From the NCBI GenBank assembly GCA_015068495.1, contig SVKL01000003.1, positions 1 to 64,000 of the forward strand: DNA of 64,000 nucleotides, given 5' to 3'. Positions 1-64,000 of the stretch are shown piece after piece (position 1 is the first letter of the stretch; every line of letters begins with the position of its first letter). A program made the translations under genes and the position numbers. The notes beneath the pieces were generated by a model that was not told where the DNA came from, searched no databases, and saw only the letters and a program-made list of their open reading frames with translations. Origin of the DNA: Oscillospiraceae bacterium. GTDB taxonomy: Bacteria; Bacillota; Clostridia; Oscillospirales; Oscillospiraceae.

Positions 1-150
1 ATAAGTGCTTCAAAAGAAGGGGTTTCCATTCAGTGGAAACTATAAGTTATATCATTTCATGTTGACTGCAGCGAGGAGGCAATGCAATTACTGCGTGAAA
101 AGCTGAATCAAAAAAATGTATATGCGATGAACCCGTCTTTCGATATGTAA
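1..150 (+). other. window edge, possible tail of an upstream plus-strand gene
   Basis: A short open stretch from an ATG at 82 to a TAA at 148 encodes 22 residues ending NPSFDM, directly before a strong terminator hairpin. In the same frame there is a TAA at 43-45, and the other two plus frames close by about 106. The piece may therefore be the end of a gene with a disrupted frame, or a non-coding gene end. I recognise no family. AGGAGG lies only two bases before the ATG, too close for a normal ribosome binding site. Nothing firm can be said without the sequence left of the window. Confidence 0.2.
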
Positions 151-156
151 AAAAAG

Positions 157-179
157 CGCCTGCTCAAATAGAGCAGGCG
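157..179. terminator. bidirectional intrinsic terminator between the edge gene and ispA
   Basis: A perfect 9-bp stem (CGCCTGCTC at 157-165 with GAGCAGGCG at 171-179) has a 5-nt loop. It is flanked by A-runs on the left and T-runs on the right, so it can end transcription from either side. It marks the end of the minus-strand asp23-to-ispA unit. Confidence 0.85.
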
Positions 180-191
180 TATTTCTTTTTC

Positions 192-1067
192 TTAAACTGT
201 TCGGGAAGTCAGTAGGCTGGCGAGGTGTTTCATATAATCTGCATTCTCGAAAGCGGACAGGTATTCAAGGGCTTTATCCGTATGCTCACGCACCATTTTG
301 TCGCAGGTTTCCAAACCGTAAAGCTGAACGAATGTGTTTTTGGTTGCATCCACACCCACGGCTTTACCCAATTTTTTTGCATCTCCGATGATATCCAAAA
401 TATCATCCCGGATTTGAAATGCCAAGCCGAGATTATCCGCAAAACCCTTGGCTGCAAGCAACTGCTCGCTACCCCCATCGGCTGCTAACACACCCAGCAA
501 ACAGGCAGCGCGAATCAATGCACCTGTTTTGCGGCTTTGAATATCGAGAACTTCCTGCTTGGTGCACTGCCTGTCTTCGCTGCGCATATCCAAAACCTGA
601 CCGCCAACCATACCCAGTTCGCCGGCGCAATCAGACAAGATTTCTACCGCACGAATACGGGTTTCAGCTGAGTATGGTGCTTTTGCGATATAAGCAAATG
701 CGGCTGTGAGAAGTGCATCTCCGGCAAGCACAGCGGTTGCTTCTCCATAAACCTTATGATTGGTGGGTTTTCCGCGCCGGTAGTCATCGTTATCCATACA
801 GGGTAAATCATCGTGGATTAAGCTGTATGTATGAACCATTTCTACAGCTGCGGCAAAGGGCAGCGCCTTTTGCCAATCGCCACCGCACATCCGGCAAAAA
901 TCCAATACGAAAATCGGACGAAGCCGCTTTCCTCCCGCCAAAAGACTGTATCGCATAGCATCAAACAGTTCCTTTTGCGGCTCGTCGGAATATTGAAAGC
1001 ATTCTGAATCTAAATATTTTTCAACCTGAGCCAAATATGCCTGATTTTGTACATCAAAGTTCAGCAT
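192..1067 (-). CDS. ispA: farnesyl diphosphate synthase (geranyltranstransferase)
   Basis: This is an all-alpha trans-isoprenyl diphosphate synthase that condenses isopentenyl diphosphate with allylic diphosphates to make farnesyl diphosphate, the precursor of undecaprenyl phosphate. Both aspartate-rich Mg-binding motifs are visible: HDDLPCMDNDD near residues 89-99 and IRDDILD near 218-224. The GGKRLRP substrate motif lies near residues 45-51. At 291 residues it has the usual length. The start overlaps the end of xseB by 14 nt and the gene is last in the nusB-xseA-xseB-ispA unit, the common Firmicutes order. A dxs gene, often next in this cluster, is not present before the terminator. Confidence 0.95.
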   Translation of the reverse strand: MLNFDVQNQAYLAQVEKYLDSECFQYSDEPQKELFDAMRYSLLAGGKRLRPIFVLDFCRMCGGDWQKALPFAAAVEMVHTYSLIHDDLPCMDNDDYRRGKPTNHKVYGEATAVLAGDALLTAAFAYIAKAPYSAETRIRAVEILSDCAGELGMVGGQVLDMRSEDRQCTKQEVLDIQSRKTGALIRAACLLGVLAADGGSEQLLAAKGFADNLGLAFQIRDDILDIIGDAKKLGKAVGVDATKNTFVQLYGLETCDKMVREHTDKALEYLSAFENADYMKHLASLLTSRTV

Positions 1068-1287
1068 CGAAATCCTCCTCCACAGGTGTACCGTCGGCCG
1101 CAGCGCTGATTTTCTTTACTTGGAGCTGCGCCTCGTCCAGAAGCTTTCCGCAGACACGGACCAGCTCTGTGCCCTCTTGAAACAGCTTCAGAGATTCTTC
1201 AAGTGCAACATCTCCCCGTTCCATTGCACGGACAATCTGCTCCAGTCTTTGCATATTTTCCTCAAATGTGGGTTTCTTCTGGCTCAT
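1054..1287 (-). CDS. xseB: exodeoxyribonuclease VII small subunit
   Basis: XseB is a small helical protein of 77 residues. Several copies bind each XseA to form exonuclease VII, which degrades single-stranded DNA to oligonucleotides. The sequence has the family pattern FEENMQRLEQIVRAMERGD followed by ALEESLKLFQEG. The first four bases overlap the xseA stop (ATGA arrangement) and the 3' end overlaps ispA, so translation of the three genes is probably coupled. The acidic C-terminal tail (EEDFDAEL) is ordinary for the family. Confidence 0.95.
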   Translation of the reverse strand: MSQKKPTFEENMQRLEQIVRAMERGDVALEESLKLFQEGTELVRVCGKLLDEAQLQVKKISAAADGTPVEEDFDAEL

Positions 1288-2495
1288 AATACTTCCTCCT
1301 TTACACAGGCAACATTGGCATCTATAGAACCGTCTTGCAATGTGATTTTTATGCTGTCACCGGTGTTTACCTGTTTGACAGAACGAATGATTGTATCGTT
1401 TCCGGTTTGTACCATTGCGTAACCGCGTGTTAATACTTTTAGCGGACTCAGCGCGTCTAATTTTGCGGCATAGGTAAGAAACTGCTGGTGGTGGCGGCTG
1501 ATATTCTGCATTTGCGCAGAAAGCATCTTTCCGCAGAGCAAGTCCAGAGCCTTCTGCTGTTGCTGCAGGTATTTATCCGGACTTTCCAGTGACGGACTGG
1601 CTGACAGCAGATTCAGACGCTGTCTGGCGGCCTGCAACTGTTTTTGCAGGACGGTTACCATCGATGCGGATAAGGAATCAAGCGTTTGCTGAAGGGAGTC
1701 TTTATCCGGCACAGCCAGCTCAGCGGCGTTGGACGGTGTTGCGGCGCGTAGATCGGCTACAAAATCGGAAATGGTCACATCCGGCTCGTGGCCAACCGCT
1801 GAGATAATGGGAATCTGGGATTTGTAGATAGCATAGGCTACCTGTTCATCGTTGAATGCCCACAGGTCTTCAATAGAACCGCCTCCCCTGCCCACGATTA
1901 AAAGGTCAGCTAATTTGTGGTGATTGGCGTAAGCGATTGCTGATGCAATCTCAGCCGGCGCTTCTGCACCTTGTACACGCACCGGCAGTAACTTTACTTT
2001 TACCAAGGGGTAACGTTTGTTCAAAATTCGCAGCATATCGTGGATTGCAGCGCCTGCGGAGCTGGTTACAATACCAATGGTTTTTGGGTGTTGCGGCAGT
2101 GGCTTTTTATGGTTGGGGTCAAATAATCCCTGCGCGGCCAGCTTCGTTTTCAGCTGCTCAAAGGCGGCATACAAATCACCGACACCGTCTAAAATCAAAC
2201 CGGTGCAATAGAGCTGATATGCGCCGTCTCTGGGGTATACGGAAATTTTACCCATTGCCAGCACCTGCATTCCGTTATCTGGTCGGAAGCGCAGACGTGT
2301 CGCATTGCCGCGAAACATCACGCATTTTAATGCAGCGCCGTCATCCTTAAGCGTAAAGTAGTGATGACCGGAAGGATAAACCTTGTAGTTGCTGATCTCA
2401 CCGCGAACTGCAACGTTTGAAAGCAGCAGGTCGCTATCCATCACCGTGCGTATATATTCATTTATTTGTGAAATAGACAGGACCTGTTGGGACAT
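1284..2495 (-). CDS. xseA: exodeoxyribonuclease VII large subunit
   Basis: This is the catalytic subunit of exonuclease VII, 403 residues. The order is an N-terminal OB-fold (about residues 1-100), the nuclease domain and a long C-terminal coiled coil that collects XseB subunits. The conserved stretch GHEPDVTISDFVADLRA near residues 236-252 and GRGGGSIEDLW near 202-212 identify the family. AGGA precedes the ATG by a normal distance, and only one base separates it from the stop of the TsaD-like gene upstream. The enzyme acts in DNA repair and in clearing single strands. Confidence 0.95.
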   Translation of the reverse strand: MSQQVLSISQINEYIRTVMDSDLLLSNVAVRGEISNYKVYPSGHHYFTLKDDGAALKCVMFRGNATRLRFRPDNGMQVLAMGKISVYPRDGAYQLYCTGLILDGVGDLYAAFEQLKTKLAAQGLFDPNHKKPLPQHPKTIGIVTSSAGAAIHDMLRILNKRYPLVKVKLLPVRVQGAEAPAEIASAIAYANHHKLADLLIVGRGGGSIEDLWAFNDEQVAYAIYKSQIPIISAVGHEPDVTISDFVADLRAATPSNAAELAVPDKDSLQQTLDSLSASMVTVLQKQLQAARQRLNLLSASPSLESPDKYLQQQQKALDLLCGKMLSAQMQNISRHHQQFLTYAAKLDALSPLKVLTRGYAMVQTGNDTIIRSVKQVNTGDSIKITLQDGSIDANVACVKEEVL

Positions 2496-2496
2496 T

Positions 2497-3420
2497 TTAT
2501 TCCTCCGTACAGCGATGAGTCAATACAGCAACGCCCATCGCGTTGTCTCTTGCAAAATCGGGAGCAGAAAAAATCGGATTGATTGGTTCTAATGCCTTAC
2601 GAAGCATAGCGTTTGACGCAACACCACCGGAAAATACCACAGGCAAGCCCGGGTATTGCTTCATCCCGTTTTTGGTTGCGGTAAGAACGGCATAACAAAT
2701 ACAGCGCAGTGCATATGCTGCTGTCTCTTCCCTGCTGCCGCAGGAATCGTAATATGCAGATACTTTATTTTGCACACCCGATAAGGAGAATGTTAAGCCG
2801 GGGCATTTTACACGAAATACATCGGTGTTTTCTGCCTGCTGCCACAAGGCATCCAGATGCCTCCCGGAGGGAAAAGGCAAGCCCAGCAGCTGACCGGTAC
2901 GGTCAATAAGCTGACCGGCAGAAATATCGGAGGTGCCTCCTATGCAGGTACACTTCACGTTTTTTCCGTCAGGCTCCACTAGGAGCAATTCCGTTGTCCC
3001 TCCGGATAAATGCCATGCAAGATGGGGAACATCCATTAAATCCAAACGGTTGGCGCTCCAAAGTGATGCAGCCACGTGCCCCTGCTGATGGGAACACTGC
3101 ACCAAAGGCACCTGCAGCGCATCAGCTAGCAGTTTGGCGTGGGAGTATCCAACCATAAAGCACGGCATATAACTGCCATCTACGGCTCTGGGGCGGGTGC
3201 TGACACCAACAGCGGTTATCTCATCAACGGAAATGCTTGAAAAAAGCCTGCCGGATAGTGCCGGCAGGCTTTTGGTGTGTTGAAATACCGCATCGCTTTG
3301 CCGAAGTCCCAGTTCCCCTTCCCGTACCGGAAGAAGCTCGGAACAATTCACGCCATCCTTGCCGTCAAAAAAGGCAATGGAGGTTGTGTAATTACTGGTA
3401 TCAAAGCCGATGACGCTCAT
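2497..3420 (-). CDS. TsaD/Kae1-family (peptidase M22-like) paralogue
   Basis: This is an ASKHA-fold protein of the TsaD/Kae1 family, 307 residues. TsaD proper transfers threonylcarbamoyl to A37 of tRNAs that read ANN codons and is about 335-345 residues long. This is a shorter paralogue. Visible features are the N-terminal GFDTSNYTTS phosphate loop, the HxxGH metal motif (His111 and His115 in HQQGH), SGGTTE at about 139-144 and a C-terminal FSGGVASNAMLRKAL. All the metal and nucleotide residues I can check are kept. Clostridia often carry such a gene next to nusB and xseA in addition to a true tsaD, and its own substrate is not known to me. It sits 4 bases after nusB, within the operon. Confidence 0.8.
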   Translation of the reverse strand: MSVIGFDTSNYTTSIAFFDGKDGVNCSELLPVREGELGLRQSDAVFQHTKSLPALSGRLFSSISVDEITAVGVSTRPRAVDGSYMPCFMVGYSHAKLLADALQVPLVQCSHQQGHVAASLWSANRLDLMDVPHLAWHLSGGTTELLLVEPDGKNVKCTCIGGTSDISAGQLIDRTGQLLGLPFPSGRHLDALWQQAENTDVFRVKCPGLTFSLSGVQNKVSAYYDSCGSREETAAYALRCICYAVLTATKNGMKQYPGLPVVFSGGVASNAMLRKALEPINPIFSAPDFARDNAMGVAVLTHRCTEE

Positions 3421-3424
3421 ATAT

Positions 3425-3877
3425 TTATACCTCGGAAGTCAAGTTTCTTGCGTAGCTGCCCAAAATACCGTTGACAAATGCGCCAGCTTCCTCAGTGTCG
3501 TAGAGCTTGACAATGCGAACAGCTTCAGAAATCGCAACACCGGTCGGCACATCAGGCAGGTTTTGCATTTCAAAGATTGCCAGTTGCATAACAGCGCGGG
3601 CAAGCTTTGAGATACGTGCAACATCCCAATCAATAGAATATTTACCGATAATGTCGTTAAGCTCGTCAACACGATTTGCAACACCCATTACAACATTGTC
3701 GATGTAGGCTCTTTGCGCGTGGCTTGGCCGGTCCTCATAAACCGGATTCTCTTGGGAGAGCTGACTGTAATACTCCTTTTGCAGACGGGTTGCAATCACC
3801 ATTTCGGGTTCATCCCCGGTAAATTCCCGCGCGTAAATCAAATGTACTGCCAGTTCTCTGGCGTTGCCTCTTGTCAT
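3425..3877 (-). CDS. nusB: transcription antitermination protein NusB
   Basis: NusB binds boxA RNA with NusE/S10 and promotes antitermination of rRNA transcription. From the chosen start MTRGNARELAVHLIYAREF it is 150 residues, a normal length. An in-frame start 8 codons upstream would overlap the asp23 stop and lacks a Shine-Dalgarno. The start at 3877 has GAGGT with good spacing, and that Shine-Dalgarno overlaps the asp23 TGA, so the genes are coupled. The C-terminal VAISEAVRIVKLYDTEEAGAFVNGIL matches the conserved helix of the family, here shown as AISEAVRIVKLY and AGAFVNGIL. Confidence 0.95.
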   Translation of the reverse strand: MTRGNARELAVHLIYAREFTGDEPEMVIATRLQKEYYSQLSQENPVYEDRPSHAQRAYIDNVVMGVANRVDELNDIIGKYSIDWDVARISKLARAVMQLAIFEMQNLPDVPTGVAISEAVRIVKLYDTEEAGAFVNGILGSYARNLTSEV

Positions 3878-3887
3878 GCAGGCTACC

Positions 3888-4256
3888 TCACTGACGTGCA
3901 ATACCGCAGATATTTACATTAACAGCGGCAATTTTAATGCCGGCCATAGATTCCAGAGCATCGGTAATTGCGGCCTGCGCTGCCTTTGCAATGGAAACAA
4001 CATTTTGACCGTAGCTAACAGTCAGGTTGCAGTCGATAGTTACAGAATCATCATCTGCAACATTGATTTTAATGCCCTTAGACCAGGATTTCTTTCCGAT
4101 TAACTCGGCAATATCCATACCGGGCTTTGTATTTAAGCCTAAAACGCCCTCAACCTCACCGGCAGCGTGGGCAACGATTGCTGCAATTACATCCTCGGAA
4201 ATCATCACAGAACCGTTATCCTGCGTTTGTGCAATATACTGCTTATTATCAGCCAT
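3888..4256 (-). CDS. Asp23/Gls24 family envelope stress response protein
   Basis: This 122-residue protein of the Asp23/Gls24 (YqhY-like) family is a small soluble protein, often membrane associated through partners and linked to envelope stress and fatty-acid homeostasis in Firmicutes. The sequence shows the family pattern: ISEDVIAAIVAHAAGEVEGV, then a beta region ending in TIDCNLTVSYGQNV, and a C-terminal AVNVNICGI. It is the first gene of the asp23-nusB-xseA operon, as yqhY precedes nusB in Bacillus. A sigma-A-like promoter lies about 50 bp upstream. Confidence 0.9.
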   Translation of the reverse strand: MADNKQYIAQTQDNGSVMISEDVIAAIVAHAAGEVEGVLGLNTKPGMDIAELIGKKSWSKGIKINVADDDSVTIDCNLTVSYGQNVVSIAKAAQAAITDALESMAGIKIAAVNVNICGIARQ

Positions 4257-4306
4257 GGAAGTACCTCCTAAACTATTGTTCTACTTTCGTATCACATTCT
4301 CTTTTT

Positions 4307-4334
4307 ATTGTAACACAAATCTAAAAAAATACAA
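4307..4334 (-). promoter_or_regulatory. sigma-A-like promoter of the asp23-nusB-ispA operon
   Basis: On the minus strand TTGTAT (4329-4334) is followed after 16 bp by TACAAT (4307-4312), with TG one base upstream as in an extended -10. An AGGAGG-type ribosome binding site and the asp23 ATG follow. Confidence 0.6.
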
Positions 4335-4355
4335 TAGTTTTTTCACACATATAAG

Positions 4356-4378
4356 CCCCCGGGGTATATCCCCGGGGG
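4356..4378 (-). terminator. GC-rich hairpin after spoIIIAH
   Basis: CCCCCGGGG (4356-4364) and CCCCGGGGG (4370-4378) form a 9-bp stem with the loop TATAT, 6 bases after the spoIIIAH stop. The U-run on the minus strand is weak (TTATATGTG), so termination may be partial. It lies just upstream of the asp23 promoter. Confidence 0.6.
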
Positions 4379-4383
4379 TTCGT

Positions 4384-4929
4384 TTATTTTACTTCAACCA
4401 CATGAATTTGATCCATCGTGTAATCCGATTGCGTCAAAACAATATCGGCAATAACAGCCACATCTGCTTGCTGCAAACCGTTTTCCGGCGCGGCAACCGC
4501 AACAGAAACAGCATCATTTGCAATATAGGTAACACAGTCTTCGTAGCCCTTTGCGATAACAAGACTTTCGATTTGCGCCTCACACAGCGCAAGATTTACG
4601 ATTTCTTCCAGTTCAGTGGATGTTTGCGTTGCGGTTTCGTCTCCGTAGGCCATAGCCTCCTGCAGCAGGCTTACAGCGCTGTCACGGGCCTCCTGACGGG
4701 ATAAGCGGACTGCTGCAAAGTAATCTGTCATTGTGTTGACGCTGTCCTCTGAAATTGCGCTATCCCCTGCCATTACAAGCTTATCTGAAGACATAAGCTT
4801 GCTTTCATCAAAGGTGTCTGTGATGTCTGATACCGCTTGCTGCTGACTGTATGCCCAGTTTGCATATATACCGCCGCAGACAGTTAATAGCACAGCGGCT
4901 GCCACCAAGTTCTTTTTCCATATTTTCAT
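4384..4929 (-). CDS. spoIIIAH: stage III sporulation protein AH
   Basis: SpoIIIAH is a mother-cell membrane protein whose extracellular YscJ/FliF-like domain docks with forespore SpoIIQ to form the feeding-tube channel. It is 181 residues from the second ATG. The first ATG, two codons earlier, lies only 2 nt after GGAGG, whereas the second has 8-nt spacing. One membrane segment (about residues 8-27) is followed by a long helical region and a C-terminal domain with NLALCEAQIESLVIAKGYED, where the ring-building motif belongs. It is last of the eight spoIIIA genes. Confidence 0.93.
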   Translation of the reverse strand: MKIWKKNLVAAAVLLTVCGGIYANWAYSQQQAVSDITDTFDESKLMSSDKLVMAGDSAISEDSVNTMTDYFAAVRLSRQEARDSAVSLLQEAMAYGDETATQTSTELEEIVNLALCEAQIESLVIAKGYEDCVTYIANDAVSVAVAAPENGLQQADVAVIADIVLTQSDYTMDQIHVVEVK

Positions 4930-4945
4930 AAACATTGCCTCCCTG

Positions 4946-5449
4946 TTATTTCATTTTTAACACACATATTTCATCCATACCCAGTCCTGTAATTTTCGCA
5001 ACTGCCTGTGCAATTGCAAATTTTACCGACGGATTGTCAGCCCCCTGACAGACAACGATAGCGCCCATATAGGTTGGCGGATTTTTTTGGGTAACGAGAC
5101 CCGATTCCTTTCGGGATGAATCTGATACGATTACGGTTTCGATTTTCGTGCTGTTTTCATCCGCTGTGCTGCGGTTATCCTGATTGGTTTGATAAATTGT
5201 CTCTTCTCCGTTTGCAACAGACAGAAGTACACGAACCTCTCCTGCCCCATCAACTGTTTGCAGTATCTCTGAAAGAGCTTCTATGCTGATTGTCTGCTCA
5301 GTGGGCACAGTTTCGTATTCGATAGGTGTACTGCGTTGGTTTCTTTCAGGCAACAGCAATAAAACCAGCCCCACAAGCAATACAATGAATGCAAATTTAT
5401 AACGACTGATTACAGACTTGATTTTATTCGAAAAGTCTTTTATTTCCAA
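4946..5449 (-). CDS. spoIIIAG: stage III sporulation protein AG
   Basis: SpoIIIAG forms a large ring in the intermembrane space of the SpoIIIA-SpoIIQ channel. The 167-residue protein has a cytoplasmic N-terminus, one transmembrane helix (about residues 19-35, rich in Leu and Val) and a periplasm-facing ring-building domain. The family stretch YMGAIVVCQGADNPSVKFAI and the ending GLGMDEICVLKMK are present. It overlaps spoIIIAF by 10 nt and is 16 bp upstream of spoIIIAH. Confidence 0.92.
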   Translation of the reverse strand: MEIKDFSNKIKSVISRYKFAFIVLLVGLVLLLLPERNQRSTPIEYETVPTEQTISIEALSEILQTVDGAGEVRVLLSVANGEETIYQTNQDNRSTADENSTKIETVIVSDSSRKESGLVTQKNPPTYMGAIVVCQGADNPSVKFAIAQAVAKITGLGMDEICVLKMK

Positions 5450-5904
5450 TGCTGTCGCTCCTTTGCAATACCGAGATTCTCTTCAATGTATGTCCCAATC
5501 ACTTCTTTTGCGTAAGGGGATGCCTGACCGGTTATGATTACTCCACAGGGGAGCGAATTGTTACTGTCATCCAGTTCCACCTCCACAGCCAGTTCCAAAT
5601 CCATACGTGTTGCTTTGTCCAAGATATATGCTTCAGTTTGGGACTTTATGATTCTGCGGACGCTTTCTTGGGCACTTGCTCTTCCCTCTTCAACATAGGA
5701 ATCTGCGCCGGCAGTGATTCCGTTCCAGTAATCTGAAAAATCGGAAAACTGAATACGTGCCAGTGGAGAAATGATAGTTGTCGCCATTAAAATACCGGAA
5801 AGTATTTTTAGAATTTGACCAGCTGCGGTCTTTTTGTCTAAGAGACATCCGGTTACCGCACAAACGATTCCTGCGCCTATAATGCTAAAAATGTAGTTTC
5901 TCAT
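5440..5904 (-). CDS. spoIIIAF: stage III sporulation protein AF
   Basis: SpoIIIAF is a mother-cell membrane component of the SpoIIIA complex. The chosen start (5904, MRNYIFSIIGAGIV) overlaps the spoIIIAE stop as ATGA and has GAGGGG upstream. A start 8 codons earlier would lie inside spoIIIAE. The protein has 154 residues, two N-terminal transmembrane helices (about 3-21 and 31-53), and a soluble domain with a conserved CGVIITG stretch resembling the ring-building fold. Its low conservation is typical of SpoIIIAF. Confidence 0.88.
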   Translation of the reverse strand: MRNYIFSIIGAGIVCAVTGCLLDKKTAAGQILKILSGILMATTIISPLARIQFSDFSDYWNGITAGADSYVEEGRASAQESVRRIIKSQTEAYILDKATRMDLELAVEVELDDSNNSLPCGVIITGQASPYAKEVIGTYIEENLGIAKERQHWK

Positions 5905-6944
5905 CCACACATACCCCTCATAAAGCACACAAGGCTGATCAGCAGCAATATGCAGACTGTTCCTGTCATTGCCAGCACTGTTCCCATACCGGTCGAAAAG
6001 TCCTCTATGAGCGTTGTAGCGGGCTTATAACCAAAGCTGCTGCATACAGCACAGGAAAGCTTCAACAGCAGGTATTGGACACCGATTTGCAGGAACGGGC
6101 CTATGCAGACGGAAAGTACCGCGAATATACCGTAGATTCCCGCTGCATTCTTCATTGCGCCGGCGCTGACAAGTATTGTTTCGGTAGCCTCTGACAAAAT
6201 GCCGCCTACAACCGGAACAACGCCGGAAATTGTCAGCCGCGCCGCTTTCAACACAGAGGAATCCACAGAGCCGCTGATAATGCCGGTAATGCCAATGTAA
6301 CCGGTGAAAACATACAGTACTATTTTAAGGCACCAGGTCATTGCCCATTTCACAAAATCCCGGACTTTTTTAATCATTTCCTGCTCAATAGCGCTGTTGG
6401 CAACACACAGGCACAGGTAAATATAAAGGGCAGGTACAATGAGCTTGGATATTACAGTTGTAAGCAAGGCATCAAAGAATACCGTACCGGTATAAAGCGC
6501 TGCTGAGGAGGTTGTACCTCCCTGCGCAGCCAAAGCTGCTGTCATAACAGGAAGCAGCAATTTGCCGTATTCGCTTAATTCGGTTACTGTGCTGGCTCCA
6601 AGTTGAATCATTGAATTTGACGATGTTAACAGCAGAAGCCCAATTACCACAGCGCCTGTCAGCTGAATGGTGCCGGCTGATTTCTCAGAAAACGTGTGTA
6701 AAAGGCTCATCAAAAGTACTGTGGCAATCAAAGATAAGCATATACCGGTTGCACCGGCAAGCTCAGGACGTAAAGCTTGGATTGCCTTTTTTAGTATGAA
6801 CAAAAGCCCGTCTGCAAAAGACTCCTGCTGTTCCGGCATATACGGGGCAGCTGATTCCGGCGCAGTTGGCGCAGAAAATTCAACAGCAGATACAGGAAGC
6901 GCCAAAAAAAGCACGATAAAAATTACAATGACCCATCTTTTCAT
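5901..6944 (-). CDS. spoIIIAE: stage III sporulation protein AE
   Basis: SpoIIIAE is a polytopic membrane protein of the SpoIIIA channel, thought to act with the AA ATPase as part of its transport core. It has 347 residues, a cleavable-looking signal peptide (MKRWVIVIFIVLFLALPVSA), a short acidic external segment, then about seven to eight hydrophobic helices. The stretch SGVVPVVGGILSEATETILV and the charged helix KKVRDFVKWAM match what I know of the family. It overlaps both neighbours by 4 nt, implying coupled translation. Confidence 0.93.
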   Translation of the reverse strand: MKRWVIVIFIVLFLALPVSAVEFSAPTAPESAAPYMPEQQESFADGLLFILKKAIQALRPELAGATGICLSLIATVLLMSLLHTFSEKSAGTIQLTGAVVIGLLLLTSSNSMIQLGASTVTELSEYGKLLLPVMTAALAAQGGTTSSAALYTGTVFFDALLTTVISKLIVPALYIYLCLCVANSAIEQEMIKKVRDFVKWAMTWCLKIVLYVFTGYIGITGIISGSVDSSVLKAARLTISGVVPVVGGILSEATETILVSAGAMKNAAGIYGIFAVLSVCIGPFLQIGVQYLLLKLSCAVCSSFGYKPATTLIEDFSTGMGTVLAMTGTVCILLLISLVCFMRGMCG

Positions 6945-7336
6945 ACTGTCCCCAATATTTTATCCAGAAGTGATAGTAACTTTTCAAACACAGGAATCGA
7001 CAGCCACAGTACAGTAGCGGTGGATAACAGCTGTAACGCCTTCCCCATAGATTCGTTTCCGGAATCCTTACAAATTAGAGCGGAAAGTTCTGTTATCAAG
7101 CCGATTCCCACAACCTTCAGAAGAATTGTCAATAAATCGTTGTCCAAATCTACCATATCCTGCAGCTTTTGCAGAAAACGGACAACCGGCTGCAAGATTC
7201 CAATTGAAACTGTAACAACCATTGCGCATACCGCAAGGGTCAGCAAAACGGAAAAGTCCTTGGTGTGCCTGCTGATAACAATCCATAATATCAGTGCCGT
7301 TAAAACGCCTGCTGTCGCTTTTAAGAAAATATTCAT
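6941..7336 (-). CDS. spoIIIAD: stage III sporulation protein AD
   Basis: SpoIIIAD is a small polytopic membrane protein, 131 residues with four predicted helices, part of the SpoIIIA secretion complex. The signature ELSALICKDSGNESMGKALQ near residues 83-102 is typical: an acidic and Cys-containing loop before the last helix. Its ATG shares one base with the spoIIIAC stop (TAATG), and its own stop overlaps the spoIIIAE start. Confidence 0.92.
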   Translation of the reverse strand: MNIFLKATAGVLTALILWIVISRHTKDFSVLLTLAVCAMVVTVSIGILQPVVRFLQKLQDMVDLDNDLLTILLKVVGIGLITELSALICKDSGNESMGKALQLLSTATVLWLSIPVFEKLLSLLDKILGTV

Positions 7337-7530
7337 TACAAATCAAATAAATGTTTTACCAATTCGAACAGATCGGATATCTTCTGTGCAACCATCATCA
7401 GCACAACAATCAAACCGGTGAGGGTTGTCAATGTTGCCTGCTCTTCCCTACCTGACCGGGCAAGCACCTGATTTAGTATAGAAACGATAATTCCGATTGC
7501 AGCAATTTTGAAAATAAGATCAATTTCCAT
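7336..7530 (-). CDS. spoIIIAC: stage III sporulation protein AC
   Basis: SpoIIIAC is a 64-residue protein with two membrane helices separated by the conserved loop LARSGREEQATL. The start MEIDLIFKIAAIGI at 7530 matches the family N-terminus. A GTG 10 codons upstream would lie inside spoIIIAB. No good Shine-Dalgarno precedes the ATG, which begins 1 base after the spoIIIAB stop, so translation probably depends on coupling to spoIIIAB. Confidence 0.92.
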   Translation of the reverse strand: MEIDLIFKIAAIGIIVSILNQVLARSGREEQATLTTLTGLIVVLMMVAQKISDLFELVKHLFDL

Positions 7531-7531
7531 A

Positions 7532-8044
7532 TTAAACAAAGAGTATCGCCAGTGCGGCACCGGCGCAAATTCCTAAGGTTTGATAGCTTCTGATTCTGTT
7601 GTCGCGATTGGCAATCAACATATCGAATTGCCTTGTACACTCCGCGATAACAGCCTCCAAACCCTTTATTTGACCTTCCAAATCAAAATGACCGATGGAT
7701 TTACCAAGAGTCAGCATACAGCTTTTAGTAATTGGCGGTAATGCTTTTGTCTGGGCGATTGCAGAGACCATACACACTTCCGGTTTTGGCGATGTTTGCA
7801 TTTCCAATTCCTCTGACAGCTTCAAAAAGATGTTTCCGATTTCACTTTGATACTCTGTCGCCACCTGCTTGCATAACACCGGCAATGCAGTAAGATGAAA
7901 ATTTAGTTCACATTCCATAAATTTAAGTATATCAATCAGATGATGAAGGGATTTTTCTTCCTTGCGATAGGAACTTGCAAGATGAAAACCAACTCCTCCA
8001 CAGCCACATACAACCAAAACAGCACCAATAATTTTTATTATCAT
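7532..8044 (-). CDS. spoIIIAB: stage III sporulation protein AB
   Basis: SpoIIIAB is a 170-residue membrane protein with one helix at each end and a central helical domain, resembling GspF-type platform proteins. The start at 8044 (MIIKIIGAVLVVCGCGGVGF) overlaps the spoIIIAA TGA as ATGA. Longer in-frame starts would lie inside spoIIIAA. The family landmarks LIDILKFMECELNFHLTALP near residues 40-59 and the C-terminal RSYQTLGICAGAALAIL are present. Confidence 0.92.
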   Translation of the reverse strand: MIIKIIGAVLVVCGCGGVGFHLASSYRKEEKSLHHLIDILKFMECELNFHLTALPVLCKQVATEYQSEIGNIFLKLSEELEMQTSPKPEVCMVSAIAQTKALPPITKSCMLTLGKSIGHFDLEGQIKGLEAVIAECTRQFDMLIANRDNRIRSYQTLGICAGAALAILFV

Positions 8045-8883
8045 AAAGATAACCTCTCCATCGTCCAAGACTTGTCCTTGCGCAGAATAATGACCGTAGG
8101 AAACAGATTTGTGTTTATCAGCGGCTGATATACCGGTCTGGACTTCAAGTCCAATAAAGATCCGGCATGGGCAGTTGCCAAAAGCTTTACGCCGCACCAG
8201 CCTGCGTGCAAAAGCGCCTCGCAGTCTGCCGGAGCGGTAATTTCATCCACGGCGATCCATCGTGGATTCATACTGCGCAGCACCGCCTCCACCCCATATG
8301 ACTTTGGGCAACCGCTTAAAATGTCTGTTCGGTTACCTGCAAAAAAACTAGCTTGTCCCTTGTGTAAAGGAAACAGCTCCCCACGCTCGTCCACAACAGC
8401 GATAGATTCGTTTTGCGATTTCATACGGATCAAGTCCCGCAACAGTGTGGTTTTGCCACTTCCGGGCGGTCCGATAATTAAAATAGAATCCTCTACATTT
8501 GCTGCTGTTTTTGCTATGTTCTCAAAATCTCGCGCAACACGGATGCACAAAGATGTAGGCTGGGAGATTCCTGTCATTATGCCGTTTATAACAGTGCTTA
8601 CTCCGCATATGCCAATGCGGTGACCGCCCGGTGCGGTGAGATAACCCTGAGCAACACTGTTCGCAGTCCAAGGGGAATAGGCAGATGCAGCATTGATAAC
8701 AAAGGCAATATCATCATTTGTTGTTATCTTAGGAAGATTGATATTTTCTTGATGTAAAACCAATTCCGGCTCCAAGCCGATATGCAGACGTAACTCCTCC
8801 AAAGCATCCTGCCCCAGCTCGTCCACTTGTTGCCGCATCCAATGGGGTAACAGATTTGTGTAGGCATTCCAAGCGCATTTCAT
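8041..8883 (-). CDS. spoIIIAA: stage III sporulation protein AA, ATPase
   Basis: SpoIIIAA is the cytoplasmic AAA-type ATPase of the SpoIIIA channel, related to type II/IV secretion motors. Walker A is GPPGSGKTTLL near residues 138-148, followed by the D-E-R-G-E motif and a Walker B-like WIAVDEITAP. Three starts compete within 9 bases. AGGTAGGAG lies 2 nt from the ATG at 8889 but 8 nt from the one at 8883, so I choose MKCAWNAY, 280 residues. It is first of eight genes, all overlapping or nearly so. Confidence 0.94.
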   Translation of the reverse strand: MKCAWNAYTNLLPHWMRQQVDELGQDALEELRLHIGLEPELVLHQENINLPKITTNDDIAFVINAASAYSPWTANSVAQGYLTAPGGHRIGICGVSTVINGIMTGISQPTSLCIRVARDFENIAKTAANVEDSILIIGPPGSGKTTLLRDLIRMKSQNESIAVVDERGELFPLHKGQASFFAGNRTDILSGCPKSYGVEAVLRSMNPRWIAVDEITAPADCEALLHAGWCGVKLLATAHAGSLLDLKSRPVYQPLINTNLFPTVIILRKDKSWTMERLSL

Positions 8884-8901
8884 TTGCATCACTCCTACCT
8901 A

Positions 8902-8929
8902 AGCCTATGCTTGTACCACACCAATATGC
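8902..8929 (-). promoter_or_regulatory. candidate sigma-E promoter of the spoIIIA operon
   Basis: On the minus strand GCATATT (8923-8929) is followed after 13 bp by CATAGGCT (8902-8909). The Bacillus sigma-E consensus is GMATATT and CATACAMT, 13-15 bp apart. The -35 matches fully, the -10 matches CATA and the final T. spoIIIA is sigma-E-controlled in Bacillus, which fits the mother-cell role. Confidence 0.55.
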
Positions 8930-8960
8930 AAAAAAATTGCCGACAGCAAATGCTGTCGGC
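8930..8960 (-). terminator. intrinsic terminator after the ECF S-component gene
   Basis: A perfect 9-bp stem (GCCGACAGC 8939-8947, GCTGTCGGC 8952-8960) has a 4-nt loop and is followed on the minus strand by an 8-base T-rich run. It separates uppP-ftsK-ECF from spoIIIA. Confidence 0.88.
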
Positions 8961-8973
8961 ATAAAATATGTAT

Positions 8974-9639
8974 TTACTTTTTTGCGTAGGAGATCAGTCT
9001 TGTAATTACAGGCGCAAGAATAATATTGGTTCCCAGCTCGATTAAGAAGTTGATACCTGCCAAACCAATGAACATATAGCTTGCTACATTTACAAATCCG
9101 GCAGCAGCGCCCCAGCCGGCAATGGTTTCCATAAAGAATAAACGGCATCCTAACAGGAAAACGCCTGTGTTCACTACAGGGCAAATAACCGCAGCTGCTA
9201 TCACTGCAACATACCGGTTATTTCTGGAAATGTAGCTGTAGACACCCTCTTGGCAGCATTCGCCTAAATGATAGCGATGTTTCATCAGCTGAATACGGCT
9301 ACTGGAATATCTGTCCAACAGCACCAACACAGCCCTGTATACCAGTCCCGCACAAAGACCAGCTGCTGTGCCCTTCACCAGTACGGTAACAATTGTTCCG
9401 GCAACGTCAACTGCCAGAAATGCAGCAGCATCGCCGCTAAGTAGCACCGCGACGCCAAACACAAAGCCTAGCCACGCGCCTGCCTGCCAACCGTATACGG
9501 CTGCGCCAACTACAATGGGGACCAGCACCAAGGAAATGGAAAACATTCCAAACTTGATGCTGCCGCCCAAAAATTGCAGCACAAGCACAATTGCGGTAAA
9601 CAAGCCGATACCAACGATTGTTTTAGTTTTATTATTCAT
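8974..9639 (-). CDS. ECF transporter S component family protein
   Basis: This is an integral membrane substrate-binding (S) component of an energy-coupling factor vitamin transporter. The 221 residues hold about six hydrophobic segments, with a start MNNKTKTIVGIGLFTAIVLV typical of the family and GGAGGT upstream. The family type (folate, pantothenate, queuosine or another vitamin) cannot be assigned from sequence by eye. The central loop (RYSSSRIQLMKHRYHLGECC) is long and basic for an S component. No energising ecfA/ecfT genes lie nearby, so it presumably shares a module encoded elsewhere. The 64 bp before it, after ftsK, hold no riboswitch I can recognise. Confidence 0.75.
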   Translation of the reverse strand: MNNKTKTIVGIGLFTAIVLVLQFLGGSIKFGMFSISLVLVPIVVGAAVYGWQAGAWLGFVFGVAVLLSGDAAAFLAVDVAGTIVTVLVKGTAAGLCAGLVYRAVLVLLDRYSSSRIQLMKHRYHLGECCQEGVYSYISRNNRYVAVIAAAVICPVVNTGVFLLGCRLFFMETIAGWGAAAGFVNVASYMFIGLAGINFLIELGTNIILAPVITRLISYAKK

Positions 9640-9703
9640 TTTTTACCTCCTGCTGTCGCTCCGGCATTCCGGATGCGATGCAATTTTATAGTGATATAGG
9701 AAA

Positions 9704-12310
9704 TCAGAAATCTTCAGGTACGCTGCTGTCTTCAGATTCCTCAAATTCCTCCATATCCTCAAAACCCATTTGCTCTCCTCCACCGGATCGCATCTGTGCC
9801 CATTGTTCCTTGGTAATCAGAATATCACGGGGTTTGCTGCCTTGGAACGGTCCGACAATCCCCTTCTCCTCCATTTCATCCACAATTCTTGCGGCACGGG
9901 CATAACCAAGCTTCAAGCGTCTTTGCAGCATAGAAACAGATGCCTGTCCGGTCTCCAAAATGACATCCACAGCGGCAGGAAGCATCTCATCGCCGCCAAG
10001 CTCATCGGCATTCGGTTCTGCGTCGGAAGCGGCAGTCTTGTTGCCGGTTTGCAACGCTTTCTTCTCGATTTCTTCCATAACCTCCTGGTCATAGTTGGTG
10101 ACGAAGTTTGCCTTCACGTAGGAAGCAACTGCTTCCACCTCGGAATCGCTGACAAAACAACCCTGAACACGCTTAGGTTTGCCGTTGCCGATGGGAGCAT
10201 ACAGCATATCACCCTTACCCACCAGTTTTTCGGCGCCCTGTGTATCCAGAATAATACGAGATTCCATTGCAGAGGCCACCGAGAACGCAATTCTCGACGG
10301 GATGTTTGCCTTCATAAGACCTGTGATAACATCGGCAGAGGGACGCTGCGTTGCAATCACAAGATGAATACCGGAGGCACGACCCATTTGCGCAATCCGG
10401 CAGATGGATTCTTCCACTTCCTTTGCCGCTACCAACATCAAATCTGCCAGCTCATCGATAATCACAACAACCTGAGGTATCTTCTTGCCCTCCATTTGCT
10501 GGCTTTCGATCATACTGTTGTAGGATTCCAAGTCACGGACACCGGCATCAGACATTGCCTTGTAGCGGCGCATCATTTCGGAAACTGCCCATTGCAGAGA
10601 GCCGGCAGCCTTTTTGGGGTCGGTCACAACAGGAATCAGCAGATGCGGAATGCCGTTATAGATGCCAAGCTCTACCATCTTAGGGTCAACCATAATGAGC
10701 TTTACATCATCAGGACTTGCCTTGTACAGCAGAGAAATGATGATGGAATTCATACACACAGACTTACCGGAGCCGGTTGTGCCGGCAATCAGCATATGGG
10801 GAAGCCGGGCAATGTTGCCGACGATACAGTTACCGCCAATATCCTTGCCAACAGCAAAAGAAGACTTTGATTTTGCTTTTGCAAATTCCTGAGAATCAAT
10901 GACTTCACGCAAGGAAACCATCGTAACTGCACGGTTAGGCACCTCAATACCAACCACGGAAATCTTTCCGGGGACAGCCGCGATACGTACGCCGGTGGCA
11001 CCTAAGCTTAAAGCAATATCATCCGCAGCTGTGGTCAGTTTATTCAGTCTGACACCCTTTTCCAGCTCAACCTCGTATCGTGTAACACTGGGGCCGCGGG
11101 TGACGTTAATAATATGCGCCTCAATCTTAAAGCTTGCCAAGGTTTCGTTCAGACGTCTGGAATTTTCCCGCATTTCTGTTGTGCCGTCCATTGCGCCGCT
11201 GCCGGAAAGCTTTAACAGGTCAATCGGGGGGAAACAGTAGTCAGGTTTTTCTGCCTTTTGGGAATTTTCAATTTCTTTGGCAACCTCTTTGGCAGAGGCC
11301 TGCGCTTCCTTAGGCGTTACTTTTTCTACTTTAACACGTTTTACCTGAGCTTCCTGCTTCTCTTTCAATGCAGTTTCCTTGTCAAAGGGCGGCATTTTGG
11401 AAGGTGCCTCAGGCTCTTCCGGCGCAGGAACAAATGTGTTGGCAGCAGTAACGTGGCTGTCAACATCGCCGTCAATCTGACGGAACATATCCTCAACCTT
11501 TTCGTTATCGTGGGTTACAGGAACGGTTTCTCTTTGCGGCTGTGCTGCCTGCGCAGCCTGCTGCTTTTGTCGCTCACGCTTGTGCTCCAAATGCTCAATT
11601 CTCTTATTGGCAATGTGATTTACCACCACCGCAGCAGGTTCCTGCCGTTCAACCGGTTTTTTGTCAACATTTGGCCGGGGACGATTCTCAATGGCATGTA
11701 TAATGCTTGCCAAAGTAATCTGCATACCGCCCAGCAAAGTAAAGATTGCGCCAAGAATAAGCAGAATATAACTAAATGTGTCGCGGAAGAGCCAATAAAA
11801 CAGCATAGCAATGCTTCCGCATACCAGTCCTCCGGACGAGCCTTCAATGCCGCTGCCGTACAAATCAACAATCGCATCCCAGCCAATCGGCATATCCGGA
11901 GCAGTAAGGCTTAAGTGGGCAATACAACCGCAAATAAGTACAAATGCGCCAATGCAAAAAGAACGCATTTTTACAGGACGACCACCGCTAAAGGCGTGAA
12001 TAATAAACAGATAAAGCAAAGCGGGTATGGATACGAGAAAGCCTGCACGACCGATTAGGCCGTGTATGACGGATTCCACCAACTGTATAACAACACCCTC
12101 CGGTTGGAAAAACACCACCAGAAATAACACAAACAGACCTAATAACGTAGCAGAGGATATAAAACGTACGGGGATTTTACGTTCAGCAGGAACGGAATTG
12201 ACCGTAACTTTATTGCCTTTCTTGGCATTTTTAGGTGCTTGTTTTTTAGGGGCTTTCTTTTTGGAGGCAGCGGCTTTATCTGCCTGAGATTTATACTTTT
12301 GTTCAGACAT
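9704..12310 (-). CDS. ftsK: DNA translocase FtsK/SpoIIIE
   Basis: This is a hexameric DNA pump that moves chromosome DNA through the division or sporulation septum. It has 868 residues: a Lys/Ala-rich cytoplasmic N-terminus, four membrane helices (about 50-200), a charged linker, then the FtsK motor. Walker A is AGTTGSGKSVCMNS, Walker B region VVVIIDELADLMLVAAKEVE, and a winged-helix gamma domain with QRRLKLGYARAARIVDEMEE near the C-terminus reads DNA polarity. An acidic tail ends the protein. In a spore former the protein may serve the SpoIIIE role. It follows uppP-like by 12 bp, so the two are probably co-transcribed. Confidence 0.95.
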   Translation of the reverse strand: MSEQKYKSQADKAAASKKKAPKKQAPKNAKKGNKVTVNSVPAERKIPVRFISSATLLGLFVLFLVVFFQPEGVVIQLVESVIHGLIGRAGFLVSIPALLYLFIIHAFSGGRPVKMRSFCIGAFVLICGCIAHLSLTAPDMPIGWDAIVDLYGSGIEGSSGGLVCGSIAMLFYWLFRDTFSYILLILGAIFTLLGGMQITLASIIHAIENRPRPNVDKKPVERQEPAAVVVNHIANKRIEHLEHKRERQKQQAAQAAQPQRETVPVTHDNEKVEDMFRQIDGDVDSHVTAANTFVPAPEEPEAPSKMPPFDKETALKEKQEAQVKRVKVEKVTPKEAQASAKEVAKEIENSQKAEKPDYCFPPIDLLKLSGSGAMDGTTEMRENSRRLNETLASFKIEAHIINVTRGPSVTRYEVELEKGVRLNKLTTAADDIALSLGATGVRIAAVPGKISVVGIEVPNRAVTMVSLREVIDSQEFAKAKSKSSFAVGKDIGGNCIVGNIARLPHMLIAGTTGSGKSVCMNSIIISLLYKASPDDVKLIMVDPKMVELGIYNGIPHLLIPVVTDPKKAAGSLQWAVSEMMRRYKAMSDAGVRDLESYNSMIESQQMEGKKIPQVVVIIDELADLMLVAAKEVEESICRIAQMGRASGIHLVIATQRPSADVITGLMKANIPSRIAFSVASAMESRIILDTQGAEKLVGKGDMLYAPIGNGKPKRVQGCFVSDSEVEAVASYVKANFVTNYDQEVMEEIEKKALQTGNKTAASDAEPNADELGGDEMLPAAVDVILETGQASVSMLQRRLKLGYARAARIVDEMEEKGIVGPFQGSKPRDILITKEQWAQMRSGGGEQMGFEDMEEFEESEDSSVPEDF

Positions 12311-12322
12311 AGTGACCTCCTG

Positions 12323-13153
12323 TCAAGTGATCAGATAGAGTATAAATGAGAATATTGCAGCGCCGATAGAGTAATAGGCAAAGCGGGAAAATCCGGAGTG
12401 CTTCAACGCTGTTCTGAAAACGGAAATTCCAAAATAACCGCCGCAAAAAGCGGTGATACCGGATAGGAGAAAGCCAATAAAATTGACAAAGGAAATTTCG
12501 CCAACGCCGGAAATTATGATTCCAAAAATATCGTAGCAGACAGCAAACAATGTTGCCGGTATTCCCAGAAGGAATGCCCAGTTACAGGCGTTATCGCTGT
12601 CCGCTGCCCGCATAGTTGCATAAGAGGAAATCATTCCTGTTCTTGAAATTCCGGGAAAGGCGGAAAACGCGCCGAGCAGACCCATCATAAACCCATCCAA
12701 ACCGGACATTGTGCGAGCATCCCGATTTCCGTGTCGGGAATGCTCTGCCAGCAACAACACAAATGCATTTATTGCTAAGAAACACATAACAGCTATCAGA
12801 TTGTTTTCAAGCTTTGCAGTGAGAATTGTTAGGAACAAACCGATAATTAAGGGTGCAATTGCTGTTTTAATTAGCCGCAAATCATAGTAGCTTTGGGTAT
12901 CAAATGCGTGTTTTCCTCTGCGCCTACGCGTTGTGCCTGCCATTTGCTCACGGCGTAAACGAAACAAAACCTCACGACAGCCGGCCAATATCGCAAAAAA
13001 GAGTCCTATATGTACCAGAAGCTCCTGTAAGGAATTTCTGGTAGCTTCGCCAAAAATATAGCGAAGCAGTGCCTGATGGCCGTGGGAGGATATGGGAAGA
13101 AATTCCGCTACTCCCGAAATAAAACCGTATATAAGACTTTCCAGCAGTGACAC
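12323..13153 (-). CDS. divergent undecaprenyl-diphosphate phosphatase (UppP/BacA family)
   Basis: This polytopic BacA-family membrane protein has 276 residues. UppP enzymes recycle undecaprenyl diphosphate for cell-wall synthesis. The first motif reads FISGVAEFLPISSHGHQ: Glu17, Ser23 and His26 align with E. coli Glu21, Ser27 and His30, but the first acidic residue of the (E/Q)xxxE motif is Ser13. The second motif reads PGISRTGMIS (Arg171 kept), where PGxSRSxxT is usual. So several motif positions are changed and activity is uncertain. A basic insertion (TTRRRRGKH) lies near residues 74-82. The start is a GTG with GGAGG 10 nt upstream, and ATG at 13160 is out of frame. It sits just upstream of ftsK. 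Confidence 0.8.
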   Translation of the reverse strand: MSLLESLIYGFISGVAEFLPISSHGHQALLRYIFGEATRNSLQELLVHIGLFFAILAGCREVLFRLRREQMAGTTRRRRGKHAFDTQSYYDLRLIKTAIAPLIIGLFLTILTAKLENNLIAVMCFLAINAFVLLLAEHSRHGNRDARTMSGLDGFMMGLLGAFSAFPGISRTGMISSYATMRAADSDNACNWAFLLGIPATLFAVCYDIFGIIISGVGEISFVNFIGFLLSGITAFCGGYFGISVFRTALKHSGFSRFAYYSIGAAIFSFILYLIT

Positions 13154-13231
13154 GGGTCATTCTCCTCCCTTTTTCAATATTTCTAATTATAATAACATAT
13201 TTATATAGAAATTTCCACCCCGAGGTGAAAA

Positions 13232-13921
13232 TTATTTCTTTTGCGCTTTATTTTTCTCGATCATTGCGTGTAATTCCGATAACGCATCGTTCAAATCTCC
13301 AAGAGAATCGATCAATCCGGATGCCACAGCATCTTTTCCGTACAGGATAGTGCCTACATCCGTTGCCATCTCCCCTGTTGCCATCATATACCCCTCAAAT
13401 TTTTCTTTCGAAATGCGGGAATTTGTTGTTACAAAATCGGTAATCTGCTCCTGAATTCTGTGAAAATACCGAAATGTCTGCGGCGCACCTACTACCAATC
13501 CGGTCATACGAACCGGATGCACGGTCATACTGGCTGTCCGTGTGATAAATGATTTTTTTGTGCATACCGCCAGTGGAATGCCGATAGAGTGTCCGCCGCC
13601 CAGTACCAGTGATACGGTGGGTTTTTTCATACCTGCAATCATTTCCGCAATGGCAAGTCCTGCCTCAATATCTCCGCCAACGGTGTTGAGCAGCAGTAGC
13701 AGCCCTTCAATTTCGTCACTCTCTTCCAGTCCGGCAAGCAGGGGTAAAATGTGTTCATATTTCGTGGTTTTTACGGTTTCCGGCAACACCTGATGGCCTT
13801 CGATTTGCCCGATAATGGTCAGCGTATATATATTTCCTTTGCTAGTCTTACTGATATCCAAGCCAAGCTCTTTTATGCTGTCATTTTTCTCATTATTGCT
13901 GTTTTTATTTTCTTCATCCAT
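13232..13921 (-). CDS. tepA: TepA-type ClpP-like serine protease (translocation-enhancing protein)
   Basis: This is a ClpP/crotonase-fold serine peptidase of the TepA (YmfB) group, 229 residues. In Bacillus, tepA lies beside spoIIIE, as here, and has been linked to protein export and spore germination. The oxyanion/nucleophile region GGGHSIGIPLAVC near residues 113-125 takes the place of the GMASM motif of ClpP. VHPV follows near 140 with the His, and GTILYGKDAVASGLID near the C-terminus is typical. The N-terminus is polar and Asn/Glu/Lys-rich. It has its own promoter region facing the ybaK gene, and its 3' end is 78 bp before uppP. Confidence 0.85.
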   Translation of the reverse strand: MDEENKNSNNEKNDSIKELGLDISKTSKGNIYTLTIIGQIEGHQVLPETVKTTKYEHILPLLAGLEESDEIEGLLLLLNTVGGDIEAGLAIAEMIAGMKKPTVSLVLGGGHSIGIPLAVCTKKSFITRTASMTVHPVRMTGLVVGAPQTFRYFHRIQEQITDFVTTNSRISKEKFEGYMMATGEMATDVGTILYGKDAVASGLIDSLGDLNDALSELHAMIEKNKAQKK

Positions 13922-13933
13922 AACAATACCTCC

Positions 13934-13996
13934 TACGATAGAATAACCTGAATGCCGTATTTAATTCATACTTGCAAGATTGTTGATTCTATCGTA
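13934..13996. promoter_or_regulatory. perfect 11-bp inverted repeat spanning the tepA/ybaK divergent promoters
   Basis: TACGATAGAAT at 13934-13944 is repeated inverted as ATTCTATCGTA at 13986-13996. The right half overlaps the TATAAT (-10) of the plus-strand gene. The left half abuts the minus-strand ribosome binding site and a TATTCT-like -10. Half-site centres are 52 bp apart, close to five helical turns. This could be a looped operator, but no regulator gene lies nearby. Confidence 0.45.
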
Positions 13997-14000
13997 TAAT
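13972..14000 (+). promoter_or_regulatory. sigma-A-like promoter of the YbaK-like gene
   Basis: TTGCAA (13972-13977), 17 bp, TATAAT (13995-14000). The ATG at 14017 follows with AGGTG at 14006-14010, so the leader is only about 10 nt long. Confidence 0.6.
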
Positions 14001-14016
14001 GTCACAGGTGATAAAA

Positions 14017-14490
14017 ATGGCAACAAAAACAAACGCTGTTCGCCTTGTTCAGCAAGCGAAAATTCCCTGCCGTGAAGAGTTCTATGAATTTGATGAGAAT
14101 GACCTGAACGGCAACCACGCTGCAGTGGCAATCGGTTTTCCGCCGGAGCAGGTATACAAGACCTTAGTTGCGAAAGGCTCTCGCACCGGAATAAACGTGT
14201 TTTGCATACCCGTTTGTGGAGAACTGGACCTGAAAAAAGCAGCAAAAGCTGCCGGCGATAAGGATATGGCGCTGGTTCCGGTGAAAGAATTACTGTCATT
14301 AACCGGCTACATTCGCGGGGGATGCTCTCCTGTAGGAATGAAAAAGAAGTATCCCACGTATTTTGAAGAAACCTGCGAGCTGTTTGATGAAATTGCCGTT
14401 TCTGCGGGTGAAAGAGGCCACCAGATGATTCTCGCGCCGATGTCGCTTGTATCATTGGTAAACGGTAAGCTTGCGGATTTACTGACATAA
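14017..14490 (+). CDS. ybaK: YbaK/EbsC family Cys-tRNA(Pro) deacylase
   Basis: This is a trans-editing enzyme that hydrolyses Cys mischarged on tRNA-Pro, 157 residues from the chosen ATG. The start at 14017 (MATKTNAVRLVQQAKI) has AGGTG 6 nt upstream. An ATG 6 codons earlier lies at the -10 region and has no Shine-Dalgarno. Landmarks are KTLVAKG near residues 48-54, the AAKAAGDKDMALVPVKEL region and the conserved GYIRGGCSPVGMKKKYPTY. It is followed after 17 bp by the TSCPD gene, so the two form a small operon ending at the 14768 terminator. Confidence 0.92.
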   Translation: MATKTNAVRLVQQAKIPCREEFYEFDENDLNGNHAAVAIGFPPEQVYKTLVAKGSRTGINVFCIPVCGELDLKKAAKAAGDKDMALVPVKELLSLTGYIRGGCSPVGMKKKYPTYFEETCELFDEIAVSAGERGHQMILAPMSLVSLVNGKLADLLT

Positions 14491-14507
14491 AGAAAGGAAT
14501 TACAATT

Positions 14508-14759
14508 ATGCAATTTGAATACAAGACAAAAGGCACCTGTTCCCAAAAAATCTTTTTTGATGTTGAAGACGGCAAGGTACATAATGTTTCTTTTTTAAGT
14601 GGCTGCAACGGCAACTTACAGGGAATCGGAAAATTGGTGGAAGGTATGGATATTGATGAAGTGATTTCCCGCATTGAAGGCATTCAGTGCGGTGGTAAGC
14701 CTACCTCCTGCCCTGACCAATTGGCAACTGCATTAAAACAGGCAAAAGCAAAATTATGA
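14508..14759 (+). CDS. TSCPD domain-containing protein (TIGR03905 type)
   Basis: This 83-residue protein consists of one TSCPD domain, a domain also found at the C-terminus of some B12-dependent ribonucleotide reductases. The diagnostic TSCPDQLATAL lies near residues 66-76, with further cysteines at GTCSQK, SGCNGN and QCGGK, which could bind a metal. The standalone form is common in clostridia, and its role is not known to me. AAAGGA precedes the ATG. It is second in the ybaK unit. Confidence 0.88.
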   Translation: MQFEYKTKGTCSQKIFFDVEDGKVHNVSFLSGCNGNLQGIGKLVEGMDIDEVISRIEGIQCGGKPTSCPDQLATALKQAKAKL

Positions 14760-14767
14760 TACGGAAA

Positions 14768-14794
14768 AACCCCACAGCCTAAAGCTGTGGGGTT
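14768..14794. terminator. bidirectional terminator between the TSCPD gene and engB
   Basis: An 11-bp stem (AACCCCACAGC at 14768-14778 with GCTGTGGGGTT at 14784-14794) has a 5-nt loop, with A-rich sequence on the left and T-rich on the right. It serves the plus-strand ybaK unit and the minus-strand lon-engB unit. Confidence 0.85.
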
Positions 14795-14797
14795 TGT

Positions 14798-15382
14798 TTA
14801 TGCCTTTACAGTATCCAAAATCAGCCGTACCAGATCATCCCGTCCGGTTCCCTTCTCAGCGGAGAACGGAATCACAACACAGTCTTCCGGAAGCGCCAAA
14901 TCCTCACGGATTCGCTGTATATTGGGTATCAATTCGCTCTTTTTCAATTTGTCCAGCTTATTGGCAACAACAACAAAAGGACAATCGCTTTCCATAAACC
15001 AGTTTGCCATCGTGATGTCATTGTTTGTAGGTGCGTGTCGCGCATCTACAATCAAAACACCCAAATCAATACGGTTGGCTGCAAAATAATTTTCCATCAG
15101 CCTACCCCATCTGTCCTTTTCCTGCTGGGAAACTTTGGCATAACCGTAACCGGGCAGGTCAACGAGATAGCAGGACTTATCAATAACAAAGTAGTTTATA
15201 TGGATAGTTTTTCCGGGCTTTTCACCGACGCGGGCAAAATTCTTTCTTTGCAGAACGCGATTGATAACCGACGACTTTCCCACGTTGGATTTACCTGCAA
15301 ATGCAATTTCAGGCAGTCTGTTTTCCGGAAAATCCTTTGGCGCTGCAGCAGAAATCAAAAATTCCACATTATGAAGATTCAT
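14798..15382 (-). CDS. engB: ribosome biogenesis GTP-binding protein EngB/YsxC
   Basis: EngB is a TRAFAC GTPase needed for late 50S assembly, 194 residues. G motifs in order: G1 GKSNVGKSSVINRV near residues 30-43, G3 DLPGYGYAKVS near 74-84 and G4 NKLDKL near 141-146. The segment RVGEKPGKTIHINYF carries G2. It sits 9 bp after lon, the classical lon-ysxC pairing of Firmicutes, and ends in the shared terminator. Confidence 0.95.
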   Translation of the reverse strand: MNLHNVEFLISAAAPKDFPENRLPEIAFAGKSNVGKSSVINRVLQRKNFARVGEKPGKTIHINYFVIDKSCYLVDLPGYGYAKVSQQEKDRWGRLMENYFAANRIDLGVLIVDARHAPTNNDITMANWFMESDCPFVVVANKLDKLKKSELIPNIQRIREDLALPEDCVVIPFSAEKGTGRDDLVRLILDTVKA

Positions 15383-15391
15383 AATATTACC

Positions 15392-17800
15392 TCATTGCCG
15401 TATCATCGGCTTGCGGGATTTTACTCTTACATCCTCCGGGATATCCTTGATAAGGGTTGGGATGAGCCCGGCGGTATTGTTGAGCGCTGTTTCCAAAACA
15501 GTGTCCACAGTTTGCGCTGTTACAAAATGCAGTGCATTGCGTACCGTTTGGTCAATTTCCGCCAAATCCCGCTCATTATCCTTCGGTATGATAACTGTGC
15601 GGATGCCGTGACGTAATGCAGCCATTGTCTTTTCTTTCAAGCCGCCGATTGGCAGCACACGTCCGCGCAGAGAAATCTCTCCGGTCATTGCAACATCCCT
15701 GCGAACAGTAACGCCTGTCAATGCAGACACCATCGCAGTGCATACGGTTACACCGGCGGAAGGTCCGTCCTTGGGAACAGCTCCCTCGGGAAAGTGGACG
15801 TGAATATCCTTGGTTTTGTAGAAATCCTGTGCTACACCAAGCTTTTCCCAGTTTGCGCGAATATAGCTCAGGGCAGCGTGGGCAGATTCCTTCATAACAT
15901 CGCCAAGATTGCCTGTCAGCTCCAGCTTGCCGGACCCGTCCATAACATTGACTTCCACCTCAAGGGTTTCTCCGCCCACTGCTGTCCAAGCCAAACCTGT
16001 TACAAGTCCAATTTGATCGTTAAAAGGCAGTCTGTCCGGCAGATACTTTCGGGTTCCCAGATACTGCTCCAAATTTCTTCCGGTCACAGTAATGCGCTTC
16101 GCTTCCTTTTCTGAAACGAAATACATATCTGCTTTTCTGCAAATTTCACCGATGCAACGCTCCATATTTCGTACACCGGATTCCCGGGTATAGCAGCGTA
16201 TTATTTCGCGGATTGCGTCATCGGAAATTCTTAGCTGTGTTTTCTTGATGCCGTGCTTAGACAGCTGCTTGGGAATTAAGTGGTTTTTGGCGATCATCAG
16301 CTTTTCTTCATCCGTGTAAGAGCCTAGCTCAATAATCTCCATTCTGTCCAGCAGCGGCCTTGGAACGGTATCCAAAGTGTTTGCCGTCGCAATAAACATC
16401 ACGTTGCTCAGATCAAAGGGAATTTCCAAATAGTGGTCACGATAGGTTTTGTTCTGCTCTCCGTCAAGAACCTCCAACAGGGCTGCACTGGGGTCACCAC
16501 GGTAGTCAGAGCCCATTTTATCCACTTCGTCAAGCAGGAGCAGCGCGTTGGAAGAGCCGGCCTGAATCAAGCCTGTGAGGATTCTGCCGGGCATCGCACC
16601 CACGTATGTCTTTCTGTGACCGCGGATATCTGCTTCATCGTGGACACCGCCGAGAGCAATTCGCGCAAGCTTTCTGTTTAGGCTTTTCGCGATGGAATAA
16701 GCTACAGAGGTTTTGCCAACACCGGGAGGGCCAACAAGACACAGAATCTGAGGCGGCATTTCAGGTGCAACCTGCCGGATAGCAATTGTTTCCAAAATTC
16801 GGGTCTTTACCTTTTCCAATCCGAAGTGGTCCTTATCCAGAATCCGTCTAGCAGAGTTTATATCAATCCGCTCACGGGTTTTGACATTCCAAGGGAGCTC
16901 TAAAACTGTGTCAAGATAATTCCGCAACACAGAAGCTTCAGCGGAGCCGTAGGGTTGTTTTCTAAGTCGCTGTACGTCCTTCAAAAGCTTTTCTTCCGAT
17001 TCTTCGGGAAGATTCAGAAGAAGAATGTTCTTTTCATACTCCGCAAACTCGGCGTAATCATCCTCTTCTCCAAGCTCCTGCCGAATGGTCTTCATTTGCT
17101 CACGCAAATAATAATCCCGTTGATCCTGATCGATATTTACGCGGGTCTTTTCCTGAATGTCAGCCTCAAGACGAAGCATTTGAATTTCCTGCTGCAACAG
17201 CTTAAGCGTGCTTTCCATACGCCGCAGCGGATTAAGTTGGCACAGCAGTTTTGCTTTGTCACGGTAATCAATGCCGGAGTTTTGTGCAATGGAATCAGCC
17301 ACAAAACCGCAGTCTTCTGATGCTAAAATTTTAAGCTGAACGCCTTGCGCAGGACGCTCAATCATTTCGCAGTAGGTGCTGTAAAGTGCTGTTGCCTCAC
17401 GGCACAATGCACGGCCGCGAAGCGCGTCCTTTGCCGGAACCTCTAAAACAGTTTCCACAATGCCGGCCAAATACGGCTCAGTCTGTGTCAGTTCTAAAAT
17501 ACGGGCACGGCTCAAGCCTTCAACGAGCACACGAATATTCTCGTTTTGGGATTTTAATATCTGTTTTATTTTTACAATCGTGCCCATGGGATACAATCCG
17601 TTGAGCCCGGGATCATCGTCTAAAATGTTCTTTTGGGGAACCAAAATTAACTGCTGGTCGTGCTTCATAGCATACTCTAATGCCATCGCTGACTTTACCC
17701 GACCAACATCAAAATGGACAGTTTGTTCCGGAAATATTGTCAGTCCGCGAAGGGCTAAAACCGGCATTCTTCCGGATATAAATTGCTCTCGCATGTCCAT
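15392..17800 (-). CDS. lon: ATP-dependent Lon protease
   Basis: Lon is a cytoplasmic AAA+ serine protease that degrades damaged and regulatory proteins. The 802 residues show a LonN domain (1-200), a coiled helical segment, the AAA module with [13 protein letters not shown] near 358-370 and LLLDEVDKM, and a C-terminal protease domain with the catalytic Ser in [10 protein letters not shown] and the Lys in [17 protein letters not shown] precedes the ATG. It lies between clpX and engB on the same strand, and a perfect hairpin in the 52-bp gap before it may modulate read-through from clpX. Confidence 0.96.
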
Positions 17801-17823
17801 CCTCCTTCTGAAATATAAGCGAA

Positions 17824-17845
17824 AGGGGGTAGAATTCTACCCCCT
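17824..17845. other. 22-nt perfect palindrome between clpX and lon
   Basis: AGGGGGTAGAA at 17824-17834 is followed directly by its reverse complement to 17845. In RNA it can form a GC-rich hairpin, but no convincing U-run follows on the minus strand. A processing site or weak attenuator is more likely than a full terminator. Confidence 0.5.
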
Positions 17846-17852
17846 CAATGTG

Positions 17853-19097
17853 TTACTTGCTCGTGGTTAATTTTTCACGAGGTTTGGTTTTGTCTCGCAG
17901 AATTTTCGGCTGTTTTCCTTCTATAGCCTCCGGTGTAATCACTACTTTTCGAATCGAAAGGTCCGAGGGGATTACGTACATAATTTTGGTCATAGTCTCT
18001 TCCATTATTGCACGCAGACCACGGGCACCAATCTGACGTTCCACAGCTTTTTCAGCCACTGCCTCCAAGGCCTTTTCCTGAAACTCCAGCGCTACGTGAT
18101 CCATAGCAAGAAGCGCCTCATACTGTTTTGTCAAGGCGTTTTTCGGCTCTGTTAAAATCCGAATCAGGTCCTCTTTCTTCAGATTCTGCAAGCTGGTAAC
18201 CACAGGCAGACGGCCTACCAATTCAGGGATTAGACCAAATTTGATTAAATCGTGGGGCTGAACCTGTGAAAACAGTTTGCCCACATCTCTGTTTTTCTTG
18301 CTCTCTACCGGCGCATCGAAACCGATAGCAGATTTATCCGTTCTGGATTCAATAATTTTCTCCAATCCATCAAAAGCGCCGCCGCAAATAAAGAGAATCT
18401 TAGAGGTGTCCACAGGTATGGTTTCTTGCTGGGGATGCTTTCTGCCACCTTGTGGAGGAACGTTGGCGACGGTTCCTTCAAGAATCTTCAAAAGCGCTTG
18501 CTGAACACCTTCACCGGAAACATCTCTGGTGATGGATGTGTTTTCACTTTTCCGCGTGATCTTATCCACCTCATCGATGTAGATAATACCACGCTCTGCC
18601 CGCTCCAAATCAAAGTCGGCAGCCTGCAAAAGCCGTACGAGGATATTCTCCACATCGTCGCCCACATAGCCGGCTTCCGTCAAAGTTGTGGCGTCGGCAA
18701 TGGCAAAGGGCACATCCAGAATTTTGGCTAGGGTTTGCGCAAACAGAGTTTTGCCGGAGCCGGTTGGTCCAATCAAAAGAATGTTGCTCTTTTGAAGCTC
18801 AACATCTGTCTCACCGGATAAATAGATGCGCTTGTAGTGATTATAGACGGCAACGGACAGTGCGATTTTTGCATCTTCCTGACCGACAATATAGCCGTCC
18901 ATATAGGTTTTCATTTCTGCGGGTGTGGGGAGCCGTTCCGGCATATCAGAGGTGTATTCATCCTCTTTCAGGAGATCGCAGCAGGTTTGCACGCAGTCAC
19001 TGCAGATATATACACCGGGTCCGGCAATCAGCCGTGCCTGCGATTCCTGTTTGCCGCAGAAGGAACAGCAAATCGGCTGCTCATCTGTCTTTGTCAT
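17853..19097 (-). CDS. clpX: ATP-dependent Clp protease ATP-binding subunit ClpX
   Basis: ClpX is the AAA+ unfoldase of ClpXP, 414 residues. The N-terminal zinc-binding domain has CSFCGKQ and CSDCVQTC (four Cys, about residues 10-36). Walker A is [12 protein letters not shown] near 110-121, Walker [11 protein letters not shown] near 171-180, and the pore and sensor motifs follow ([17 protein letters not shown]). It lies 21 bp after clpP on the same strand, so the two subunits are made together, and lon follows. Confidence 0.97.
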
Positions 19098-19118
19098 AAA
19101 CAGCTTCCGCCTTTCTGA

Positions 19119-19700
19119 TTAGTGACGCTCAAGGACTCTGTCAATCAAACCAAAATCCTTTGCTTCCTGTGAGGTCATAAAATTATCGCGCTCGCAGGCT
19201 TCGGTAACCTCTTCGACGGATTTGCCGGTATTTTCTGCCATAATCCGGTTCATCCGTGCCTTAATGGTTTCCAGTCGCTTCATATGGATTGCCATATCCG
19301 TAATCTGACCCTGCGTGCCTGCAGAAGGCTGATGAATCATAATTTCGGAATTGGGCAAAGCCATCCGCTTACCCTTAGCACCGGCAGACAGCAGAAATGC
19401 GCCCATAGATGCAGCCATACCAACACAAATGGTAGCAACATCGCATTTAATGTACTGCATTGTGTCATAGATTGCCATACCTGCGGTAACGCTTCCGCCG
19501 GGGCTGTTGATATAAAACTGGATGTCCTTATCAGGGTCCTGCGCTTCCAGATACAGCAGCTGTGCTACGATCAAGCTGGCAGTTGTATCATTGACCTCTT
19601 CAGACAAAAACACAATTCTGTCATTCAGCAAGCGAGAGAAAATGTCATAGCTGCGCTCTCCCCTGCTGGTTTGTTCTACTACATAGGGTACTAAACTCAT
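19119..19700 (-). CDS. clpP: ATP-dependent Clp protease proteolytic subunit ClpP
   Basis: ClpP is the serine peptidase chamber of ClpXP, 193 residues from [19 protein letters not shown]. An ATG two codons earlier lies within 1-3 nt of AAGGAG, while the ATG at 19700 has 8-nt spacing and gives the conserved N-terminus. Longer in-frame starts run over the Shine-Dalgarno. The catalytic Ser is in [11 protein letters not shown] and the His in MIHQPSAG, with the Asp further on in the C-terminal half. The order tig-clpP-clpX-lon is the normal one. Confidence 0.97.
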
Positions 19701-19751
19701 GGTCATGTCTCCTTTCAGGGCTTGAAACATTCTAACCACTTATACGGGTAC

Positions 19752-21158
19752 TTATTCCTCGGTTTTCTCCTCGGTCTTTTCCTCAGCCTTTTCTTCTACC
19801 TTTTCATCGCTAGCTTCGTCAGCCTTCTTAGCAGCGGTCTTCTTTGTTGTGGTCTTCTTGGCTGCGGGCTTCTTTGCTGCCTTAGGCTTAGTAGCAACAG
19901 CATTTTCAACGATAAGCTTTACGGCCTTACGGGTTTCAAGGCTGGACTTCAGCTCTTCGGCGGGAACCATACCCTTGATCTTGTCAAGCTCCATCTCGTA
20001 CTGCTTTGCCATTGCTTCGTATTCAGCATCAATTTCTTCGTCGGATACAGTGATGCCCTCAACTTCGATAATCTTTGCCAGTGTGACATTTACCTTTGCC
20101 TGCTTTTCAGCAGCGGGACGGAAAGCGTTACGCATAGTGGACAGATCGCCGCCCATCATCTTAGCATACTGCTCAACAGAGTAGCCGCTCATCTGCAGCT
20201 GGTAGCCAAAACGCTCCATCTGATTGTCCAGCTCCAAATCTACCAGAGATTCGGGCATATCAACAGTTGTGTTTTCAGCAGCTTTGTCAACACAGGCCTG
20301 CTCGAAGGCATCATCAATTTGCTTCTGCGCCTTCTCCATAGCCTTTGCGCGAATGTCAGCCTTCAAAGCCTCCAAGGTATCGAACTCAGAAACGTCCTTT
20401 GCAAACTCGTCGTCCAATGCAGGAACATTAGTAACAGAAAGCTTATTGAGCTTTACGTGGAATACCACAGCCTTGCCGGCCAGATCTGCCTGATAATCCT
20501 CGGGGAAAGTGATGTCAATGTCCTTTTCCTCGCCTACATTCATACCAACGATCTGCTCCTCAAAGCCGGGAACAAAGGAGCCGGAGCCAAGCTTCAGGTC
20601 AAAGTTATCGCCCTTACCGCCCTTGAATGCAACACCGTTGTCAAAGCCTTCAAAGTCGATGTTAGCGGTATCGCCCATCTCAGCTGCCCGCTCAACAGTT
20701 TCGGTAGAGGCAACGTTTTGTGCCATCTGATCCAGTTCGGCCTGCACCTGCTCGTCGGTGACGGTGGCAGCAGCCTTTTCAACCTTCAGACCCTTGTACT
20801 CGCCCAGAGTAACCTCAGGGTAAACATCAGTGGTCATAGTGATGGTAACAATACCGTCATCGTTAATGTCCATATCGGTCAGGCTGGGACGGCCAACAGC
20901 CTTCACATCCTGCTTAATAACAGCGTACTCATAAACCTCGGGGAAAATCTCTTCCAGACCGTCTTCGTAGAAAACGTGAGCGCCATACATAGACTCGATC
21001 ATCTTACGGGGTGCTTTACCCTTACGGAAGCCGGGAATCATAATATTCTTGCGAGCCTTCATATAGGCCTTCTGAACGCCGGATTCCATCAGTTCCTTAT
21101 CGATTTCCACCACTAAGGTTACCTTGTTGCCGCTTCTTTCGTTGCTCTTAATGTTCAT
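19752..21158 (-). CDS. tig: trigger factor (ribosome-associated chaperone and PPIase)
   Basis: Trigger factor binds the ribosome exit tunnel and folds nascent chains. It has an N-terminal ribosome-binding domain with the signature GFRKGKAPRKMIE (residues 44-56), an FKBP-type PPIase domain (about 155-245) and a C-terminal helical arm domain to about 415. The last roughly 50 residues are unusual: a Lys/Ala/Thr stretch (KKPAAKKTTTKKTAAKK) followed by a Glu/Lys tail of EEK(T/A)EE repeats, absent from standard trigger factors. A good sigma-A promoter lies upstream at 21225-21253, and clpP follows after 52 bp. Confidence 0.95.
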   Translation of the reverse strand: MNIKSNERSGNKVTLVVEIDKELMESGVQKAYMKARKNIMIPGFRKGKAPRKMIESMYGAHVFYEDGLEEIFPEVYEYAVIKQDVKAVGRPSLTDMDINDDGIVTITMTTDVYPEVTLGEYKGLKVEKAAATVTDEQVQAELDQMAQNVASTETVERAAEMGDTANIDFEGFDNGVAFKGGKGDNFDLKLGSGSFVPGFEEQIVGMNVGEEKDIDITFPEDYQADLAGKAVVFHVKLNKLSVTNVPALDDEFAKDVSEFDTLEALKADIRAKAMEKAQKQIDDAFEQACVDKAAENTTVDMPESLVDLELDNQMERFGYQLQMSGYSVEQYAKMMGGDLSTMRNAFRPAAEKQAKVNVTLAKIIEVEGITVSDEEIDAEYEAMAKQYEMELDKIKGMVPAEELKSSLETRKAVKLIVENAVATKPKAAKKPAAKKTTTKKTAAKKADEASDEKVEEKAEEKTEEKTEE

Positions 21159-21224
21159 AGTTGTATCCTCCCAAATTCGGGGTCGAAAAATGACCCAACA
21201 ATTTACATATTTTGTATCCGAACT

Positions 21225-21253
21225 ATATTAGCAAAAAATATATCAAATGTCCA
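21225..21253 (-). promoter_or_regulatory. sigma-A-like promoter of tig-clpP-clpX
   Basis: On the minus strand TGGACA (21248-21253), 17 bp, TAATAT (21225-21230), with TGC just before the -10 (extended -10). The leader carries a small GGGTC/GACCC hairpin near 21180-21196. Confidence 0.65.
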
Positions 21254-21273
21254 CACTTTTCTTGAAAAATTTC

Positions 21274-21960
21274 TTAAAAAATCCGATGAGGGATGAAATT
21301 CAGATAATCAGATGAAACGAGCTTGTAATCGATACCGTCCCACTGCCCTTCCATTGCCAGGCCGTGGCTCGGGCCGTGAAGATGCCCGTAGTAGCACCGG
21401 CGGACATCATACCGATTTAACAATTCCAAAATTTCATCACAGGTGTATCCTTTATACTTAGGCGGGTAGTGCAGAAACACCAATTTTGGCAAATCACCTG
21501 CGGATTTTAATGAGGCTTCCAAGCGAATCAGTTCCCGTTTGAATACCTTCTCATCGTGTTCCGCACTGCGTTCTTCCTCAAAGAACCACCCACGGGTGCC
21601 ACAAATCGCGTAGCCGTCGTATTCGTAGTGGTTATTATTCAGAATATACTGCTGAGAAAAACCGTTTTCTTCGCAAAATTTGTAGAATTTACTTGCGGTG
21701 CTCCACCAATAGTCGTGGTTGCCCTTCAGGATAATTTTACGGCCGGGAATTTCGTTTATCCAAGCAAAATCCATTTTTGCCGCATCCATAGACAGCGCCC
21801 AAGACAAATCACCAAGCAATACGGTTGTGTCGTCCGGGGTGATACAGGATACTCCCTCTTTTAACTTCTCCATATACCCGACCCAAGCGCCGCCAAATAC
21901 ATCCATCGGCTTGGCTTCGCCCAAACACAGGTGCAGATCTCCAATTGCATACAGTGCCAT
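21274..21960 (-). CDS. metallophosphoesterase
   Basis: This calcineurin-like phosphoesterase has 228 residues and is presumably cytoplasmic. The metal-binding motifs are in order: GDLHL near residues 7-11, GDLSW near 50-54, GNHDYWW near 79-85 and GHLHGPSH near 192-199, with H164 (FLHYPP) between. The substrate is not predictable; related proteins act on phosphodiesters in nucleotides or envelope lipids. It begins 4 bp after the threonine-synthase-like gene, so the two are co-transcribed. No terminator is seen before the tig promoter. Confidence 0.85.
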   Translation of the reverse strand: MALYAIGDLHLCLGEAKPMDVFGGAWVGYMEKLKEGVSCITPDDTTVLLGDLSWALSMDAAKMDFAWINEIPGRKIILKGNHDYWWSTASKFYKFCEENGFSQQYILNNNHYEYDGYAICGTRGWFFEEERSAEHDEKVFKRELIRLEASLKSAGDLPKLVFLHYPPKYKGYTCDEILELLNRYDVRRCYYGHLHGPSHGLAMEGQWDGIDYKLVSSDYLNFIPHRIF

Positions 21961-21964
21961 TCGG

Positions 21965-22888
21965 TCACTCCTTTATTCGCAGCGGATGTTGTTTGGCAAT
22001 CAAAAGGGTGTTTTTGTTATTTCCTGTATTTGCACGGTAATCCTGCAGAGCGCCGTAGGACAAAGCAGTTTTAGCATCCATTGTATAACGGTTTGTGTTG
22101 TACATACTGGATGTTACCGTATCCACACGATTGGCGCTGACAACAGCAACAAACATACTGCTGCTTAGCAGCTCGGTTTGTTCTTCAGTAAGGTGGCAGA
22201 CAGCTTTGTTATTTGCTGCATCCAAATACTGCAAAACGGCCAGCCTGCCGAGGGACTTATAAAGGAACGTCTCTAAATAATGAGGCTGTGAGGCGCCTGC
22301 TGAAAAATCCCCCTTGTTGACTAAGTCCCATAGAGCGCTTTTTTCATCACAAGCGCAAACTGTAAGGCCAACAGGAAGTCCCATTTCTTTGGCAAAGAGA
22401 ACTGCTGTCATCTCGCTAAGGTCATCAGCAGCGACAGCAACATCAAAGCTGCTGCGTGTGCAGCCGACTGCGCTGTAGACACCAAATAACAGTGCAATCT
22501 CCATTGCAATTCGCGACCAGCCAACCGGAACGCAATTTTTATTCGCAGTTAAATCATAAAGACGCTTGCAGACAGACTGCCAATCTCCCAGAGGATTATG
22601 CCACATTTCCGCAATCGTAACCTTCTGTCCTAATGTAATCTCAGCGACAGAATTTGTTCCCACAGCGTTGCGGATATCCATACCGTTTAGTCGCAGACCG
22701 AAAAAAAGGTTTAATACCTGCGCAACGGTATCCTCGAAGGATTGGTTCAGAATATCTGACAGTTCTGCGGAAGTAAATACCGGCAGATGAAACGGTACAT
22801 AAATACCCCCATCCGGCGCATACTCTTCGTAAAGTGCACGGTGCGCTGTATAGGTATCAATTGCATTTCTTGTGGTTGTATAGAGCAT
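21965..22888 (-). CDS. degenerate threonine synthase-like protein lacking the PLP lysine
   Basis: The 307 residues align by eye with threonine synthase (ThrC, normally 450-500). The N-terminus has the ThrC arrangement ending APDGGIYVP (24-32). AEMWHNPLGDWQS (94-105) corresponds to the ELFHGPTLAFKD block, with Gln104 where the PLP-binding Lys should be. It is followed 18 residues later by VPVGWSRIAMEI, matching the VNSINWARI block, so the intervening region with SGDTG is missing. AADDLSEMTAVLFAKEMGLP (153-172) replaces PTGNFG...AKKMGLP. I infer a catalytically dead descendant kept for another role. The frame is intact with a normal ribosome binding site region, which argues against a decaying pseudogene. 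Confidence 0.7.
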   Translation of the reverse strand: MLYTTTRNAIDTYTAHRALYEEYAPDGGIYVPFHLPVFTSAELSDILNQSFEDTVAQVLNLFFGLRLNGMDIRNAVGTNSVAEITLGQKVTIAEMWHNPLGDWQSVCKRLYDLTANKNCVPVGWSRIAMEIALLFGVYSAVGCTRSSFDVAVAADDLSEMTAVLFAKEMGLPVGLTVCACDEKSALWDLVNKGDFSAGASQPHYLETFLYKSLGRLAVLQYLDAANNKAVCHLTEEQTELLSSSMFVAVVSANRVDTVTSSMYNTNRYTMDAKTALSYGALQDYRANTGNNKNTLLIAKQHPLRIKE

Positions 22889-22930
22889 CTTTCTCTCACT
22901 CCAAATATATTTTTCTATGCAGGTAAATGC

Positions 22931-23296
22931 TTAGTAAAACGCTTCCTCTATGTGGTGAATTTCGGGCTTTCGGGTGTCTGTTCCCTCCGGCGCGTAAATT
23001 TCAATCACGTCAAACCGAGGCTGTAACTCAGTGGGGTTTTGTGACAGATATACCTCAGCAGTTGTGCGAATCCGATTTTGCTTGCGTTGATCCACAAATT
23101 CCATTGCATCGGCAAACTTGCTGTTTTTTCGCAGCTTAACCTCAACAAAAACAAGGTGTGTTTTATCGGCAACAATCAAATCTATCTCACCAAAACGGCA
23201 ACGGTATCCGCTTGCCAAAAGCTTGTATTTCTTTTTTTGCAGATAGGCAGCTGCCACGGATTCTCCCCAAGCGCCTACAATATTATTTCGTCCCAT
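22931..23296 (-). CDS. YraN family (UPF0102) endonuclease-fold protein
   Basis: YraN proteins are small restriction-endonuclease-like fold proteins of about 120 residues and unsettled function, usually next to rnhB as here. This one has 121 residues with GAWGESVAAAYLQKKKYKLLA, then the PD-(D/E)xK-type core GEIDLIVADKTHLVFVEVKLR (Asp40, Glu52 and Lys54 by eye). The 5' end overlaps rnhB by 14 nt. The threonine-synthase-like gene follows 42 bp further on. Confidence 0.9.
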   Translation of the reverse strand: MGRNNIVGAWGESVAAAYLQKKKYKLLASGYRCRFGEIDLIVADKTHLVFVEVKLRKNSKFADAMEFVDQRKQNRIRTTAEVYLSQNPTELQPRFDVIEIYAPEGTDTRKPEIHHIEEAFY

Positions 23297-23891
23297 AAAG
23301 CTTTTTTAAGAAAGTCAGGCGATGGATTGGGCAAGGTCCGTGCTCTGCTAACGCGGCATAGTGGGCCTTGGTGCCGTAGCCCTTATGTACATCAAAGGCA
23401 TATTCCGGATAATCCTTTGCCATTTCCAGCATATAATCGTCACGGGTTACCTTTGCCAAAACGGATGCAGCTGCGATGCTGGCGCTGCGTCCGTCACCGC
23501 CCACAACTGTCTCAAGTGGCAAACCGAAATCCTTTGCCCGATTTCCGTCAATCAGCGCAAAGTCGGGCTTTTCCTCCAGCTTACAAATCGCCCGTTCCAT
23601 TGCCAAATAGGTAGCCTGCAAGATATTAACTTCATCAATTTCTTTATGATCTGCAAAAGCAATACCGTAAGCAATGGCTTTTTCACAGATAATCGGAAAC
23701 AATTCTCTGCGCTTTTTGTCGGAAAGCTTTTTGCTGTCATTGAGTCCGGGGATTTCAATATCCATCGGTAAGATAACGGCAGCTGCGCAAACAGGTCCTG
23801 CCAACGGGCCGCGGCCTGCCTCGTCCACGCCGCAAATGGCGGTGTAACCCGCTTGTGCATACTTGTGTTCAAACTCCCACATATCTGTCAT
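23283..23891 (-). CDS. rnhB: ribonuclease HII
   Basis: RNase HII removes RNA, including single ribonucleotides, from RNA-DNA hybrids. The 202-residue protein shows GVDEAGRGPLAGPVCAAAV near residues 20-38 with the first two acidic catalytic residues. NDSKKLSDKKR follows, then the later Asp in ALIDGNRAKDF, and VTRDDYM. It overlaps rbgA by 4 nt and yraN by 14 nt. The order lepB-rbgA-rnhB-yraN is common in Firmicutes. Confidence 0.96.
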   Translation of the reverse strand: MTDMWEFEHKYAQAGYTAICGVDEAGRGPLAGPVCAAAVILPMDIEIPGLNDSKKLSDKKRRELFPIICEKAIAYGIAFADHKEIDEVNILQATYLAMERAICKLEEKPDFALIDGNRAKDFGLPLETVVGGDGRSASIAAASVLAKVTRDDYMLEMAKDYPEYAFDVHKGYGTKAHYAALAEHGPCPIHRLTFLKKLYGTK

Positions 23892-24757
23892 TGGAGGTCC
23901 TCCGGCATTTCTAAAGTGAATTTGCCCAACTTGCCGGAACGGTACTCGTCCAGCAACACCTTTGCCATTCTTTCAGTATGAATTTCGCCTCTTGCAAGCA
24001 AATAGCCGCGTTTTTTGCCGGCCTCTTCCAATAGCATATATCCGGGTGTCCCCTGCTCTGCCTCGATCTTATATCGTTCCAGAAGCGTGTGGGGATAAAA
24101 ACGCAGCATCAGCTCCATAAGACGTGCTGCCAGCTCCTCAATGTCGATGACACCCTCTTTGACAGCGCCGGTGTATGCCAGCATCATACCAACGTTGGGG
24201 TCTTCAAACTTCGGCCAAAGAATACCGGGTGTATCTAAAAGCAATAATCCGCTGTTTACGGTCACCCATTGCTTGCCGCGGGTTACACCGGGGCGGTTTT
24301 CTGCCTTTGCGCCCTTTCTCCCGGAGATTTGGTTAATGAGCGTGGATTTGCCCACATTTGGGATGCCTACCACCATTACCTTGAGCGGCTTGTGCATACC
24401 CTTTGCTTCGTTTCGTTCTATTTTTTCTCTTAAAACAGAGCGAACTGCCGGCTCAAAATTGCTGATTCCTTTTTTGGTTTTACAGTCGGTGGCGACTGCA
24501 GCGATATTTTTGCTGCGGAAATATTGCATCCACTTTTTTGTTGCTTCATTATCCGCCAAATCCATACGGTTTAATACGATAATTCGCGGCTTATTGCCAC
24601 AAATCGCGTCAATATCCGGATTTCTGCTGGAAACCGGAATTCTGGCATCCACAATTTCGCACACCGCATCCACAAGCTTTAGATCAGCCTCGATTTGCCG
24701 GCGGGTTTTGGTCATATGACCGGGATACCATTGGATATTCATTTTTTCCTGTTCCAT
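23888..24757 (-). CDS. rbgA: ribosome biogenesis GTPase RbgA (YlqF)
   Basis: RbgA is a circularly permuted GTPase for late assembly of the 50S subunit (L16 incorporation). The motifs appear in permuted order: G4 NRMDLAD near residues 61-67, then G1 GIPNVGKSTLINQ near 132-144, and G3 DTPGILWPK near 176-184. The N-terminal WYPGHMTKTRRQIEADLKLVD carries the family signature. The ANTAR-like C-terminal domain follows. The 289-residue length is normal. It overlaps lepB by one base. Confidence 0.95.
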   Translation of the reverse strand: MEQEKMNIQWYPGHMTKTRRQIEADLKLVDAVCEIVDARIPVSSRNPDIDAICGNKPRIIVLNRMDLADNEATKKWMQYFRSKNIAAVATDCKTKKGISNFEPAVRSVLREKIERNEAKGMHKPLKVMVVGIPNVGKSTLINQISGRKGAKAENRPGVTRGKQWVTVNSGLLLLDTPGILWPKFEDPNVGMMLAYTGAVKEGVIDIEELAARLMELMLRFYPHTLLERYKIEAEQGTPGYMLLEEAGKKRGYLLARGEIHTERMAKVLLDEYRSGKLGKFTLEMPEDLQ

Positions 24758-25371
24758 TACTGCAATGCTCCGATTCTGCTAAACTCCCGTTTGTGGGTGT
24801 TTTCATCTGCGCCGGGTAAAACCAGAAATACAGCCTTACCAAGCAGTTCACGGCAGTCTATTTGACCAATTTCAACGCTTCTGCTGTCCATAGAGTCGTT
24901 TCGGTTATCCCCAAGAACGAAAACACAGCCTTCTTTTACCGTCTGAGGAAAGTCAGCGCCTTCAAATAAATTTGTAGTTGTGTTTGTATACGGCTCATCC
25001 AATGCAACGCCGTCCACGTACACAATACCCTTATCGAAATCGATATCTACCGTTTGCCCTTCTGTAGCGATTACGCGCTTAATAATGGGCTCGCCGTTCT
25101 TAAAAGAATCCTTGCTGGCAACAACAATGTCGCCATACTTGGGTGATTTATAGAACACATTGCTCAAAAGAATCAATGCGTCGCCGTTTTTTAGTGTTTG
25201 CTTCATAGATGGGCCGGATACTACAACTACGCGGAACACCAGCATAAAAACAAGCAAAACGGCAACAAGTCCGAATACTAAGTCGTGTAAATAGGACAGG
25301 ACGTTTTTTTGCTGCTGCTTTTCCGGCGCAGGATTTGGCTTATTAATAGATGTTTGTTCTTTATTTTCCAC
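24757..25371 (-). CDS. lepB: signal peptidase I
   Basis: This type I signal peptidase is anchored by one N-terminal helix (about residues 24-52) and cleaves secretory signal peptides on the outer face. Ser is in VVSGPSMKQTL (near 55) and Lys in IIKRVIATEGQ (near 98), the Ser-Lys dyad. Box E GDNRNDSMDSR near 150-160 is present. The start is GTG with GGAGG 8 nt upstream, and no better ATG lies in frame. rplS is divergent in regulation: its terminator lies between the two genes. Confidence 0.94.
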   Translation of the reverse strand: MENKEQTSINKPNPAPEKQQQKNVLSYLHDLVFGLVAVLLVFMLVFRVVVVSGPSMKQTLKNGDALILLSNVFYKSPKYGDIVVASKDSFKNGEPIIKRVIATEGQTVDIDFDKGIVYVDGVALDEPYTNTTTNLFEGADFPQTVKEGCVFVLGDNRNDSMDSRSVEIGQIDCRELLGKAVFLVLPGADENTHKREFSRIGALQ

Positions 25372-25426
25372 GGTGATGCCTCCGATTTTTCATCATTCTG
25401 TACCATTATATACTATTTTAGACAAT

Positions 25427-25454
25427 AAAAAAAGAGGGTTGCCCCTCTTTTTTT
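25427..25454 (-). terminator. intrinsic terminator after rplS
   Basis: AAAAAAAGAGGG at 25427-25438 pairs with CCCTCTTTTTTT at 25443-25454, loop TTGC. It lies just past the rplS stop and before the lepB transcript. Confidence 0.85.
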
Positions 25455-25467
25455 ACGGAATTTTAAG

Positions 25468-25809
25468 TTAAACCTTTTCCTTAACCTTTGCAGCCTTACC
25501 GAAACGATCACGCAGGTAGTACAGCTTAGCGCGACGTACTTTACCCTTACGAACAGTTTCTACGCTTGCAATACGGGGAGAGTGAACAGGGAAAACCTTC
25601 TCACAACCTACACCGTAGCTGACGCGACGAACAGTGATGGTCTCACCGATGCCGCCGTGCTTCCGGGCGATGATGGTGCCTTCAAACACCTGAATACGCT
25701 CACGGGAGCCTTCCTTGATCCGTACGTGCACACGAACAGTGTCGCCAACCCGCATTTCGGGCAGCTCTTCCTTCATGTACTGGCTAGACAGAGCCTTAAC
25801 CAAATCCAT
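25468..25809 (-). CDS. rplS: 50S ribosomal protein L19
   Basis: L19 is a 113-residue ribosomal protein near the 30S-50S interface. The sequence has the family core [32 protein letters not shown] and [20 protein letters not shown], and ends with [20 protein letters not shown]. It is transcribed alone from its own promoter with a leader of about 90 nt, and a terminator follows. Elsewhere in Firmicutes rplS often follows trmD; here the upstream gene is an unrelated hypothetical one. Confidence 0.97.
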
Positions 25810-25903
25810 ATCTTCGTCCTCCTTAATATTAGGCGTTCATGCAGCGATTTCCCCGGCGATATGGTTCCCGGCACTGTAGAGGACGCACCTTGCTTTTTCA
25901 GAC
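25810..25903 (-). ncRNA. candidate structured leader of rplS (L19 leader type)
   Basis: The untranslated region between the promoter and the rplS ATG is about 90 nt, GC-richer than its flanks and has several short inverted segments (for example GCCGGGAA and CGCCGGGG). A ribosomal-protein leader of the L19 type is known in Firmicutes, but I cannot confirm the consensus fold by eye. Confidence 0.35.
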
Positions 25904-25909
25904 CGAGCT

Positions 25910-25938
25910 ATTCTAGCACATAAAAACACAAAAATCAA
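25910..25938 (-). promoter_or_regulatory. sigma-A-like promoter of rplS
   Basis: Minus strand TTGATT (25933-25938), 17 bp, TAGAAT (25910-25915), preceded by TGTGC. Confidence 0.65.
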
Positions 25939-26004
25939 GTACTTTTTTAGAAAAATAAAGATAATTTTCCGGTTTTTTACAACGCAAATCCCAAATTTCC
26001 TAAG

Positions 26005-26547
26005 TTATAGTCTGTTGGCAATGTATCGAAAAAGAAAATCGGTATCGGCAAACAACACATCTTCTATCATATCCCCTGCCATCAAGCGCTCTAGATGATT
26101 CACTTTTATTTGCGTGAGGTGTATAGGACTATTTGCAGATGAATATAACAACACAGGAATTTCTGCGTTGGTATTGATATCCCATTTACCAAGCTTTCTG
26201 CGCCTTACAGGCCTATAAGCGAGGGGGGTATCAACCAGACTCATCCTTGGGATAAATTTCTCAATAGAGTACATTCCCTTGTTCCAAAAATGTACCGCAC
26301 AATTTTTCCGCAAAAGGCCAAATAAGCGGATATTATAGGTTTCGTTAGCAGTTTTCAATAATACCGCCGTTCCGTATCGGTTGCTTGGAAATAGAAATGC
26401 AGGTATTGTAATCTTGTATTCAATACTGTTCACATTTGCAAAATGTTTGATCTTATGCAAAAGCAACATCCGCTTAAGTACAAAGCGCAAAAAAATGTAT
26501 ATGTAGTAAAGTGAAAAAATTAACAGCAGATGCCAAAGTAGTTTCAT
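26005..26547 (-). CDS. hypothetical membrane-anchored protein
   Basis: This gene encodes 180 residues from the ATG at 26547 (MKLLWHLLLIFSLYYIYIFL), which has AAGGGTG 5-6 nt upstream. Earlier in-frame starts lack a ribosome binding site. The N-terminal 25 residues form one membrane helix or signal anchor. The rest is a basic, beta-rich soluble domain with KYKITIPAFLFPSNRYG-like strands and many aromatic residues. I recognise no domain. It is AT-rich compared with neighbouring genes, stands alone between tRNA-Pro(GGG) and rplS, and has no clear terminator, so it may be recently acquired. An integral role in the envelope is only a guess. Confidence 0.6.
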   Translation of the reverse strand: MKLLWHLLLIFSLYYIYIFLRFVLKRMLLLHKIKHFANVNSIEYKITIPAFLFPSNRYGTAVLLKTANETYNIRLFGLLRKNCAVHFWNKGMYSIEKFIPRMSLVDTPLAYRPVRRRKLGKWDINTNAEIPVLLYSSANSPIHLTQIKVNHLERLMAGDMIEDVLFADTDFLFRYIANRL

Positions 26548-26618
26548 ACAATCACCCTTACAAGTATGGTTTTCTCCTGTAGGAACAATTATAGCTGACA
26601 AATTCTATATAGTCTAGT

Positions 26619-26638
26619 GGTAGAAAAACGGTAGATAA
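26619..26638 (+). repeat. tandem GGTAGA direct repeat, 78 nt downstream of tRNA-Pro(GGG)
   Basis: Two copies of GGTAGA(A/T)AA occur at an 11-bp period (26619 and 26630). A matching pair, in the same orientation relative to the tRNA, lies 76 nt downstream of tRNA-Pro(CGG) at 30710-30729. Tandem short direct repeats beside a tRNA 3' end resemble arm-type binding sites of tyrosine integrases. No integrase gene is present. Confidence 0.4.
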
Positions 26639-26679
26639 GTCATGCTTAGCATTTAGAAAACACGGCAAAAAGGTTATAA

Positions 26680-26714
26680 AAATACCGTGGAATCGGTTAA
26701 ATTCCACGGTATTT
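26680..26714 (-). terminator. terminator of tRNA-Pro(GGG)
   Basis: AATACCGTGGAAT (26681-26693) pairs perfectly with ATTCCACGGTATT (26701-26713), 13 bp, loop of 7. It begins two bases after the tRNA CCA end, and a T-run follows on the minus strand. Confidence 0.88.
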
Positions 26715-26715
26715 T

Positions 26716-26792
26716 TGGTCCGAGTTACTGGATTCGAACCAGCGGCCTCTTGAACCCCATTCAAGCGCGATACCAAACTTCGCCAAACCCGG
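26716..26792 (-). tRNA. tRNA-Pro(GGG)
   Basis: A 77-nt cloverleaf with CCA encoded. The acceptor CCGGGTT pairs with AACTCGG (one G-U). The anticodon stem CTTGA/TCAAG holds the loop ATGGGGT, so the anticodon is GGG (26758-26756). The T arm contains GGTTCGAATCC. It reads CCC and CCU codons. The D-arm region GGCGAAGTTTGGTATCGCG is identical to that of the other tRNA-Pro at 30558. Confidence 0.95.
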
Positions 26793-26822
26793 ATTTTGCT
26801 TGCATCTTTCGATAGCCACAGT

Positions 26823-26851
26823 ATGATAACACACTCCGGCGAAAAATGCAA
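26823..26851 (-). promoter_or_regulatory. promoter of tRNA-Pro(GGG)
   Basis: Minus strand TTGCAT (26846-26851), 17 bp, TATCAT (26823-26828). The start point would lie about 25 nt before the mature tRNA. Confidence 0.6.
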
Positions 26852-26873
26852 GCACTTTTTTGAAAAATTTATT

Positions 26874-27098
26874 TTATTCGCCGATTTCTGTGCGAACAAC
26901 CTTACCGAGGTTCCATAATCTGACCACCTGCTGCTCCGCCTCGGCTTTTTCCTTCTCGGAATTATACTCTACATAAACCGTATGTGCGCTGCAGTCAGCA
27001 CACTCAACCTGAACATTCCAGCCGCCCTCGTGCATAACTAAGCCTGCACCGTGGCAAATGGGACATTCCTCTAAAATGTAATTGGGATTTAACTCCAT
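26874..27098 (-). CDS. small zinc-ribbon protein, Lar-like
   Basis: This 74-residue protein has CPICHGAG and VECADCSAH, four Cys in CxxC pairs, followed by a charged helix and VVRLWNLGK. The arrangement resembles Lar-type restriction alleviation and other phage zinc-ribbon proteins, where two CxxC pairs precede an Ala/Trp/Asn ending. The start at 27098 (ATG) has AAGGAG 8 nt upstream, and a TTG two codons earlier is too close. It lies 12 bp after the TIGR03936 gene and probably belongs to that transcript. The function is unknown. Confidence 0.6.
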   Translation of the reverse strand: MELNPNYILEECPICHGAGLVMHEGGWNVQVECADCSAHTVYVEYNSEKEKAEAEQQVVRLWNLGKVVRTEIGE

Positions 27099-27110
27099 AA
27101 TCAACGCTCC

Positions 27111-27770
27111 TTATCGAAAAACATTCATATCGCCGTCGTAAATCTCAAGGCGTCTGCACTTGGCAAAATCCGGTTTCAATGCCGGCAAATACCTGTCAAC
27201 AGCCTGCGCCAGCTGCATCGGATTCAGCGATGGGTTCTGACAGCAAACTGTACAGTCAAGTATCAGTTCCCTCTCCCCTGCCTGCTTTACCTCAAGACGG
27301 CGAAGCATAGGAATAATATCCTGCTCCTGCATACCGTTTTTGCTCTTTTTGGGCACAAGCAGACTGTCCTGCGAAAACAGCTGCTCTATGGAAGCCTGCG
27401 CATTTTGCGGGATATTACCATCATATTCGAAAACAACTTCACAGTGCAAATAAGACAGTTCCTTTATCTTCCTACCGGCATCATACGCCTGCAGCACCTT
27501 TACGCCGTCTACAGTGACGTTGTTCAGACGGTCACAAATATCCTCGCCGGAAACAGATACACCGTCCAAATCGAAGTCTAAAAGCTCACATACGCTCTCA
27601 ACACCTACCGACATAGGCAGCGCAATGGAAACGGACGGACGGGGGTTAAAGCCTTGTGTGTGTGTTAAGGGTAAACCCGCTCGCTTAAAAGATCTCTGAA
27701 AAACACGCATCAAATCCAGGTGAGACATCCATACTGCATTGCCGGTTTTCTCAAATAATAATCTAGGCAT
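27111..27770 (-). CDS. radical SAM-associated protein, TIGR03936/DUF2344
   Basis: This 219-residue companion protein is often fused to or adjacent to the TIGR03960 radical SAM enzyme. The N-terminal FEKTGNAVWMSHLDLMRVFQR and HTQGFNPRPSVSIALPMSVG near residues 37-56 are the hallmark. Its fold is not catalytic in any way I can see. It begins 8 nt inside the end of the TIGR03960 gene, so the two are translationally coupled. In many Firmicutes the pair sits before rplU or rng; here those genes are absent. Confidence 0.9.
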   Translation of the reverse strand: MPRLLFEKTGNAVWMSHLDLMRVFQRSFKRAGLPLTHTQGFNPRPSVSIALPMSVGVESVCELLDFDLDGVSVSGEDICDRLNNVTVDGVKVLQAYDAGRKIKELSYLHCEVVFEYDGNIPQNAQASIEQLFSQDSLLVPKKSKNGMQEQDIIPMLRRLEVKQAGERELILDCTVCCQNPSLNPMQLAQAVDRYLPALKPDFAKCRRLEIYDGDMNVFR

Positions 27771-29598
27771 CGCACGTTACCCCCTGCAACAGGCAATTTG
27801 CCCCGCAACCGCTGCAGCTGTGCCGGCAATCCGGCGTTACATTGCCTGCGTAGGCTTGTACCCGCTCCCGGAGCAGGAATTTTTTAGATACACCAACATC
27901 TATGGTATCCCAAGGCAAAACCTCATCCTCGGCATAGCCACGCACTGTATAGAAGTCCGGGTCAATACCGCAGGAATCAAAAGCATCCAACCAAGCCTGA
28001 TAATTGAAGTATTCATCCCAACCGTCAAGACGTGCGCCGTTTTCCAAGGCTTTCTCGATTACTGCACCAAGGCGACGATCCCCACGGGCAGTCACTGCTT
28101 CCAAGCGGCTGATGTCGGGTGTATGGTAGTTGTACTCAATAGATTTGGAATAGAAATGCTCTTTTAACAGCCTGCAGCGCCGCAGATATTCCTGCGGATC
28201 TATTTGCTTTTCCCACTGGAACGGTGTGTGGGGCTTGGGCACAAAGTAGGCAGTTGCCACGTGAACACGCAAGCCACGCTTTTTATTGGATGCCTGCTCT
28301 TTCCACACTTTTATTATTTTATATACAAGCTCAGCGATACCTAACACGTCTTCGTCGGTTTCGGTGGGCAGACCAAGCATAAAATAAAGCTTCACATTGT
28401 TCCAGCCACCGGAAAAAGCGTTGGCGCAGGTTGTCAGAATCTCGTCTTCCGTGAGATTTTTATTGATTACGTCTCTTAACCGCTGTGTTCCGGCCTCAGG
28501 CGCAAAGGTAAGGCCGCTCTTGCGGAGCGTCTGCAGTTTCTGCATCAGTTCACGGGAGAAATTGTCTGCCCGCAGTGATGGCACAGACAGGTTGACCCGA
28601 TGATTTTCACAATAGGGTATCATTGCATCTGTCAGCTCTTTTAACCCTTTGTAATCAGAGGTAGAAAGGCTGGAGAGCGTAATTTCATTGTGACCGGAAT
28701 CTGAAAGGGTTTCCACAGCTTGCTTGTACAACACCTCCGGACTCTTCTTTCGCACAGGACGATAAGCAAATCCGGCCTGACAGAAGCGGCAACCGCGAAT
28801 ACAGCCGCGGAACAGCTCTAAATTTGCTCTGTCGTGGACAATTTCTGTAGATGGCACAATTGTCTTGGTTGGGAAATAGGCCTTGTCCAAATCCTCTATG
28901 ATACGCTTGGTAACAACAGCAGGCGCACCGTTTTTCGGCGTGATGGCTGCCAATGTTCCGTCCTCGTTATAGCTGTGAGTATAGAATGACGGAACATATA
29001 TGCCCGGGATTTTCGCAACCTCGCGAAGATAGGTGTCCTTTGACCAGTCCTCGGCCTTTGCCCGGTCGTACAGCGTCACAATTTCCTCTGTGATCTCCTC
29101 GCCTTCCCCAAGGGAAAAGAAGTCTATAAAATCAGCCAGCGGCTCAGGATTAAATGCGCAGACACCGCCTGCAAACACAATGTTCTTAAGGTCTTTGCGT
29201 TCCGCGCTGTGAATAGGAATTCCGGAGAGCTTCAGCATATTGACAATATTGGTGTAGCACATCTCATAGCCGATGGTAAAGGCAATCATATCGAATTCTT
29301 TAACAGGGCTTTGGCTCTCCAGCGCCCACAGAGGCAGGTTGTTTGCCCGCATTGCCTCTTCCATATCGCCCCAAGGCGCAAAGACACGCTCACACCACAC
29401 GCCGTCCATTTGGTTCATAACGCCGTACAGAATCCGCATACCCACATTGGACATACCGATTTCGTAGGTATCCGGAAAGCAAAAGGCAACTCTCACGCGT
29501 ACGTCAGACAGGTCTTTTTTTATTTCGTTGTATTCTCCTCCGATATATCGTGCAGGCTTTTGCACAGTTGGAAGAATTCTTTGCAGCAATTCCGTCAT
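27763..29598 (-). CDS. B12-binding-type radical SAM protein, TIGR03960 family
   Basis: This 611-residue protein has an N-terminal cobalamin-binding-like domain (about 1-200), then a radical SAM domain with the [4Fe-4S] motif CxxxCxxC in RGCIRGCRFCQAGF near residues 265-278. The segment APEAGTQRLRDVINKNL and the ending with HSCSGCGANC, a Cys cluster, are typical. The substrate is unknown to me; a role in RNA or protein modification is an inference from its conserved pairing with TIGR03936. It follows the M50 protease gene with a gap of 26 bp. Confidence 0.9.
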   Translation of the reverse strand: MTELLQRILPTVQKPARYIGGEYNEIKKDLSDVRVRVAFCFPDTYEIGMSNVGMRILYGVMNQMDGVWCERVFAPWGDMEEAMRANNLPLWALESQSPVKEFDMIAFTIGYEMCYTNIVNMLKLSGIPIHSAERKDLKNIVFAGGVCAFNPEPLADFIDFFSLGEGEEITEEIVTLYDRAKAEDWSKDTYLREVAKIPGIYVPSFYTHSYNEDGTLAAITPKNGAPAVVTKRIIEDLDKAYFPTKTIVPSTEIVHDRANLELFRGCIRGCRFCQAGFAYRPVRKKSPEVLYKQAVETLSDSGHNEITLSSLSTSDYKGLKELTDAMIPYCENHRVNLSVPSLRADNFSRELMQKLQTLRKSGLTFAPEAGTQRLRDVINKNLTEDEILTTCANAFSGGWNNVKLYFMLGLPTETDEDVLGIAELVYKIIKVWKEQASNKKRGLRVHVATAYFVPKPHTPFQWEKQIDPQEYLRRCRLLKEHFYSKSIEYNYHTPDISRLEAVTARGDRRLGAVIEKALENGARLDGWDEYFNYQAWLDAFDSCGIDPDFYTVRGYAEDEVLPWDTIDVGVSKKFLLRERVQAYAGNVTPDCRHSCSGCGANCLLQGVTCDA

Positions 29599-29624
29599 AG
29601 CGCTACCTCATTTCATAAGTAGGA

Positions 29625-30176
29625 CTATTGTACCCCGCAAACGCTTTCATTGCAAGGGTTTTTTCTGCATTTCAGACAAAGTCCGATTGCAATTGCGATA
29701 GGAAGAATGCCCAAACCTAAACAGAAAGACAGATATACACCGCCCAACAGCAAGAGTACTCGGCAAATTCGCTGCTGCATAAAGAAACGTTTGGGATTTT
29801 TAATCAAAAGCTGCAATATGTGTCCGCCGTCTAAAGGCAATAGCGGCAGCAGATTGTACATTGATAAGAGCCAACAGCATAATGCCAGCTCAGGGAACCA
29901 ACGGGCAAACACAGTTGGAATCAACCCGCCAATTGGACCTGCTAGAATTGAAAGAAGCTGTTTCCCATCGGATAAGCCGCTGCTCTCCATTATCGCGCCG
30001 CCAATAGATACTGTAAGAAAAAAGACATTTCCGCCGCAGAGTTTGACCGCAATATAATGGCATAACTCGTGACATATCACGGCCAACAACCACGCAGTCA
30101 GCCAGCGAATTGGTACTAAAAACAGCAAAACAGCTAAATAGACATATGTATTTGTGTGAATTCGAAATTGCATCAT
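29625..30176 (-). CDS. M50 site-2 protease family protein (SpoIVFB-like)
   Basis: This polytopic intramembrane metalloprotease has 183 residues. The zinc motif HELCH lies in the second helix near residue 36, and the conserved NLLPLLPLDGGHIL near 107-120 provides the third ligand (Asp). About five helices are predicted. SpoIVFB, the pro-sigma-K protease, belongs to this family, and a spore former needs one, but the short length and lack of a CBS domain fit several M50 groups, so the assignment is open. The 5' ATG overlaps the stop of the 93-residue gene upstream. Confidence 0.8.
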   Translation of the reverse strand: MMQFRIHTNTYVYLAVLLFLVPIRWLTAWLLAVICHELCHYIAVKLCGGNVFFLTVSIGGAIMESSGLSDGKQLLSILAGPIGGLIPTVFARWFPELALCCWLLSMYNLLPLLPLDGGHILQLLIKNPKRFFMQQRICRVLLLLGGVYLSFCLGLGILPIAIAIGLCLKCRKNPCNESVCGVQ

Positions 30177-30454
30177 TTAGAATCACTGTCTACAATATCG
30201 CGACAGAAGGCAAAAAAAGCATCACCAACAGAATCTCCATCACCGATTTTTTCAACCATCGTTGAAAATGCGGCGGCGGTTACATCTGCATCACCCGGAA
30301 TAATATATCGGATGATATTATGACGGATAAAAATGTAAGCAGCAACCGAAATAGCCAAAAGTAGCACCACAAAAAACTGTGGTCTTCCGCGATGCTTCTT
30401 TGTGGTTGGATACCGTTTTTTTAATTCAGGATTATATTCGATGCAATAACTCAT
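30173..30454 (-). CDS. small membrane protein coupled to the M50 protease
   Basis: This gene encodes 93 residues from the ATG at 30454 (MSYCIEYNPELKKRY), which has AGGAGGT 7 nt upstream. A basic N-terminus precedes one membrane helix (about residues 27-43) and a soluble tail with AAAFSTMVEKIGDGDSVGDA. Its TGA overlaps the M50 start (ATGATG). SpoIVFA, which regulates SpoIVFB, is also an upstream membrane neighbour, and I infer a similar partner relationship from order and topology only. I see no sequence match to SpoIVFA. Confidence 0.6.
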   Translation of the reverse strand: MSYCIEYNPELKKRYPTTKKHRGRPQFFVVLLLAISVAAYIFIRHNIIRYIIPGDADVTAAAFSTMVEKIGDGDSVGDAFFAFCRDIVDSDSK

Positions 30455-30516
30455 AATACTACCTCCTGTAAAGCATACGCCTCTACTCCGGATTCTATGA
30501 AAAGTGATTGCGCCTC

Positions 30517-30545
30517 TTGACAATAACTATATTTTTCACTATAAT
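30517..30545 (+). promoter_or_regulatory. consensus promoter of tRNA-Pro(CGG)
   Basis: TTGACA (30517-30522), 17 bp, TATAAT (30540-30545): both hexamers are exact. The tRNA starts 13 bases after the -10, so the leader is very short. Confidence 0.9.
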
Positions 30546-30557
30546 ACTTCTCGTCAT

Positions 30558-30634
30558 CGGGGTGTGGCGAAGTTTGGTATCGCGCTTGGTTCGGGTCCAA
30601 GAGGCCTCGGGTTCAAATCCCGACACTCCGACCA
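30558..30634 (+). tRNA. tRNA-Pro(CGG)
   Basis: A 77-nt cloverleaf with encoded CCA. CGGGGTG pairs with CACTCCG (one G-U). The anticodon arm CTTGG/CCAAG has the loop TTCGGGT, anticodon CGG (30592-30594), reading CCG. The T arm contains GGTTCAAATCC. It shares the D-arm with tRNA-Pro(GGG). Confidence 0.96.
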
Positions 30635-30637
30635 TAG

Positions 30638-30675
30638 AAAAGCATCGAAATCGAAAGGTTTCGGTGCTTTTTCTA
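30638..30675 (+). terminator. terminator of tRNA-Pro(CGG)
   Basis: AAAAGCATCGAAA (30638-30650) pairs with TTTCGGTGCTTTT (30659-30671), 13 bp with one G-U, loop of 8, followed by T-rich sequence. It starts four bases past the CCA. Confidence 0.85.
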
Positions 30676-30709
30676 ACTTTTATAGAAGAATTTTACAGAG
30701 TCTGCGCGA

Positions 30710-30729
30710 TTATCTACCATTTATCTACC
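30710..30729 (-). repeat. tandem GGTAGA direct repeat, 76 nt downstream of tRNA-Pro(CGG)
   Basis: On the minus strand two copies of GGTAGATAA at 11-bp period. It mirrors the pair at 26619-26638 in distance and orientation relative to its tRNA-Pro. Confidence 0.4.
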
Positions 30730-30801
30730 GCCGACATTTGCTTTTTATGCATAGCAGCCTTCACTTTGCGAAATACTATTCAAAACCTGTGGAGGGATTC
30801 T

Positions 30802-31776
30802 ATGTGTACGGCAATTACATTTTCCGGAAAGGACTTCTATTTCGGAAGAACACTGGATCTGGAACGGATTTACGGTGAGGAGATTGTTATCTCACCCCGC
30901 AATTTCCCCATACGCTTTCTGCAAAGACCGTCTTTTGAACACCACTATGCAATCATTGGCGTTGCGCATATTGAAGATGGATACCCGCTGTATTATGATG
31001 CTGCAAATGAAGCGAGTTTGTGTATGGCCGGGCTGAATTTCTCCGGATTTGCACAATACGGGGAAAGTGTCAAGGACAAGGACAACGTAGCCTGCTTTGA
31101 ATTCATCCCTTGGGTTCTTGGACAGTGCAGCAGCGTGGAGGATGTGCGAAAACTGCTGCCGCAGCTGCAATTGACCGGAATCCCTTTCAATGAAAATCTT
31201 CCCACAGCACAGCTTCACTGGATCATTGCCGACCGAAAGGATTGCATTACTGTTGAATCAGTGGCAAACGGTATTTGCGTCCACGACAATCCGGTTGGGG
31301 TACTGACTAACAACCCACCCTTTGTTGAGCAGATGTTTCAGCTTCGTAATTATATGCAGCTGTCCCCAAATCCGCCGGAGAACCGTTTCTCCCCTGACAT
31401 TGACCTCACTCCCTACAGCCACGGAATGGGCGCCATTGGACTTCCGGGGGATTTATCATCCCAATCCCGCTTTGTCCGCGCGGCGTTTACCAAGCTAAAC
31501 TCCCTTTGTACAGAGCAAGAATGTGTCAGTCAGTTTTTTCATATTCTGGATACTGTGAGTCAAACCCGGGGCTGCAGCCGCCAAGAGGACGGAAACTGTA
31601 TAATGACCCAGTACACCTCCTGCTGTAATGCAAGCAAGGGTGTATACTATTACACCACCTATGGGAACCGTCGTATTTCCGCTGTGGAGCTGCACCGTGA
31701 AAATCCGGAGGGCAATCAGCTGCTCCGTTTTCCACTGGTGATGGGAGAGGATATTCGATTTTTGAACAGAAAATAA
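30802..31776 (+). CDS. choloylglycine hydrolase family protein (bile salt hydrolase or penicillin V acylase)
   Basis: This Ntn-hydrolase has 324 residues. It would deconjugate glycine/taurine bile salts or cleave related amides. The start at 30802 exposes Cys2 as the N-terminal nucleophile after Met removal (MCTAITFSGKDFYFGRTLD), and GGAGGG lies 5 nt before it. Longer in-frame starts run through the tRNA gene and are rejected. Other family residues are present: Arg16 and Asp19 in GRTLDLE, Asn in ANEASLCMAGLNFSG, Asn in VLTNNPPFVEQ, and Arg in SRFVRAAF. PRNFP and TNNP suggest the BSH side. It stands alone between tRNA-Pro(CGG) and a strong terminator. Its promoter is not obvious. Confidence 0.88.
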   Translation: MCTAITFSGKDFYFGRTLDLERIYGEEIVISPRNFPIRFLQRPSFEHHYAIIGVAHIEDGYPLYYDAANEASLCMAGLNFSGFAQYGESVKDKDNVACFEFIPWVLGQCSSVEDVRKLLPQLQLTGIPFNENLPTAQLHWIIADRKDCITVESVANGICVHDNPVGVLTNNPPFVEQMFQLRNYMQLSPNPPENRFSPDIDLTPYSHGMGAIGLPGDLSSQSRFVRAAFTKLNSLCTEQECVSQFFHILDTVSQTRGCSRQEDGNCIMTQYTSCCNASKGVYYYTTYGNRRISAVELHRENPEGNQLLRFPLVMGEDIRFLNRK

Positions 31777-31791
31777 GATTAAATTCGCAAG

Positions 31792-31822
31792 AAAACAGAG
31801 GACATCAGTCCTCTGTTTTTAT
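31792..31822 (+). terminator. terminator after the choloylglycine hydrolase gene
   Basis: A 12-bp perfect stem (AAAACAGAGGAC 31792-31803 with GTCCTCTGTTTT 31808-31819), loop ATCA, then a T-rich run. Confidence 0.9.
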
Positions 31823-31841
31823 TTATCGCAAAAGGAACTTG

Positions 31842-31871
31842 TTGACATTCAATCCTATGTTCTTATATAAT
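31842..31871 (+). promoter_or_regulatory. consensus promoter of the methyltransferase gene
   Basis: TTGACA (31842-31847), 18 bp, TATAAT (31866-31871). The leader to the ATG at 31940 is about 60 nt. Confidence 0.75.
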
Positions 31872-31939
31872 AAATCGGCAGAAGACTATGTTATATACCC
31901 TATGTTTCACATTTTGATATTGATTTTTAAGGACGCATT

Positions 31940-33097
31940 ATGAAGAAAACCCTAAATTACGTGATTGAGAATAAGTGCTTGCAAAAGTTGACCCTTAGTA
32001 AGTGCGTTGATGCAAATATTCTTCGTGCTACCGGCAGACTAATTGAATTAAAGGGCCGTCTGCATTTAGCACTGGAATTTTACTATGCAAACGGAAAGGT
32101 CCTTCAGCAGAACATTCCGGCTGAAAAGGCGCCGGAATATATTGCACAGCTTATTCCCGGTCAATACAAGCAATTAAACCTCACTACAACTGGCGGCAGT
32201 TACGAAGTAAAGGTCTCCAAAAAAGAAAAAATTACAATCATCGACCATATCAAGGCCGATAGACTCACCGCGGCTTCAATGGAGCACAACAGGAAAAAGC
32301 AATATATCCTTTCTGACGATAAGCCGTTGGATTTCTTAATTGCTTTGGGGATTCAGGACGAAAAAGGAAACATTTTTGACAAAAAGCGTTCTAAATTCCG
32401 GCAGATTAACCGCTTTTTAGAGATTGTTTCCGATGTAGAGGATAGCATCGTAAGCGGCGATGAGCTGTATATTCTTGACTTATGCTGTGGAAAGAGCTAT
32501 CTGAGCTTTGCGGTTTATTACTATTTTGCAAAACTTCGTGGCTGTAAGGTAACGATGGACTGCGTGGATCTAAAGGAAGATGTGATTCTGTACTGTTCTG
32601 AGGTTGCCAAAAAGCTGAACTACACCGGCCTACATTTTATTGCCGGCGATATTCGCGACTTCCCCATTCGCCGTACACCGGATTTGACAGTATCCCTTCA
32701 CGCTTGCGATATTGCGACAGATATCGTTCTTGCCAAGGGAATTGATTCCGGCTCACGGGTTATTCTCTCTACCCCCTGCTGTCACCACGAAATGATGCAC
32801 CAGCTGAAGCCTACCGGCAACTACACAGACTTCCTGCTGGAGCACTCCATTCTGAAGCAAAAGCTTGCCGATGCGGCTACCGATGCACTGCGGTGCAAGG
32901 TTTTGGAAATCAACGGCTACGATGTGACTGCTCTAGAGCTGATTGACCCGGAGGAAACACCCAAAAACGTATTGATTCGCGGCATTAAAAGAAACAAAAC
33001 AAACCGGAAGCAGATTGAACAACTGAAAACCGAGTATAATGCGATTTGTGAGGCGCTTGGTATAGAGCCATATCTAAAAAAAGAATATGTTCAGTAA
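31940..33097 (+). CDS. class I SAM-dependent methyltransferase
   Basis: This 385-residue protein has an N-terminal domain of about 165 residues and a Rossmann methyltransferase domain. Motif I is LDLCCGKSYLSFAVYYY near residues 179-195, followed by an acidic second strand (DCVDLKED) and SLHACDIATDI and TPCCHHEMMH in place of motif IV. The CCxxH pattern and HACD are shared by GSTCD-like/Methyltransf_32 proteins that probably act on RNA. The substrate is not known. A consensus promoter precedes it, and it ends in a palindromic terminator shared with the glycosyltransferase gene on the other strand. Confidence 0.82.
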   Translation: MKKTLNYVIENKCLQKLTLSKCVDANILRATGRLIELKGRLHLALEFYYANGKVLQQNIPAEKAPEYIAQLIPGQYKQLNLTTTGGSYEVKVSKKEKITIIDHIKADRLTAASMEHNRKKQYILSDDKPLDFLIALGIQDEKGNIFDKKRSKFRQINRFLEIVSDVEDSIVSGDELYILDLCCGKSYLSFAVYYYFAKLRGCKVTMDCVDLKEDVILYCSEVAKKLNYTGLHFIAGDIRDFPIRRTPDLTVSLHACDIATDIVLAKGIDSGSRVILSTPCCHHEMMHQLKPTGNYTDFLLEHSILKQKLADAATDALRCKVLEINGYDVTALELIDPEETPKNVLIRGIKRNKTNRKQIEQLKTEYNAICEALGIEPYLKKEYVQ

Positions 33098-33125
33098 AAA
33101 TACAGGTCAATTGACCTGTATTTTT
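33096..33125. terminator. 30-nt perfect palindrome, bidirectional terminator
   Basis: The sequence from 33096 to 33110 is repeated as its exact reverse complement from 33111 to 33125, giving a stem with A/T tails on both sides. It ends the methyltransferase transcript and, on the minus strand, contains the TGA stop of the glycosyltransferase gene. Confidence 0.85.
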
Positions 33126-34192
33126 TCTTGTATTAGCTTCCTATTGTTCTGCAGTCTCGCATCATCCGGCGAAATGGAAAGTGCTTTTTCTACATAGGAC
33201 AGAGATTTCATAAAATTGCCGATGTAATAATAACCCAAAGCGCATAGATCATAAGGTAACGATCCCCACGACGCTGCCTCAGATATATATGTTGCCGGAC
33301 GCTGCTGAATTGTAAGAGACCGTTCCGTTAACCATATAAGTAAAAACCAATCCTTATTTGCGTAGGCAAGCTCTGCAAAGTCCAGCCACGGCTCCCGGAG
33401 GTGCGGCGCTTCCGCGATAGCTTGGAGAAACCAAATTTCCGCCTGCTTATGATTTCCCAGTGCAATATATGATCGGGCAATGTATCGCATAGATGCGCAT
33501 CGCTCATTGCTCCATGTTGCTTTTTCCATATTCAGATGCTTTTTAAGGGTATTTATTGCTTTTAGCCACTCTCCTTTGTACATATATTCCCGGCCTAAAT
33601 AATGCATATTTCGGTCATCCGTCGGGTCTTCTTCCACGGACATCTCCAATAATGGCAAATATTGCCCCCTTGATTTGCTGTGGTCAGGGTAGTGATCCAG
33701 CTGAATACCGTAAGCAGGAACTGTCTTTTTTCGTATTCCCTCCCCTACCCACGTCAAAACCTCGTGTACAGGGTGTGTCCACCGATAACCGAAACGGCGG
33801 TGAATCTTTTCCTGCCAGAACACCACACCCTCTGCTCCGTTTGGCTGAAATGACCAGGTGTAGCGGTAGCTTACCTGTCCAACATTATCACTCCAAACCG
33901 ACTCCAGTGCTTTCCGCCAGCCTTTATGAAACACCTCGTCCAAATCGGTACAAACACAAACGTCTACGTCCTCCGGAATCAGTTCCAGTGACCGGTTTCG
34001 CGCCACATCAAAGCGCCAAGGTGTAATTGTTTCGACTTGTACAACTGCGCCGCGTTTTCTCAGCTTCTCTACCGTATCGTCAGTTGAACCGGTGTCAAGC
34101 ACCACAACCAAATCCGCTTCTTCCATAGAATCCATCCACCGATCAACGAATTGACTTTCATTTTTGCAAATTGCATATACACATACTTTCAT
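33107..34192 (-). CDS. family 2 glycosyltransferase with TPR-like repeats
   Basis: This GT-A fold glycosyltransferase has 361 residues. The N-terminal domain (about 1-200) has VYAICKNESQFVDRWMDSM, DTGSTDDT near 34-41 and the metal motif DLDEVF (CTDLDEVF) near 81-86. From about 195 on, TPR-like helical repeats follow (Leu/Tyr/Ala spaced). It lies 66 bp after the collagen-like gene on the same strand. Collagen-like exosporium proteins are glycosylated, and in C. difficile a glycosyltransferase gene follows bclA1, so I infer that this enzyme decorates the Thr residues of the neighbour. A role in other surface glycans is possible. Confidence 0.85.
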   Translation of the reverse strand: MKVCVYAICKNESQFVDRWMDSMEEADLVVVLDTGSTDDTVEKLRKRGAVVQVETITPWRFDVARNRSLELIPEDVDVCVCTDLDEVFHKGWRKALESVWSDNVGQVSYRYTWSFQPNGAEGVVFWQEKIHRRFGYRWTHPVHEVLTWVGEGIRKKTVPAYGIQLDHYPDHSKSRGQYLPLLEMSVEEDPTDDRNMHYLGREYMYKGEWLKAINTLKKHLNMEKATWSNERCASMRYIARSYIALGNHKQAEIWFLQAIAEAPHLREPWLDFAELAYANKDWFLLIWLTERSLTIQQRPATYISEAASWGSLPYDLCALGYYYIGNFMKSLSYVEKALSISPDDARLQNNRKLIQEKIQVN

Positions 34193-34221
34193 TGCGCAAC
34201 TCCTGACTTATGAAAATGTAA

Positions 34222-34243
34222 CCGGGAAGCGTTTGCTTCCCGG
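34222..34243 (-). terminator. hairpin between the collagen-like gene and its glycosyltransferase
   Basis: CCGGGAAGC (34222-34230) pairs with GCTTCCCGG (34235-34243), 9 bp, loop GTTT. The U-run on the minus strand is weak, so it may attenuate, giving less glycosyltransferase than collagen. Confidence 0.5.
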
Positions 34244-34258
34244 CTGTATTTGAATTGC

Positions 34259-34906
34259 TTAGTTCTCAGCAAGCAACCCTGCTGCGCGTAGATTCGCCAA
34301 AAGTGTGTTAAAGGCGGCGATTGTATCCTCCAGTGTCGCTGTAGCTGTTAAGTCAGCCACTGCAGCTGCAGGAGTGACAGTGCCGGCAGGGCCGGTAGGT
34401 CCGGTGGGACCGGTAGGGCCAATTTCACCTGTCGCACCAGTTGCGCCAGTTGCACCGGTAGGACCGACGGGGCCAGTGGGACCTGTGGGACCAATTTCTC
34501 CTGTTGCGCCTGTAGCACCGGTTGCACCCGTTGCGCCAACAGGTCCGGTAGGACCAGTGGGGCCGACTGCACCTGTAGCACCCGTTGCACCCGTTGCACC
34601 AACAGGACCAGTAGGGCCGGTGGGACCAACTGCACCCGTAGCACCTGTTGCACCGGCGGGGCCGGCAGGACCGACTGCGCCATCGGGACCCGGTATGCCC
34701 TGTGGACCGGTAGGACCGGTTGCACCGTCAGGTCCGGGAATACCCTGTGGACCGGTGGGTCCTGTGGGACCAGTTACACCTGTCGGATAAGTTGGATACG
34801 GATAGTAACTCGGTTGACAACATCCGTAAACCCTCTCAGGGTTACAATTTTCACAGCATTCAGTTGTGGAATAACGTTTCATTCTCGGCTCATTACATCC
34901 AGCCAT
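34259..34906 (-). CDS. collagen-like (BclA-type) surface or exosporium protein
   Basis: This 215-residue protein starts at [18 protein letters not shown]. The longer start is a TTG placed before the Shine-Dalgarno AAAGGAGA. The N-terminal 45 residues are rich in Cys, Pro and Tyr, then about 45 Gly-X-Y triplets follow, mainly GPT, GAT, GPA and GPV, with two copies of [11 protein letters not shown]. The C-terminal domain (about 40 residues, Ala/Leu/Thr, [19 protein letters not shown]) resembles the trimerisation end of exosporium collagens. Abundant Thr in the Y position is typical of O-glycosylated bacterial collagens. The glycosyltransferase gene follows. Confidence 0.88.
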
Positions 34907-34932
34907 AAATTTCCGTTCTCCTTTCAATTGTT

Positions 34933-34961
34933 CTGTAATGCAGAATAAATCTGCATTACAG
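34933..34961. repeat. 12-bp perfect inverted repeat upstream of the collagen-like gene
   Basis: CTGTAATGCAGA (34933-34944) is repeated inverted as TCTGCATTACAG (34950-34961), 5-bp gap. It lies between the putative promoter and the ATG, and could be an operator or a leader hairpin. Confidence 0.55.
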
Positions 34962-34963
34962 TT

Positions 34964-34985
34964 TATGAAAGAAGCGACAAAATGT
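34964..34985 (-). promoter_or_regulatory. candidate sigma-K-type promoter of the collagen-like gene
   Basis: On the minus strand AC (34984-34985), 16 bp, CATA (34964-34967) followed by AACTG. The Bacillus sigma-K consensus is AC-N16-CATANNNTA; the final A differs. Exosporium genes are normally under sigma-K, which fits. The motif is short, so chance is possible. Confidence 0.35.
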
Positions 34986-35012
34986 GAAAATCTCTGTCAG
35001 CAATTGCAAAGA

Positions 35013-35040
35013 AAAACCTCCGGCTGAGCCGGAGGCTTTT
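35013..35040 (-). terminator. terminator after the amidohydrolase pair
   Basis: CCTCCGGC (35017-35024) pairs with GCCGGAGG (35028-35035), loop TGA, with a T-run on the minus strand (A-run at 35012-35016). It ends the valS-amidohydrolase unit. Confidence 0.85.
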
Positions 35041-35042
35041 TC

Positions 35043-35951
35043 TTATAAATTCAGGAGCTTTTCTGCGTTGTACCGTACGATTTTGCAGTAGTTCTCTTCG
35101 CTGATCTCTCCCTTTTCCACCATATCCTTTAAGAATTCATCAAACGCAAAGGGGAAGGTCTGGAAAGAACGACAGATATCAGAACCGTAGAGAATTCTGT
35201 CGGAAAACTCCGCAATGAACTTTGCAGCATATTCGCGGTCACGCATAAATGCGTTAGAGCCACTGCCTGCAGAAACATCACAGTAAAGATTGTCATACTT
35301 GCGCATCAGTTCTGCAATTCTGCCATCAATTACCTTACCTGTTGGGTATCCACCCCGCAATTCTTCAGTGCAATCTGCAGACATTTCACACCAGAAGCAT
35401 TGGGAGTGACCCAAAAGCTTCAATTTGGGAAATTTCTTAAGTATTCTCTCAATTCGAGGCAATCCCAGATCGTCAACAATACCATAGCTTGTAAATGTGC
35501 CGTTAATATGAATGGTTACAGGCATATCAAGGGCCTCACAGGCTGCAAAAAGGTTATCAAATTTGGGATCATCGGCATAAATATTCGCTGTAACCTCACC
35601 TACGCCCTTTGCGCCTAGTTTCTTATAGAAAGCAAGCACGTCATAAAGGTTCGAATCAGGTCTATTGTCCACTGCTCTGGGGTCGACATTGCAGAACCAG
35701 AGGAATCTATCGGGGTGCTTTACAGTCAGATGCTTCATTATTTCGCTTGCATAAGTAGAGCGCGTACCCTCAGCTGCGACGATAGGCAGAAGAACACCCT
35801 TTTCTGTGCCGATTTTATCGTAGAATGCAATCAACTCATCTTCCGTTATGAGCTTGTAATCCTCATAGCTCGGCGGAAAATACGGTGCGTAGGTGTTGTC
35901 TAGGCAATGATTATGAATGTCAATTTTTTTGATGGTTTTATAGCTTTCCAT
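35043..35951 (-). CDS. amidohydrolase (TIM-barrel) family protein, copy 1
   Basis: This 302-residue metal-dependent hydrolase belongs to the amidohydrolase-2 type. Metal residues appear as HNH in IDIHNHCLD (residues 12-14), His in PVTIHINGTF, His in LLGHSQCFW and Asp in LYGSDIC. It differs from copy 2 at about 32 of 302 positions, many clustered in the substrate-facing loops (NGTF versus SDGF; HNH versus HCH). The substrate is not known; related enzymes include decarboxylases and lactonases. It lies 68 bp after copy 2 and before a strong terminator. Confidence 0.85.
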   Translation of the reverse strand: MESYKTIKKIDIHNHCLDNTYAPYFPPSYEDYKLITEDELIAFYDKIGTEKGVLLPIVAAEGTRSTYASEIMKHLTVKHPDRFLWFCNVDPRAVDNRPDSNLYDVLAFYKKLGAKGVGEVTANIYADDPKFDNLFAACEALDMPVTIHINGTFTSYGIVDDLGLPRIERILKKFPKLKLLGHSQCFWCEMSADCTEELRGGYPTGKVIDGRIAELMRKYDNLYCDVSAGSGSNAFMRDREYAAKFIAEFSDRILYGSDICRSFQTFPFAFDEFLKDMVEKGEISEENYCKIVRYNAEKLLNL

Positions 35952-36019
35952 GATAAAACCTCCTTGATTAAAGCTTTTTCTTTGCTGCTTTATGTGCCAA
36001 GAGGTGCGTCGGTATAATC

Positions 36020-36928
36020 TTACAGATTCAAGAGCTTTACGGCATTATAACGTACAATCTTACAGTAATTCTCTTCGCTGATTTCTCCCTTTTCCACCAT
36101 ATCCTTCAAGAATTCATCAAACGCAAAGGGGAATGTCTGGAAAGAAAGACAGATATCAGAACCGTAGAGAATTCTGTCAGAGAACTCAGCAATAAACTTT
36201 GCTGCATATTCTCTGTCGCGCATAAACGCGTTGGAGCCGCTGCCTGCGGAAACATCACAGTAGAGGTTGTCGTACTTCCGCATCAGCTCTGTGATTCTGC
36301 CTTCGACTACCTTGCCTGTGGGATATCCGTAGCGCAATTCCTCTGTGCAATCTGCGGACATTTCACACCAGAAGCATTGAGAGTGTCCCAAAACCTTCAG
36401 TTTGGGATACTTCTTCAGCATTTTTTCAAGTCTGGGAAGTCCCAGCTCATCAACAATACCGTAGCTTCTGAAACCATCGCTGATGTGAATGGTAACCGGC
36501 AGCTCAAGCGCCTCACAGGCTGCAAACAGGTTTTCCATTTTGGGGTCATCGGCATAGATGTTGGCGGTGATTTCACCTACACCCTTTGCGCCCAAATTCT
36601 TATAGAAAGCAAGCACATCATAAAGATTGGAATTGGGTGTATTGTCAACTGCTCTGGGGTCGACATTGCAGAACCAGAGGAATCTGTCAGGGTGTTTTAC
36701 AGTCAGATGCTTCATTATTTCGCTTGCATAAGTAGAGTACTGACCCTCAGCTGCGGCGATAGGCAGAAGAACACCCTTTTCTGTGCCGATTTTATCGTAG
36801 AATGCAATCAACTCATCTTCTGTTATGATCTTGTAATCCTCATAGATCGGCGGAAAATACGGTGCGTAGGTATTGTCAAGTGCATGGCAGTGAACATCAA
36901 TTTTTTTTATAGTTTTATAGCTTTCCAT
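36020..36928 (-). CDS. amidohydrolase (TIM-barrel) family protein, copy 2
   Basis: This is the tandem duplicate of the preceding amidohydrolase, also 302 residues and identical at roughly nine of ten positions. The first metal motif is HCH (IDVHCHALD) instead of HNH, and the loop after the second strand is SDGFRS. The remaining motifs are the same. Only 19 bp separate its ATG from the valS stop with no terminator in between, so it most probably shares the valS transcript. The DNA identity is highest over the C-terminal half, suggesting recent duplication or gene conversion. Confidence 0.85.
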   Translation of the reverse strand: MESYKTIKKIDVHCHALDNTYAPYFPPIYEDYKIITEDELIAFYDKIGTEKGVLLPIAAAEGQYSTYASEIMKHLTVKHPDRFLWFCNVDPRAVDNTPNSNLYDVLAFYKNLGAKGVGEITANIYADDPKMENLFAACEALELPVTIHISDGFRSYGIVDELGLPRLEKMLKKYPKLKVLGHSQCFWCEMSADCTEELRYGYPTGKVVEGRITELMRKYDNLYCDVSAGSGSNAFMRDREYAAKFIAEFSDRILYGSDICLSFQTFPFAFDEFLKDMVEKGEISEENYCKIVRYNAVKLLNL

Positions 36929-36947
36929 AACAACAAACTCCTCTAAT

Positions 36948-39587
36948 TTAAAGTTTTTTCATTGCTGCTTCACTTTGCAGTAATTGTTCAATCAAAGCTT
37001 TTGCTTTTTCAGCCTTATCACGGATATCGGCAACAACCGCTTCCGGCGCACGGGACGTAAAGTTCTCGTTGTTCAGCTTATTCTCAAGGCTTTCAAGGTT
37101 CTTCTGCGCCTTTTCCAGTTCCTTGGCAATACGCTCCAGCTCCTTGGCAACGTCCACAAGCTGACCCATAGGAATATAGAGCTTGGCAATGTTGGTGGTA
37201 CAGCAAACCATACCGTCCAAATTATCCGGCTCCTTATCCAGAATAATCACCTTATCAGCATAAGCTAGACGCTGCATAAAGCCCTCGCCTTCGGTAAAGA
37301 TTTCAGGCTTAGAGGTCAAAATTTGCAGCTCTGCCTTCTTGGAGGGAGGCACATTCATCTCTGCTCTGCGGTTACGGATGGCGCGAATGGCTTCCATAAC
37401 GGATTCCATCTGATCCTCTTCGGTCTTAAACTGCAGCTTCTCAGAGAATACCGGCCACTGGGCAACGATCAGTGCGTCACCTTCGTGGGGCAGACTCTGC
37501 CATATTTCTTCTGTAATAAAAGGCATAAAGGGATGCAGCAGACGGAGTGTCTGATCTAATACATAGACAAGTACCTGCAAAGCGGTTTGCTTTTGGTTTG
37601 CATCCTCGCTGTACAGTCTAGCCTTGGTCAGCTCAATATACCAGTCACAGTAGCTGTCCCACAGGAAGTCATAGACCTTCTGAACGGCAACACCCAGTTC
37701 ATATTTTTCGAGATTCTCCGTAACCTCTGCAATCAGGTTATTCAGCTTGGACAGAACCCACTTATCGGCAATGGTCAGCTTATCCGTTGCAGGCAATTCA
37801 TTTGTGGCATCCTCATCCAAGTTCATCAGAACATACCGGCTGGCGTTCCACAGCTTATTTGCAAAGTTACGCATTGCCTCGCAGCGTTCCACATAGAAAC
37901 GCATATCGTTACCGGGCGCATTGCCTGTAACCATATTCATACGCAGCGCATCGCAGCCGTATTTTTCAATCATCTCCAGCGGATCAATGCCATTGCCCAA
38001 GGACTTGGACATCTTTCTGCCCTTATCGTCACGAACTAAGCCGTGAATCAGCACAGTGTGGAACGGGGTCTTGCCGGTGTGTTCACAACCGGAGAAAATC
38101 ATTCTGGCAACCCAGAAGAAGATAATATCATAACCGGTAACCAGCACATCGGTGGGATAGAAGTAATCCAAATCCTCTGTCTTTTCAGGCCAGCCAAGGG
38201 TCTCAAAGGGCCACAGAGCGGAGCTGAACCAAGTATCCAATACATCGGGGTCACGCTCAATGTTAGTACTTCCACACTTCTCGCACTTGCAGGCGTCCTC
38301 ACGGGAGACGGTAATGTGACCGCATTCTGCGCAGGTCCAGGCAGGAATCTGATGTCCCCACCAAAGCTGACGGGAGATACACCAGTCGCGGACATTCTCC
38401 ATCCAGTTGATATAGGTCTTGCTGAAGCGGTCGGGAACGAACTTGGTCTCCCCTTCCTTGACAACCCGCAGTGCTTCCTCTGCCAAAGGTTTCATTTTTA
38501 CAAACCACTGGGCAGAGATAATAGGCTCAACATCATTGTGGCAACGGTAGCAGGTGCCAACATTGTGAGAGTAATCTTCAACCTTAACAAGGTATCCCTG
38601 TGCTTCCAAGTCGGCAACAATCGCCTTACGGGCCTCATACCGGTCCATACCCTCATACTTGCCGCCATAGCTGTTGATAACACCGTTGTCATCCAACACG
38701 CGGATAACTTCCAGATTGTGACGCAGACCAACCTCAAAGTCGTTGGGGTCGTGGGCAGGGGTCATCTTCACGCAACCGGTACCAAATTCCATTTCAGCAT
38801 AATCGTCGGCTACGATGGGAATTTCCTTGTTTACCAAAGGCAGAATCACCTTTTTGCCCACAATGGAGGTATAACGCTCATCGTTGGGGTTGACACAGAC
38901 GCCGCTATCGCCCAGCATAGTCTCAGGACGGGTGGTAGCAACAATCACTTCGCCGCTGCCGTCTGCCAAGGGATAACGAATATGCCACAGGTGACCGGGC
39001 TTGTCCACATACTCAACCTCTGCGTCAGAAAGGGCAGTTACGCAATGAGGACACCAGTTTATAATCCGGCTACCCTTGTAAATCAGTCCTTTTTCATACA
39101 GAGAAACGAATACCTCGCGGACAGCGCTGGAGCAACCCTCGTCCATAGTAAATCTGGCTCTGTCCCAGTCGCAGGATGCGCCAAGCTTCTTCTGCTGCTC
39201 CACGATCCGGTTGCCGTACTTATGCTTCCAGTCCCATACCTTCTCCAGGAACTTCTCGCGGCCCAAATCATAACGGGTCAAGCCGTCCTTGCGCAGTTCT
39301 TCCTCCACCTTAATCTGGGTGGCAATACCTGCGTGGTCTACGCCGGGCAGCCACAGGGCATTGTAGCCCTGCATCCGCTTGAAACGGATCAAGGTATCCT
39401 GCAGCGTTGCGTCCATTGCGTGGCCCATATGGAGCTGACCGGTAACATTGGGAGGCGGCATAACAATGGTGAAGGGCTTGGCGCTTCTGGGCTTATTGGG
39501 CTTAAAATGGCCATTTTCCTCCCACATTTTATAGATTTCATTTTCTACCTGCTGAGGTTCATAAACCTTGGGTAATTCTCTTCGCAT
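36948..39587 (-). CDS. valS: valyl-tRNA synthetase
   Basis: ValRS is a class I synthetase charging tRNA-Val, 879 residues. The start at 39587 ([15 protein letters not shown]) has AAGGAG 7 nt upstream, and the start ten codons earlier lies in the terminator region of the T-box. The HIGH motif appears as HMGH in [16 protein letters not shown], then the CP1 editing domain, a zinc-type cluster (CxxC near ECGH and CEKCG), [12 protein letters not shown], the anticodon domain and a C-terminal coiled coil ([17 protein letters not shown]). Expression is under the T-box leader 39601-39841. Confidence 0.96.
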
Positions 39588-39600
39588 AAAAACACTCCTT

Positions 39601-39841
39601 AACAAAAAACGTCCCAAGCCAAAGGCTCAGGACGAAAAAATTTCCGTGGTACCACCTGAATTTCCGCTTTCACGGACACTCAACAGCTATAACGGGCACA
39701 CCCGTACTCCCCTACTAAACTTCAAGGAGTCAGCTCCGGGACGACAATCTGCCATAGCTGTGTATGTTCACACCCACCACATACTCTCTTTAACAGCAAT
39801 TATGGCCGAAACTTCCCATCGACGCATTTTCTGATTAAATT
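39601..39841 (-). ncRNA. T-box leader (valine) of valS
   Basis: The leader between promoter and valS contains the conserved T-box stretch AGGTGGTACCACGG (39642-39657 region on the minus strand). The terminator hairpin follows (GTCC-GAGCC stem, 39610-39634) with a T-run at 39602-39609. A long stem I with AGAGAG lies upstream. A GUC in the specifier region (complement of GAC, 39740-39745) is a candidate valine codon, not proven. Uncharged tRNA-Val would allow read-through into valS and the two amidohydrolase genes. Confidence 0.88.
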
Positions 39842-39847
39842 AAGTAA

Positions 39848-39876
39848 AAAATACCACATTTCTGCACCGATGTCAA
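39848..39876 (-). promoter_or_regulatory. promoter of the valS T-box transcript
   Basis: On the minus strand TTGACA (39871-39876), 17 bp, TATTTT (39848-39853), just past the UDG stop. Confidence 0.65.
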
Positions 39877-39884
39877 CGGGATTT

Positions 39885-40457
39885 TTACTCTGCAGATGCA
39901 TTTATCCCGAGAAAACGCATTTTATCCCGTATAGCAAGCAAATCTTCAAAGGTATCCGGTCTTTTGGATAAATCACGCAGCAGTGCAGACGGATGATAGA
40001 TAGCCGTATACCAAATCCCATCCCGGTTAATCCACTGACCGTGCTCCCGGGTAATTCGGTATTCCGGATAGATGATCTGCCGGGCGGCAATTCTGCCAAG
40101 GCATACGATTATCTTCGGCTGAATCAGTTCAATCTGTCTGCGAAGATAACCGATACACGCCTGCTGTTCCTCTTCTTCCGGGTCACGGTTATGGGGCGGT
40201 CTGCATTTTACGATATTGGCAATATAGACCTTGGTTCTGTCCAGCTCTATAATCGAAAGCATATCATCCAAAAACTTTCCCGCAGCACCCACAAAGGGTA
40301 CTCCCTGTAAATCCTCCTGTTCGCCGGGACCTTCGCCGATAAACAGGATGTCTGTTTGCTTGTTGCCTACGCCGAACACCACATTGTTTCTGCCGCTGCA
40401 CAATTTGCAGCGGGTACAGCGTAAACATTCCTGCTCTAATTCCTGCCAAGTGTCCAT
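39885..40457 (-). CDS. uracil-DNA glycosylase, Fe-S type (type 4/5)
   Basis: This 190-residue glycosylase removes uracil from DNA. The N-terminal CLRCTRCKLCSGRNN and later Cys residues provide four Fe-S ligands, and the GEGPGEQEDLQGVPFVGAAGK motif (split as GEGPGEQEDLQG and PFVGAAGKFLDDM) is the type 4 signature. The C-terminal YHPSALLR carries the catalytic His region. It shares one base with the dacF stop, so the two genes are coupled. Confidence 0.92.
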   Translation of the reverse strand: MDTWQELEQECLRCTRCKLCSGRNNVVFGVGNKQTDILFIGEGPGEQEDLQGVPFVGAAGKFLDDMLSIIELDRTKVYIANIVKCRPPHNRDPEEEEQQACIGYLRRQIELIQPKIIVCLGRIAARQIIYPEYRITREHGQWINRDGIWYTAIYHPSALLRDLSKRPDTFEDLLAIRDKMRFLGINASAE

Positions 40458-41863
40458 TATCTGCTCCTTCTGCGGTTTCTGCTGTTACGGCGGCTCTGCC
40501 GTCTTGCTTTTGCAATTCGAACAGTACGCAAAATATACAGCGCAGCTACAAATAATACCGCGACAATACCTAACACAATCAAAACATAGGTCACTATTTT
40601 AATGAAGCCAAAGTCTCTGTTTGCTTCTGCGTTGTCCGAAAAAACAGTTCCTGCGAGGGAAACATCATTGAAGGCAACAAGGTCCCTTTGGGCAAGGCAC
40701 ACAGAACCGCACCAAATTTGCAGCGTTGAAAGCTTCTGTCCCTTCTCAATAGGTGCAGTCAAAGAAGCTTCGTCTATATAGCGGTAACTGAGGCTGTTTT
40801 CGTTCATATTATCCGGAACAACAGCATAGGCGCCGGTATATGTGCCAAGAGATACTTCGGAACTGCCGTCGATTACACTTTTTTGAATAACGATCTGATT
40901 ATCGTGGAGAATTTGCGCCGTCTTGTATCCGTTAAAGCCCAAGTCCAGCAGCTTGGTGGTTTCATCGTAGCCGCCGTAGACCTTGACAGAATACCCGTCA
41001 TCCTCAAATTTTGACTCTGCGCCCATCACAATACAAATCAGCTTCATATCGTTAACTTGGGCAACGGATGCAATATTTCTTGTTCTGTCGTTTGCCACAC
41101 CCGTGCGGCTTCCAATAACCCGCTCGTCAAAATAAGCTGCAACACTGTCGTTATTCATCAAATAGTTTTGAGAAGACAAATGACGGGCTTCAGACTTATT
41201 TGTTTCGGGAATAGAATAGTACTTTGCGCCAAAAACCTCGCAGAATTGCTCATTTTGAATTGCTTTTGCCACAATTCTGCAAACATCTCTGGCTGTTGTA
41301 TACTGATTATCGTCGTGCAAGCCGTGAACATTTGTAAAATTTGTGGCGGTACAGCCCAATTCCGCAGCATAGCGGTTTAATTCCGCGACAAAGGCATCCT
41401 GACTTCCAAGAATATGGTCAGCAAGGATGACTGCTGCATCATTACCGGAGCCAACCATCATACCGTACAGCAAATCCTGCACAGTCACAACCTCATCGGC
41501 TACCAGTTTTATCACAGCTGCATCCTTGTCGAGGGTTTCAAGCACCTCGCCCTTCACCGTTACCACATCGGTCATATTCCCTTTTTCAATAGCAATCAGA
41601 GCAGCGAGAATCTTTAATAAGCTTGAAGGCGGAAGGGATTCGTCGGCATTGTAGGAATACATCAGAGAATCGGTATTCGCCTCATATAAAATGAAGCTTT
41701 TCCCGTTTTTTAGCACCGGCTGACTCCCCAAAAACGGCACTTGTCCATCAATGGTACTACATCCCGATGTAATGGATATATTATCTACAGTGTCGGCGGC
41801 GAAAACGCTCTGATTGCATAGCAACATAGCAAAAAGAAGGCATATGGCAATAATTTTTTTCAT
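40457..41863 (-). CDS. dacF: D-alanyl-D-alanine carboxypeptidase (DacF-type PBP)
   Basis: This is a penicillin-binding carboxypeptidase (peptidase S11), 468 residues, that trims peptidoglycan stems. It has a signal peptide (1-22), SLLK at 81-84 as active-site SxxK, SGN at 139-141, and RTG (SRTGVAND) where KTG is usual. The C-terminal domain is followed by one membrane helix (about 425-447) and a very basic tail rich in Arg. Its UDG neighbour overlaps by one base. The Lys-to-Arg change in the third motif is unusual but does not rule out activity. Confidence 0.88.
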   Translation of the reverse strand: MKKIIAICLLFAMLLCNQSVFAADTVDNISITSGCSTIDGQVPFLGSQPVLKNGKSFILYEANTDSLMYSYNADESLPPSSLLKILAALIAIEKGNMTDVVTVKGEVLETLDKDAAVIKLVADEVVTVQDLLYGMMVGSGNDAAVILADHILGSQDAFVAELNRYAAELGCTATNFTNVHGLHDDNQYTTARDVCRIVAKAIQNEQFCEVFGAKYYSIPETNKSEARHLSSQNYLMNNDSVAAYFDERVIGSRTGVANDRTRNIASVAQVNDMKLICIVMGAESKFEDDGYSVKVYGGYDETTKLLDLGFNGYKTAQILHDNQIVIQKSVIDGSSEVSLGTYTGAYAVVPDNMNENSLSYRYIDEASLTAPIEKGQKLSTLQIWCGSVCLAQRDLVAFNDVSLAGTVFSDNAEANRDFGFIKIVTYVLIVLGIVAVLFVAALYILRTVRIAKARRQSRRNSRNRRRSR

Positions 41864-41891
41864 ATTTCTCCCTCAATATCTTATCGCAGAC

Positions 41892-41920
41892 TTGTCCACG
41901 GATAAAATTTTGTGTATAAT
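41892..41920 (+). promoter_or_regulatory. sigma-A-like promoter of the ComEA-like gene
   Basis: TTGTCC (41892-41897), 17 bp, TATAAT (41915-41920), about 50 nt before the start codon. dacF diverges from the same region. Confidence 0.6.
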
Positions 41921-41972
41921 TGGGTTAATTATATCAGCTTTTTTTGTGCGAGTCAATGCAGGAGGTTGTCAA

Positions 41973-42353
41973 ATGAAGAAACAACAGTGGATATTACTGG
42001 GCATTACTGCCGTTTTTCTATGTCTTATCATTGGCATATTTGTTGGGAGAAATCTAACAGGTGCATATATTCCAATAGAAAAAGCAATCGCTTCGGATTC
42101 AACCGAAACAAACAACACTACTCAACAGCAGGACGGAAGAATTGATCTCAATACTGCAACCCTACAGCAGTTACAGCTGATTCCGGGAGTTGGTGAGGTC
42201 ATTGCGCAACGGATTTTAGACTACCGTACGGAACAGGGTGGTTTTCAAGCAGTTGAAGAACTTTTGAATGTCAGTGGTATCGGAGAGAAGAAATTTGAAC
42301 AGATAAAGCAATATGTCAAAATTGCTGACAGCACCGAAAATTCCGGCAGCTGA
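41973..42353 (+). CDS. ComEA-like helix-hairpin-helix protein
   Basis: This 126-residue membrane-anchored DNA-binding protein starts at 41973 (MKKQQWILLGITAVFL) with AGGAGGT upstream; a longer frame start overlaps the dacF region and is rejected. It has one membrane helix (about 6-26), a Thr/Asn/Gln linker, and a helix-hairpin-helix domain: IDLNTATLQQLQLIPGVG with LLNVSGIGEKKFEQIK. ComEA in competent bacteria binds incoming DNA. The short form may serve uptake or surface DNA binding. Exonuclease III follows 24 bp on. Confidence 0.85.
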   Translation: MKKQQWILLGITAVFLCLIIGIFVGRNLTGAYIPIEKAIASDSTETNNTTQQQDGRIDLNTATLQQLQLIPGVGEVIAQRILDYRTEQGGFQAVEELLNVSGIGEKKFEQIKQYVKIADSTENSGS

Positions 42354-42377
42354 TGTAATTTAACCGGAGGGATTACA

Positions 42378-43133
42378 ATGCGTTTTATTTCTTGGAATGT
42401 AAACGGCCTTCGTGCGTGTATGCAAAAAGGCTTTATGGACTTTTTTAACGATGTGGATGCTGATTGTTTCTGTCTGCAGGAAACAAAGCTGCAGGAAAAT
42501 CAAATTACTGTGGATATGCCTGAATATCACCAATTCTGGAATTACGCTGAGAAAAAGGGATATTCCGGAACAGCAATTTTCAGTAAAATGCAGCCGCGGT
42601 CTGTACGTTTGGGCATAGATGCAGATGAACACAACACCGAAGGGCGCGTCATTACCTTGGAGTATGCGGACTTCTACTTGGTTACCTGCTACACGCCAAA
42701 CGCACAGCGTGAGCTGGCAAGACTTGACTACCGGCTGCGTTGGGAACAGGCCTTTTCAGACTATCTCACCAGCCTCGATAATGTGAAACCTGTTGTGCTC
42801 TGCGGAGATTTGAACGTCGCTCATAAAGAAATTGATCTGAAAAATCCTGCATCTAACCGGGGAAATGCAGGCTTTTCCGATCCGGAACGCAACTGTTTTT
42901 CCGAGCTGCTCAGCAAAGGATTTACGGATACCTTCAGGTATCTGAATCCGGATGTGACCGGCGCATACACCTGGTGGAGTTATATGTATCAGGCACGGAA
43001 GAACAATGCCGGATGGCGAATTGATTACTTTCTGGTATCCGACCGTATCGCAGATAAAATCACGGCAACTCCGATTTATTCTGACATTCTTGGCTCTGAT
43101 CACTGTCCCATTGGTTTGGAGCTGAATCTATAA
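42378..43133 (+). CDS. xth: exodeoxyribonuclease III (AP endonuclease)
   Basis: Xth is an AP endonuclease and 3' exonuclease of the EEP fold, 251 residues. Motifs: WNVNGLRACMQKG, CLQETKLQE (Glu34), GDLNVAHKEIDL near 142-153 with catalytic Asp and Asn, and GSDHCPIGLEL at the end with the catalytic His. It follows comEA-like. Its last 74 bp overlap, tail to tail, the coding end of the 140-residue protein on the minus strand. Confidence 0.95.
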   Translation: MRFISWNVNGLRACMQKGFMDFFNDVDADCFCLQETKLQENQITVDMPEYHQFWNYAEKKGYSGTAIFSKMQPRSVRLGIDADEHNTEGRVITLEYADFYLVTCYTPNAQRELARLDYRLRWEQAFSDYLTSLDNVKPVVLCGDLNVAHKEIDLKNPASNRGNAGFSDPERNCFSELLSKGFTDTFRYLNPDVTGAYTWWSYMYQARKNNAGWRIDYFLVSDRIADKITATPIYSDILGSDHCPIGLELNL

Positions 43134-43482
43134 TAATTTTTGCCTGCCCGTTTGTGATTTCCAAGCGGGCGGCTTCAATTTCGTCCAAATGCGCAAAGGG
43201 TTTACCGGAACGAACTATGTAGTCACTGTCTTCATTTGTAATTAGTGAAAAGCGCAAGCTATCACCGTTTATGTATTTTGCCGGCACACGGGATTGCAGA
43301 GAGAATCCGTTATCCGTTGGATAACAGATGCCTAAATCCCTTTCGCTCTCTCCATCGGAAACCTTCACACGAAATTTTCCTTCGAACGGGAGTGCGCAGG
43401 TGCAGGTGAAGAGATAGTACAATCCTTCTTTTTTGACTTTTGCCGCACCTACGCACTTATCCAAGTAGAAAATATCAAACAT
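43060..43482 (-). CDS. hypothetical protein behind a sequestered ribosome binding site
   Basis: This gene encodes 140 residues from the ATG at 43482 (MFDIFYLDKCVGAAKVKKEG). A start 7 codons upstream would lie inside the hairpin. AAGGAGGTG precedes the ATG but forms part of an 18-bp stem with the sequence after mazF. The protein is soluble, beta-rich, with CTCALPFEGKFRVKVSDG and a C-terminal EIEAARLEITNGQAKIII. I recognise no family. The last 74 bp overlap the 3' end of xth in opposite orientation. Its only visible upstream gene is mazF, 47 bp away. Confidence 0.65.
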   Translation of the reverse strand: MFDIFYLDKCVGAAKVKKEGLYYLFTCTCALPFEGKFRVKVSDGESERDLGICYPTDNGFSLQSRVPAKYINGDSLRFSLITNEDSDYIVRSGKPFAHLDEIEAARLEITNGQAKIIIDSAPNQWDSDQSQECQNKSELP

Positions 43483-43484
43483 AA

Positions 43485-43526
43485 AAACACCTCCTTGCAG
43501 CAAATCTATGCTGCAAAGAGGTGTTT
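43485..43526 (-). terminator. 18-bp hairpin: mazF terminator that also buries the next Shine-Dalgarno
   Basis: Bases 43485-43502 pair with 43509-43526, 18 positions with 17 Watson-Crick pairs and one G-U in the minus-strand RNA; the loop is 6 nt. The arm next to the following gene contains AAGGAGGTG, its ribosome binding site, and a UUUUU run joins the stem to the AUG. It can act as terminator for mazF and as a translation block. Confidence 0.75.
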
Positions 43527-43528
43527 CA

Positions 43529-43888
43529 TTACCTTGGCTCGTTCAATCCAAAACTGACAGCAATTGCATCATCAACCATCGCCATTTGGCTCTCGCCCAA
43601 ATGTCCCATATGCTCCCGTAAGCGCCGTTTGTCAATGGTGCGTATCTGCTCTAATAGGATAACAGAATCCTTACTAAGACCTACGCTGCCGCCTGCAATA
43701 TTGATATGGGTCGGTAATCTTGCTTTGCCTGTTTGGCTGGTGATTGCTGCTGCTATCACTGTGGGAGAATGTCGGTTACCGGTGTCGTTTTGAACAATAA
43801 GGACCGGTCGCGTGCCTCCCTGCTCGCTGCCAACAACCGGCGATAAATCCGCATAGAATATATCGCCGCGCCTGACTGTGCTGTCCAT
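43529..43888 (-). CDS. mazF: MazF/PemK-type endoribonuclease toxin
   Basis: MazF cuts mRNA at short single-stranded motifs. The 119-residue protein (start [15 protein letters not shown]) shows [29 protein letters not shown] and the C-terminal [13 protein letters not shown] typical of the MazF/NdoA group. The start at 43888 has GGAG 10 nt upstream, and a GTG three codons earlier is too close. In Bacillus the order is lipoprotein-alr-ndoAI-mazF. Here the lipoprotein and nnrD are upstream but neither alr nor a mazE/ndoAI antitoxin is present in the 137-bp gap. Confidence 0.9.
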
Positions 43889-44025
43889 GTGCTTCACACT
43901 CCGAGATATCTTGCCAGCGCTACCGGATTTCCATTATGTAACGCGGCTAATGGTATTCTCCCACGCACACTGGAAAAATATACGGTTGCGCTGTCAAATT
44001 ATCCTATGCACATAGTTGTAAAAAG
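43889..44025. other. gap between the lipoprotein gene and mazF, no gene found
   Basis: On the minus strand one frame stays open for about 34 codons and ends at a TGA 8 nt before the mazF ATG, but it has no plausible start codon with a ribosome binding site. The plus strand also has an open stretch. Either could be the remnant of a lost antitoxin gene; neither resembles one by eye. Confidence 0.3.
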
Positions 44026-44586
44026 CTACAGATAATTGAAATTTTCAACACTTACAGTCAATATACGACGCTCTTTCCAAAAAATTTCACTTTCGGCAGG
44101 TACGCCATTTTCAACGGATATGTGCAGGCGAAGCGCCTCTTCGGCGTATGTATCATCAATAATGATTTGATAGCTCTCTTCCCCTGTTGTGCACCCTCTT
44201 AAAAAGCCGCTGCGCAAGGTCTTTATCAGTAGCCACGGGGCTGTCACCGGTGTTACCTGACCGTCAGCAATGGTCGGAAATGCAAGCACCTTGTCATCAA
44301 AGGTGATTCCGGCGCCACTATCAGTAATCTTTCCGGTTATACCTGCGATACTTGTGGGCTCAACAACAGAAAATGTGAGATTCCCCTCCGAATCAGATAC
44401 ACAGTCCATAGAAAACTGATAGACCTTTTCTCCGTAATCGGCTGTGATAGTGGCAGAAAAGCTACAGCCGTTGCTGTCAAGGACTCGATTGCGTAATGCA
44501 AGCGCCTTATCTGTTGGCGCATTAGCGTGACTGCAGCCTGAGAGTAAAACCGTAATACAAAGAATGGAGGCTATCAATAGCCGCAT
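44026..44586 (-). CDS. GerS/YdcC-like lipoprotein
   Basis: This 186-residue lipoprotein has a lipobox LLSGCS at residues 15-20 (lipidated Cys18). It is related to the LolA/RseB-type beta fold of YdcC in Bacillus and GerS in Clostridioides, the latter needed for spore cortex processing. The conserved pattern of alternating strands ends in EVENFNYL-like KVENFNYL (SVENFNYL here). It follows nnrD by 12 bp. The role in spores is inferred from family and gene order only. Confidence 0.75.
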   Translation of the reverse strand: MRLLIASILCITVLLSGCSHANAPTDKALALRNRVLDSNGCSFSATITADYGEKVYQFSMDCVSDSEGNLTFSVVEPTSIAGITGKITDSGAGITFDDKVLAFPTIADGQVTPVTAPWLLIKTLRSGFLRGCTTGEESYQIIIDDTYAEEALRLHISVENGVPAESEIFWKERRILTVSVENFNYL

Positions 44587-44598
44587 GGGGTTCCCACC

Positions 44599-45426
44599 TT
44601 ATTTCAGAAGTCGCGGAAGAACCTTTAACATATCCGTCGGAAGCATTCCGTACTGACCGATTTCCTTTGCACAGACATCCCCGGCAGCTCCGTGAAGCCA
44701 CGCGCCGTACGCTGCCGCCTCCAAAGGTGCAATACCTTGTCCAAGCAATGCAGTAATTACACCTGCTAGCACGTCACCGCTTCCTCCAACCGCCATACCG
44801 GGATTGCCTGTAGGATTGATGTAATGATTTTCTCCGTCAGTAATAACGGTGCGGTTACCTTTCAGAAGCACAATGGACTGGGTATTTACAGCAAGCGCTT
44901 TGGCATCTTGAACCTTGTCCCCGGTTCGCGTTCCGCCAAGTCGGCAGAACTCCCCCTCGTGAGGTGTCAGAATCGTCGTGCCTGTCCTACCACGCAGTAT
45001 ATCTATATGCCCCTCCAACACGTTTATGCCATCTGCATCCACCACAACCGGGCCATCAAAACATTTCAGCACTGTCTTTACAATGGCAAATGTTCTGTCA
45101 TTACACCCCATTCCGGGACCCACAAGCACAGCATCCATTTTGGGAAACAATTTAACAATTGCATCAATCGCCTCTTCTGTATTCTCAGGAATCGGCAACA
45201 CAATCGGCTCGTTCAGTTTCACAGCCTCAATAGCGTAAATGCTCTCCGGCACAGCCAAATATACCAAGCCGGCGCCGCTCCTAAGCGCTCCCATTGCAGC
45301 TAATGCAGCAGCGCCGGTGTAGCCACGGCTGCCGCATAGCAAAAGAAGCCTGCCAAAATCACCCTTGTGACTGTCAGGCGCTCTGTCCGGCAGGATTTTC
45401 TGAATGTCTTCGAACTGTAATTCCAT
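44599..45426 (-). CDS. nnrD: ADP-dependent NAD(P)H-hydrate dehydratase
   Basis: NnrD dehydrates damaged NAD(P)HX using ADP, restoring NAD(P)H. The 275-residue protein has the ribokinase-like fold with SHKGDFGRLLLLCGS at the start, LVGPGMG, VVVDADGIN, TPHEGEFCRL and the C-terminal GSGDVLAGVITALLGQG motif with the catalytic Asp. The start at 45426 has GAGGTG with 6-nt spacing, and the GTG three codons upstream is inside that Shine-Dalgarno. The epimerase half (NnrE), often fused, is absent here. Confidence 0.93.
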   Translation of the reverse strand: MELQFEDIQKILPDRAPDSHKGDFGRLLLLCGSRGYTGAAALAAMGALRSGAGLVYLAVPESIYAIEAVKLNEPIVLPIPENTEEAIDAIVKLFPKMDAVLVGPGMGCNDRTFAIVKTVLKCFDGPVVVDADGINVLEGHIDILRGRTGTTILTPHEGEFCRLGGTRTGDKVQDAKALAVNTQSIVLLKGNRTVITDGENHYINPTGNPGMAVGGSGDVLAGVITALLGQGIAPLEAAAYGAWLHGAAGDVCAKEIGQYGMLPTDMLKVLPRLLK

Positions 45427-45495
45427 TTTATTCACCTCTTTAGCTAAAATATCGTATCACGGAGAGGGTTTTTCGTCAAGAATTGGAAATAATGC

Positions 45496-45524
45496 TTGCA
45501 TTTTCAAATAAAATATGCTAGTCT
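45496..45524 (+). promoter_or_regulatory. promoter of the pheS T-box transcript
   Basis: TTGCAT (45496-45501), 17 bp, TAGTCT (45519-45524), with TGC before the -10. Confidence 0.6.
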
Positions 45525-45530
45525 TTATAA

Positions 45531-45788
45531 AGATATGTAAAAGCAAAGACTGGGTTGTCTTATGTTGGTCACACGCACACAGAGAGAGCGGAATGGTGGG
45601 AACCGCTTGCGCGCAGCATAGGGCCTTCCCCCACGAGCTGCTGCCTGAAAAATGAAGTAGGGTCTGCCGGGTGATTCCGTTAAACATCTTAGGTGTGTTT
45701 GCGCCAAAAGAGCGTCATTTGACGAATTGCGGGTGGTACCGCGGAGGAAGTCCTTCGTCCCGATTGCGGGAGGATGGACTATTTTTTA
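45531..45788 (+). ncRNA. T-box leader (phenylalanine) of pheS-pheT
   Basis: The leader has AGAGAG and GGAATGGTGGGAACC in stem I, a UUC (45626-45628) in the specifier region, the conserved T-box GCGGGTGGTACCGCGG (45729-45744) and a terminator hairpin from 45749-45780 followed by TTTTTT. The UUC fits phenylalanine. The antiterminator pairs the T-box with the upstream side of the terminator. Confidence 0.92.
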
Positions 45789-45819
45789 TGTGTATAACCG
45801 TTTGAAAGGAGCAAATAAG

Positions 45820-46863
45820 ATGAAACAACAACTAGAGCAGATTAAATCCAAGGCTCTTGCAGAATTGCAGGAAGCAAGTACCCCTGCTATGTTGGAGGAG
45901 CTGCGTGTGCGGTATCTCGGCAAAAAGGGTGAGGTTACTGCTGTGTTAAAGCAGATGGGTGGTCTGTCTGCTGAAGAACGCCCCATTATGGGTCAGCTGG
46001 CCAACAGTGTCCGCGCCGAAATTGAGCAGCAGCTCGATGCACGGAAAACAGAAATTAACGCTGCTGTTTTGGAGCAGAAGCTTGCTGCTGAAGCACTGGA
46101 TGTAACCGTTCCGGGCAAGGAGATTTCCATTGGCCACGAGCATCCTATGAATCAGGTTTTGCAGGAAATTAAAGATATTTTTGTCGGCTTGGGCTACCAA
46201 ATTGTTGACGGTCCTGAAGTGGAATTGGCTGATTACAATTTCACACGGCTGAATATTGAAGAGGGTCACCCTTCCCGTGACCGTTCCGATACATTCTATT
46301 TTAACGACGATGACTCCGTTTTGCTGCGTACACAGACGAGTCCTATGCAGATTCGTGTAATGGAGAACGCCAAGCCTCCCATTTGCATTTTGGCTCCCGG
46401 TCGTGTATACCGTAAGGACGAAGCGGATGCAACCCACTCCCCTATGTTCCACCAGATTGAAGGCCTTGTGGTGGACGAGAACATTACAATGGGTGACCTT
46501 AAGGGTGCCCTTGTCACCCTTATGAAACGTATCTACGGTCAGGATGCCGTTATGCGCTTCCGTCCCCACCACTTCCCCTTTACAGAACCCAGCTGCGAGA
46601 TGGATATGCAGTGTCACAAGTGCCACGGTACCGGCGAGGTAGACGGACAGGTTTGCTCCACCTGTCACGGCGAAGGCTGGATTGAGCTGTTGGGCGCCGG
46701 TATGGTGCATCCGGAAGTGCTGCAAAACTGCGGCATTGACCCGGAAAAGTATTCCGGTTTTGCCTTTGGTATGGGCCTTGAGCGTATGGCTATGGGACGA
46801 CTTCGCATTACTGACCTGCGTTTGATTTTCGACAACGATGTCAGATTCCTGAATCAATTCTAA
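45820..46863 (+). CDS. pheS: phenylalanyl-tRNA synthetase alpha subunit
   Basis: PheS is the catalytic class II subunit, 347 residues. The start at 45820 (MKQQLEQIKSKALAEL) has AAAGGAG upstream; a frame start 31 codons earlier lies in the T-box and is rejected. It has an N-terminal coiled coil, then motif 2 region with FRPHHFPFTEPSCEMD and motif 3 GFAFGMGLERMAM. A four-Cys zinc-like insertion is present (CHKCHGTG and CSTCHGEG), a regular feature in Firmicutes. pheT follows after 13 bp. Confidence 0.96.
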   Translation: MKQQLEQIKSKALAELQEASTPAMLEELRVRYLGKKGEVTAVLKQMGGLSAEERPIMGQLANSVRAEIEQQLDARKTEINAAVLEQKLAAEALDVTVPGKEISIGHEHPMNQVLQEIKDIFVGLGYQIVDGPEVELADYNFTRLNIEEGHPSRDRSDTFYFNDDDSVLLRTQTSPMQIRVMENAKPPICILAPGRVYRKDEADATHSPMFHQIEGLVVDENITMGDLKGALVTLMKRIYGQDAVMRFRPHHFPFTEPSCEMDMQCHKCHGTGEVDGQVCSTCHGEGWIELLGAGMVHPEVLQNCGIDPEKYSGFAFGMGLERMAMGRLRITDLRLIFDNDVRFLNQF

Positions 46864-46876
46864 GGAGGTACAGACA

Positions 46877-49264
46877 ATGAAACTGAACAGAAAATGGCTT
46901 CACGAAGATTTTGTGGATTTGTCCGGTGTTTCCGACAAGGAATTTGTGGAAAAGCTGACAATCTTCGGACAAAAGGTTGAAACCTATGAACGTATGGACG
47001 CTGAAATCAAGAACGTTGTTGTTGGTAAGGTTGTGAGCATTGTTCGCCACGAAAACTCTGACCATATGTGGGTATGCCAGGTAGATGTGGGTCAGGACGA
47101 TCCTGTACAAATCGTTACCGGCGCGCAGAATGTGAAGCAGGGAGATTTGGTGCCTGCTGCGCTCCACAACTCCTACCTCCCCGGTGGTATTCATATCACC
47201 AAGGGCAAACTCCGCGGCGAACAGTCTAACGGTATGCTCTGCTCCTTTGCAGAACTGGGTCTTACCCAAAACGATCTTCCCGGCGCTTATGAAGACGGCA
47301 TTTGGATTCTGAATGATGAAGACTGCAAGCCCGGTGACGACATCAATCTGGTGATTGGCAACGATGACACCGTTGTGGACTTTGAAATTACCAATAACCG
47401 CCCCGACTGCTACTCCATCATCGGTTTGGCCCGGGAATCTGCCGCAGCATTCGGTCTGCCTATGAAGCACCACGAGCCTGTTGTCAAGGGCAGCTCCGCC
47501 GGTTCTATGTATGAAATGCTGGATGTGGAAGTACCTGCAACGCAGCTGTGCAACCGCTATACCTCCCGTATGGTTGCCAATGTAAAAATCGGCCCTTCTC
47601 CCAAGTGGCTGCGTCAAAGACTCCGCGCCAACGGCGTGCGGCCCATTAACAATATTGTTGATATTACCAACTATGTTATGCTGGAGTACGGCCAGCCTAT
47701 GCACGCGTTTGATTACCGCTATGTGGCATCCGGCAAGATTGTTGTCCGGGAAGCAGAAGCCGGCGAAACACTTACCACACTGGATGGCAACATCCGGAAT
47801 TTGAAAGCCGGAATGCTTGTAATTGCTGACGAATCCAAGCCTATCGGCCTTGCCGGCATTATGGGCGGCGAAAACTCCGAAATTATGGACGATACCACTA
47901 CGGTTGTCTTTGAGTCTGCCAACTTCAACGGCACCTCTATCAGACAGACTGCCTTGGCTTTGGGTATGCGTACCGAAGCCTCCGGTAAATTTGAAAAGAA
48001 TCTGGATCCTTTGATGACTGTACCTGCAGTGCAGAGAGCCTGTGAGCTGGTGGAACTGCTTGAATGCGGCGATGTTATGGATGGAATGATTGACGTCGTC
48101 AACTATGTTCCCAATCCGAAAACTGTGCCCTTTGAAGTGGATAAAATCAACGCGCTGCTGGGTACAAATATCTCCCGTGAGGATATGGTAAAATACCTGA
48201 ATTTACTGGAGATTGAGGTCAAGGGCGATGAAGTGTACGCCCCCTCTTGGCGGCCTGACCTGAATTTGATGGCTGATATTGCAGAGGAAGTCGGACGTTC
48301 CTTCGGTTACAACGAAATTCCCATTACCGACTTTAAGAATGCAACACAGGGTGGCTACACACCGGCAATGATGCTGGAAACTGCCGGCGGTCGTCTGTGC
48401 CGTGCATTGGGCTACAGTGAAATCATCACCTATTCCTTTGTCTCCCCCACAATTTTTGATCAAATTCGCATTCCCGAAAACAGCACCCTTCGCAACACTT
48501 TGCGAATTCAAAACCCCTTGGGCGAAGACACATCCATTATGCGTACCACTGCCCTGCCCTCTATGCTGGACATTCTCTCCCGGAATAACGCTTATCACAA
48601 CAAGGCTGCAAAGCTTTATGAAATGGCGAAAATCTATCTGCCTGCAGAGGGTAAAGTACTGCCCGAGGAGCCCAAGATTTTGGTGTTAGGCACCTATGGC
48701 GACGACGCAGATTTCTTTACCATCAAGGGCGAACTTGAGACGATTTTCAAGGGCCTGCGTATGCCGAAGGCAACCTACACCGCTGAGAAAAACAATCCCT
48801 CCTACCATCCCGGACGCTGCGCTCGGGTTACAGTTGCCGGAGTTGATGTGGGTTATGTGGGTCAGATTCACCCGCTGGTTGCAGAAAATTATGACATTGA
48901 CGCTGAAATTTACTGCGCAGAAATCAATTTCACATCACTGCTCGCGCTCCGTCTGCCGGAACCCACCTATGTTCCCCTGCCCAAGTATCCGGCTGTCTCT
49001 CGAGACCTGTCCTTGGTCTGTGATGAAAACATTCCCGTTGCAGATGTGGAGAACATCATTGAAAAGGCTGCCGGCAAGCTGCTCAAGAGCATCCGCTTGT
49101 TCGACATTTATCGCGGCACCGGCGTCCCGGAAGGCAAAAAGAGTTTGGCATTTTCCCTTGAACTGCGTGCAGAGGACCGGACATTGACCGATACCGATTC
49201 CGAGCAGGTTGTTTCCAAGATTTTGGGATCCTTAAAAGAGACAATTGGTGCCATTCTCCGCTAA
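46877..49264 (+). CDS. pheT: phenylalanyl-tRNA synthetase beta subunit
   Basis: PheT is 795 residues and forms the alpha2-beta2 enzyme with PheS. In order: an N-terminal domain, an EMAP-like tRNA-binding domain (about 40-150, VTGAQNVKQGDLVP), the B3/B4 editing domain (about 210-390), B5, the inactive class II core and the C-terminal anticodon-binding FDX-ACB domain (about 700-795, PKYPAVSRDLSLV). AGGAGG lies before the ATG. It is in the T-box-regulated unit. No terminator is seen before the ireB promoter. Confidence 0.96.
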   Translation: MKLNRKWLHEDFVDLSGVSDKEFVEKLTIFGQKVETYERMDAEIKNVVVGKVVSIVRHENSDHMWVCQVDVGQDDPVQIVTGAQNVKQGDLVPAALHNSYLPGGIHITKGKLRGEQSNGMLCSFAELGLTQNDLPGAYEDGIWILNDEDCKPGDDINLVIGNDDTVVDFEITNNRPDCYSIIGLARESAAAFGLPMKHHEPVVKGSSAGSMYEMLDVEVPATQLCNRYTSRMVANVKIGPSPKWLRQRLRANGVRPINNIVDITNYVMLEYGQPMHAFDYRYVASGKIVVREAEAGETLTTLDGNIRNLKAGMLVIADESKPIGLAGIMGGENSEIMDDTTTVVFESANFNGTSIRQTALALGMRTEASGKFEKNLDPLMTVPAVQRACELVELLECGDVMDGMIDVVNYVPNPKTVPFEVDKINALLGTNISREDMVKYLNLLEIEVKGDEVYAPSWRPDLNLMADIAEEVGRSFGYNEIPITDFKNATQGGYTPAMMLETAGGRLCRALGYSEIITYSFVSPTIFDQIRIPENSTLRNTLRIQNPLGEDTSIMRTTALPSMLDILSRNNAYHNKAAKLYEMAKIYLPAEGKVLPEEPKILVLGTYGDDADFFTIKGELETIFKGLRMPKATYTAEKNNPSYHPGRCARVTVAGVDVGYVGQIHPLVAENYDIDAEIYCAEINFTSLLALRLPEPTYVPLPKYPAVSRDLSLVCDENIPVADVENIIEKAAGKLLKSIRLFDIYRGTGVPEGKKSLAFSLELRAEDRTLTDTDSEQVVSKILGSLKETIGAILR

Positions 49265-49290
49265 AAAATAAATATTTTACAAAGAAGTAC

Positions 49291-49319
49291 TTTACACCGG
49301 AACAAAAATAGTCTATAAT
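49291..49319 (+). promoter_or_regulatory. sigma-A-like promoter of ireB
   Basis: TTTACA (49291-49296), 17 bp, TATAAT (49314-49319), with an AGGAGG Shine-Dalgarno 20 nt later. Confidence 0.65.
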
Positions 49320-49352
49320 ACTTCTTACTATTCGGAAGGAGGTCACAGCACA

Positions 49353-49610
49353 ATGGATAAATCTCAAAGCACCATCAAATTTACTGTTCCCGGCGACGAA
49401 AAGGAAAATATGCACGCAATTCTCCGGAGTGTCTTTGACGCTCTGAACGAAAAGGGCTATAACCCTATCAATCAGATTGTTGGCTACCTGCTCACGGAAG
49501 ATCCCACCTATATCACCAACTACAACAATGCCCGCAGCAAGATTTGTAAGATTGACCGTGATGAGCTTATGCAGGAGCTGGTGCGCTGCTATCTGTTTGA
49601 TAATGCGTAA
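49353..49610 (+). CDS. ireB: IreB family regulatory phosphoprotein
   Basis: IreB (UPF0297) is a small helical protein, 85 residues, phosphorylated on N-terminal Thr by the PASTA kinase in enterococci and linked to cephalosporin resistance control. The sequence TIKFTVPGDEKENMHAILRSVFDALNEKGYNP has the family shape and the Ser/Thr-rich N-terminus. In Firmicutes it is usually followed by ruvX/yrzB; here the next gene is an unrelated 93-residue protein. Confidence 0.9.
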   Translation: MDKSQSTIKFTVPGDEKENMHAILRSVFDALNEKGYNPINQIVGYLLTEDPTYITNYNNARSKICKIDRDELMQELVRCYLFDNA

Positions 49611-49670
49611 ACCCAACGGGAGGCTTTTGCCGCCGCAATCGTCTCCCGATTTTATTTCTAGGAGGTCACT

Positions 49671-49952
49671 ATGTCCGAAGGATTGACATATAAAGGCCAT
49701 CCGCTGATGCGTATGGATAGTTTGATTTACTACGGCTCTATGGCCGACAGCCACATTGTAATGCTACAAATTTTGGAAACAAAAAAGGTTAACGATGTGG
49801 ATATTGCCACACGGGTTTCCGTGCAACTTCAATTGACAGATCCCACTGCAAAGAGCCGTGACCGTGTTGTCAAGAAGAGTGAAAAGCCCGGCTTCTACAC
49901 AGCCTTGGATGTGGGCTGCGTCTGGTTGGAAAGAGCGCTGGCTGGCAAGTAA
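49671..49952 (+). CDS. hypothetical protein, 93 residues
   Basis: This small soluble protein starts at MSEGLTYKGHPLMRMDSLIYYG with AGGAGGTCACT upstream. It has a compact fold-like pattern: HIVMLQILETKKVNDVDIA, then TRVSVQLQL and a Lys-rich loop before GFYTALDVGCVWLERAL. I recognise no family. It is co-transcribed with ireB and ends at a terminator at 49961-49998. Confidence 0.7.
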   Translation: MSEGLTYKGHPLMRMDSLIYYGSMADSHIVMLQILETKKVNDVDIATRVSVQLQLTDPTAKSRDRVVKKSEKPGFYTALDVGCVWLERALAGK

Positions 49953-49960
49953 ATATGTTA

Positions 49961-49998
49961 AAAACCACCGACACTGATTCGTGCCGGTGGTTTTTTTT
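49961..49998 (+). terminator. terminator after the ireB unit
   Basis: AAAACCACCG at 49961 pairs with CGGTGGTTTT at 49985-49994, extended inward by CAC/GTG with one mismatch. T8 follows. It separates the ireB unit from spoVAD. Confidence 0.85.
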
Positions 49999-50028
49999 GT
50001 TATATTCTCTCTTATTTGCTGCATACTA
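49998..50028 (+). promoter_or_regulatory. candidate forespore (sigma-G/F) promoter of spoVAD
   Basis: TGTTATA (49998-50004), 17 bp, CATACTA (50022-50028). The Bacillus sigma-G -10 consensus is CATAMTA, matched exactly; the -35 resembles TGMATA less well. spoVA genes are sigma-G-controlled in Bacillus. Confidence 0.5.
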
Positions 50029-50049
50029 ACCAAAAAGGACGGTGTCAAT

Positions 50050-51063
50050 ATGGGTAATCGAAAATGCGGAAAGCAAAGCTTTCAGTTTGAGAATCCGCCG
50101 GTAATTACCGCTTGGGCAAGTGTAGCAGGAAAAAAGGAAGCAGAAGGTCCGCTGGGAAAGACCTTTGATATCACAAACGATGATGCATATTTCGGCGAAA
50201 AGTCTTGGGAACAGGGCGAGAAAAAAATGCAGCAAATCGCACTGGATACATTGCTAAAAAAAGCAGGTATTGCCGCAAAAGAGATTGGCGTTGTTTTTTC
50301 CGGTGATTTGCTGAATCAATGTATCGGCTCATCCTTTACACTGCGAAATATGGGGATCCCTCACGTAGGTCTGTACGGCGCCTGCTCAACAATGGCAGAG
50401 AGTCTGATGATGGCGTCAATGGCTGTAGGAGGCGGCTTTTCTGATAATGTGGTTGCAATGACCTCTTCCCATTTTGCAAGCTCTGAGCGGCAGTATCGCT
50501 TCCCATTGGGATATGGTGGGCAACGGACTCCCACAGCCCAGTGGACGGTTACCGGCTCCGGCGCAGCACTGGTGTGTCAAAAAGGAAAAGGGCCTAAGAT
50601 TACAGGATGTACCATTGGCACGGTTACCGACTTAGGCATCAAAGATGCAAACAATATGGGAGCGGCTATGGCGCCGGCTGCCCTAGCTACCATTCGTGCG
50701 CATTTTGAAGATATGAAGGTCAGCGCTGAGAATTTCGATTTAATTGTCACAGGGGATCTTGGTCAGCTTGGAAAAGAAGCACTATTAACCCTTGCCAGCC
50801 GCGAGGGGTTGGATTTAGGCGGTAAAGTAGCGGACTGCGGCACACTTGTGTTTGATCTACTGAAACAGGATGTGCACTCCGGCGGTTCCGGCTGCGGATG
50901 CAGCGCTATAACTCTTTGTGGGTACTTGCTGGAAAAAATAGCAAACGGCAAGCTGAGTAAAATACTTTTCTGCGGAACGGGAGCGCTGCTCTCCCCTACG
51001 TCCACGCAGCAAGGACTCCCCATTCCCGGCGTATGTCACGCAGTTTCACTTTACGGAGGATAA
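50050..51063 (+). CDS. spoVAD: stage V sporulation protein AD
   Basis: SpoVAD is a thiolase-fold protein that binds dipicolinic acid for uptake into the forespore. The 337-residue protein starts at 50050 (MGNRKCGKQSFQFENPP). The alternative upstream start lies in the promoter. The fold landmarks are GLYGACSTMAESLMMAS with Cys near 118, TSSHFASSERQYRFPLGYG and GSGCGCSAITLCGY near the C-terminus. spoVAC, which normally precedes it, is not present. spoVAE follows 1 bp after its stop. Confidence 0.94.
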   Translation: MGNRKCGKQSFQFENPPVITAWASVAGKKEAEGPLGKTFDITNDDAYFGEKSWEQGEKKMQQIALDTLLKKAGIAAKEIGVVFSGDLLNQCIGSSFTLRNMGIPHVGLYGACSTMAESLMMASMAVGGGFSDNVVAMTSSHFASSERQYRFPLGYGGQRTPTAQWTVTGSGAALVCQKGKGPKITGCTIGTVTDLGIKDANNMGAAMAPAALATIRAHFEDMKVSAENFDLIVTGDLGQLGKEALLTLASREGLDLGGKVADCGTLVFDLLKQDVHSGGSGCGCSAITLCGYLLEKIANGKLSKILFCGTGALLSPTSTQQGLPIPGVCHAVSLYGG

Positions 51064-51064
51064 T

Positions 51065-51421
51065 ATGGACTATATAAGAGCCTTTGTGGTGGGAGGAATC
51101 CTGTGTGTAATCGGGCAAATCCTCATTGACAAAACAAAATTGACACCGGCGCGAATTCTGGTGAGCTATGTAGTTGTCGGCGTTCTGTTAGGCGCAGTCG
51201 GATTGTATGAGCCTTTGGTCGAATTTGCCGGTGCGGGCGCTACAGTGCCACTAACCGGTTTTGGATATACCCTTGCAAAAGGTGTAAAAACTGCAGTGCA
51301 GCAGGATGGATTTATCGGTATATTTACCGGCGGACTAAAATCAACCGCAGGCGGAATCGCTATGGCAGTGTTTGCCGCGATTATTGTCAGTCTGATTTTT
51401 AAGCCTAAGGATAAGTCCTAG
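51065..51421 (+). CDS. spoVAE: stage V sporulation protein AE
   Basis: SpoVAE (AEb type) is a 118-residue membrane protein with three to four helices, part of the SpoVA dipicolinate channel. The sequence MDYIRAFVVGGILCVIGQIL, GAGATVPLTGFGYTLAKG and FTGGLKSTAGGIAMAVF is characteristic. It starts one base after the spoVAD stop. The N/Q-rich small gene follows at 51476. Confidence 0.94.
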   Translation: MDYIRAFVVGGILCVIGQILIDKTKLTPARILVSYVVVGVLLGAVGLYEPLVEFAGAGATVPLTGFGYTLAKGVKTAVQQDGFIGIFTGGLKSTAGGIAMAVFAAIIVSLIFKPKDKS

Positions 51422-51475
51422 AATTTGGGGTAACCTAATACAGGCGACCCAAATGAAATAATCGGAGGAATAATT

Positions 51476-51604
51476 ATGAATAACCAAAACAAAAACCAAA
51501 ATCAAAACAATCAGCAAAACCAGAATAATCAGCAGAATCAGCAGAATCAGCAGAACCAAAACAAGCAGCAGAATCAGAACAACCAGAATAAAAACTGCCG
51601 CTAA
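51476..51604 (+). CDS. Asn/Gln-rich 42-residue microprotein
   Basis: This small gene encodes 42 residues. It starts at an ATG preceded by GGAGGAA with 7-nt spacing and ends KNCR before TAA. About 36 of 42 residues are Asn, Gln or Lys, in short NQ/NQQ repeats, with a single terminal Cys. It lies 54 bp after spoVAE and directly before a shared terminator, so it probably belongs to the spoVA transcript. Small N/Q-rich proteins occur among gamma-type SASPs and spore coat/exosporium proteins. I see no direct match, and the low-complexity repeats could evolve quickly. Function unknown. Confidence 0.65.
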   Translation: MNNQNKNQNQNNQQNQNNQQNQQNQQNQNKQQNQNNQNKNCR

Positions 51605-51612
51605 ACAGGAAA

Positions 51613-51638
51613 CCGCCGAAGGAATTCTCCTTCGGCGG
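51613..51638. terminator. bidirectional terminator between the microprotein and addA
   Basis: CCGCCGAAGGA (51613-51623) pairs with TCCTTCGGCGG (51628-51638), 11 bp, loop ATTC. It lies 9 bases past the microprotein stop and just before the addA stop on the other strand. Confidence 0.88.
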
Positions 51639-51643
51639 TCTTC

Positions 51644-54600
51644 TTACGTAACGTCAACCAAACGGTTTAATGCGAAGAAATAGAGATACGCAGATTTTAT
51701 CGGTTTTTGATAAATTCTTGTTAGCGCGTCGGTATAGACTGCAACCTGCCCGCGATACTTCTCCACGACTGAAGATAGTGTTTCGTCGGTAACCTTATCT
51801 GTCTTAAAATCCAAAACGGTAATGCCGTCATCTTCAATAACGGCGCAGTCAACAACACCCTGCAGAAGAACTTCTTCCCCACTTGAAGACGGGAAATACT
51901 TTCCTGCATCATCCAATATAGAGAACTTAAATTCCCGTAAAACCTGCTTGCTGTCACGAAGCTGCTTGCCAAGGGTTGAGTCAAAGAAGCGGAAAAGCTT
52001 TTCGCAATCAACTACGCTGGCCTGCTCCGGTGAAATCAACATTTCTTTCGATAATCTTTCAATCTCCTGCTGTATGCTCTCAACACTGGTGCAGGCAGAA
52101 AAATCAATATACTGCATTGCCGCGTGAATAGCATTACCATAGGCAACTCCGGAGATACCGGCAGGCTGTCCCGGCTTACGAAATGCGGTTTTTTTCGCCG
52201 CCTGCGTCCCTTCCGCAATCTCAGTATCGAGATTTCTTGCTTTCAGCTGGGTGGCTGTGAGCTTAGATGGGATTTGTGTTGCCGCAGGATGGCTGTAGGC
52301 AAAGTTGAGGTGATCGGAAAGCCTCTGAATTACGGAATCTTGCATTTCATTGGAAAGCGCAGCATCTGCAGCAGCCACTGTATTGTGTATTTCGCCTTCC
52401 ACGACCTCAATTTGCCACTGGGTATCCCAAACACGAGCGCAATTTGGATGCCCAGCTAAGGCAAAAAACGCGCCTGCTTCCGTTCTTGTCAGCGCAGATT
52501 GAATAATCCAAGCGCCGGGGCAGTCAGCATCGGATGCCAAAAGCTCACCGCTGCACATATCAAGACGCATTGCAATGTCCTGCAAATTGGATGACAGATT
52601 CTTCACAGCATATGTCATAAACATTCTGTCTCTTGCCCGGGTCATCGCTACATACAGCACACGCAGCTCCTCAGAAAGGCTTTCTCTGAGAATCTTCGTA
52701 CTGATTGCACGTTTGGCAATGGTAGGAAAGCGTACACGGAGTTTTGTGTCCACGCAGCCAAGACCAAGTCCCAAATCTTTGTCGCAAAGTACTTGATTGC
52801 GGGCGCTTTCCTGATTAAATCCGCGGGATAGTCCGCAAAGAAATACAACAGGAAATTCCAAGCCCTTGGACTTATGGATACTCATAATTGTGACTGCGCC
52901 TGTATCTTGTTTGCCGCAAAGGCTGCCTAAGCCGTGTTCCTCAGCAGAGTCCAAATACTCCAGAAAACGGTACAATTCTTTTGGACCTGTAGATTCGTAA
53001 TCGGATGCAATTTGGAAAAAAGTCTGTAAATTATCCAGCCGTATTGCGCCATCTTCCATAGCAGAATAGGTAGCAAGAAGATGCGTCTGCTCGTAAATTT
53101 CACTTATCAGTTGGGTTAGCGGCAAAATCCTTGCAGAATTCCGCAGCTTCTGCAAAGCATCCATAAACAATTGACATTTGCCGTCAGAACTTACAGATAG
53201 CAGATTATACATACATTCGTTTCGATTCCGGCTGCGAAGCAGCGCCAGATCTTCTGCGGTAAATCCAAAAACCGGGCTTGTCAAAACAGAAACCAGCGGT
53301 ATGTCCTGCAAAGGGTTGTTAATAATCTGCAATATAGCGCGAATGGTGGCAATTTCTTCTGTTTTCAGTAGATCGGTGGTATCTCCGGTTGTACACGGAA
53401 TCCCCCTTTGCTGCAAAGCGAAAAAGAACTCTCCTCCAACAGAACCCGGACTGCGTAGAAGTATCACAATATCTTCCGGCTGAATTGGACGAAGGGTATC
53501 TCCGGACCGAACCATATGGGTACCGTCCAGTAATGCGCTGATTTTATCTGCAACAAAGCCGGCCTCCTCGGCATAGGTATCCTGCTGAACGTCAATACCG
53601 TAAAGCGACACTTCCGGCTCATTGATTGAAATATGCGGTATTCCCTCTCTGAGTTTCTCATCTTCTCCGTAGGTAAGACCCCCAACAGCCGGGGACATAC
53701 ATTGTCCAAAGACATCATTCACACTGCTGATGATACCGTTGGAAGAACGGAAATTATGGGAAAGCAGTACTTTTCTTCCCTCACCTGCTATCGCTTTTTC
53801 TGCCGGCACGTAGGACAAATACTTTTCCACAAAAATACTGGGATCAGCCAAGCGGAACTGGTAGATGGACTGCTTAACATCGCCAACCATAAAGCAGTTA
53901 TTCTTTTTTTGTGTCAAAGCGTTAAAGATAGAATCCTGAATCTTATTGGAATCTTGATATTCGTCCACCATAATCTCCCGTAAACACTCGCCCACTTCGT
54001 TTGCAACGGCAGTTATACCGCTGCGTTGTTTTCCTAAAAGAAGATCAAGAGTTTTGTGCTCCAAGTCGCCAAAATCCAAGATGCCACGGCTGCTTTTCAG
54101 TTTATCATACGCTGCTGTAAATGCACGAACCAAGTCCACAAGACCTCTTGCAGCACCGACGGTGGAAGCAAAATCAGCGAGAACCTGTTCGCTGTCAGAA
54201 GCGAAGCTTTTTAGCCGTTTTGCAAGGCCTTCCTTGCAGGCAGTACGCACAGCCTTCATCTGCTCGGCAAGCTGAGCATCTCCACATTTTTTGGAAAATG
54301 TCAGTCTTCCAAAATCAATTTCCTTTGCACGGATAATCGCATCCCACGTTTGACAATTACAGAGGGTCTGCAGCTGAGAGATGGTTGATACAAACAGCGC
54401 AACGGGTTTTTCCATCCCGTCGATCCCGTCAGCAGCGGCAACACACCGCTTAAACGCGTCGATTTGCAATGTCAGGTATTGCTGCAGGTCAGAAATCAAG
54501 TACTGCCCCCAGGGTGTTTGCCCGGCGTCAACCGGATTTATTTCCCCGGAAATACACCAATCCAGCCATCCGTCGGGATTGGGGTGACATCTGGCACTGT

Positions 54601-55144
54601 TGTATACCTTTAAGATAATTTCAGGAATCTGCCGATCATCACGACCAAGTCCTTGAGAATCCACAAAAGCGCAAAAATCCTTATTCGTAGCTGCTGTTTC
54701 ATAGGCGCTATCCAGAACCTGCTCCAGCGCTTTTACTTGAAGCTGCAGGCATTCTCCTTCGTCAGCAACACGAAAATCCGCCGGAATATTCAATCGGTAG
54801 GCGTACTGGCGCAAAAGATCCGTACAGAACCCGTGGACAGTTGAAATTTTTGCCAAATACAACCGATGCATCTGCTGCTGTAAATGCTTGTTATTAGGGG
54901 TATTTGCAATCAAATCAGACAGTTTTGAGGCAATTTTTCCCCGCAATTCTGCTGCCGCAGCCTTTGTATAGGTAATAATCAGAAAATCATCGATATTCGC
55001 AGGAGTAACAGGGTCAAGAATGTAGCTGACCAGCCTGTCAACCAGCACCTTTGTTTTACCGGAGCCAGCAGCCGCGGAAACCAGTAGCTTGCCACCGCGG
55101 TTTTCAACCGCCTGTAACTGCTGGGGAGTTAATTTTTCAGCCAC
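51644..55144 (-). CDS. addA: ATP-dependent helicase/nuclease subunit A
   Basis: AddA is the helicase-nuclease subunit of AddAB, which processes double-strand breaks for RecA. At 1166 residues it has UvrD-type motifs: ENRGGKLLVSAAAGSGKTKVLV (Walker A AGSGKT near 26-31), DEYQDSNKIQDSIF (motif II), then VMSIHKSKGLEFP-like TIMSIHKSKGLEFPVV, and a RecB-type nuclease domain with VVDCAVIEDDGITVLDFKTDK (catalytic D and K) near the C-terminus. It overlaps addB by 8 nt, and both genes are transcribed right to left. Confidence 0.95.
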   Translation of the reverse strand: MAEKLTPQQLQAVENRGGKLLVSAAAGSGKTKVLVDRLVSYILDPVTPANIDDFLIITYTKAAAAELRGKIASKLSDLIANTPNNKHLQQQMHRLYLAKISTVHGFCTDLLRQYAYRLNIPADFRVADEGECLQLQVKALEQVLDSAYETAATNKDFCAFVDSQGLGRDDRQIPEIILKVYNSARCHPNPDGWLDWCISGEINPVDAGQTPWGQYLISDLQQYLTLQIDAFKRCVAAADGIDGMEKPVALFVSTISQLQTLCNCQTWDAIIRAKEIDFGRLTFSKKCGDAQLAEQMKAVRTACKEGLAKRLKSFASDSEQVLADFASTVGAARGLVDLVRAFTAAYDKLKSSRGILDFGDLEHKTLDLLLGKQRSGITAVANEVGECLREIMVDEYQDSNKIQDSIFNALTQKKNNCFMVGDVKQSIYQFRLADPSIFVEKYLSYVPAEKAIAGEGRKVLLSHNFRSSNGIISSVNDVFGQCMSPAVGGLTYGEDEKLREGIPHISINEPEVSLYGIDVQQDTYAEEAGFVADKISALLDGTHMVRSGDTLRPIQPEDIVILLRSPGSVGGEFFFALQQRGIPCTTGDTTDLLKTEEIATIRAILQIINNPLQDIPLVSVLTSPVFGFTAEDLALLRSRNRNECMYNLLSVSSDGKCQLFMDALQKLRNSARILPLTQLISEIYEQTHLLATYSAMEDGAIRLDNLQTFFQIASDYESTGPKELYRFLEYLDSAEEHGLGSLCGKQDTGAVTIMSIHKSKGLEFPVVFLCGLSRGFNQESARNQVLCDKDLGLGLGCVDTKLRVRFPTIAKRAISTKILRESLSEELRVLYVAMTRARDRMFMTYAVKNLSSNLQDIAMRLDMCSGELLASDADCPGAWIIQSALTRTEAGAFFALAGHPNCARVWDTQWQIEVVEGEIHNTVAAADAALSNEMQDSVIQRLSDHLNFAYSHPAATQIPSKLTATQLKARNLDTEIAEGTQAAKKTAFRKPGQPAGISGVAYGNAIHAAMQYIDFSACTSVESIQQEIERLSKEMLISPEQASVVDCEKLFRFFDSTLGKQLRDSKQVLREFKFSILDDAGKYFPSSSGEEVLLQGVVDCAVIEDDGITVLDFKTDKVTDETLSSVVEKYRGQVAVYTDALTRIYQKPIKSAYLYFFALNRLVDVT

Positions 55145-58100
55145 GGCTACTCATCTCCTTTTCTATCTCTTCCCAGAACCTCTGGGGGCTCATCGCAGCG
55201 TAGTCACGTCTGCCGTCTACCGTTGCATCGTGACAGATTGCACCATAGGGGCAGAATGCGCAGGCATTATGTCTGCCGCCCCGTGTATAGGGGTTGGGTG
55301 TCACTTCTCCGGAGGAAATATCGTCCACCATTTTCCCTAGAAGCGCAGACACATAACCTTTTAACAGCTGCAGCTGACGCCTGTCTGCAATATCACCGGA
55401 GATGTCTCCGTCTTTCTTCCGCGTATATGGCAATCTTATGGGTTTCTCTCCCGGCTCCATTGCCTCCAGAACCGCTTCCTCTGCCAGCAGAAGGCCTCTT
55501 CGTTTCCAAAGTTTTTCTCTGGCATCCAAGGCCTCTTGATCGTCAGGTCTGCCGTCTGTGGGCACTACCGGAGCTCTTGCCGGGAAATACTGTACACCGG
55601 CAGGGACAGGATGGTCGCCGAGCCACGCCTCCTCCTTATCTTCCAAAGCAAACAGGTATAGAAGCATCTGCAGACCCAAGCCGTTGAAAACATCACAATA
55701 GTCAAAATCTTTTTTACCGGTTTTATAATCGACAACGCGGTAATATGCCTGTCCTTCCTGATTCCAAACATCAATCCGGTCTACAAAACCACGCAAAGAG
55801 GCTGTCATCGTTTTTCCGGCGACAGGAATACCGTCGAAAGACAATTCAAATGCAGCAGGCTCAAAAGCAGAATTTTGCAGTTCCTGCCACAGTTCTGTTA
55901 CCACCAGCTCCAGTTCCTGCGCATTTCTTTGGAACAAATAGGCAACTCTCTGAGAATCAATTTCGCTGAATCTTTGTTGGATATACGCGCGGGAGAATTC
56001 GTTGGATATGTCCAAGGCTTCCTGTAGGGTAACCTTGTGGAAGCCGCCCAATTCCATAATCCTCCGTCCGGTATTTTCCAACACAGAGTGTACGTACGTA
56101 CCAAATTCAGCAGGATCAATTGTTGCAGGCTTTCGCTCTTTCAGTTTTAAGCCGTACTGTAAATAGTAGGCAAATCGGCAATCTGCCAGCTTATCCACCT
56201 GAGAAGCTGAAAGCCGAAGATTTGTACCATAGAGCTTTCTAACCGTATCTGCCGACATTTGACCGATTTTGTGGCTGCGCTTTTGCAGCACCTGCTGGTA
56301 CTCGTTTAGGATTCCCAGTGAGGCAGCATCGTTTTTGTTGTTGCTGCGGGCAAGAAACGCGCCAATCTCCACAGAATCTGCCGCGATTCCCAGCGGTTTT
56401 TCAAAGCATGCACCGCCAGCCATCCCATTTAGTCTGCGATAGAGAAATGACGGCTGTTCTCCGCTGGTAAACACACACACAGATTGCTCTGCGCCGCAGA
56501 AAACACCGTAAATCTCAGCAAATTCAGCCTGTAAACCCTCTAAAGCACCGCCGGTCAACGGCACCCCAAGCTGACGCAATGCGGTCCGCTCCTGATCCGA
56601 GAGAATACCGCTGGCTCCGCTGTATGCCGGAAAACTACCCTCGTTTGCGCCAAGAATCAATAAATGCTTAGGCTGCTGACAGCGCATAGCGCTCACAGTG
56701 CCAAACATTACAGAGTCCAGCGTGGCAGGAATCGTGCCCACGTCATACTGGCTGAGCAGCAGCTTCAGAAGCTTTGTAAAGGTCTGTCCGTCCCAGTAGG
56801 TATCCCCAAGCATAGCAGATAGCTGCTCCAATGCGGAAAGCAAAATTTCCCACAACTGACTCAAAATCTGACTGTTTCGGAAATCTCCCTCATTCTCCAA
56901 TTCTTTCGAGAGGTTCTGCAAGCGCACATCCAGCTGAAGCGCATCGAGAAAATCATACAAAGCACCAATCAATTCTGCTAAATTTCCTGCGTTTTTAATT
57001 GCCTTGCCTAGCTGCAGCAGCGGTGATAACGCCAAACGCTTTGCTTGATTTAGTTTCTCAAGATACGCCTTATCCGCCTCTGTCCAAGCATAGCCCAGTC
57101 CGGACGGATGATTCTCCCAATCCTTTTCCCATCGGTTGCCCGATATATTCCAAATTATAGCATAATTCTCCAGCATATCGCACTGGGATAGCTCCAAGGG
57201 TGACAAGGGAGATTTCAAATAACGCAGTACATCAGATTGCTCAAAGCCGCCTACGGCTGCATCAATTGCAGAGAGCACAGTTGTAATAACAGTTTTACTT
57301 AATATGTCCTCTGTGCCGGACTGATAGTACGGGATATGATATCTGGACAGAACCATACCGAGAACATTGGCATATACCGACATATCCGTGCAAACGATAC
57401 TGATGTCCCGGTATCTGCAGCCGTTTTCCACCCACTGACAAATACGCTCAGCAGCGGCGTGACATTCCTGATAAACCGATTCAAAACCGGATACACTTAG
57501 CATAGCAGATTTGCTCTCAATTTTTCCTTGATACAGTGACGGCAAAATCTGCATAACAGGCCTATGTTCAGATGGAATATGTATGATTTGCGCTTGAACG
57601 CCATACTGCCGGGCAACCTGCAGAAGCTCGGAGGCTGTGTTGGCGGCCTTTTCAAATGCGGGATTGTCAGAATCCAAAGAATCGGTGGTTAAGCTTATAA
57701 TAACGTCATCGGAATTAACAATCAGATGGGTTAAAATATCCGTATGTTGGCGGGTAAAATCGGGAAAACCATCGATATAAAAAACATGTTCTTTGGCAAA
57801 TGTGCTTTCCTCCAGCTGTTCCAAAAGCCACGTCATTTGGTCGCGGGGATCTCGCTTCCCCTGAGCGCAAATACTGTTATAAGCTTCTAAAATCAGTGAC
57901 AACTCTTCCAGCTTCTGGGCGAAGCTGCCGGTGGTCTTTTGGGATGCCGCATACAAATCCTTTGGCCCGATACAGCACCGCTTAAACTCATCCACAGCGT
58001 CCAGCAGCCCCGTTAAAAATTCCGGGCGGGTTTCAACGGATGCATAGGCCTTCAGCTTGCTGTGAAGCTGACGCGTTGCAGAAGCCATAGCAACCAAACG

Positions 58101-58364
58101 TCCGCCGTCGTCTAAACACGCAGGGGCACCAAAGCCTGCAGCGTCGGAAACGCGTTTTGCCAAGCGGGTAAAGGTGAGCACCTCTGCAAAACGGCTGGCG
58201 GTGTCTCCGGCCGCTAGGCAAAGTCTCCGCTCCATATCGTGGCTGATTAGCTCGGGAACAATTAGAATGCGTCCGCTTTTTTGTTCTGCTACGTCCTGCG
58301 AAATACGATTCAGCACTGCTTTTCTGTTTTCTGTCCAGTCAGCGCCTAACAGCACAGTCAGCAT
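55137..58364 (-). CDS. addB: ATP-dependent nuclease subunit B
   Basis: AddB is the second AddAB subunit, with an inactivated helicase fold and a nuclease domain with an Fe-S cluster, 1075 residues. The start at 58364 (MLTVLLGADWTENRKA) has AAGGAGG upstream, and a start 13 codons earlier is unsupported. The Cys ligands are seen as CRFAYYLQYGLKL in the middle and CAFCPYGAICHD near the C-terminus. RVVDYKTGKKDF carries the nuclease Asp and Lys. It scans Chi-like sequences in Bacillus. Confidence 0.94.
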   Translation of the reverse strand: MLTVLLGADWTENRKAVLNRISQDVAEQKSGRILIVPELISHDMERRLCLAAGDTASRFAEVLTFTRLAKRVSDAAGFGAPACLDDGGRLVAMASATRQLHSKLKAYASVETRPEFLTGLLDAVDEFKRCCIGPKDLYAASQKTTGSFAQKLEELSLILEAYNSICAQGKRDPRDQMTWLLEQLEESTFAKEHVFYIDGFPDFTRQHTDILTHLIVNSDDVIISLTTDSLDSDNPAFEKAANTASELLQVARQYGVQAQIIHIPSEHRPVMQILPSLYQGKIESKSAMLSVSGFESVYQECHAAAERICQWVENGCRYRDISIVCTDMSVYANVLGMVLSRYHIPYYQSGTEDILSKTVITTVLSAIDAAVGGFEQSDVLRYLKSPLSPLELSQCDMLENYAIIWNISGNRWEKDWENHPSGLGYAWTEADKAYLEKLNQAKRLALSPLLQLGKAIKNAGNLAELIGALYDFLDALQLDVRLQNLSKELENEGDFRNSQILSQLWEILLSALEQLSAMLGDTYWDGQTFTKLLKLLLSQYDVGTIPATLDSVMFGTVSAMRCQQPKHLLILGANEGSFPAYSGASGILSDQERTALRQLGVPLTGGALEGLQAEFAEIYGVFCGAEQSVCVFTSGEQPSFLYRRLNGMAGGACFEKPLGIAADSVEIGAFLARSNNKNDAASLGILNEYQQVLQKRSHKIGQMSADTVRKLYGTNLRLSASQVDKLADCRFAYYLQYGLKLKERKPATIDPAEFGTYVHSVLENTGRRIMELGGFHKVTLQEALDISNEFSRAYIQQRFSEIDSQRVAYLFQRNAQELELVVTELWQELQNSAFEPAAFELSFDGIPVAGKTMTASLRGFVDRIDVWNQEGQAYYRVVDYKTGKKDFDYCDVFNGLGLQMLLYLFALEDKEEAWLGDHPVPAGVQYFPARAPVVPTDGRPDDQEALDAREKLWKRRGLLLAEEAVLEAMEPGEKPIRLPYTRKKDGDISGDIADRRQLQLLKGYVSALLGKMVDDISSGEVTPNPYTRGGRHNACAFCPYGAICHDATVDGRRDYAAMSPQRFWEEIEKEMSSRG

Positions 58365-58433
58365 CCGTATCCCTCCTTTCTGCATTACTATGGTATCATA
58401 CATTCAGTCCCATTTACAGGTACGAATTATTAA

Positions 58434-58476
58434 TAAAAACCGCCTATGCCGTATAGACACCGGCATAGACGGTTTT
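58434..58476 (-). terminator. terminator after ispE
   Basis: AAAACCGCCTATGCCG (58435-58450) pairs with CGGCATAGACGGTTTT (58461-58476) with one mismatch. A T-run follows on the minus strand. It separates ispE from addB. Confidence 0.85.
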
Positions 58477-58483
58477 GCTTGGA

Positions 58484-59341
58484 TTAAACCGGTTTTGCGA
58501 TATAAACGTTGGGATAATTCTCCTTGAGCATATTGCAAATAACTGCTGCAAACTCAAATTCCGGAACAATGGCAAACACCGCAGAACCGGATCCGGTCAT
58601 TTGCTGTGCAACGGATCCATAGCTGTTGAAAATTGATTTAATATAGTTCAGCTCCAAATGCTCTTGGGTTACAATCGGATCAAAGACATTGTAAATATTC
58701 TCGGCAATTTTTCCCAAATCACCGGCAAGCAGTGCGCTTTCCATAGCCTGATGATCCGGATGCTTGGCAATTGCCACCTCATCTATTTTCTTATACAGTT
58801 CAGGCGTTGATGCGGAAAATTCGGGCTTACAAACCACGAAAAGGCAATCCGGCAAATCCGGAAGCTTCCGAAGGCGCTCTCCCCTGCCTTCTACCATAGC
58901 TGTGCCGCATAACGTGCAGAACGGAACATCACTTCCCACAAGGCTTCCCAACTCAGCAAGGGCCATAATGGACAGGGGGTTGTCGTAATGTCTGTTGAGT
59001 GCTCTCAACACAGCGCCTGCATCCGCGCTGCCGCCGCCAAGTCCTGCCTCCATTGGAATCCGTTTGGTAATACGGATTTCAATTCCGGTGGTCTCCAGCT
59101 TTGTCTGCTCATAAAAAACCTTCGCCGCTTTCCACGCGAGGTTGCGCTCGTCGGCAGGAACGCCATCCATATCGCAGTGAAGCGCCCAAGGCTTATCGGT
59201 ATCCACATCGATTTCTACATCATCCCGGATGGAAATTGTCTGCATAACACTCTTAAGGTCGTGATAACCGTCGGGACGTTTTCCCAAAACATCCAGTGTT
59301 AAGTTGATTTTTGCGAAAGCTCCTTCGTATAGCGTCGTCAT
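58484..59341 (-). CDS. ispE: 4-diphosphocytidyl-2-C-methyl-D-erythritol kinase
   Basis: IspE is a GHMP kinase in the MEP isoprenoid pathway, phosphorylating CDP-ME, 285 residues. The N-terminal AFAKINLTLDVLGKRPDGYHDL has the family signature (K10 region). The ATP loop PMEAGLGGGSADAGAVLRAL is near 95-114, and a C-terminal QMTGSGSAVFA carries the third GHMP motif. Its presence with ispA suggests a MEP-based isoprenoid supply. The promoter is not clear. Confidence 0.95.
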   Translation of the reverse strand: MTTLYEGAFAKINLTLDVLGKRPDGYHDLKSVMQTISIRDDVEIDVDTDKPWALHCDMDGVPADERNLAWKAAKVFYEQTKLETTGIEIRITKRIPMEAGLGGGSADAGAVLRALNRHYDNPLSIMALAELGSLVGSDVPFCTLCGTAMVEGRGERLRKLPDLPDCLFVVCKPEFSASTPELYKKIDEVAIAKHPDHQAMESALLAGDLGKIAENIYNVFDPIVTQEHLELNYIKSIFNSYGSVAQQMTGSGSAVFAIVPEFEFAAVICNMLKENYPNVYIAKPV

Positions 59342-59463
59342 ATTTCGGCATCCTTCCTTTGTTTTCTATATTATACAGAACAAATTCATTATTTGCAACT
59401 TGTATATTTTGATTTATTTGGGACAAGATAGCACTATCCAATGAAACAAACGGAGGTAACTTT

Positions 59464-59673
59464 ATGGACACAATTGCATTAATTCTCTCCATTATCGGCT
59501 CATTGAACTGGGGCCTTGTAGGTATTTTCAAGTTTGACTTGGTTGCGTGGATCTTTGGCGGTCAGGCAGCTGTTGTTAGCCGTATTATCTACACAGTTGT
59601 CGGTCTTGCCGGTTTGTGGTGCATTAGCTTACTGTTCCGCAGAAACCGTGACAGTATCAACTCTGAAAGATAA
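59464..59673 (+). CDS. DUF378 domain membrane protein
   Basis: This 69-residue protein has two membrane helices. The N-terminal IALILSIIGSLNWGLVGIFKFDLVAWIFG and the second helix VVSRIIYTVVGLAGLWCISLL are the DUF378 pattern (NWGLVG). The function is not known. GGAGGT precedes the ATG. It is a single-gene unit with a shared terminator. Confidence 0.85.
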   Translation: MDTIALILSIIGSLNWGLVGIFKFDLVAWIFGGQAAVVSRIIYTVVGLAGLWCISLLFRRNRDSINSER

Positions 59674-59706
59674 AATAAGGCAGCACCAAACAGGTGCTGC
59701 CTTATT
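59674..59706. terminator. bidirectional terminator between DUF378 and the zinc-ribbon protein
   Basis: AATAAGGCAGCACC (59674-59687) pairs perfectly with GGTGCTGCCTTATT (59693-59706), 14 bp, loop of 5. Confidence 0.88.
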
Positions 59707-59712
59707 GTTATT

Positions 59713-60981
59713 TTAGTTTGTCTTAATGTAATTCATTGCGACCCACTTATTCTCGCCGATCTTGCCCCAAGTATATCCGTCAGAGCCTTGTTTCGTCTCT
59801 GTAACGGTTACCTTTTCATTTGCAAACAAGTCTCCTACATCTGCAAAAGAGGTGCCGGGGCCGCTTCTGATATTAATGGAAACCTGACAGTTGCAATAAC
59901 CCGTAATTACACCGGAGGAAGCGCCGCCGTCTTCGGAAACACCGCCGTTGCCGGTACTTCCGCCGCCGTCCTCGGATACGCCGCCGTTGCCAACAACACC
60001 GGCAGAATCCGTAAAGTTACAGCGGATAACACAGCTTACCTTTGCGCCTGCGTATTCTGCATGTACTTCTGTCATACCTCTGCCAACAGCAACAGCTTTG
60101 CCGTCAACGAAGGTAACGATATTTTCGTCATCACTGCTCCAAATAATCAGATTCTTGGCAATACCGCCGGAATACAGAACCCAACTCTCGCCCTTGTAGC
60201 TGAAGGTGATATCCTTACGGTTCAAGCGGAGCTCTTCGTTGGTAGGTGTGCTCTCATCGGGAACGGTAGTATCTTCTGTGTCGCCGGTTGTATCCTCGAT
60301 TGTGGGCAGGGTTGTTTCCTCAGGGAACTGAATGGTAACAACGCACTCCTTGGTTACATTGCCGCAGGTAATGATAATTTTGGTAGTACCCTCTGCCACA
60401 GCGGTAATCTTGCCCTTATCGGTTATTGTTGCAATCTCTTCATTTTCGGAACGGAAAGTAACTGTGTCCGTCGCATTCGCAGGAACTGTCTTAACGTCCA
60501 ACAGTTTTGCAACACCAATCTGCTCAAACAGCACGCTGTCAGAGTCCAAGGTTAAGTCTGTGCAAGCAATCTCAAGCACTGTGCCTTGTGTGTTGCCCTG
60601 TGTATTGTCAGGCTGACCGGAAACAGGAGCAAAAATGCGCAGCGCACCATAAACCACAACGCCGATAATTGCCAAAAGCAGAACAATCGCAGTAATTACT
60701 AAACCGCGGTTGGTCTTATTCTCCTCATTTTCGTTATTCTTGGGAGCAGCTGACTTTCCGCCAGCAGCGCTGCCAGAGGGATTCTGGGAACGTTTTTTTA
60801 CATTTGATTTAGAAAAGCGGCCTCCCTTTACATAGGTGTAACCGGTGGAAACCTTACCGTCACTTTTAACTTCATTGGTAACACGCTGAACATCACCGGG
60901 GCGAACACAGCCACAAATCGGACATTGCTTCGCTGATTCAGGGTATGATGTTCCGCAAATATCACAAATAATTTTGCTCAT
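59713..60981 (-). CDS. zinc-ribbon, Ig-like (BIG2) and SH3-domain membrane protein
   Basis: This 422-residue protein starts with a zinc ribbon (CDICG and CPICG, about residues 6-24), then a basic linker, one membrane helix (about 92-114), an Ig-like BIG2-type domain (about 135-220, with ITDKGKITAVAEGTTKIII), a Thr/Glu-rich linker, a second BIG2-like repeat (AVAVGRGMTEVHAEYAG), a Gly/Ser segment with two copies of NGGVSEDGG, and an SH3b domain (NIRSGPGTSFADVG). Thus a cytoplasmic zinc ribbon is joined to outer wall-binding domains. The function is unknown. Divergent promoters serve it and the kinase-like gene. Confidence 0.8.
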   Translation of the reverse strand: MSKIICDICGTSYPESAKQCPICGCVRPGDVQRVTNEVKSDGKVSTGYTYVKGGRFSKSNVKKRSQNPSGSAAGGKSAAPKNNENEENKTNRGLVITAIVLLLAIIGVVVYGALRIFAPVSGQPDNTQGNTQGTVLEIACTDLTLDSDSVLFEQIGVAKLLDVKTVPANATDTVTFRSENEEIATITDKGKITAVAEGTTKIIITCGNVTKECVVTIQFPEETTLPTIEDTTGDTEDTTVPDESTPTNEELRLNRKDITFSYKGESWVLYSGGIAKNLIIWSSDDENIVTFVDGKAVAVGRGMTEVHAEYAGAKVSCVIRCNFTDSAGVVGNGGVSEDGGGSTGNGGVSEDGGASSGVITGYCNCQVSINIRSGPGTSFADVGDLFANEKVTVTETKQGSDGYTWGKIGENKWVAMNYIKTN

Positions 60982-61032
60982 TTCATATTCCTCCTTGGTC
61001 TGCAGGCTCCCCTGCTAAGTGATTTCAAAGAT

Positions 61033-61061
61033 ATTATATCATTTCTTGTTGAATAAAACAA
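61033..61061 (-). promoter_or_regulatory. promoter of the zinc-ribbon protein gene
   Basis: On the minus strand TTGTTT (61056-61061), 17 bp, TATAAT (61033-61038). Confidence 0.6.
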
Positions 61062-61072
61062 CCATAAACCTG

Positions 61073-61101
61073 TTGCTTTTTTTAGAAATTTATTTTATGA
61101 T
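61073..61101 (+). promoter_or_regulatory. promoter of the kinase-like gene
   Basis: TTGCTT (61073-61078), 17 bp, TATGAT (61096-61101). It is divergent from the preceding promoter, 12 bp apart, so a shared regulator is possible. Confidence 0.55.
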
Positions 61102-61131
61102 ATAGAGTAGAAGAAAAAGGAGGCGATGTCA

Positions 61132-64000
61132 TTGTCAGAACCAAGGCTAATTTCGCCAATGCTGGATAATTTTATGATGGGTGGGCCCATCAGCGATCAC
61201 CACGGTGTTTGCTGCTGCCCCGCTATGGAAAAAGATACAAACGATCGGTATATTGTGAAGGTCATATCTGTGCCTGCCTCACCTGCCAAAATGGATGCGC
61301 TCCTGCTGTCAGGTGCTTATGCTGACGAAACCGCTGCGCTGGACTATTTTCGGGAGCTGGTCAACGGAGTATTGGAAGAAGTCGATATTTTAGAGAAATT
61401 CTCAGAGGTGGAAGGCTTTATCCCCTTTACCGGCTGTCAGTTGGAAACTATGGAGTCCGGCAAGGGCTTTGAAATCTATTTACTTAGTTCATACAAGCGT
61501 TCACTGTTAAAGCACTTTAAGCGCCACAGTTTTACCCACTTGGATGCGCTGAATCTGGGCTTGGATCTTTGCGCTTCCCTTTCTGTGTGCAGAAGAAACG
61601 GGTATTTATATGTTGACTTAAAGCCCAGCAATGTTTTTGTTACAGATCAAAGGCTGTTCCGTATCGGTGACTTGGGTTTTGTGCGTTTAGATTCGCTGAA
61701 GTATGCGTTCCTGCCGGAAAAATACCTCAGTATTTATACCCCGCCTGAGGTTCGGGATGCTTTCTCCGCGCTTAACGCCACTATGGACACCTACGCGGCA
61801 GGTTTGATACTTTACCAGACCTACAACAACGGCGAGCTGCCGTTTAACGATGAAATTCAGCCCGGCGACAAGCTCCCCTCCCCGTTATATGCGGACTATG
61901 AGATGAGCGAAATCATTCTGAAAGCCTGCGCACCAAATCCCGAAGACCGCTGGCAGACGCCTATGGAAATGGGACAGGCAATTGTGAGCTATATGCAGCG
62001 CAACGGCGCGTCGGATACCCCCATCGTTCCAATGCCATCTCAAGAAAGCGAAAACGATACTCCGTCTCAAATCGATACCGTAGCGGAAGAGGAACAATCC
62101 GTCGCGACTACCGAAACAAACGAAGAAATTACAGAAGAAAATAACGATGTAGCGCCTGTTGATGACATAGAAATCGCAACGGTTGACAGCGCTGAGGAAC
62201 CGGAGTCTGACAGCGATCAAGAGGATACTGCCGAGGAAGCTTCTGAGGAAACCCTTGATGAGCTTTCCCTTTTAGAGGATGAAGCCGACCCGGAGGAGAT
62301 TATTCAGGAGCTAGAGGAGCTTTCCGGTGAATACGAAACAATCACCGATGAAGTCTCCGAAATTCTGACCCAAGCGGATGAACTGGCTGCGCTGGATGTG
62401 CCGGAGCCTGTTGTCGTTCCGGACCACGTGGATATTCCGATGCCGGAGCCTCCGGAGCCCGAGACAGAGCCTGAAGAGGAAGAGGAATTGGACACTGTTG
62501 TCGACGGAGAAATCGATGAAGTCGCTGCAGAAGACAGCGATGCAGACGCACAGCCCGAAGAGGAGACAGATGATCCTGCCCCCAAAAAGAAGCGTACCTG
62601 GCTGCGCAATACAATTATTGTTCTGCTTGCTGCAGTGTTGCTCGCCGGTGGTTATTATTTTTACAAAAACCACTACCTGCTTCCCATCGATTTTATTGCT
62701 GTAGAGGGCAACAAGGATTCCTTGACGGTTTTGGTTACCACAGATATTGATGAATCTCTGCTGCAGGTTGTCTGTTCCGATACATACGGCAACAAGATTC
62801 CTGCTCCTGTTATTAACGGTAAAGCTGAATTCACAGGTCTTGTCCCCAATACCGCCTATAGCATAAAGGTAGTAGCCAACGGCTTCCACAGATTAACCGG
62901 TAAGGCTACAACAGCATATTCAACACCCATTCAATCTAATATCGTACAGTTTGATGCCATTACCGGAACAACAGAGGATAGCGCTATCCTCAGCTTCACT
63001 GTGGAAGGCCCGAGCTGTGACGAATGGACCGTGGAATATGTCGCTGACGGCGAGGAGCCCCGTTCTGCAACCTTTGCTGATGCACATATGGTTACACTTA
63101 CCAATTTAACAGTCGGCAAGGAATACACCTTCCGTCTAGTGCCGAAAGACTCCTTATATTTAACCGGTCAAACTGAAATCAAATTCACACCGCGGCAGTT
63201 GGTTAAGGCCGAAAAATTGAATGTTACAAGCTGTATCAACAACACGCTCACTGTAGAATGGTCAAGTCCGGAAGGTGTCGAGGTTTCCGGTTGGTCTGTT
63301 CGCTGCCATAACGATTCTTACAGTCAGACTATTGTTACAACAGATACGTCTGTAACCTTCAAGGATTTAGACCACACTGCAGAATTTGATGTTGAGGTTA
63401 AGGCCGTTGGTATGAGTGTCAGCGAGAAAGTAACCGTCCCGGCCAACTCCATTACCGCATCTAATTTCACAGTTGATACCTCCGATCCCACAAAGTTCAC
63501 CCTTTCCTGGGAGCCGAGCCAAGCAATTACAGAAGATGGCTGGGTATTACGTTACAGTATTCAGGGTCTTGGCAACGAAACAGTTGTTCCTTGCGACAGC
63601 AATTCAGCCGTTATCCCCTCTTTAATACCAAACGCCACCTACAACATTCAGCTTGAGGATACGAAAGGTACTGTGCTGTTGGGTTCTGTAACGCAGATCG
63701 CAACCAAAGAAGCTGTGGATTTCCACGAGGAATTCGACGGTTTTACTGCGAAACGTGAGGATTTGACTTTCCGGATGTGTAAAACCCCAAGCTTACCCAA
63801 CTGGGGGCGCTACAATCTTTCTGACGACGATTATACCACAACGTTTACTGTTGGTCAGCCAGCCTCTTTTTTGGTTCGATCTCAGAAGGATTACCCCAAC
63901 TCAAGCAGTAGTGTTACCACCACAATCATTATCCGTAATCAAAGCGGCGACCCTCTGCTGACGTCGCAGGAGACAAAGCAGTGGAGAGAAATGTGGAATA
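61132..64000 (+). CDS. kinase-like and fibronectin-III membrane protein, truncated by window end
   Basis: The frame is open to the window end, at least 956 residues. I choose the TTG at 61132: AAGGAGG is 8 nt from it but only 2 nt from the ATG at 61126. Residues 1-290 look like a divergent Ser/Thr kinase: Lys43 (RYIVKV), Asp162 and Lys164 in YVDLKPSN, DLG at 180-182, and YTPPEV in place of APE. The HRD His and Arg are lost and the glycine loop is not clear. A long acidic linker (about 290-485, dozens of Glu and Asp) follows, then one membrane helix (about 493-512) and several fibronectin-III-like repeats outside the cell. Kinase activity is uncertain. Confidence 0.7.
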   Translation, partial: MSEPRLISPMLDNFMMGGPISDHHGVCCCPAMEKDTNDRYIVKVISVPASPAKMDALLLSGAYADETAALDYFRELVNGVLEEVDILEKFSEVEGFIPFTGCQLETMESGKGFEIYLLSSYKRSLLKHFKRHSFTHLDALNLGLDLCASLSVCRRNGYLYVDLKPSNVFVTDQRLFRIGDLGFVRLDSLKYAFLPEKYLSIYTPPEVRDAFSALNATMDTYAAGLILYQTYNNGELPFNDEIQPGDKLPSPLYADYEMSEIILKACAPNPEDRWQTPMEMGQAIVSYMQRNGASDTPIVPMPSQESENDTPSQIDTVAEEEQSVATTETNEEITEENNDVAPVDDIEIATVDSAEEPESDSDQEDTAEEASEETLDELSLLEDEADPEEIIQELEELSGEYETITDEVSEILTQADELAALDVPEPVVVPDHVDIPMPEPPEPETEPEEEEELDTVVDGEIDEVAAEDSDADAQPEEETDDPAPKKKRTWLRNTIIVLLAAVLLAGGYYFYKNHYLLPIDFIAVEGNKDSLTVLVTTDIDESLLQVVCSDTYGNKIPAPVINGKAEFTGLVPNTAYSIKVVANGFHRLTGKATTAYSTPIQSNIVQFDAITGTTEDSAILSFTVEGPSCDEWTVEYVADGEEPRSATFADAHMVTLTNLTVGKEYTFRLVPKDSLYLTGQTEIKFTPRQLVKAEKLNVTSCINNTLTVEWSSPEGVEVSGWSVRCHNDSYSQTIVTTDTSVTFKDLDHTAEFDVEVKAVGMSVSEKVTVPANSITASNFTVDTSDPTKFTLSWEPSQAITEDGWVLRYSIQGLGNETVVPCDSNSAVIPSLIPNATYNIQLEDTKGTVLLGSVTQIATKEAVDFHEEFDGFTAKREDLTFRMCKTPSLPNWGRYNLSDDDYTTTFTVGQPASFLVRSQKDYPNSSSSVTTTIIIRNQSGDPLLTSQETKQWREMWN

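Follow-up and report, generated by a model that had tools for sequence, protein, structure and literature searches.

The ThrCL gene and its locus

The window, that is, the whole stretch of 64,000 nucleotides of DNA that was analysed, carries an unbroken open reading frame with an ATG start codon, here called ThrCL (Table 1). Its sole Pfam match is Thr_synth_N (residues 3-75, 7e-12), and all five of its PDB sequence matches are threonine synthases, while its score of 21.7 bits against the thrC equivalog profile TIGR00260 lies below the cut-off of 167.1. An ordinary full-length ThrC with GPTSAFKD, ATSGDTG and PTGNFG is encoded on another contig of the same genome. The genus of the window and of the ThrCL carriers is Candidatus Faecousia. 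Rfam gave no match near ThrCL in the window; a T-box leader is found at 39625-39831 on the minus strand (122.7 bits).

Table 1. Genes and sequence features at the ThrCL locus (window positions)
Feature	Position	Strand	Remark
ThrCL	21965..22888	-	307 aa; probable descendant of the native thrC, without PLP and small domain
GGAG, putative Shine-Dalgarno-like motif	22899..22902	-	10 nt 5' of the ThrCL ATG; sequence reading
ThrCL codons 96-98 (W-H-N)	22595..22603	-	loop after strand 90-94; alignment, model
ThrCL codon 104 (Gln)	22577..22579	-	position of the ThrC PLP lysine
ThrCL codons 116-122	22523..22543	-	link from helix 103-115 to helix 123-141; site of the missing small domain
ThrCL codons 154-157 (ADDL)	22418..22429	-	remnant of the PTGNFG phosphate loop
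ThrCL codons 181-184 (DEKS)	22337..22348	-	loop after strand 173-180
ThrCL codons 299-302	21983..21994	-	after strand 294-298
Metallophosphoesterase (MPE)	21274..21960	-	Pfam Metallophos; gene after ThrCL, as in C-type thrC loci
yraN	22931..23296	-	Pfam UPF0102; gene before ThrCL
rnhB	23283..23891	-	Pfam RNase_HII; conserved synteny
tig (trigger factor)	19752..21158	-	conserved downstream synteny
clpP	19119-19739		after tig; conserved downstream synteny
clpX	17853-19097		after tig; conserved downstream synteny

The initial annotation had named a metallophosphoesterase, yraN and rnhB as neighbours, in agreement with the Pfam matches, and had proposed a search for orthologues and their synteny, which yielded 50 aligned sequences with the same deletion (see below) and a conserved neighbourhood. 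The usual order across 51 loci from named records is rplS-lepB-ylqF-rnhB-yraN-(M19 dipeptidase)-ThrCL-MPE-tig-clpP-clpX. ThrCL has yraN on its upstream side in 49 of them and MPE on its downstream side in 49, and the two exceptions in each case lie at contig ends. In the window, yraN and ThrCL are separated by 22889-22930, and the M19 dipeptidase gene found there in most relatives is missing. Exceptions occur farther out, with rplS missing from three loci (L066, L068, L089). In L086, the 6 kb after MPE contained no match to tig, clpP or clpX, although other loci of that length have them. About 2 kb of extra sequence, of a size unmatched elsewhere, lies between MPE and tig in L074 and L076 (at about 8.7-10.7 kb), and two tandem lepB-like (signal peptidase) frames are present in L063 and L065 (at about 2.9-4.2 kb) where other loci have one.

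Parts lost and altered relative to threonine synthase

ThrCL shares the N-terminal domain, the large-domain fold and the block order with ThrC (TIGR00260; PDB 4f4f, 1kl7, 8g1y, 1vb3), but lacks the PLP lysine and the small domain, has a changed TGNFG loop and T-A-S-P site, and is shorter at its C-terminus. These differences were followed in an alignment of 50 rows, from which the partial L069 (also left out of the dN/dS and the profile and tree comparisons) and L041 (96% like L040) were excluded and in which L060 enters two codons after its start; an earlier alignment had comprised the window and 23 of 28 same-genus loci (L005, L009, L026, L030 and L031 left out). Thr_synth_N is matched by all 50 members and PALP, the PLP core, weakly by 8, and 49 of the 50 orthologue frames are longer than the window protein.

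The SGDTG motif is the substrate loop of ThrC, and the part carrying it is named the small domain. For fold type II enzymes, the excerpted text of PMC6411801 describes a two-domain make-up with an N-terminally placed lysine. The Schiff-base lysine (GPTxAFKD) is a lysine in none of the 50 rows, and the glutamine that the initial annotation had read in its place is Gln104. The reported shrinkage between the lysine block and the NSINW block is likewise a family trait, W96 and W124 being 28 to 31 residues apart across the 50 rows vs ~127 in ThrC, and the small domain with its SGDTG loop, the latter already noted as missing, is absent from every row. Since the model runs from helix 103-115 through a seven-residue link into helix 123-141, the missing stretch corresponds to the SGDTG/small-domain part of ThrC. 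A PLP enzyme with a moved lysine was considered and ruled out, since none of the positions conserved in 45 or more of the 50 rows is a lysine.

Other catalytic blocks are altered rather than deleted. Where ThrC has W-H-G followed by the PLP lysine block, ThrCL has W-H-N. The replacement of the PTGNFG loop, originally read as AADDLSE, was recovered as ADDL at codons 154-157 of the window, the family having mostly (S/A/T)GDF at this position. Codons 181-184 are mostly N-E-N followed by S, N or G across the family, and the T-A-S-P site of ThrC is mostly E-x-S-P. In total, at 20 positions a residue other than the commonest one in ThrC reaches at least 90% conservation.

Predicted fold and the putative former active-site face

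The predicted model of the window ThrCL is confident and globular, one sound fold of N-terminal and large domains, and 303 of its 307 residues superpose on ThrC at 2.3 Å. Together with the Thr_synth_N match and the ThrC block order, this bears out the original view of an intact 307-residue frame derived from ThrC, and the structure comparison proposed with it retrieved the ThrC fold and not an unrelated one: the 50 matches listed in the fold comparison were all PLP enzymes of the same fold, alone or in complexes. The active site in a ThrC-type fold lies at the C-terminal strand ends. Judged from secondary structure and alignment, the former active-site face in ThrCL should comprise the loops after strands 90-94, 148-153, 173-180 and 294-298, and removal of the small domain would open this face of the large domain. 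The loops on it form a set unlike that of ThrC and mostly conserved (WHN, (S/A/T)GDF, NEN, ExSP), with a conservation of 2.90 bits vs 2.49 bits for other loops; 3.6% of 10,000 random loop sets were equally high against this hand-picked set. Because the strand-end loops are somewhat more conserved and carry residues unlike those of ThrC, a ligand- or peptide-binding protein is favoured. On the opened face of the large domain, ThrCL would bind either a small ligand or a peptide belonging to a partner protein, and its role might be that of a sensor, a carrier or a regulator unconnected with threonine synthesis.

The same residues could instead be catalytic, in which case ThrCL would be a new enzyme running a PLP-free reaction in a rebuilt pocket. 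Polar loop residues are indeed kept in most of the 50 rows (H97 in 36, N98 in 43, D156 in 37, E182 in 39, N183 in 42, E299 in 36), and D283 and R254 occur in all 50 rows and E206 in 49. However, all six loop residues vary in some rows, the window has lysine at both 183 and 299, no metal or cofactor motif was recognised by eye, and the 50 fold-comparison entries listed are PLP enzymes of this fold, all of which makes a new enzyme unlikely, if the most credible of the rivals to a binding role.

Distribution, selection and the state of the window lineage

A first search retrieved the short orthologue in 28 of 36 same-genus genomes, and the matches listed outside the genus were frames of 492-533 residues, i.e. 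full-length ThrC. A census of the genus, window included, found ThrCL in 102 of 136 genomes, 96 of these matches being free of internal stops and six having one stop each. Among 245 genomes sampled across the order, two matches at E <= 1e-52 both belonged to the genus of the window (1 of 126 genera), a threshold at which a much more distant short form would be missed. In 300 family genomes, the best places listed outside the genus all lay in frames the size of ThrC (491 residues or more). A contig scan with the window ThrCL sequence alone as query found no relative. Two genomes (G425, G440) have lost ThrCL cleanly at the locus, so the gene is dispensable.

The median dN/dS of ThrCL was 0.118 (Nei-Gojobori; 11 close pairs, 10 finite values), compared with 0.112 for lepB, 0.090 for rnhB, 0.087 for yraN, 0.055 for MPE, 0.048 for tig, 0.034 for ylqF and 0.011 for clpP, the frames running from stop to stop and thus possibly including a few upstream codons. 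Its median dN was the highest of the eight genes compared. The window copy stands apart: it shares 34-47% identity with the ThrCL of the nine nearest relatives fetched, as against 72-94% for five neighbour genes, its dN/dS against these relatives (finite in four of nine) ranges from 0.18 to 0.37, above other pairs, while three pairs among the relatives themselves gave 0.06-0.11. Of 90 strongly conserved positions it differs at 26, more than any other of the 50 rows. Its departures from the family at or near the strand-end loops are G155D, F157L, P160M and N183K.

These features of the window copy, together with the two clean losses and the single stops in six of 102 matches, are what a decaying pseudogene with a frame open by chance might show. 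For the family, such a reading is already disfavoured and very improbable: ThrCL is present in 102 of 136 genus genomes with a low median dN/dS, the same deletion is found in all 50 rows, and the model is confident and globular. The suggestion in the initial annotation that this is a converted enzyme and not a pseudogene thus finds support in the census, the dN/dS and the sound predicted fold. Given low family dN/dS, the higher window values and the most deviant row, the ThrCL family is clearly constrained, with the window lineage at its loose end, where ThrCL may be relaxed or retuned.

Probable origin of ThrCL and displacement of thrC

The chromosomal place of ThrCL is that of C-type thrC. 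In 20 C-type genomes of the family, picked from the top scorers and not at random, a full-length thrC follows yraN in all 20, with the dipeptidase between them in 12, and MPE comes directly after thrC in 19, the twentieth being a contig end. The window genome has a thrC of the S-type (GPTSAFKD), which adjoins hom and an aspartokinase-like gene. This thrC groups in a single clade with the S-type enzymes from five other genera (SH-aLRT 100), and S-type thrC occurs in about a dozen genera (identity to the window-genome thrC >=59%). Its neighbourhood was viewed in two loci within Faecousia (L178, L179) and in four non-genus loci (L204-L207), the latter having an aspartokinase-like neighbour in 4/4 and hom as well in 3/4.

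Ten non-genus genomes were picked among the best S-type matches and nine yielded an MPE locus. In all nine, which represent six other S-type genera, no thrC-like frame was found by MPE at the old yraN-MPE site, and in seven the yraN or dipeptidase neighbour is joined straight to MPE. These thrC-less old-site loci, together with the four S-type loci (L195-L207; G162, G110, G253, G071, G154, G183, G138, G345, G329), are from Oscillospiraceae. The spread of the S-type would amount to the displacement of a biosynthetic gene at the level of the family.

All 51 ThrCL sequences scored higher with the C-type than with the S-type profile (median 121.1 vs 81.7 bits), a difference that is weak taken alone because the S-type clade has the longer stem, and in trees the placement of ThrCL, which forms a long branch, is uncertain. 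A recent duplicate of the present Faecousia thrC is disfavoured, as ThrCL lies at the C-type locus and the C-type profile scores higher in 51/51. The simplest history, read from sequence and gene order, would be that the second thrC, beside hom and the aspartokinase-like gene in the window genome, displaced the native thrC, the old copy being deleted elsewhere and retained in shrunken form in Faecousia; the better C-type score fits this history without proving it.

Independence from threonine synthesis and the dipeptidase

Among 40 good genomes (completeness >=90%, contamination <=5%, all draft assemblies), 30 carry both ThrCL and thrC, seven ThrCL only and three thrC only. The thrC profile (TIGR00260) had no match at E <= 1e-10 in the seven ThrCL-only genomes, and homoserine dehydrogenase was not found in four of them (G035, G010, G423, G002). 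Because both thrC and homoserine dehydrogenase were not found at 96-98% completeness, these four are probable threonine auxotrophs. The remaining three (G449, G026, G450; loci L175, L177, L176) have hom and an aspartokinase-like gene with no adjoining thrC and none genome-wide, unlike other genus members. Of the thrC-only genomes, two are the clean losses mentioned above, while in G433 MPE was not found either and the assembly may lack this locus.

In most relatives, the gene upstream of ThrCL is a Peptidase_M19 (2.1e-75), and in 42 of 50 loci its frame runs 13-32 nt past the ThrCL start. Such apparent translational coupling would suit a partner of the encoded dipeptidase. Yet the window genome and G015 keep ThrCL with no close copy of this dipeptidase (best matches 28%, on another contig, and 35%, respectively), and G425 and G440 retain the dipeptidase without ThrCL. 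The order also matches that of thrC loci, in which the dipeptidase precedes thrC in 12 of 20 C-type genomes, and this partnership is therefore quite improbable. For the same reason, the neighbouring genes were rejected as a hint to function, the gene order being that of thrC loci.

Derivation from ThrC and the co-occurrence of both genes in 30 of 40 good genomes would also be compatible with ThrCL being a subunit that regulates or stabilises the genuine ThrC, or with a sensor confined to threonine synthesis. Against this stand the seven genomes with ThrCL and without thrC, four of them with no homoserine dehydrogenase found, and the fungal ThrC, which the excerpted text of PMC9081730 presents as a monomer without allosteric control, so that such a role is improbable. 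As single absences are weak in draft assemblies, it is the pattern across several genomes that counts, and this phyletic pattern is one of independence of ThrCL from ThrC, homoserine dehydrogenase and the neighbouring M19 dipeptidase. Being kept in genomes where neither thrC nor homoserine dehydrogenase turned up, and also where the neighbouring dipeptidase is missing, ThrCL is unlikely to be a threonine enzyme, a ThrC subunit or an obligate partner of the dipeptidase.

ThrCL as a probable pseudoenzyme

We consider it probable (roughly 0.6) that ThrCL is the displaced native thrC of the locus, retained by the Faecousia lineage as a pseudoenzyme that does without PLP and acts through binding. 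It is homologous to an active enzyme and has lost the catalytic residue in the 50 rows aligned from among 102 carrier genomes, and it is kept by selection in the family, less clearly so in the window lineage. We infer that ThrCL acts as a pseudoenzyme by binding and presumably does not convert O-phosphohomoserine to threonine. A wider formulation, in which a native threonine synthase whose role had been taken over lost its whole small domain and cofactor and became a ligand-sensing or PLP-free catalytic protein, with a rebuilt pocket on the bare large domain, a genus-wide family and a job outside threonine metabolism, is offered tentatively, as less likely than not.

Like pseudoenzymes in general, ThrCL has retained its fold under purifying selection after loss of the catalytic residue. 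Other ThrC descendants put to different use are the vertebrate threonine synthase-like proteins THNSL1 and THNSL2, but these keep the full PLP fold and are not known to have the domain deletion of ThrCL. A precedent for ThrCL is CysK (with CdiA or CymR), which belongs to the fold type II PLP enzymes and binds and modulates other proteins; its partners insert a C-terminal peptide into the CysK active site. The excerpted text of PMC4961446 treats the binding of CdiA and CymR by CysK as moonlighting, and the fold can thus serve protein binding. A search of the open literature found no paper on the ThrCL family, nor did a PLP fold type II pseudoenzyme that had lost the whole small domain turn up. 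While the pseudoenzyme is already known as a kind, the variant described here, in which a fold type II PLP enzyme has lost its lysine as well as its whole small domain and is retained genus-wide in its old place after displacement, is new as far as this search goes.

The locus offers an unusually clean natural record of an enzyme turning into something else, with three states at one site in related genera: full-length thrC (likely ancestral), the old copy gone, and the copy converted. It would seem from this that selection can maintain the large domain of a fold type II PLP enzyme even when cofactor and partner domain are gone. Annotation could also be misled: labelling ThrCL a threonine synthase would make G035, in which thrC and homoserine dehydrogenase were not found, look like a producer of threonine.
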